A DNA stretch of 7,638 nucleotides from Verrucomicrobiota bacterium (GTDB taxonomy: Bacteria; Verrucomicrobiota; Verrucomicrobiia; Chthoniobacterales; UBA6821). Shown here in pieces: positions 1-7,638 of the stretch (its first letter is position 1; the number at the start of each line of letters is the position of its first letter). The notes beneath the pieces were generated by a model, which saw only the letters and a program-made list of their open reading frames with translations, was not told the origin of the DNA and did no database searches. A program made the translations under genes and the position numbers. The DNA is taken from NCBI GenBank assembly GCA_016871655.1, contig VHCR01000061.1, positions 1 to 7,638 on the forward strand. The letters are read 5' to 3'.

Positions 1-184
1 TGATGTGCTCGGTCAACGCTCCCATACCTGGGCCAACCTCGACCACATGATCCCCTTCAGCAATCCCGATCGCCTTCACAATCGCAGCAGACAAATTTCG
101 ATCAAATAGAAAATTCTGGCCTAACATTTTGCTAGGCCTGACCCCCAATTCTTCCAAACGCTGGCGCAGTTCTGCTTTTGACAT
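1..184 (-). CDS. rsmA: 16S rRNA (adenine(1518)-N(6)/adenine(1519)-N(6))-dimethyltransferase, N-terminal 61 codons (partial)
   Basis: The minus-strand reading frame starts at the ATG at 184-182 and runs off the left edge. It reads MSKAELRQRLEEL, then a PSKMLGQNFLFDRN segment, then VVEVGPGMGALTEHI. The LGQNFL block at about residues 21-26 and the SAM-binding E-V-G-P-G-M-G loop at about residues 49-55 are diagnostic of RsmA/KsgA. This enzyme dimethylates two adjacent adenines in the 3' terminal hairpin of 16S rRNA during 30S maturation in the cytoplasm. The start fits the family's usual short N-terminal lead-in. An AAGAAGAAGG stretch directly precedes the ATG, but most of it is too close to be an ideal ribosome-binding site. 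The gene diverges from the CPBP protease gene. Its 5' leader contains a nested inverted repeat (197-260) whose outer arm begins 12 nt upstream of the ATG. The catalytic half lies outside the window. Confidence 0.93.
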   Translation of the reverse strand, partial: MSKAELRQRLEELGVRPSKMLGQNFLFDRNLSAAIVKAIGIAEGDHVVEVGPGMGALTEHI

Positions 185-196
185 CCTTCTTCTTTA

Positions 197-260
197 AAGT
201 GATGGCTCAACAAAATCCAGCCTCGATTTTGTTAACAAAAAAGTAAAGTTGCCATCACTT
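197..260. repeat. Nested perfect inverted repeats in the rsmA / CPBP protease divergent gap
   Basis: The outer arms AAGTGATGGC (197-206) and GCCATCACTT (251-260) are a perfect 10-bp inverted repeat. Inside them, AACAAAATC (209-217) and GATTTTGTT (225-233) form a perfect 9-bp stem around the 7-nt loop CAGCCTC. As minus-strand RNA this would be a two-tier hairpin in the rsmA leader, ending about 12 nt before the start codon. It could be an operator, a leader-RNA structure, or the remnant of a small palindromic element. It lacks the ACAAGGC and AACGCAG core motifs of elements A-D. Its function is not known. The pairing itself is directly visible. Confidence 0.6.
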
Positions 261-354
261 ATTCCCAAGTTATTCACATTTTTTAAAAATAACTCGCAAA
301 ATCCTTCTCGCTTATTTTTTACTTCCTACATCTTGTTCTGGAGTTATTGTGGTA

Positions 355-370
355 AGCTCTCATCAGAGCT
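355..370 (+). promoter_or_regulatory. Small hairpin covering the ribosome-binding position of the CPBP protease gene
   Basis: AGCTCT (355-360), loop CATC and AGAGCT (365-370) form a perfect 6-bp stem with a 4-nt loop, ending 3 nt before the ATG at 374. It occupies the place where a Shine-Dalgarno sequence would be, and no strong one is present. It might dampen translation of the downstream pair. A 6-bp stem can also occur by chance. Confidence 0.35.
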
Positions 371-373
371 AAT

Positions 374-1225
374 ATGATTTTTTTTTCGACAACTATTACA
401 ACTCCCACAGCCGTCTCTCCCTTTCTAGATTTTAGCAATCCGGCATTATGGACACCGATTGCAATTGGAGGTTTTGCTCTCTTAGCTCTTGCGCTTCTTT
501 TTTATGGATGGCTTGGTTCTCGCGTTTTAAAAAAAGCAACTTTACCCCAACAGCCATTCACTCTTGTTGATGTTGGCGTGGCTTCTCTCCTCGCAGCGTG
601 GCTGATTTGGGTGATTAGCACTTCTTTTGGCAAAGATGAAGAAATTAATTTAACCCTCATTGCCCTAAACTCACTCCTCTATTTTTGTTTAGTCGGTGGT
701 ATCGCAGGACTTCTCTATTTTCGGAACCTCAAACCCGTCACGCTTTTTGGCCTTCACCCGCCGCATTTTGGAACAACCATCAAGTTGGCGTTTCTCTATT
801 TGCTGGCCGTTTATCCGCTCCTCATTCTGAGCCAGTCAGCAATTCAACCTTTCGTCCCCAATGAAAATGATGTTCAAACATTGGTTCTCTATTTTTTAAA
901 AAATCCGGGATGGAAAGAACGGTGTTCAATTATTGCTATGGCAACCTTGGTGGCGCCGATCGCCGAAGAATTTATTTTTCGCGGATATCTCTATGGCGTA
1001 GCGCGCCGCTTTCTAGGTCGGATTCCGGGCATTGCTATCAGCTCGGTTCTTTTTGCAGCAATGCACCTTCATTTGCCTTCGATGCCAGGGCTGACCGTGT
1101 TAGCTGTCATGCTCTGCTTGCTTTATGAGCGAACTGGGTCGCTCTGGTCCAACATTATTGTCCATGCAACGTTTAATACGATCTCGATTGTGATGCTGTT
1201 GATTTTTAAAGATGCGGTTTTATGA
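374..1225 (+). CDS. CPBP family intramembrane glutamic endopeptidase (CAAX prenyl protease 2/Abi type)
   Basis: This is a 283-residue polytopic membrane protein with about eight hydrophobic segments, at roughly residues 26-48, 64-83, 92-116, 137-156, 185-200, 218-233, 239-252 and 258-278. The three hallmark CPBP motifs appear in order: E198-E199-F-I-F-R203 (EExxxR), F227-A-A-M-H231 (FxxxH) and H264-A-T-F-N268 (HxxxN). All putative catalytic residues are present, so it is probably an active intramembrane peptidase. Family members process prenylated proteins in eukaryotes, or bacteriocin and regulatory substrates in bacteria; the substrate here is unknown. The ATG at 374 is the first plausible start, but it has no clear ribosome-binding site. 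The stop codon overlaps the thiL start (ATGA, 1222-1225), which implies translational coupling. That does not imply a role in thiamine metabolism. Family assignment is firm; function is not. Confidence 0.9.
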   Translation: MIFFSTTITTPTAVSPFLDFSNPALWTPIAIGGFALLALALLFYGWLGSRVLKKATLPQQPFTLVDVGVASLLAAWLIWVISTSFGKDEEINLTLIALNSLLYFCLVGGIAGLLYFRNLKPVTLFGLHPPHFGTTIKLAFLYLLAVYPLLILSQSAIQPFVPNENDVQTLVLYFLKNPGWKERCSIIAMATLVAPIAEEFIFRGYLYGVARRFLGRIPGIAISSVLFAAMHLHLPSMPGLTVLAVMLCLLYERTGSLWSNIIVHATFNTISIVMLLIFKDAVL

Positions 1226-2271
1226 ATGAGAATGAGCTTTTGAATCTCATTCGAAAAGAACTTCCACTTCATGATGATTCCATCATCGTCGGAAGCGGTG
1301 ATGATTGTGCTGTGGTGAAAATGAGTAAAAAAAATCTTGTTCTTAAAACTGATGCCACGATTGAAGGAATTCATTTTACGCATCAAGATGACCTCATTGA
1401 TATCGGCTGGAAAGCCCTCTGCAGGCCACTCAGCGACTTCGCTGCAATGGGAGCGATTCCACAACATGCCTTGATTACGGTTGCCGCTTGTGCTCATTGG
1501 AAAAAAGAAAACTGGTTACAGCTTGCTCGCGGTTTTGGAAAAGCGGCGCGTGCTTTTGGAGTTATCGTTGTCGGAGGCGAGATGGCACGTTCTCCCGAAA
1601 AACTTTTTCTTTCTGTCACGATCACCGGCTCTCCAGACTCTTCAACAGTACTTCGCAGCGGAGCCAAGCCCAATGACCTCATCTGCGTGACTGGAAAATT
1701 AGGAGGCTCTTTGAAAAGCGGACGTCATCTCACCTTTCAACCTCGATTAAAAGAAGGTCAATGGCTGGCAGCACAAAGAGAAGTTCACGCTATGATGGAC
1801 TTGAGCGATGGCCTTGGGAGCGATCTCCCACGTCTGGCGCAGGCAAGCAATTGCTCGTTCATTTTAGAAAAAGAAAAAATTCCGCACCATGAAGGCTGCA
1901 GTATCGAAGAAGCCATCAGCGATGGAGAGGATTATGAACTTCTTTTCACCGTTGCTCCAGAAACATGGCCAGCTCTCCAAAAAAAATGGAAACAGCAATT
2001 TCCTAAACTTTCTCTCAGTTGCATTGGCAAAATGATTTCTTCAACCCAGATATTTCATGGTGATTCTTCGCGAGGTGTAGCCCAGCGTGATGCAGACAAG
2101 GCGGACGAGGAGTTTGGCGAGGGGCTGTACTCAACATACCGCCCAAGCCAAAATCAGAGTCCAACGCAGTCTGCATCAGGCTCTCGCAAGTCACAGCAGA
2201 CTCACCGTGAAGTATTCGGGTTAACCTCTTCCTCTAGCCCCTTACCAAAAGGTTTTGATCACTTTGAATAA
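1222..2271 (+). CDS. thiL: Thiamine-monophosphate kinase ThiL, carrying an in-frame palindromic-element insertion near its C-terminus
   Basis: ThiL phosphorylates thiamine monophosphate with ATP to give the cofactor thiamine diphosphate, in the cytoplasm. The AIRS-kinase motifs are in order: G-S-G-D-D at 24-28, D-A-T-I-E-G-I-H-F at 44-52, L-S-D-F-A-A-M-G-A at 70-78, V-G-G-E at 117-120, R-S-G-A-K-P at 145-150, V-T-G-K-L-G-G-S at 156-163, D-L-S-D-G-L-G-S-D-L at 193-202 and S-D-G-E-D-Y-E-L at 233-240. The linker after residue 163 is shorter than in E. coli ThiL. The C-terminal strand C-I-G-K (267-270) is normally followed within about 25 residues by G-[FYW]-D-H-F. Here G-F-D-H-F is at 344-348, because residues of about 275-334 are encoded by palindromic element A (2043-2222, 180 bp = 60 codons). 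The insert is hydrophilic and rich in S, Q, R, D and E. The preserved frame and canonical end suggest a tolerated insertion rather than a broken gene. The start is coupled to the CPBP gene through ATGA. Confidence 0.95.
   Translation: MNENELLNLIRKELPLHDDSIIVGSGDDCAVVKMSKKNLVLKTDATIEGIHFTHQDDLIDIGWKALCRPLSDFAAMGAIPQHALITVAACAHWKKENWLQLARGFGKAARAFGVIVVGGEMARSPEKLFLSVTITGSPDSSTVLRSGAKPNDLICVTGKLGGSLKSGRHLTFQPRLKEGQWLAAQREVHAMMDLSDGLGSDLPRLAQASNCSFILEKEKIPHHEGCSIEEAISDGEDYELLFTVAPETWPALQKKWKQQFPKLSLSCIGKMISSTQIFHGDSSRGVAQRDADKADEEFGEGLYSTYRPSQNQSPTQSASGSRKSQQTHREVFGLTSSSSPLPKGFDHFE
2043..2222 (+). mobile_element. Palindromic MITE-like element A, inserted in frame in thiL
   Basis: The left arm (2043-2063) and right arm (2202-2222) are inverted repeats matching at 17 of 21 positions: AACCCAGATATTTCATGGTGA-type against its complement. 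Inside is a perfect 10-bp stem, TGATGCAGAC (2088-2097) with GTCTGCATCA (2169-2178). Further in, TTTGGC (2113-2118) pairs with GCCAAA (2147-2152), with additional G/C pairing towards the apex. The core motifs are ACAAGGCGGA (2096-2105) and AACGCAG (2163-2169). No transposase is encoded, so any mobility would need a protein supplied elsewhere. The thiL frame stays open throughout. Its arms and core match element B (2882-3064), including GATATTTCA at one end and a TGAA-x-TAT-x-C-x-GG-x-TAAC-like other end. Boundaries are set by the palindrome and may be off by a few bases. Confidence 0.75.
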
Positions 2272-2275
2272 AAAC

Positions 2276-2304
2276 TTGATACTGCTTTAAGATATAACTA
2301 AAGT
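2276..2304 (+). promoter_or_regulatory. Possible sigma-70-type promoter for the small secreted-protein gene
   Basis: TTGATA (2276-2281) and TAAAGT (2299-2304) are separated by 17 bp, immediately after the thiL stop codon. The -35 is a good match and the -10 matches at only four of six positions. The downstream GTG start is 47 nt away. The surroundings are AT-rich, so this may be chance. Confidence 0.25.
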
Positions 2305-2351
2305 TCGGCCTGTTTTTTACCGTCAACAACCCCAACCCCTCATCAAATCAA

Positions 2352-2822
2352 GTGAAACTCATAAAATTATTGTTCCTAGTATTTGCATTAAATTCGGCAG
2401 TCCTTTTTGCAGAAACGTTTACCTTTGCCGACAGCGGCAGTATGCAATTAGGAGACGCAGATCCAACACTCTTAGGTCCATGTTGTGTAGCTTGCCACGA
2501 TGGAGATACCGTCATTCTTCATAAGGGTTGCTCCCTTACAATTCAAGCCTCTACAAATCTTTCACCTAACACACCTCCATCAAAATCATTTTCATTCTAT
2601 TTTGATACTCACGAATATCTTATCGAAAATCCCATCCGTTATGCTAGCGACGACTCGGGTATTTACGACAACTTCTTTTTTTCTCGAATCAATGTCCTTG
2701 CTAAGGATTTAGGGCCAACAAAGCTCCACTTCGATACCATCACTGGAGATGGAAACCATCTTGAAGTCAAAAAAGAAACTATTACCATTATTGTTGATCC
2801 TGCAACTGAGCCTACGGCTTAG
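2352..2822 (+). CDS. Small secreted protein of unknown function with a Cys cluster (CCVACH)
   Basis: The product is 156 residues and I do not recognise the family. Residues 1-20 (K-L-I-K followed by a hydrophobic stretch ending A-V-L-F-A) look like a Sec signal peptide cut before E21. The mature part is about 136 residues. It contains C44-C45-V-A-C48-H49, which matches the CxxCH heme-c pattern, and a fourth cysteine at C60. The remainder alternates short hydrophobic and polar runs and ends with T-I-T-I-I-V-D-P, as in a beta-sandwich or Ig-like periplasmic domain. In such a fold the cysteines could simply form disulfides. The start is GTG at 2352: an in-frame stop lies at 2295-2297, and no other start between gives a sensible signal peptide. 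No good Shine-Dalgarno is visible. The gene lies 80 bp after thiL, between palindromic elements A and B. Confidence 0.65.
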   Translation: MKLIKLLFLVFALNSAVLFAETFTFADSGSMQLGDADPTLLGPCCVACHDGDTVILHKGCSLTIQASTNLSPNTPPSKSFSFYFDTHEYLIENPIRYASDDSGIYDNFFFSRINVLAKDLGPTKLHFDTITGDGNHLEVKKETITIIVDPATEPTA

Positions 2823-2845
2823 CCATTGACTAGGATTAAAGAATG

Positions 2846-2874
2846 AGATCAGTGGTCTGTTTTCAATTTTTAAT
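2846..2874 (+). terminator. Weak possible terminator after the secreted-protein gene
   Basis: AGATC (2846-2850), loop AGT and GGTCT (2854-2858) form a 5-bp stem with one G-U pair. It is followed by GTTTTCAATTTTTAATTT. The stem is short, so termination would be weak. The larger hairpin of element B starts just downstream. Confidence 0.25.
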
Positions 2875-2881
2875 TTTCTAC

Positions 2882-3064
2882 TAGCACGGATATTTCATTA
2901 CGCTCGCGACGAGAAAGTCACAAAGGCTGATGGAGCAAGGCAGGAGAAGAGTTTTGATACAAGGCTCTATGCCTGATGCTTGTCCAAATCAAAATTCAAG
3001 CCTAACGCAGCACCGATCGGCCCTCACGACTTTTCTCAGTGGAGAGAGTGAAATATCCTGGCTA
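2882..3064 (+). mobile_element. Palindromic MITE-like element B, abutting the comEC stop codon
   Basis: The ends are TAGC-AC-GGATATTTCA (2882-2897) and TGAAATATCC-TG-GCTA (3049-3064). GGATATTTCA is repeated perfectly in inverted form, and the outer TAGC/GCTA also pairs. Further in, GAGAAAGTC pairs with GACTTTTCTC (one bulge), and GGCTGAT near 2926 pairs roughly with the GATCGGCC side near 3014. The core motifs are GCAAGGCAGGA (2935-2945) and AACGCAG (3004-3010). The whole aligns with element A in arms and core. It encodes no credible protein. It lies between the convergent secreted-protein gene and comEC, where its hairpin could act as a bidirectional transcription barrier. That role is inferred. 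Confidence 0.7.
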
Positions 3065-3067
3065 ACT

Positions 3068-5356
3068 CTAATTTTTCTTAAAAATTGAAAATTGAACCCT
3101 GCCCCCATTGGTGATTTCAATGGTAACAGCTCCTGTCTCTTCTTGATCAAATAGCATAATGTTGTAACGCTTCAACATTTCTTGCTCTTCGTTAAAAATA
3201 GGACCGTGCAACGAAAAGGATTCCGGTAAAATTAAAAACTTAGGTTTTATTTTTTCCAAGAGTGGCTCGTATTTCAAAAGACTCGTTGGTCTCCATGCAA
3301 AATATAAAACGTCCGCAGAGAGCACCTCAGGAGAAGCTGTCTTGAAAAGCCACTCAGCAACACTGGAATTGGGAACAATAAAAATATTTTCTTGTGAGCA
3401 ATGGATGTTGAACGCAAAGGGAGGCATGTTTGCTGGCGCAAAAAATTCACCCCAACATTCTTTAGAAAAATTGAGTCGCCTTGGAAGCGGCATACAGTCT
3501 TGATGTGAAGACTGACATGATTTTAAAAATTGATGAAATTGAATGCCACGTCCAGGATTGGAGGGAGCAAAAATGAACCGCGGTTTCTCTTTTTCCAAAA
3601 GTAAAGAAGCACCACCAACACTTCCTGCCTCTGTTTGCGTGAGAACTAACCCTTCGAGATGAGAGACTCCAGCTTGCTCCAAAAAAGGAACGAGCGTCTT
3701 TGCGGCCTGCATGGTTCGAGCAGCGTTGATCACCCAAATTTTCCCTTCGCTCTGCATTACGATGGCTTGCGCCTCAGAAAAATCAAAAATCGTGATTCGT
3801 GGATGAGCTGGAGAGAAGGCAAGTGAAAAAGAACTCCACGGTAAAAGCGCAAAGCCATGAACAACGAGAATCAACATTTTGACAAAAACCCAATTGGCAT
3901 TATTAAAAATGGCGGCACCAGAAGAAGTGAGAAGACCAGCACTGATAGAGAGTAGCGCTGTCAACATGATGAGAAAGGCAAGTGGAACCGCAATCACATT
4001 AGCACCCAACGCTGAAAAAGAAATTTGATGAAAGTAGTAAGCCGTTGGCACAAATGCCCCAATCCATGCAGCGATTGAAACAGCGAGAAGCTGAGCCACG
4101 TGTTTCGCGATATGTTGCCAGCGTTGTTGCCAGCGAGTAATGAGTTTTTTTGGAAGGAAAGGATCGAACTCAAAATATTTTCCAAAACATTTCTCTAACG
4201 GTGAGGTCAAAAGAACAATGGCTAGCACCACTGAAAAAGAAAACTGCCATCCCATAGAAAAAAGAAGATTAGTATCAAAGAGAAGTAGTAAAAAAGCGGC
4301 TGCGGCAAGGTTGTTAAGAATTTGCGGTCGTCGCTCTAACAAAAATCCGATCAAGACAATCGCCGCCATCACGCCCGCCCGCAGGCTTCCCACATGACAT
4401 CCAGTGATCATGACATAAGAAAAAAGAAACACGAGCGTCACTGGAACTGCAATTCGAAGTGACAAACGCAGCAATTTCAAAAAAAACCAAATCATCATCA
4501 CCATCATTCCGACATGCAATCCACTCACCGCAAAAAGATGCATCGTTCCCGTCAGTTTGAAATCGTCGAGTAGCGTTTCGTTTTCTTTGACGCCAAGAAC
4601 AATTCCTTTGATGACACTCACGACAGCTTGATCACTCTCAATGCCACATTCCAAGAGCTTCTCCGCACGCTCTCTCCACGCAATTGCCCAACGTTTCAGA
4701 AAAAAACCGCGATTTGAGGAAACGATCTTTCCTGGTTCCGATGGATCCATCATTAGTTCCGTACAAACTTCCTGACGTGCTAACCATGCAGCCTTATTAA
4801 ACTCGCCTGGATTTTTGGGAAGGGATGGCGACTGCGCCGTTGCTCGCAAGGAAACAAGATCACCGTATGCAGGCAATACTCCCTCCCAATGAACAAGCAT
4901 AGTCACGTTGGGCGTCAACGTTCTGAAATTCCATTCCAACTGCTCCGTCTTGATAAAAAAAGTGATATGATTTTTTCCAACATGCTTGACTTCGCTCGTT
5001 ACTACGCCTCTCACCAGCATCGTGCTGTTGCTATTGTTGAGAAGCAAGGCGAGCCGCTTCGCTGGAGCTTCTTCCCATTGCCAGGCATGAACGATTCCAA
5101 AAAAAAGCATGACCAATAAAAAACAAATCGGCAGTCGCCAGCGTCGCACTATCAACCATCCTGCGAAGACGCCTAACATTCCCAACATTAAAGACCAGCT
5201 CGGCCACTGAAAAATTTCTTCAAATAAAACCCCTACCATCGCCACCAGAAGGAGTCCTACAAAAGGAAGGCGTTTTTTATTAAAAAAATTAACCACAAAG
5301 AAATCAAAGAAAATAAAAGTACCGAGTGGCGAGTAGCGAGTTTTTAAGATCAACAA
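3068..5356 (-). CDS. comEC: ComEC/Rec2-family competence protein with a degenerate metallo-beta-lactamase-like domain
   Basis: ComEC forms the inner-membrane channel that takes single-stranded DNA into the cytoplasm during natural transformation. The longest frame is 762 residues. Three N-terminal hydrophobic segments (about 31-45, 54-70, 75-91) precede an OB-like DUF4131 region, marked by Y-G-D-L-V-S-L (164-170) and N-P-G-E-F-N (182-187). The Competence-domain core follows, with G-T-M-H-L-F-A-V-S-G-L-H-V-G (270-283), G-C-H-V-G-S-L-R-A-G (319-328) and several membrane spans up to about residue 507. The C-terminal part (about 520-755) has the layout of the usual beta-lactamase-like domain but lacks its active-site motifs: F-D-F-S-E-A-Q-A stands where DVGQGDA is expected, V-I-N-A-A for LIDTG, and T-Q-T-E-A-G-S-V-G-G (573-582) for THPDADHIGG. 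The start is uncertain. The longest frame begins with TTG inside a short repeat and has no ribosome-binding site. GTG at 5296 (residue 21) is an alternative that keeps the first membrane segment. The stop codon is 3 bp from element B. Confidence 0.92.
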   Translation of the reverse strand: MLILKTRYSPLGTFIFFDFFVVNFFNKKRLPFVGLLLVAMVGVLFEEIFQWPSWSLMLGMLGVFAGWLIVRRWRLPICFLLVMLFFGIVHAWQWEEAPAKRLALLLNNSNSTMLVRGVVTSEVKHVGKNHITFFIKTEQLEWNFRTLTPNVTMLVHWEGVLPAYGDLVSLRATAQSPSLPKNPGEFNKAAWLARQEVCTELMMDPSEPGKIVSSNRGFFLKRWAIAWRERAEKLLECGIESDQAVVSVIKGIVLGVKENETLLDDFKLTGTMHLFAVSGLHVGMMVMMIWFFLKLLRLSLRIAVPVTLVFLFSYVMITGCHVGSLRAGVMAAIVLIGFLLERRPQILNNLAAAAFLLLLFDTNLLFSMGWQFSFSVVLAIVLLTSPLEKCFGKYFEFDPFLPKKLITRWQQRWQHIAKHVAQLLAVSIAAWIGAFVPTAYYFHQISFSALGANVIAVPLAFLIMLTALLSISAGLLTSSGAAIFNNANWVFVKMLILVVHGFALLPWSSFSLAFSPAHPRITIFDFSEAQAIVMQSEGKIWVINAARTMQAAKTLVPFLEQAGVSHLEGLVLTQTEAGSVGGASLLLEKEKPRFIFAPSNPGRGIQFHQFLKSCQSSHQDCMPLPRRLNFSKECWGEFFAPANMPPFAFNIHCSQENIFIVPNSSVAEWLFKTASPEVLSADVLYFAWRPTSLLKYEPLLEKIKPKFLILPESFSLHGPIFNEEQEMLKRYNIMLFDQEETGAVTIEITNGGRVQFSIFKKN
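5323..5341 (+). repeat. Heptamer tandem repeat CGAGTGG-CGAGTAG-CGAGT, left arm of a 12-bp inverted repeat
   Basis: Two and two-thirds units of a CGAGT(G/A)G heptamer lie within the extreme 5' end of the longest comEC frame. The last 12 bases, CGAGTAGCGAGT (5330-5341), recur perfectly inverted at 5754-5765. The pair brackets elements C and D. Short CGAGTAG-like satellites are probably replication-slippage products, but their inverted placement around the element pair is notable. Confidence 0.6.
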
Positions 5357-5381
5357 TAAATCCGTTTTTCGAAGTTTTGAT

Positions 5382-5387
5382 TTTATA
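5382..5387 (-). promoter_or_regulatory. Possible -10 box formed at the end of element C, pointing at comEC
   Basis: On the minus strand the end of element C reads CACTATA and continues into AAATC, producing TATAAA (5387-5382) about 30 nt before the longest comEC start. No good -35 lies 17 bp upstream. Correia elements of Neisseria are known to supply promoters from their ends. Transfer of that role to this element is inferred. Confidence 0.25.
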
Positions 5388-5548
5388 GTGTATTAAATTG
5401 AAAAGGGCATGTTAGAAGCGCTGAAATTTTTTCTTAGAACAAGGCCGAAGATCGAAGCGCTATCCGAAGATAACGTGAGATCTGAGAACGCAGCTCTAAG
5501 GAAAAAGAGCAAGCTTATCGCGTGCACTTTTCAATTTAATACACTATA
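5384..5548 (+). mobile_element. Palindromic MITE-like element C with Correia-like terminal inverted repeats
   Basis: The ends 5384-5405 and 5527-5548 are a perfect 22-bp inverted repeat beginning TATAGTGTATTAAATT. An inner stem pairs TTTTTTCTTAGA (about 5427-5438) with TCTAAGGAAAAA (5495-5506), with one mismatch. The core motifs are ACAAGGCCGA (5439-5448), followed by AGATCGAAGC, and AACGCAG (5487-5493). From memory, the Neisseria Correia element has ends starting TATAGTGGATTAA, is about 100-155 bp long, inserts at TA, and contains ACAAGGCGACGAAG and CAACGC inside. This 165-bp copy matches that plan closely. No transposase is present. A 109-codon open frame crossing C and D (5409-5738) is a by-product, not a gene. 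Confidence 0.8.
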
Positions 5549-5706
5549 TACCATCTTCACTCATTATCTAGACTATAGAGCTTGTTCTTATTGGCATCTG
5601 ACTGCGTTGTCATCACTTACGTTACAAAAGGTAGCGCTCGTTCTTCCGCCTTGTCAGCTGCGAAAACTTCTGCTCTCTATAGTCCAGCTAATTGATAAAG
5701 ATGGTA
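5549..5706 (-). mobile_element. Palindromic MITE-like element D, inverted core orientation, adjacent to C
   Basis: The element starts TACCATCTT and ends AAGATGGTA. The 30-base arms 5551-5580 and 5675-5704 are inverted repeats matching at 24 of 30 positions, including the 10-bp GACTATAGAG / CTCTATAGTC. Inside, CTGAC (5599-5603) pairs with GTCAG (5653-5657). The core motifs lie on the minus strand: ACAAGGCGGA (5654-5645) and AACGCAG (5608-5602). The order is therefore the same as in A-C but in opposite orientation. It begins immediately at the last base of element C. The arms are unrelated in sequence to those of A, B or C. No credible protein is encoded. Confidence 0.72.
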
Positions 5707-5753
5707 TTAGAGTCAATTTTCAAAATAAGCATCCGTAAAAAAATTGTCTCAGG

Positions 5754-5765
5754 ACTCGCTACTCG
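5754..5765 (-). repeat. Right arm of the 12-bp inverted repeat bracketing elements C and D
   Basis: ACTCGCTACTCG is the exact reverse complement of 5330-5341, 412 bp away. The flanking 5707-5753 and 5766-5807 hold nothing else I can identify beyond an 8-bp palindrome, AGAGCTCT, at 5785-5792. No clear terminator follows the lipoprotein gene, which ends at 5808. Confidence 0.55.
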
Positions 5766-5807
5766 AAACCCGTTACTTCTCCTCAGAGCTCTTTGTGGCC
5801 AATTTCT

Positions 5808-6320
5808 TTAATTAAAAGAAAACGGGCTGTAGCATGACTCCTCATACGCCGAGTCATACCAATCATCAACGATCGGCTCGTTGTAGAAGAATGGTTGCTT
5901 ATCTTGATTCAACATTGAATTATCTCGGATATATTTTGGAACCTTTGAGCCTCTAGACGGAGTTGTGTTGTTTCCATAAAAACCTTGGGTCTCGGTCAGG
6001 TAATTGAGCACTTGCGGTGTTGCTCCGAGGTGACGTAATTGTTGCAATTGTTCATACGAAAAATTGTAAACACGTTCCGTGTTCCGCAAATAACCAACGA
6101 TGATGTTCGAAGGAACCTTATGTTGTACGAGTTGAGCAATGTCATTGTAATCGAGCACTCCTCCTCGCAACATCTTTTCATAGGTCACTCCCGAAACCCC
6201 ATCGGCACTCACTGCCGAGGTCACCTGAGGATCAACCGTAGGTCCAGTCGCACAGGCAGAGAGAAAAAGAAGAAAAAAAATTCCTCCAAAAATTGTTAAA
6301 AAAGATTTGATTTTTTTCAT
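5808..6320 (-). CDS. Small lipoprotein with a pseudo-repeated helical domain, function unknown
   Basis: The product is 170 residues. It has a lysine-rich start, a hydrophobic stretch (about 6-20) and a lipobox L20-S-A-C23, so C23 should be lipidated. Alanine at +2 suggests outer-membrane or surface sorting by the E. coli rule. Residues of about 56-109 contain two similar halves: L-D-Y-N-D-I-A-Q-L-V-Q-H-K-V-P-S-N-I-I-V-G-Y-L, then F-S-Y-E-Q-L-Q-Q-L-R-H-L-G-A-T-P-Q-V-L-N-Y-L. The same pattern (DI-x-x-LV, then I-x-x-LR with G-V/A-T/S-x-x-V) occurs, as I recall, in uncharacterised envelope proteins of Verrucomicrobia and Planctomycetes. The tail (about 112-170) is N/S/Y-rich and probably disordered, with a conspicuous acidic-aromatic stretch near 150-161. 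The ATG at 6320 gives a proper signal sequence; no strong ribosome-binding site is seen. It lies upstream of comEC on the same strand but is separated from it by elements C and D. Confidence 0.85.
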   Translation of the reverse strand: MKKIKSFLTIFGGIFFLLFLSACATGPTVDPQVTSAVSADGVSGVTYEKMLRGGVLDYNDIAQLVQHKVPSNIIVGYLRNTERVYNFSYEQLQQLRHLGATPQVLNYLTETQGFYGNNTTPSRGSKVPKYIRDNSMLNQDKQPFFYNEPIVDDWYDSAYEESCYSPFSFN

Positions 6321-6330
6321 AAGGTCACTT

Positions 6331-6348
6331 GCTTTTGTAGCTTTTGTA
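6331..6348. repeat. Perfect 9-bp tandem duplication in the lipoprotein gene leader
   Basis: GCTTTTGTA occurs twice head to tail, 11-28 nt upstream of the lipoprotein start. It probably arose by slippage. A nearby TAGCTTATG partly extends the pattern. No regulatory role can be shown. Confidence 0.5.
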
Positions 6349-6389
6349 GGTAGCTTATGCGAGACTATTTCTTTTCTTTTAAAAATTTT

Positions 6390-6417
6390 TTGAACGTTTT
6401 GAAAATGGAGATATGAA
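6390..6417 (+). promoter_or_regulatory. Possible promoter for the WWH-type membrane protein gene
   Basis: TTGAAC (6390-6395) and TATGAA (6412-6417) are 16 bp apart in the AT-rich divergent gap, 56 nt upstream of the ATG. Both boxes are imperfect matches to the sigma-70 consensus. No hairpin or operator is obvious beside them. Confidence 0.3.
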
Positions 6418-6472
6418 AGTACCTATTAATTAAACCGAACATCCTGGATTACTTTCAGAATATTTTTTTGTT

Positions 6473-7638
6473 ATGAAGAACAAAGTAATTTGGGCCGTTG
6501 GCACCCTTTCCATCACTTTCGGAATCTTCATTGGATTTTTCCATATTCACAATTCCGATGTTTGGTGGCACATCGCTTGGGGAGAGCAAATGCTACAACA
6601 GCACACGATTTTTCCTGCAGCAGACTTTTTTTATTTTACGCCAACGACGAATGATTATCTCCGAGATCTTCCTAACACTTTTTTGGGAGACATCGGATTA
6701 GCATTTCTTTTTCGCTGGGGCGGAACAGTAGCACTACAGCTTCTTGTCCTGACCTGCTTATTTAGCGGCGCCTACTTCATTCTCACGCCTTGGAAAAATA
6801 AAATCCAAGAAAACAAACAGTGGGTGCCATTCGCGCTGCTCCTTTTTTTTGCATTCTGCCTTGGCACCTGTCAGCTACAAGTTGTTCGCAATTCGATTGT
6901 TTCACTGTCACTTTTTCCCCTGACCTTGGTGCGTTACGTCAAGCATACACAGTATGGAGGAAAAAAATATTTATCATCCTCTGTTTTTATTTTTTTGATT
7001 TGGTCTTGGATTCATCCTTCCTACTTGTTGGGAATTCTTTCGCTTCTGCTCCTCTACGGAGGAGATTGTATCGAACATTTTTTACACAGTCGCTCTCTTT
7101 CCAGTGTCATGCCTAGCTTCCGAGCCTTGTTAGCGCTCACCCTTCTTTTTCTCGTCACGCTAACTTACAGCTGGCAACCGAGACAACTTATAACAACAAC
7201 ACTCACTCACACAACCTCCTCGCTGACGCATTTTTTAAAAAAAGAATTACACTCTTCTTCATCCTCTGAAGAGCTCTCTACAAAAATCACTGAACCACTC
7301 TGGGGAAAAAGCGCGGCTCCTCTCAGCGGCGATTTTGTGCCAACATGGAAAGTCATGCATCATCCTGCAGCCTGGTCTTCGATGTTACTAGCACTCGTTG
7401 CATGGCTCTCCCTGTTTTTTTATCGCGGCCCTCATAAGCTAGGATTCATCGGCCTCCTGATACTAACCACTTACTTTGGATACTGCTATCTCCGCGGCAC
7501 GGGCTATTTGACTATTGTTGCTATTTTTATCCTCACCTCAGTTCTCACTACGATGGAGTTTCGATCTCCACGACTAGCAACCATGGCTTTTCGAGGAGCT
7601 ATGATTCTGGCTCTGATCGCGATTGGAGGAATGATGGA
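6473..7638 (+). CDS. Multi-pass membrane protein of the WWH (GT-C/PMT-like) type, C-terminus beyond the window
   Basis: The frame is open from ATG 6473 to the right edge (388 codons plus 2 nt). After a first membrane segment (about 5-24) comes D29-V-W-W-H33-I-A-W-G-E, then P48-A-A-D51-F-F-Y-F-T-P-T. This matches the D-x-WWH-x-x-x-G ... P-x-x-D-x-F-S-x-T signature of large uncharacterised polytopic bacterial proteins that resemble GT-C mannosyltransferases and O-antigen-type enzymes. Further family-like blocks are V-V-R-N-S-I-V-S-L-S-L-F-P-L (137-150) and I-W-S-W-I-H-P-S-Y-L-L-G (176-187). Membrane segments continue at about 84-104, 119-134, 171-197, 218-233, 302-317, 323-340 and 347-360, with a Ser-rich extracytoplasmic loop near 240-300. 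A role in glycan or lipid-linked sugar transfer at the envelope is inferred, not shown. No Shine-Dalgarno is seen before the ATG (TATTTTTTTGTT). Confidence 0.8.
   Translation, partial: MKNKVIWAVGTLSITFGIFIGFFHIHNSDVWWHIAWGEQMLQQHTIFPAADFFYFTPTTNDYLRDLPNTFLGDIGLAFLFRWGGTVALQLLVLTCLFSGAYFILTPWKNKIQENKQWVPFALLLFFAFCLGTCQLQVVRNSIVSLSLFPLTLVRYVKHTQYGGKKYLSSSVFIFLIWSWIHPSYLLGILSLLLLYGGDCIEHFLHSRSLSSVMPSFRALLALTLLFLVTLTYSWQPRQLITTTLTHTTSSLTHFLKKELHSSSSSEELSTKITEPLWGKSAAPLSGDFVPTWKVMHHPAAWSSMLLALVAWLSLFFYRGPHKLGFIGLLILTTYFGYCYLRGTGYLTIVAIFILTSVLTTMEFRSPRLATMAFRGAMILALIAIGGMM

What the first reader, a model, noticed from the sequence alone, without database searches (positions are those of the whole stretch)
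2043..5706. Four palindromic elements with a shared two-motif core but mostly unrelated arms
Elements A (2043-2222), B (2882-3064), C (5384-5548) and D (5549-5706) each contain (A/G)CAAGGC-x-GA and AACGCAG in the same order, about 40-70 nt apart. An inner stem flanks the motifs and terminal inverted repeats enclose it. The arms of A/B, C and D do not resemble one another, yet each pairs with itself. Four copies make up roughly 9% of this window. Conserved core plus self-complementary variable arms suggests a non-autonomous family whose core is recognised by one enzyme or protein and whose ends have diversified. The core agrees with what I recall from Correia elements, but A, B and D look like other lineages of that superfamily.
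Basis: partly seen in the sequence, partly recalled or inferred. Interest (0 to 1): 0.82.

Follow-up and report, generated by a model that had tools for sequence, protein, structure and literature searches.

The report
Correia-type mobile hairpins outside Neisseria
Four short palindromic mobile DNA elements sit in this bacterial stretch; two of them share a conserved hairpin core with the Correia repeats of Neisseria, and the other two carry the motifs of that core. They are likely moved by at least two different borrowed transposases, and one lies in frame inside a vitamin-synthesis gene, where it would add 60 amino acids.

Summary
A, B, C and D fold far better than shuffles (z -8.0, -5.6, -8.8, -6.4), and the motif pair occurs 46 times in the genome against 0 for the reversed pattern. 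They are miniature transposons (MITEs) of three families.

C is a near-identical 165-nt family with TA at both ends. Its end matches an IS630-type insertion sequence of a sister species at 24 of 26 bases and the published Correia end at 18 of 20. D instead duplicates three bases, TNA, in 26 of 27 end pairs, so a second transposase is likely. Taking C out of the window restores TTA on both sides of D.

A covariance model of the C/D-type core, built without Neisseria sequence, finds 10 places in a gonococcal chromosome; all 8 inspected are Correia elements. The core varies by paired changes.

A lies in frame inside thiL; the three sister genomes with a thiL match lack it. Relatives of A lie in frame in other genes, phenylalanyl-tRNA synthetase among them, as Rickettsia palindromic elements do.

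A and B match the core model weakly or not at all. Partner transposases for A and D were not found.

The parts
2042..2223 (+). Element A: 182 nt including terminal dinucleotides (CA left, TA right); TIR ACCCAGATATTTCA / TGAAGTATTCGGGT; net 180 nt (60 codons) in frame inside thiL
   Evidence: fold z -8.02; ThiL of G005, G001 and G002 lacks it
2096..2169 (+). Core of A: ACAAGGCGGACGA ... AACGCAG
   Evidence: covariance model R1 16.5 bits, E 0.012
1222..2271 (+). thiL (thiamine-phosphate kinase), interrupted in frame by element A; its own tail SSPLPKGFDHFE follows the element
   Evidence: TIGR01379 213.1 bits, over its cut-off, matched to residue 276; PF00586 and PF02769; alignment of four ThiL
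2882..3064 (+). Element B: same family as A by its ends (TAGCACGGATATTTCA / TGAAATATCCTGGCTA); between the ORF 2352-2822 and comEC
   Evidence: fold z -5.60; aligns with A-type cores; R1 9.5 bits, E 1.1, not above background
5384..5548 (+). Element C: Correia-type MITE, TIR TATAGTGTATTAAATTGAAAAG, TA duplicated at 5384-5385 and 5547-5548
   Evidence: fold z -8.82; R1 95.8 bits, but its family is a seed of R1
5439..5493 (+). Core of C
5549..5706 (-). Element D: TIR TACCATCTT / AAGATGGTA
   Evidence: fold z -6.35; R1 79.7 bits, itself a seed of R1
5602..5654 (-). Core of D
5707..5709 (.). Right 3-bp target duplication (TTA) of D; the left copy is restored when C is taken out
   Evidence: family-wide TNA duplication

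Best explanation
The four elements are miniature transposons (MITEs) of three families built round a hairpin core that C and D share with the Correia elements of Neisseria and that A and B likely share; each family is likely moved in trans by whichever transposase recognises its ends, an IS630-type enzyme for C and probably a different, TNA-duplicating enzyme for D. Shown: the repeats, the folds, the paired changes in the core, the TNA duplication of D, the TA insertion of C inside D's duplication, an IS630 element with nearly the same ends as C in a sister genome, and the in-frame insertion of A in thiL with empty sites in three relatives. Inferred: that the IS630 transposase acts on C; that D uses an IS5-like (ISL2/IS1031-type) enzyme, an assignment recalled from the TNA duplication; that A/B use another TA-targeting enzyme (TA flanks seen, not counted); and that the core is kept because some host or element factor binds the folded strand (RNA, or single-stranded DNA at a fork) or because the RNA hairpin shields the transcript. 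A-type copies would survive in genes because they are 60 codons long and mostly stop-free in the one phase that a TA insertion into an NTA codon gives, on either strand.
For: C: 29 full copies with 29 different left flanks, median identity 98.2% (mean 95.7%, lowest 60.6% because copies were compared without gaps). Its TIR agrees with an IS630 TIR of G004 at 24 of 26 bases; that element's two overlapping ORFs carry PF01710 and PF13358. A closely similar, broken IS630 in the own genome lies inside a C copy at TTCAATT-TA-ATACAC with TA duplicated. D: 26 of 27 end pairs have the same three bases (TAA 13, TTA 11, TCA 2; permuted mean 11.8, maximum 20 in 20,000). In the window, taking out C restores TTA/TTA. 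Core: 15 of 23 pairs change on both sides; 92.0% of cells pair against 74.6% in shuffles and at most 42.9% when slid. The model finds the core in 41 of 213 genomes of the order, in 13 of 387 of the phylum and in Correia elements. A: alignment of four ThiL; in a PheT the element is residues 191-251, TIGR00472 matches in two stretches, the best from residue 260 (profile 200), and another PheT model matches 21-192; PF02446 runs in one stretch across the element of a 4-alpha-glucanotransferase.
Against: No movement was observed. R1 recovers only 10 places in a gonococcal chromosome, although more than 120 Correia copies are reported (PMC10969869, passages), and it missed the long 157-bp form in L240. 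In the window B scores below matches that are no element. Of 13 loci chosen for A-type copies, four A-type cores reached E 0.0013 to 0.14, while a stretch outside any A element (L136 798-901) reached E 0.044. No autonomous partner was found for A or D. PF13358 found no IS630 transposase in G001, G002 or G003, which also carry the elements. Paired changes in palindromes can also arise from template switching between arms. Codon positions of A-type copies show no third-position excess, so the peptide itself is not visibly selected.
Confidence: 0.75

Rival explanations
1. One enzyme recognises the folded core itself (a REP/RAYT-like or integron-like single-strand recombinase) and the ends are passengers.
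For: Unpaired core positions are strongly conserved while stems change in pairs, as expected for a recognised fold.
Against: TA and TNA duplications differ by family; an IS630 element shares C's ends. No search for RAYT or tyrosine recombinases was run.
Confidence: 0.1
2. The core is a regulatory RNA hairpin (RNase III substrate or mRNA stabiliser) whose effect on neighbouring genes keeps the copies, as reported for Correia elements.
For: RNase III processing is reported for Correia (PMC2649163 and PMC10969869, passages). Of 23 analysable C copies none is inside an ORF; 15 lie between genes in one direction, 7 between convergent and 1 between divergent genes.
Against: A low divergent count is also what avoidance of promoters gives. 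Near-identity of C copies points to recent spread rather than selection at each site. No transcript data.
Confidence: 0.25
3. A/B are unrelated to the C/D/Correia core and only resemble it in two short motifs.
For: R1 scores are weak for A (E 0.012) and at background for B (E 1.1); a non-element stretch scores like the A-type cores except L083. The A/B core is about 20 nt longer and its inner stem differs. I raised this from 0.2 to 0.25 on rechecking.
Against: About 15 fixed bases in order, at the same place in the hairpin, with a reversed control of 0 in each same-genus genome; best A-type match E 0.0013.
Confidence: 0.25
4. The Correia similarity is recent horizontal transfer of one element rather than an old superfamily.
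For: The C TIR is 18 of 20 identical to the published Correia TIR.
Against: Gonococcal matches score only 24-34 bits, and matches outside the own family in the phylum 33-55 bits, against 74-100 bits within the genus for most listed ones: the cores are well diverged.
Confidence: 0.15

Closest known systems
Correia element / CREE / NEMIS of Neisseria
   Same: End (C: 18 of 20 bases), TA ends, directional core found by R1, palindromic, high copy
   Different: C is 165 nt against 104-108 or 153-157 bp; host is not Neisseria; an IS630 element with matching ends exists in a sister genome; A/B and D have other ends and D another target duplication
RUP of Streptococcus pneumoniae with IS630-Spn1
   Same: MITE with TA target whose ends match an IS630 element (PMC2229807, passages)
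   Different: RUP is reported there to have stops in all six frames; sequences were not compared here
Rickettsia palindromic element (RPE)
   Same: A-type copies are palindromic, in frame and inside conserved protein genes
   Different: 180 nt net against 105-146 bp (PMC2229807, section 9); sequences not compared; host not Rickettsia
Correia-like MITEs of Candidatus Thiomargarita nelsonii
   Same: Described as TATA-ended hairpins most similar in structure to Correia elements (PMC4853749, passages)
   Different: Sequences were not compared here; one lies in a group I intron
ERIC / RU-1 of enterobacteria
   Same: MITE with an open frame (PMC2229807, passages)
   Different: 7-bp TIR; not compared in sequence

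Membership tests
Correia/CREE (element C) | End TATAG[CT]GGATTAAATTTAAA | tested here: met
   18 of 20 identical; best other 20-mer of the window 14 of 20 among 15,234
Correia/CREE (element C) | TA target duplication | tested here: met
   TA on both sides; removal of 163 nt restores D's TTA
Correia/CREE (elements C, D) | Conserved directional core | tested here: met
   R1, without Neisseria seeds, finds 10 places in NZ_CP119140.1; 8 of 8 fetched are CREE. Of 5 viral contigs chosen by the CREE end, 4 hold a CREE by rule and R1 finds it in 3; L238 and L239 give the same match
Correia/CREE (element C) | Length 104-108 or 153-157 bp | tested here: not met
   165 nt; so called Correia-type, not Correia
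Correia/CREE | Found only in Neisseria (as stated in PMC2649163) | tested here: not met
Correia/CREE | IHF site, promoters, RNase III cleavage | not tested
Correia superfamily (A, B) | Core recognised by the model | tested here: inconclusive
   A E 0.012, B E 1.1
IS630-derived MITE (element C) | Ends shared with an IS630 element and TA target | tested here: met
   24 of 26; PF01710 and PF13358; TA duplication of the broken copy
IS630-derived MITE (element D) | TA duplication | tested here: not met
   TNA, 26 of 27 end pairs
IS5-type (ISL2/IS1031) MITE (element D) | Partner IS with the same ends | tested here: inconclusive
   3-bp TNA fits (recalled); no flanking pair of D ends among 20 PF01609 loci
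RPE (A-type) | In-frame insertion in conserved protein genes | tested here: met
   ThiL, PheT and MalQ
RPE (A-type) | Length 105-146 bp | tested here: not met
   net 180 nt; not filed as RPE
RPE (A-type) | Sequence relationship to Rickettsia RPE | not tested
   sequences not compared

The most novel reading that the evidence does not exclude
The hairpin core is a transferable module in its own right: a structured sequence, common to Neisseria and Verrucomicrobiota-like bacteria, that rides on MITEs with unrelated ends and different transposases, and that has in one lineage become an in-frame, protein-coding insert of essential genes. It would do a job common to all of them, such as binding one conserved host factor.
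Probability: 0.4. Interest if true: 0.82.

Novelty: new variant of a known kind. Interest (0 to 1): 0.66.

Why it matters
Correia repeats were first described in 1986, and the 2009 CREE paper says that their mobilising mechanism was undetermined and that they were found only in Neisseria (PMC2649163, passages); a 2016 paper reports MITEs of similar structure in Thiomargarita (PMC4853749, passages). A Correia-type family with a matching IS630 element in a sister genome makes the transposase question directly testable. A fold conserved across families that use different target duplications says the core is not just filler between ends. In-frame copies in thiL and pheT give a system outside Rickettsia in which to study how palindromic selfish DNA is tolerated inside proteins.

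Tried and rejected
Rfam at gathering thresholds: 0 matches in the window. IS1380 (PF13701) as partner of A: 0 of 6 genomes over cut-off, 1 match below it. PF01609 as partner of D or A: 20 loci, matches in 7 of 8 genomes; D-, A- or C-like ends occur near several (L268, L271, L273, L276 most clearly) but not as a pair flanking the transposase; the IS in L274 has TTAGCCCG termini but a different continuation. D and A ends without a near partner in 216 loci (87 of 139 and 41 of 227) showed no clear autonomous element by eye. C against plasmids: no match. Stretches of the viral contigs against phages: no match. Alignment A2 had wrong coordinates and mixed orientations and is not used; in A3 one row is cut short. 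Named thiL relatives (80 loci) were used only as a lead to the host: the best is a Planctomycetota MAG at 38% identity, which settles nothing.

Papers: eight searches. In the titles and abstract beginnings listed I saw none that describes this family; most subscription papers are not held, and only the passages named were read.

Rows dropped: 42 A-type hit positions without a recognisable core could not be oriented and were left out, leaving 64 raw and 56 unique copies. In one search, 34 of these 56 came from a translated search and are biased to open frames; the 22 found otherwise include 10 of 182 nt, open in the key frame on the + strand in 5, on the - strand in 9, on at least one in 10 of 10, and 0 of 10 in the other four frames; 12 of the 22 have other lengths. 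In one search, 23 C copies had enough flank to be classed.
Full report
Observation. The four elements are present at the stated places (inverted repeats). Each folds as one long hairpin, with 0 of 200 shuffles as stable in each case. The motif pair occurs 46 times in the own genome, 0 for the reversed pattern. Of 38 genomes searched, 22 have a match, but in most genomes beyond the genus the counts are like those of the reversed control; convincing there are the five same-genus genomes (6 to 53 matches each, control 0), G018 (5, control 0) and G022, where four of six matches are one alike sequence.

Families. C: 29 full copies with 29 different left flanks, median identity 98.2%. At least a dozen further or cut copies lie at contig ends (places, lengths), so the true number is probably higher; the end sequence with up to one mismatch has 111 matches. 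A-type (A and B): ends TA-RCCCGGATATTTCA, about 182 nt. D: ends TACCATC. A fourth end type (CTAGTGTCCAGTC) carries the same core in G022, another family of the order.

Insertion. A broken IS630 element lies in a C copy of the own genome with TA duplicated, TTCAATT-TA-ATACAC. IS630 elements with PF01710 and PF13358 occur in G004; one has the end TATAGTCAATTAAATTGAAAAGGGCA, 24 of 26 bases as in C. PF13358 was found in 3 of 6 genomes of the genus. D duplicates TNA: 26 of 27 end pairs agree, where permutation gives 11.8 on average and never more than 20 (typed from the list); the exception is G018:C75. In a smaller set read by eye, 15 of 19 agreed. One D copy lies inside an IS630 transposase gene of G005. 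In the window the two events are stacked: without C, D is flanked by TTA on both sides, so D came first and C entered the TA at its edge. TNA is the duplication I recall for the ISL2/IS1031 groups of IS5; no partner was found.

Core. Thirteen cores of the C, D, G022 and one further type align with 26 invariant columns, many of them in loops, while 15 of 23 pairs change on both sides. The model R1 from these, with no A, B or Neisseria sequence, finds 41 of 213 genomes of the order at E 0.001 or better (15 of 45 genera; at most 20 candidates scored per genome, strict filters) and 13 of 387 of the phylum at E 0.0001 or better (at most 11 candidates scored per genome). Its calibration is short, so E-values are rough. 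On five viral contigs chosen by the published Correia end it gives four matches at E 2.3e-5 to 8.4e-4, in three of the five, two of them identical; by rule four of the five hold a complete Correia element. The repeat of L238 matches best two Neisseria gonorrhoeae records, at 99.1% and 94.8%, among 57 plasmid-collection records. On the gonococcal chromosome NZ_CP119140.1 it gives 10 matches at E 4.8e-5 to 0.02; all 8 that were fetched are complete Correia elements. Since over 120 copies are reported, sensitivity is low, but specificity is striking. A scores E 0.012 in the window and B 1.1, which is background. Of 13 loci chosen for A-type copies, four A-type cores reach E 0.0013 to 0.14, and a stretch outside any A element reaches 0.044. 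So A/B belong by motif and position rather than by model score.

In-frame copies. ThiL of G005, G001 and G002 lacks the segment that A adds, and the tail SSPLPxGFDH resumes after it in G005; no thiL match was listed for G003 and G004. The translated element is found at many other places in G000 and G002 to G005. In one search, twenty-four element-ORF cases have at least 100 aa outside the element; 23 are read in the frame that begins right after the TA, and the window's case is the same frame, counted from a start one base further in. These are stop-to-stop frames: in several the element lies within the first tens of codons and may be upstream of the real start. In a PheT of G002 the element is residues 191-251; TIGR00472 matches in two stretches, the best from residue 260 on. 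A 4-alpha-glucanotransferase domain runs across its element. The PheT insert peptide recurs in 8 proteins of a 5.8-billion-sequence collection, the first being that PheT itself; one is named Chthoniobacterales, which is my main evidence that the host is a verrucomicrobium; the best named thiL relative was a Planctomycetota MAG at 38%. Of 41 copies of 182 nt, 32 are open on the core strand and 34 on the other in this frame and 0 in the other four, but 31 of the 41 were found by translated search; of the 10 others, 10 are open on at least one strand. Because the element is a palindrome, the two strands are not independent. Six divergent representatives show no third-position excess of variation, so only openness, not the peptide, looks kept.

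Position of C. Of 23 copies with enough flank none is inside an ORF; 15 lie between genes in the same direction, 7 between convergent and 1 between divergent genes. Simple ORF calling was used.

What is known. CREE: inverted ends, target duplication, conserved core, mobilising mechanism undetermined, found only in Neisseria according to PMC2649163 (passages). RUP with IS630-Spn1, and the open frame of the 107-bp Correia form fused to genes: PMC2229807 (passages and section 9), which also summarises RPE. Correia-like MITEs in Thiomargarita: PMC4853749 (passages). So MITEs moved by IS630 and in-frame MITEs are known kinds. New here, as far as these searches show, are a Correia-type family with a likely transposase outside Neisseria, the same core on ends with a different target duplication, and an in-frame lineage that carries the core motifs.

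Verdict. Ordinary in kind (MITEs), unusual in what is shared. The mechanism of movement for C is well supported by anatomy; that of A and D and the role of the core remain inference.

Noticed in passing
window 5274-5341 and 5754-5817: Outside C and D lies another inverted repeat (AGTACCGAGTGGCGAGTAGCGAGT / ACTCGCTACTCGAAACCCGTTACTT and an AT-rich pair); a similar AGTAACGAGTAACGGGT palindrome is at L088 1209-1354.
   Followed up: no
L133 1001-1103 and L144 1435-2525: A further small element with ends TATAGTCAAATTACTTAGAAAT is nested in a C-type copy of G004; an IS630 element with the same ends is in L144.
   Followed up: partly
L274 1184-3197 (G004:C29): A large IS (594-aa ORF, PF01609) whose ends TTAGCCCGAGTTCCGC resemble the A-type end in the first bases only.
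   Followed up: partly
L273 190-1244 (G000:C20): An IS-like element with ends AGAGGGTGTCTTGAAA; the same start appears inside the broken IS630 of L088 near 2320.
   Followed up: no
L102 after 1569, L089 near 1635, G003:C1:8776-8847: A GC-rich stretch ending GGGAGCGAGCGAG interrupts or replaces parts of A- and D-type elements, perhaps another mobile hairpin.
   Followed up: no
L225 2017-2087: About 70-nt mini-palindrome with A-type ends and no core, possibly an internal-deletion derivative.
   Followed up: no
L196 1583-1944, L179 1680-2041: Two A-type copies side by side inside a single open frame, so the host protein would carry about 120 extra residues.
   Followed up: partly
L192 1367-4540, minus strand (G003:C108): A 1058-aa frame with two A-type copies; residues 99-207 match T2SS GspK below its cut-off.
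   Followed up: partly
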